Assembly (NCBI GenBank): GCA_020355945.1 | Contig: CP070627.1 | Span: 1,382,529 to 1,390,254, forward strand | From: Candidatus Aminicenantota bacterium | GTDB taxonomy: Bacteria > Acidobacteriota > Aminicenantia > UBA2199 | Direction: 5' to 3' | DNA: 7,726 bases | Shown here: positions 1-7,726 of the stretch, piece after piece | Position numbering within the stretch: the stretch's first letter is position 1 | Layout of the letters: every line of letters begins with the position of its first letter | The notes under the pieces: generated by a model | The model's input: only the letters and a program-made list of their open reading frames with translations | Database searches by the model: none | What the model was told of the DNA's origin: nothing | Program-made: the position numbers and the translations under genes

Positions 1-3000
1 TGTCCATATCTTCCCGGAGTCTTAATTCCCTGGCCAGGTGCGGGGCGATGGTTTCGGATGTTAATAACAGGTATTGGCATTGAACCAGGGGCGATTCGTG
101 GTACCGCCGCAGGATGGCTTTTAATAGACTGGTTTTTCCCAATTGGCGCCCCCCCACTAAAAAGTAATTGGCCGGATTTCGCTGCATGATTTGCGCCAAT
201 AATTGCTTACGCCCAAAGAAAATGCTTTCCCGGTCGATTCCTCCTTTGATGTGATACGGCGAGACCTGGGTCAATTTAACCTGGAGGGCAATGAGCCGGG
301 CCAGGGCGGTTTGCGGGTCCGGGCACAGCAGCAGGTGGGTGAGTTCTTTATAGGAGGGTGTGACCAGTAAGTTTTCGGTTTTAAGGGATTCTTTACGCAG
401 GGCTGCCTGTTGGGTTTCGTCAAGGGCAATAAGAATACAAACCCGGTAATTGAGTATTTCCACTTGTTTTAAGTTTTTGAGAATGTCGTGGGCTGACAAA
501 CCGGCCGCGGGAAAGGCCAGGAAACAGCGGTCCAGGTTCAGCATAAAATCACTGCTCAACCGGAGTTTGAACAGGTGGATGTCCTGGGGTGGTGTATTGA
601 TTTCCAGGGAAGGTTCAAGGCTGGCATCCAGTTGTTGGGCCAGGATATTGAGCTGCCTCTCCGGGTTATTATGGTGGTAAAAGTCAAGGGTTTTTTCCAG
701 GCGGGATTTTGAAACCCCGGCGCCGGAAAGTACGGTTTCCAGTCTGTGGGTACGGGCCAGGAGTTTTTGCGCCCGCTCCAGCCCGTGGGGTTCCAGGTGC
801 AGAAGTTCAAGGGGGGATTTTGATAATTGCGTTACCAACGGGTTCAGATAGAGTCGTACGTAATAAAGCCCGGCCAGCACCACCAGGGCCAGGAGGCCAA
901 ATATTCCATACCAATACCAGGCTGGCGGTGGTAAGCTAACGGCTTGGTTCTCGAATATCCATTCATGAACCGGGTGATTGGGTTTCCTGGCCACCAGGTC
1001 CAGGCGTAAATCGTTGTTTAATTGAAATTTATCCGGCAGCGCAAAAGAAATGTCAGCGATTTCACCCTTCTTAATTGACTCTGTCGCTGTATACAGGGAT
1101 AGGACGCCAATGGTGCCTCTAAATTCTATCCCCGTGGACAAGTCCTGGTGACCGGTGTTTTGTAGGGTCACTAAAAGTACGGCTTTTTCCTGTTTTTGTA
1201 TGGCGGCCTTGCGCAGTTCCAGGTGGGGAACATGAAGATTTACCGGGATTTCCAGTGAAACCGGGGCGCCGTAAGCAGAGGTGATCTTTAAATGTAAAGC
1301 AGCGGATTGTTCCCCGGGGTTGGTGTAGGGAGAGGCAGCAGATACGTGACAGGTGAATGAAGCGATTTTGTCCGGCTCCAGTGTGATTTGCGGGGCAGGT
1401 GGATGAAATACCAGGGGATTTTTTTCCCCTGGGCTCTCTCCTTTTTGCCGGACCACGTTGAGCCAGTACAGGTTTTCCGTGCCGGTGTTTTTTATTACCA
1501 TGGTAAATTCCGCTGCTTCGCCGTCATAGGTTTCCAATTTTTGAGGTTTTTCTAGGATAGAGAAGCGAATATTTTCAAATGATCGAGGGGGTGGAGGTTT
1601 TATTGGTTTGATAAGCCCGGATTCACTTTTTTTTACCAGGAAAGAACCGTCGTCATAACGCCAGACAAGGTTTTCCCCGTTGATGGAGAGCCAATTTCCT
1701 TTTTGGCTGTTGATGAAAGTCCATAATAGTTTTCCATCCGTTACCCGACGCAGTTGTATTGCGCGCCTATCTTCCGATAGAGATATTATGGTTTTTCCAC
1801 CATGGCTGGTACGATTTGTATTAAAATAAATCTGCCAGTTTTCCCTATTCGCGGGTATTTGTTTTATTTGTTTGTGGGTGGTCATATCCCATATACGGAT
1901 GTTCTTCCAAAAAAGGTTTGCAGCCAGGGTTTTGCCATCCGAGCTGAAAGCAACGGAACTTACAGGAAATATATCCACCGCCAGTCGCTGGATTTCTTTG
2001 CCACTGCTCACATCCCACAAACGCACGGTGCTATCATCAGACCCGGATGCCAGGATTTTGCCATCCTGGCTGAAAGCAACGGACCATACGAAACCAGTAT
2101 GCCCCTCCAGGTGCCGGATTTCTTTGCCACTGCTCACATCCCACAAACGCACGCTCTCATCTCTTGACCCGGAAGCCAGGGTTTTGCCATCCGGGCTGAA
2201 AGCAACGGAAATTACCAAATTAGTATGCCCCCCCAGGCGCTGGATTTCTTTGCCGCTGCTCACTGCCCACAAACGCACGATGTTATCATCAGACCCGGAT
2301 GCCAGGATTCTGCCATCCAGGCTGAATGCAACGGAATATACAGCACTCGTATGCCCCTCCAGGCGCTGGCTTTCTTTGCCGCTGCTCTCAGCCCACAATC
2401 GCACGCTGCTATCTCTTGACCCGGAAGCCAGGGTTTTGCCATCAGGGCTGAAAGCAACGGAAGTTACAACCATCGTATGCCCCTCCAGGCGCTGGATTTC
2501 TTTGCCGTTGCTCACAGCCCATAGTCGTATTGAGTTATCACGTGAATGAAATAACAAGCCACCAGACCCGGAAGCCAGGGTTTTGCCATCAGGGCTGAAA
2601 GCAACGGAAGTTACATCGCTCGTATGCCCCTCCAAGCGCTGGATTTCTTTGCCACTACTTACATCCCACAAACGCAAGGTGCTATCCCATGACCCGGAAG
2701 CCAGGGTTTTGCCATCCGGGCTGAATGCAACGGAAGTTACAACCATCATATGCCCTTCCAGGCGCTGGATTTCTTTGCCACTGCTCACAGCCCACAAACG
2801 CACGGTTTTATCATAAGACCCGGAAGCCAGGGTTTTGCCATCCGGGCTGAAAGCAACGGAAATTACCCTAATAGTATGCCCCTCCAGGCGCCGGATTTCT
2901 TTACCACTGCTTACAGCCCACAAACGCACGGTTCCATCATAAGACCCGGAAGCCAGGGTTTTGCCATCCGGGCTGAATGCAACGGAAGTTACGGAATGCG

Positions 3001-3493
3001 TATGCCCCTCCAGGCGCTGAATTTCTTTGCCGCTGCTTACAGCCCACAAACGCACGGTTTCGTCATAAGACCCGGAAGCCAGGGTTTTGCCATCTGGACT
3101 GAAAGCAACAGAATTTACAGCACGAGTATGCCCCTCCAGGCGCTGAATTTCTTTGCCACTGTTTACATCCCATAGTCGTATTGTGTTTTCACCGGAAGAT
3201 AAAATTATGTTCCCATACCCGGATGCCAGGATTTTGCCATCCGGGCTGAAAGCAACGGAATTTACATCACTGTACCTGCTAATATTTTTAATCAAATCCC
3301 GGATGTCATCGATTTTCTCCCCATGGGGCACGATGGGCGGATAGGATTTCACCGCCTGCACCCAGGCCCCACTGCCGGTTAATACCATTAATATTAATAA
3401 TAAAAATACCCCAATGGTCTGAGTTAACCGGCGCTCTCTCTTACTAGTCCGCATGCCAATCGCACATCCGATCAATAATCTTATTTGCCTCAT
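1..3493 (-). CDS. WD40-repeat, membrane-spanning P-loop (STAND/AAA-like) ATPase, 3' end outside window
   Basis: At least 1164 codons without a stop; the frame is still open at the left edge. Seen, in order: basic N-terminus and hydrophobic segment (about residues 15-47, ending VQA, a plausible signal-peptidase site); about 11 WD40 repeats (about 75-540) with SVAFSPDGK...LASGS...VRLW cores; a beta-rich region resembling Ig-like folds (about 580-845); one transmembrane helix (about 857-880, WYWYGIFGLL...); an unassigned alpha/beta cytoplasmic region; an FFGR box; and Walker A GGRQLGKTS (131-154). Walker B and later motifs lie outside the window. Inference: an extracytoplasmic propeller senses a ligand and controls an internal ATPase. 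The start at 3493 directly follows an in-frame stop. An in-frame ATG at 3454 gives a more typical signal peptide and is a real alternative. Neither start has a clear Shine-Dalgarno. Family-level call is firm; the biological role is not. Confidence 0.9.
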   Translation of the reverse strand, partial: MRQIRLLIGCAIGMRTSKRERRLTQTIGVFLLLILMVLTGSGAWVQAVKSYPPIVPHGEKIDDIRDLIKNISRYSDVNSVAFSPDGKILASGYGNIILSSGENTIRLWDVNSGKEIQRLEGHTRAVNSVAFSPDGKTLASGSYDETVRLWAVSSGKEIQRLEGHTHSVTSVAFSPDGKTLASGSYDGTVRLWAVSSGKEIRRLEGHTIRVISVAFSPDGKTLASGSYDKTVRLWAVSSGKEIQRLEGHMMVVTSVAFSPDGKTLASGSWDSTLRLWDVSSGKEIQRLEGHTSDVTSVAFSPDGKTLASGSGGLLFHSRDNSIRLWAVSNGKEIQRLEGHTMVVTSVAFSPDGKTLASGSRDSSVRLWAESSGKESQRLEGHTSAVYSVAFSLDGRILASGSDDNIVRLWAVSSGKEIQRLGGHTNLVISVAFSPDGKTLASGSRDESVRLWDVSSGKEIRHLEGHTGFVWSVAFSQDGKILASGSDDSTVRLWDVSSGKEIQRLAVDIFPVSSVAFSSDGKTLAANLFWKNIRIWDMTTHKQIKQIPANRENWQIYFNTNRTSHGGKTIISLSEDRRAIQLRRVTDGKLLWTFINSQKGNWLSINGENLVWRYDDGSFLVKKSESGLIKPIKPPPPRSFENIRFSILEKPQKLETYDGEAAEFTMVIKNTGTENLYWLNVVRQKGESPGEKNPLVFHPPAPQITLEPDKIASFTCHVSAASPYTNPGEQSAALHLKITSAYGAPVSLEIPVNLHVPHLELRKAAIQKQEKAVLLVTLQNTGHQDLSTGIEFRGTIGVLSLYTATESIKKGEIADISFALPDKFQLNNDLRLDLVARKPNHPVHEWIFENQAVSLPPPAWYWYGIFGLLALVVLAGLYYVRLYLNPLVTQLSKSPLELLHLEPHGLERAQKLLARTHRLETVLSGAGVSKSRLEKTLDFYHHNNPERQLNILAQQLDASLEPSLEINTPPQDIHLFKLRLSSDFMLNLDRCFLAFPAAGLSAHDILKNLKQVEILNYRVCILIALDETQQAALRKESLKTENLLVTPSYKELTHLLLCPDPQTALARLIALQVKLTQVSPYHIKGGIDRESIFFGRKQLLAQIMQRNPANYFLVGGRQLGKTSLLKAILRRYHESPLVQCQYLLLTSETIAPHLARELRLREDMD
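1883..3271 (-). repeat. Tandem WD40-coding repeats, 126-bp period, 11 units
   Basis: Eleven in-frame units, mostly 42 codons long. Most start after a conserved LEGH and carry SVAFSPDGKTLASGS, a variable patch, VRLW and SSGKEIQRL. Conserved CAT (His) codons fall at 3128, 3002, 2876, 2750, 2624, 2477, 2351, 2225 and 2099, which gives the 126-bp step. One step is 147 bp because unit 6 has 7 extra codons, and unit 1 has the same extra length. The first and last units are the most divergent. The DNA is nearly identical between inner units apart from two short variable patches, which suggests recent duplication or gene conversion. Confidence 0.95.
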
Positions 3494-3499
3494 GTCTTA

Positions 3500-3528
3500 A
3501 TTTTAAAGGAATCCGGTTTTAATTTCAA
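3500..3528 (-). promoter_or_regulatory. Sigma70-like promoter for the WD40 ATPase gene
   Basis: On the minus strand TTGAAA (3523-3528) and TAAAAT (3500-3505) are separated by exactly 17 bases, inside the 89-bp gap after the Abi gene. The predicted transcript start falls on or next to the ATG at 3493. This means either a leaderless mRNA from that ATG or a leader of about 40 nt if the ATG at 3454 is used. It also implies that this gene need not be co-transcribed with abi. Confidence 0.55.
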
Positions 3529-3582
3529 GACACTTAACAACTCTGAAGTTAGGAATTTTAAAATCGTAGAATGGATTAAAAA

Positions 3583-4464
3583 TCAATTCCATATTTTATG
3601 TGATTGCCATCCTGTCACAAATCCTATTTTACGAATATCTATATGAGGATACTCATCGAAGAACTTGATAATCTTACTTTTGAAATGGTACTCCGGGGAT
3701 AAATTTTTAATGAGATAATTTGTAATGGCAAATACTGAGAATACCTTATTGTTATCTATTGAAAATGGGGTACGCCATTTTTTAACTTTCCTGGGAATTA
3801 AGGGCTTGATGGCTAAAGTACGATTCCAGAAGCGTGCGTGATGAGCACATATGTTCCTGGTATATACAAGACAGTGAAGCCAGGACTTCAATACTTTCCA
3901 GTGAACGTTGAACTCTTTTGAAATTTCTGCTTTATCACTGTTCTTGAGTCCGGAAAAGAGTAATGATAGGGAGCCAAAGGACATCACCTCAGTCAGTATC
4001 CATAAAGGTAAACCTTGTGTATCTTCTTGATATTGCTGTTTAAATTGCTGGATAAATATCTCTTTGGATCGATCAACCTCGTTTTGAACATTGCTTACCC
4101 ACTGAGCATGATTAAAATATTCGGGGAAATTGGTTCCTGTGAGATACCCAAAGGGACCATATTCCTGGGCTAAATAGTAAGAAATTCTTGTTCTGATTGG
4201 AATTTCAACCCTGGAAATAGTTGATAGATAAAGATTTCTCAAGTCTCTATCGAAGTTATACAGCCTTTCAATATCCTCTATTTTCGTTCGGCCATTATAT
4301 CTATTTTTTTTAAATTGAAAAGTGATACCATAAGTATTCAGCCTGTAGAAACCAATTTTCCTGAGCAAATCAATCGCATAATCCCTATCGGAAATAACCA
4401 AACCGCGACTTTCAAGTAAATCCACCTGTTCTTGACAAGTTATTGGAAATTCTGTATATTGCAT
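3583..4464 (-). CDS. Abi_2 (AbiD/AbiF-like) abortive infection protein, HEPN RNase
   Basis: 293 residues, near the usual size for the Abi_2 family. Seen: an N-terminal block with DLLESRGLVISDRDYAI and an IGFYRLNTY core (about 14-45), a central LPLWILTEVMSFGSLS block (about 152-167), and RNICAHHARFWNR (203-215). The last contains the Rx4H motif (R203, H208) typical of HEPN ribonucleases. Known for the family: these proteins block phage growth by halting the infected cell, and HEPN members usually cut RNA. Cytoplasmic; no signal or membrane segment. The start at 4464 follows a T-tract with no good Shine-Dalgarno; the only G-rich stretch is GGCGGG, inside the 3' arm of the upstream hairpin. Composition is A+T-rich (18 of 60 G/C at 4201-4260, against 36 of 60 at 5641-5700 in the TIR gene), suggesting foreign origin. 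The next gene downstream has its own promoter-like sequence. Confidence 0.9.
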   Translation of the reverse strand: MQYTEFPITCQEQVDLLESRGLVISDRDYAIDLLRKIGFYRLNTYGITFQFKKNRYNGRTKIEDIERLYNFDRDLRNLYLSTISRVEIPIRTRISYYLAQEYGPFGYLTGTNFPEYFNHAQWVSNVQNEVDRSKEIFIQQFKQQYQEDTQGLPLWILTEVMSFGSLSLLFSGLKNSDKAEISKEFNVHWKVLKSWLHCLVYTRNICAHHARFWNRTLAIKPLIPRKVKKWRTPFSIDNNKVFSVFAITNYLIKNLSPEYHFKSKIIKFFDEYPHIDIRKIGFVTGWQSHKIWN

Positions 4465-4467
4465 AAT

Positions 4468-4512
4468 AAAAAAAACCCGCCAAGTTGCGCATTGTTAAGA
4501 GGCGTGGCGGGT
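4468..4512 (-). terminator. Rho-independent-terminator-like hairpin just before the Abi_2 start codon
   Basis: Minus-strand arms 4505-4512 and 4475-4482 are perfectly complementary over 8 bp, five of them G-C pairs or better in a row. The 3' arm leads straight into a run of eight T (4468-4475). The 22-nt loop is longer than in ordinary terminators, so the element may be a functional RNA as well as a stop signal. It would let only part of transcription reach the Abi gene, and its 3' arm includes the only G-rich sequence upstream of the ATG. Confidence 0.65.
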
Positions 4513-4519
4513 ATGTTAT
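4468..4519 (-). ncRNA. Candidate short structured RNA / RNA antitoxin upstream of the Abi_2 gene
   Basis: The predicted transcript starts around 4519, seven or so bases after the -10 at 4525-4530, and would end in the T-tract at 4468-4475. This gives an RNA of about 50 nt that stops three bases before the Abi ATG. It consists mainly of one hairpin with an 8-bp stem (ACCCGCCA/TGGCGGGT) and a 22-nt loop containing AACAATGCGCAAC. Promoter, short RNA, leaky terminator, toxin is the order seen in type III toxin-antitoxin loci such as ToxIN. I also recall, unverified, reports of noncoding RNAs next to Abi_2/AbiF genes. There is no tandem-repeat antitoxin array here. An attenuating 5' leader is the main alternative. 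Confidence 0.5.
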
Positions 4520-4524
4520 CTAGT

Positions 4525-4553
4525 AATATAGTATAGTTTTACTAAAAAGTCAA
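4525..4553 (-). promoter_or_regulatory. Strong sigma70-like promoter for the small RNA and Abi_2 gene
   Basis: TTGACT (4548-4553) and TATATT (4525-4530) on the minus strand have a 17-base spacer and are each one base from consensus. It is the best promoter match in the window. It points at the hairpin RNA and the Abi gene, with a predicted start near 4519, some 55 nt upstream of the ATG. Confidence 0.7.
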
Positions 4554-4695
4554 CTCATTTTGAATTTTTTTTGGAAATTATTAAGACGGAAAGGAACAAA
4601 CGAAATTCCCCTCACCCGGAACCAATGAAAAGCAACACCACCGAATTTCGCAGCATTTAGGATCACCTCGCCGAGGGGTAAGTTCTATTTTTTCA
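4554..4695. other. Intergenic region with interleaved inverted repeats
   Basis: No credible gene. Two inverted repeats interleave: CGAAATTC (4601-4608) with GAATTTCG (4643-4650), and CCCCTC (4608-4613) with GAGGGG (4673-4678). The order a-b-a'-b' is that of an H-type pseudoknot if transcribed, although base 4608 is shared by both stems. It lies between the divergent Abi and TIR promoters, so operator sites are an alternative. An 11-codon frame from 4625 is not convincing. Confidence 0.35.
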
Positions 4696-4724
4696 TTGCA
4701 TTTGACAATTCTTTATTTTATAAT
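4696..4724 (+). promoter_or_regulatory. Promoter-like sequence for the TIR gene, possibly leaderless
   Basis: A perfect TATAAT (4719-4724) lies six bases before the ATG at 4731. Seventeen bases upstream is TTGCAT (4696-4701), a weak -35. The same TTGCAT with a 17-base spacer precedes the LanC-like gene. A perfect TTGACA at 4702-4707 is only 11 bases from the -10 and so is probably not its partner. The predicted transcript start coincides with the A of the ATG. Confidence 0.5.
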
Positions 4725-4730
4725 TGCTCC

Positions 4731-6191
4731 ATGGATAACAAACATCGATTTCAGCCGCCGCCCCAAAAAAACCATAAATCCTACCACGCTTTTATCAGCC
4801 ACAAAAACGACTGCAAATCCTGGGTAAAAATCCTGGCTGAAAACCTGAAAGCCCAGGGTTTCAAAGTGTTCCTGGATGAGTGGGAAATCAAACCGGGTGA
4901 AAATTGGCTGGAAAATATTTACCGCGGCCTCAACAAATCCCAAAAAGGCATCCTGGTCATAACTCCAAACGCCATGGATTCCGGTTGGGTCAGGAAAGAG
5001 TATGAAGAAATGCTGATCCTCATGCAAGAAGACCCGGGCTTTCAAATCATCCCTGTTGTCCTGACTAAGCCGGTGCCGGGTTTTCCTTTTCTTAAAACCA
5101 TCCGCTGGATCGATTTTAGTGAGCCGGGCAGTTATAAACAGGCCTTCTATTCGTTGGTGTGCGCACTGGAAGATAAACCCCCGGGCCCTGTGCCAACGTT
5201 TAAAACAGAACCGGAAATCCCGGGCCAGCCCCCCAAGTCGCCCCCGGGACCGGGCCCGGATGAGATTGATTTCGTTGATGGATTGTTTAAACTGCTGTTT
5301 GACCGGAATGTGCTGGTGCTGCTGACCCGGGGAAATCCCAGTCAAGCCGGGGCAAAAGAACTTATCCTGGAAAAAGCCGGTCGCTTGTTCGGCCCGGACA
5401 ATGTCCGGCACCTGGCCCCTGCTTATGGCCCCCATGTGGATATGCGAGAATATTTTTCATTATTAAGCCAGCAGTGCCGGTTTTCGCCGCCAGCTCAAAG
5501 CGCAGTTTCTTTCCAGGCTAAATTTGAAGAACTCCTGGCTGATGACCACGAAATATTCCTGTTGATCAGCCGTTTTGAACACAGCAGCCGGGAAACCCGG
5601 GAAGAACTGGCTGCTTTACTGCGCAGCCTGGGCGAACGGTTTCCCCGGGGCCTCCGGGCCGTGATCTGCGGGGGCGAACAATTGTATGAACTGTCCTATA
5701 CCGGCACCCTCTCTTATCTTAACCAAGCCCAAATAATCGAATGGCCGGAAATGACAGACGCGGATGTCTTACGCACTGCCAACACCAGTGAAAACAGCAC
5801 CTGCCTGGCAGGAAAATTAATGCAAAAAATAGATGAAGACACCGCTGTAAAATTCCTGGAATTCAGCGGCGGCCATCCTGATGTTTTGGATACCTGTTTT
5901 GATCTTTATTCACAAAACCCTGGTTTTACCATGAAGGATTTAATCGAAAAATTGGTATCGTCGTCTTTCCTGTGGCAGTTATTTGTGCCGTTTTTCCAGG
6001 ACAGTGAAAAAAAAGAAAAAATCCGCCTTTTGTTGAAAAATAACCATGTTGGGCCTTACCAACCCTATCTTGATGACCCGCTGCTAAAAGAACTGTACTG
6101 GAAAAATCTACTGCACAAAGATAAAACCGGTGCGCGTCTCACCTGGCGCGGCCAGGCCCTGCGCCTCTCAGCACTCAACATCATGAGATAA
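4731..6191 (+). CDS. TIR-domain protein with degenerate STAND-like ATPase module
   Basis: 486 residues. Residues 17-146 are a TIR domain: YHAFISHKND (strand A and following loop), KVFLDEWEIKPGENW (box-2-like), ILVITPNAMDSGWVRKEYEE with E90 at the position of the catalytic Glu of TIR NADases, and a C-terminal IRWIDFS. A Pro-rich linker follows (about 148-175). Residues 176 to about 400 resemble a STAND/AAA core, with strand VLVLL before TRGNPSQAGAKEL where Walker A should be (no GK[ST]) and a Walker-B-like IFLLISRFEH. SGGHPDVLD and a winged-helix-like end (LKELYWKNLL...RLTWRGQALRLS) match the usual STAND tail. Known: TIR effectors cleave NAD+ when oligomerised. Inference: a defence effector whose pseudo-ATPase part senses or scaffolds. 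The ATG has no Shine-Dalgarno and sits 6 nt after a -10 box. The 3' end overlaps the convergent LanC-like frame by 24 bp. A SEFIR assignment is the main alternative to TIR. Confidence 0.88.
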   Translation: MDNKHRFQPPPQKNHKSYHAFISHKNDCKSWVKILAENLKAQGFKVFLDEWEIKPGENWLENIYRGLNKSQKGILVITPNAMDSGWVRKEYEEMLILMQEDPGFQIIPVVLTKPVPGFPFLKTIRWIDFSEPGSYKQAFYSLVCALEDKPPGPVPTFKTEPEIPGQPPKSPPGPGPDEIDFVDGLFKLLFDRNVLVLLTRGNPSQAGAKELILEKAGRLFGPDNVRHLAPAYGPHVDMREYFSLLSQQCRFSPPAQSAVSFQAKFEELLADDHEIFLLISRFEHSSRETREELAALLRSLGERFPRGLRAVICGGEQLYELSYTGTLSYLNQAQIIEWPEMTDADVLRTANTSENSTCLAGKLMQKIDEDTAVKFLEFSGGHPDVLDTCFDLYSQNPGFTMKDLIEKLVSSSFLWQLFVPFFQDSEKKEKIRLLLKNNHVGPYQPYLDDPLLKELYWKNLLHKDKTGARLTWRGQALRLSALNIMR

Positions 6192-6893
6192 ATCAAGGAA
6201 ACAGGCCAAATGCTGGCCGCCATCGGGAGTCATTCGCCATTTTAAACCTGCTTTTGCCGGTATGCCTAACGCCAACAGCCGTTTACCTGCGGCCGCCGCC
6301 AGATCATGCAGGCCCGGGTCTTTAAGCTCCTTTGCCATGGCCGCCAGGAACAACCCGATCCCGCCACTGCCGTATATGATGTCCGTACTGCTGTTCCATT
6401 GGACCCCCTCCTCTACTCTTTCGGCACCGCTGCGGATCAATTGCAGGCATTGACGTACGCCCCGCCGGTATTTTTCTTTGCCGGCGGCTTTAAAGACTTC
6501 CCAAAGAACAAACCCGATACCAGGAATAGCTGTGTATAAACCCATGTCTTTTTCGTGGGCAAGAGCGGCTAAAAGATAGTTTGCTCCTTCACAGGCATCA
6601 TTTAAGTATTGTTCCCGGCCCGTGGCATAATAAGCTTCAAGGAAAAACAAAATCACACCGGGGTTTCCTGTATAGAGAGTATTATCAACCGTGTGCACCG
6701 CCCTGGGGTATGCCGGCCATACTTTACCGGCACCAGGAATTTTTATCGCGGTGGAATTGATCCAGGCCGCGGCTTGCGCGGCCGGCTCAAGATAGGTGTT
6801 TGGGGAACGGTCACGGTTATAAGCCTGTTTAATGCCGGGAAAAATCACCATGATTACGATTAAAACAACCAGCACATACCGGGAACTTTTCAT
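6168..6893 (-). pseudogene. Truncated, exported LanC-like (lanthionine synthetase C-like) protein
   Basis: 241 residues; LanC-like proteins are usually about 400. An N-terminal hydrophobic segment (about 6-20, YVLVVLIVIMVIFPG) follows MKSSR, so the protein is exported or membrane-anchored, unusual for LanC enzymes. Alpha-toroid repeat signatures are visible: LYTGNPGVILFFLEAYY (73-89), IPGIGFVLWEV (123-133) and IIYGSGGIGLFLAAM (172-186). The next repeat begins LDLSH (233-237), where the family normally continues with Gly and a GxxG turn, but here DVEC and a stop follow. The zinc-ligand Cys/Cys/His residues of catalytic LanC lie in the missing half, so cyclase activity is not expected. GGAG (6906-6909) lies 12 bases before the ATG and a promoter-like sequence stands upstream. 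The break coincides with the 3' end of the TIR gene. No lanthipeptide precursor or LanB/LanM gene is visible. A functional short form cannot be excluded. Confidence 0.7.
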
Positions 6894-6932
6894 TTTATTT
6901 TAAATCTCCGAAAGTTTGGTTTTGCCGCTTTA

Positions 6933-6961
6933 AAATTACCAAAAAAAGTAAAAAAATGCAA
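6933..6961 (-). promoter_or_regulatory. Promoter-like sequence for the LanC-like gene
   Basis: Minus-strand TTGCAT (6956-6961) and TAATTT (6933-6938) with a 17-base, T-rich spacer. The predicted start near 6926 gives a leader of about 33 nt that includes the GGAG at 6906-6909. Moderate match; the spacer's T-runs make chance matches easier. Confidence 0.4.
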
Positions 6962-7040
6962 GTCTTTTGCAATTCCCAAATCCACCGCCAACCTTGCCTC
7001 CGCCGGCTCACCTCATTTGCCTGTAAAATTTAGTAATAGT

Positions 7041-7080
7041 TAAGCTCCAGCCGCAAGCCATAAGCTAAAAGCTAAAAACT
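7041..7080. repeat. Degenerate AGCTAAAA-type short repeat
   Basis: AAGCT or AAGC recurs through this stretch, ending in two tandem copies of AGCTAAAA. It resembles the degenerate AAGCT-rich intergenic repeats I have seen in other environmental bacterial genomes. That resemblance is from memory and not verified. Confidence 0.4.
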
Positions 7081-7258
7081 ATGGACCGTAACTCGATCGG
7101 ATATTTATTGACTCTTAAATCCCGGGCATGGTCCTCCCTTCGTAATATTATCTTTCAATTTCTTGTTTTTTCAGCAAGAAAATTTTGGACTGCATCTGTA
7201 AACCAACTCATAACGATACATTCGAGACGAAAAAATTCGCACCATTTTTTTGGTTGCG

Positions 7259-7297
7259 GCCACAGGCAGCGCCGTGTAACTTCGTGGCTAAGTTTTT
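7259..7297. repeat. Short imperfect palindrome with CTTCGTGGCTAA motif
   Basis: GCCAC (7259-7263) and GTGGC (7284-7288) can pair around a 20-base loop that itself holds an imperfect ACAGGC/GCCGTGT hairpin. A T-run follows on the plus strand. The CTTCGTGGCTAA tail resembles a widespread degenerate intergenic repeat type (memory, unverified). A terminator is unlikely to matter, since no plus-strand gene leads into it. Confidence 0.3.
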
Positions 7298-7317
7298 AGT
7301 TATTCTCCAGGTAGGGT

Positions 7318-7726
7318 TCAGATTATGACTGAGCAGGTTTGATTGATGGAGTCGGCATAGATTTTGACGCTCCTGGGGAAGGTTAAGACAGTCAGGGGTT
7401 CATTTACGGTTGATTGACTGAAGAACCATTGATCTATTTTGTCCTGGGTGGGGGAGATATAGCCGTATATGGTATTATTGCTTACCAGGTTGGTGAGGAA
7501 ATGGGTGCCCTGCGTACCGTACATCCTGGTCTGGAACCGTTTCCGGTCCTCATCGTGTCCCCCTTGTATCATGTACAGGAAATGGCTGCCGTAAACACCA
7601 CCGGTGAGACTGTTGTCCTCCGGGAGAGGCTCGGGCCGGCCAGCAATGTCTACCCCGTATTCAAAGATGGCTGCAGCTCCGTCCACATCCCGATAATCGA
7701 CCTGTATCCCCCAGTCCCTGTTTGTG
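7318..7726 (-). CDS. C-terminal part of an unrecognised protein, 5' end outside window
   Basis: The frame is open to the right edge and ends in TGA at 7318-7320, giving 135 residues plus the stop. An internal GTG at 7686 could start a 122-residue product, but upstream codons (NRDWGIQVDYRD...) continue in the same style, so the gene almost certainly begins beyond the window. The sequence is rich in Gly, Tyr, Asn and Thr, mainly beta-strand in character (TGGVYGSHFLYMIQGGH, NNTIYGYISP), with one Cys near the C-terminus (CSVII). This suggests a secreted or surface beta-rich domain, but I do not recognise the family. No membrane segment lies in the visible part. It shares the strand of the LanC-like gene but is 424 bp away from it. 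Confidence 0.7.
   Translation of the reverse strand, partial: TNRDWGIQVDYRDVDGAAAIFEYGVDIAGRPEPLPEDNSLTGGVYGSHFLYMIQGGHDEDRKRFQTRMYGTQGTHFLTNLVSNNTIYGYISPTQDKIDQWFFSQSTVNEPLTVLTFPRSVKIYADSINQTCSVII

Follow-up and report, generated by a model that had tools for sequence, protein, structure and literature searches.

The AbiF systems described so far offer the closest parallels to the locus presented here. According to the available text of PMC12373285, AbiF of Clostridioides difficile is toxic and its R202 and H207 variants lose toxicity, while RCd22, an RNA containing two abiF motifs, binds AbiF directly and so neutralises it both in cis and in trans. The same text, citing the PbAbiF-ncRNA structure, places AbiF near the type III systems and the ancestors of Cas13, and discusses the two-motif RNA as a step towards arrays. 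The accessible part of PMC12737573 reviews AbiF with regard to its antitoxin RNA and Cas13 ancestry, and describes PbAbiF-AbiFr as having one RNA per monomer.

In an earlier note on the window (the whole stretch of 7,726 nucleotides that was analysed), a HEPN toxin gene preceded by a short hairpin RNA was proposed to form a type III-like RNA-antitoxin module. This proposal gains support, because the hairpin matches the Rfam family RF03085 and the protein matches the structure 8VZ6, in which PbAbiF is bound to ncRNA. Hence, the locus is very probably (at a rough probability of 0.93) an AbiF toxin-antitoxin module working like a type III system.

The abi gene and the hairpin RNA ahead of it

The minus strand of the window encodes, at 3583..4464, an AbiF (Abi_2) HEPN protein of 293 aa, by homology a likely RNase toxin. 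Abi_2 was the sole Pfam family found in it (E 1.7e-52); PADLOC names the protein AbiD (E 1.1e-79), and an NCBIfam search of the 293-aa sequence gave no match. The PDB sequence search at E up to 0.1 returned one match, 8vz6_A (E 1.9e-48), spanning residues 9-291 of a reference lacking Met; the entry is entitled "PbAbiF dimer bound to ncRNA". The AlphaFold2 model of the protein has a mean pLDDT of 94.9 and a pTM of 0.90. Its comparison by Foldseek gave 73 matches up to E 10, and among the best 50 of these 73, which are the ones listed, 8vz6_A was the only match at E up to 0.001 (TM 0.92, 32% identity). The HEPN catalytic motif R203-N-I-C-A-H208 (3841..3858, minus strand) is intact and numbered as the earlier note had it. 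In an alignment of 34 sequences, that of the window among them, R, N, C, A and H of the motif never vary; the alignment numbers the motif R202/H207 because the reference sequence omits Met. The nearest protein relatives (P0002-P0006) are 61-71% identical, and their contigs lie outside the comparison.

Ahead of the gene, the minus strand carries, in this order, TTGACT-17-TATATT, a hairpin, eight T, ATT and the ATG at 4464. The promoter hexamers, the 8-bp stem with its 22-nt loop, the T run and the start codon three bases further on had all been pointed out before, and all were found again in the sequence and in the predicted fold. The putative promoter of the RNA (4525..4553, minus strand) is sigma-70-like and comprises a -35 TTGACT (4548-4553), a 17-nt spacer and a -10 TATATT (4525-4530), with 10/12 consensus matches; nine promoter-like sites were observed in 3000-5500, against 5.9 (sd 2.2) expected.

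The hairpin matches the abiF RNA motif RF03085 (4475..4511, minus strand) over the whole model, 1-37 of 37, with 57.2 bits at a cut-off of 37 (E 5.9e-9 over the window). Its membership of this curated family was overlooked in the earlier note, as was an inner stem of 3 bp (4502-4504 with 4488-4490) that is present in both the Rfam model and the predicted fold. The outer stem of 8 bp (4505-4512 with 4475-4482) encloses 22 nt, and base 4512 lies outside the Rfam match. On the same strand, CUCU occupies 4498-4501 and a CAA bulge 4485-4487. The first inner-stem pair is C-G here versus A-U in the RF03085 consensus, both sides being changed; no difference was seen that would set the window RNA apart from the family. 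The minimum free energy of the hairpin is -15.5 kcal/mol (z -2.79), with 3/200 shuffles equally good. The eight-T tract (4468..4475, minus strand), the first T of which (4475) pairs in the stem, resembles an intrinsic terminator together with the outer stem, but a plain terminator scan misses this hairpin because only loops of 3-8 are allowed. The hairpin ends 10 nt ahead of the AbiF start codon. The locus thus combines the features by which AbiF is recognised, namely an Abi_2 protein of ~300 aa with the HEPN R-x4-H motif and an RF03085 RNA directly upstream on the same strand. The type III-like order of promoter-like site, structured RNA, terminator-like end and HEPN toxin is as it was first described, the RNA falling into a known antitoxin family.

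In the surroundings of the module, the divergent neighbour (4731-6191, plus strand) encodes 486 aa, of which the N-terminal part is a TIR domain (TIR_2, 3.3e-28) and the C-terminal part matches no Pfam family; several PADLOC models of defence TIR proteins resemble this protein in part. A near-consensus promoter-like sequence, TTGACA-17-TATATT (11/12), is found on the plus strand at 4432-4460, within the beginning of the abi gene. It would read antisense through the antitoxin towards the TIR gene and may be a product of chance. The downstream neighbour (2-3493, minus strand) runs off the window and encodes at least 1164 aa with WD40 repeats (10 stretches), after which a membrane segment and a Walker A-like GGRQLGKTS stretch are seen by eye. 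Finally, a short LanC-like protein (LANC_like, 2.8e-14), with an N-terminal hydrophobic stretch by eye, is encoded at 6168-6893 of the minus strand.

The abiF RNA among related loci

A collection of genomes was scanned with a single pattern for the conserved peptide surrounding the HEPN motif, which yielded at least 569 relatives among at least 590 pattern matches. The survey sample consists of the best 80 of these (at least 569) loci and is not a random sample of Abi_2; by record title, the 80 loci belong to Omnitrophota, Lentisphaerae, Acidobacteria, Chloroflexi, Proteobacteria, Bacteroidota, Verrucomicrobia and others. With the cut-off set by Rfam, the abiF RNA was detected in 15/80 loci (8/16, 4/17, 2/15, 1/18 and 0/14 by batch), each time upstream and on the same strand as the gene, with the other 65/80 falling below that cut-off.

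When the window RNA and the 15 Rfam-level RNAs were aligned by MAFFT, whether tails were included or not, the 3' arm came out one base off in some sequences. Because of this misplacement, the covariance model R1 was built from six unshifted RNAs (window, L001, L009, L028, L044 and L063); L018, though unshifted, was excluded for its long loop. Searched against 705,416 bases at E up to 0.01, R1 gave 45 matches, which cover the window and 41/80 loci, and relaxing the threshold to E 10 added a few weak matches elsewhere (L021, L053 and L077, E 2.7 to 3.9). Two rounds of retraining on matches from the surveyed loci themselves produced R2 and R3. At E up to 1, R3 has a same-strand match within 400 nt upstream in 75/80 loci, a figure that is a description and not an independent test because R2 and R3 saw the same loci; 73/75 of these matches reach E up to 0.01, L040 and L051 being weak (E 0.25). 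The remaining R3 matches at E up to 1 are mirror-strand shadows (twice in L008, once in the window) and the opposite-strand RNA of L046, while R2 at the same threshold gives more mirror shadows and an extra minus-strand match adjoining the true one in L069. The search upstream of Abi_2 homologues that the earlier note had proposed thus returned the hairpin, with covarying stem pairs, rather than a set of homologues devoid of it.

A same-strand R3 match is missing in 5/80 loci: L046, L052, L058, L067 and L076. In the last four, a hairpin is apparent upstream by eye, unscored. In L046, which is the same locus as contig 95 of G003, the sole R3 match (4871-4918, minus strand) lies beside the abi gene (4941-5864, plus strand) and reads away from the toxin, which makes it a putative divergent antitoxin arrangement.

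The statement that the locus contains no tandem array holds for the window, with its one abiF RNA copy on the coding strand, but it cannot be extended to all relatives, since 2/75 loci carry two or three copies. Three abiF RNAs with an exact period of 99 nt (L031:47-98, 146-197 and 245-296) stand before a single abi gene of a Kiritimatiellae MAG, and further copies may exist there because the array sits at the contig start. In Allochromatium palmeri, two copies (L008:4711-4773 and 4899-4953) precede one abi gene. Close RNA pairs also occur in contig 2 of G240 and contig 47 of G137, where they are known from RNA matches alone.

Six whole genomes, picked for holding such loci, contained at least 11 RNA matches, each adjoining an Abi_2 match, and eight Abi_2 matches, each with an RNA; in 5/6 of these genomes, only 150 of the first-look RNA candidates were scored. 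Second loci beyond the 80 were found in contig 97 of G002 and contig 81 of G004, the latter consisting of an RNA and a remnant of Abi_2 that covers profile positions 141-184. In the phylum of G001, 33/288 genomes had an RNA match at E up to 1e-4 in a search that covered the RNA only, with stricter filters and 21 candidates scored per genome.

The 45 RNAs of R1 have 97.0% of cells paired and two-sided changes in 10/11 pairs, values reached by 0/500 shuffles; in the 66 RNAs of R2, 97.0% of cells are paired versus 79.0% in shuffles, with two-sided changes in 11/11 pairs (0/500 shuffles), although such pair counts lean towards structure because the alignments were fitted to the model. When the partner column was slid by one to three positions, pairing in the 66 RNAs fell to 21-61%. 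In 20/66 RNAs, the outer stem lacks its innermost pair. Within the inner stem, two of the three pairs vary in merely one or two of the 66 sequences, and the middle pair is G-C in 65/66.

As to the loop, YUCY follows the 5' strand of the inner stem in 61/79 rows of the alignment, and CA (42/79) or CAA (30/79) follows its 3' strand. The apical stretch, 7 nt long in the window, ranges from 6 to 31 nt across the 79 rows, and the longer ones are often hairpins by eye. AACAAU is present in 5/79 rows and AACRAU in 8/79. The earlier note had taken the long loop for a recognition element. The AACAAU part of that loop is variable, however, and the loop itself holds the 3-bp inner stem. Therefore, a recognition element, if there is one, is not the AACAAU part, which is rare, whereas YUCY is common. 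In the accessible text of PMC12737573, C32 and U38 in the bulge of a Prevotellaceae RNA are reported to inhibit the RNase.

The spacing of the flanking signals is shared by many loci. Of the 8 nt that follow the motif, at least five are T in 72/75 loci, versus 5.2% of random 8-mers from the same loci; because a T-rich tract follows the motif so regularly, the outer stem of the antitoxin looks as if it also served as a terminator stem. Hexamers resembling a -10 box (at least 5/6) start between 16 and 8 nt ahead of the motif in 36/78 rows, with peaks at -11 (22) and -12 (8), while four equally wide control intervals lying further upstream gave 5, 2, 4 and 3 rows. TAnnTTTG, a box known from Bacteroidota, is found at -11 or -12 in 29 rows. 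Either box is present at these positions in 53/78 rows and neither in 25/78; when the same test was moved 30, 45, 60 and 75 nt upstream, 2, 1, 2 and 0 rows were counted. The -10 TATATT of the window starts at -12 from the RNA motif. Model position 2 (the 5' A) is A in 78/79 rows, and this conserved A probably lies near the transcript start, as the -10-like boxes sit at a fixed distance from it. The conserved A and the promoter spacing suggest that the putative antitoxin RNA of the window is ~50 nt long, beginning with the conserved 5' (U)AACA and running through the last U of the tract (4468..4518, minus strand).

The distance from the hairpin to the start codon was determined with hand-picked start codons in 74 of the 75 loci, L042 being dropped as it has TTG starts only; in L034 an ATG was chosen over a nearer TTG, and in L077 an ATG at 15 nt over a GTG at 24. 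This distance is at most 18 nt in 25/74 loci (24 in the compact group with the alternative start of L077), and 21/25 of the compact loci are Bacteroidota by record title. A strict Shine-Dalgarno pattern (AGGA, GGAG or GAGG), which overlooks the AAGG of L028, occurs in 0/25 loci with a gap of at most 18 nt, in 15/43 with 19-53 nt and in 1/6 with at least 88 nt. Bacteroidota seldom use Shine-Dalgarno sites, and by eye none was seen before the window genes at 2-3493, 4731-6191 and 6168-6893. The missing Shine-Dalgarno site was considered as special evidence for translational control and is weakened in that role, since lineage habits may explain it equally.

Proposed mode of action and alternative explanations

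The families of the RNA and the protein, the predicted fold, the catalytic motif, the promoter- and terminator-like geometry and the covariation can be read from the sequence itself. From the published homologues we infer RNase activity, RNA-protein neutralisation and a role in defence, and by homology the RNA would neutralise the toxin at this locus. In such a module, a sigma-70-type promoter would drive a short RNA of which the hairpin is the abiF antitoxin. The outer stem and U tract would terminate most transcripts, so that the RNA would be in excess, and occasional read-through would supply the mRNA for the HEPN RNase. The RNA would then bind the toxin dimer and block its RNase activity. 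Should the balance shift, e.g. upon phage infection, free toxin would cut cellular RNA and growth would stop.

It is conceivable, if rather doubtful, that in compact AbiF loci, including the window, one hairpin serves as trans antitoxin, cis terminator and translational operator at once. As the hairpin ends within the ribosome docking zone, toxin bound to the hairpin of the read-through mRNA would halt its own synthesis, and the level of toxin would then be set by its binding to its own mRNA hairpin. The compact loci without a Shine-Dalgarno site fit translational control, as they may fit the habits of the lineage.

The hairpin could instead act purely in cis, lowering toxin expression as an attenuator or terminator, with the freed RNA inert in trans. 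Its stem and U tract directly ahead of the gene agree with this, and the C. difficile RNA, too, works in cis via termination according to the available text of PMC12373285. However, one would not expect a plain terminator to retain the inner stem with its nearly invariant G-C pair, the YUCY and the 5' A across phyla; furthermore, the homologue in 8VZ6, by its title, carries bound ncRNA, and the C. difficile RNA is active in trans (PMC12373285), all of which renders this explanation improbable. Even less credit can be given to the RNA being, in the manner of Cas13, mainly a guide by which the HEPN RNase finds its target RNAs, rather than an inhibitor. AbiF is reported as a Cas13 ancestor in the available texts of PMC12737573 and PMC12373285, and the apical part of the loop does vary among loci, yet this reading is set aside because the variable part is so short in the window; moreover, the longer ones often look like hairpins, not free spacers, and the published homologues are antitoxins (PMC12373285, PMC12737573).

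A test for chance occurrence accepted hairpins whose 8-bp stem contains at least four G-C pairs, whose loop measures 3-30 and which stand at six or more consecutive T; on the two strands of the window only one passed, at the abiF RNA site. That the hairpin arose by chance, or that it is the ordinary intergenic terminator of some other gene, can practically be dismissed. Although 17/600 simulated strands of equal length hold such a hairpin anywhere, the Rfam match has an E of 5.9e-9 over the window, and the place, strand and covariation are conserved in relatives.

Comparison with described systems

The probable AbiF toxin-antitoxin module of the window resembles ToxIN, CptNI and TenpNI both in the apparent order of promoter, RNA antitoxin, terminator and toxin and in the presumed logic behind it; the fold of ToxN is not known to be related to that of AbiF. 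An endoRNase of the ToxN/AbiQ type was not found, as Pfam gives Abi_2 and Foldseek, among the listed matches at E up to 0.001, 8vz6_A. In these three systems, the toxin and antitoxin structures are unlike those of AbiF, and the antitoxins are tandem repeats according to the available text of PMC12373285, whereas the window has no tandem-repeat antitoxin. The features of Cas13, i.e. two HEPN domains per chain and a CRISPR array, are not seen within the window, where one Abi_2 domain and a single RNA copy are present.

The likeness is closer to AbiF-RCd22 of Clostridioides difficile R20291, where an Abi_2 HEPN toxin with RNxCAH is likewise preceded by an RNA with the abiF motif, and where one SigA-type promoter and a terminator between RNA and toxin (available text of PMC12373285) correspond to the promoter- and terminator-like sequences here. 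Unlike the window, RCd22 has two motifs, a separate downstream terminator and an AGGTGA ribosome site, and its start codon lies 168 nt after the transcription start (PMC12373285), whereas in the window the start codon lies 10 nt after the motif and the single motif doubles as a terminator-like stem. The portions of PMC12373285 and PMC12737573 that are available hold no description of an antitoxin stem doubling as a terminator stem. To the PbAbiF-AbiFr pair (8VZ6; Zilberzwige-Tal et al.) the window is related in protein sequence as well as in fold, at the identity given above for the fold alignment.

Since the AbiF system is published and curated, the finding itself is an ordinary one, and its value lies in independent recovery from raw sequence and in a compact model locus. 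The survey of 80 loci adds a picture of common promoter spacing, of an antitoxin stem that is also a terminator-like stem, and of one to three RNA copies. The window is a further member of the published AbiF system and not a new system, and it adds a clean single-hairpin representative to a toxin-antitoxin family that is thought to be ancestral to Cas13.
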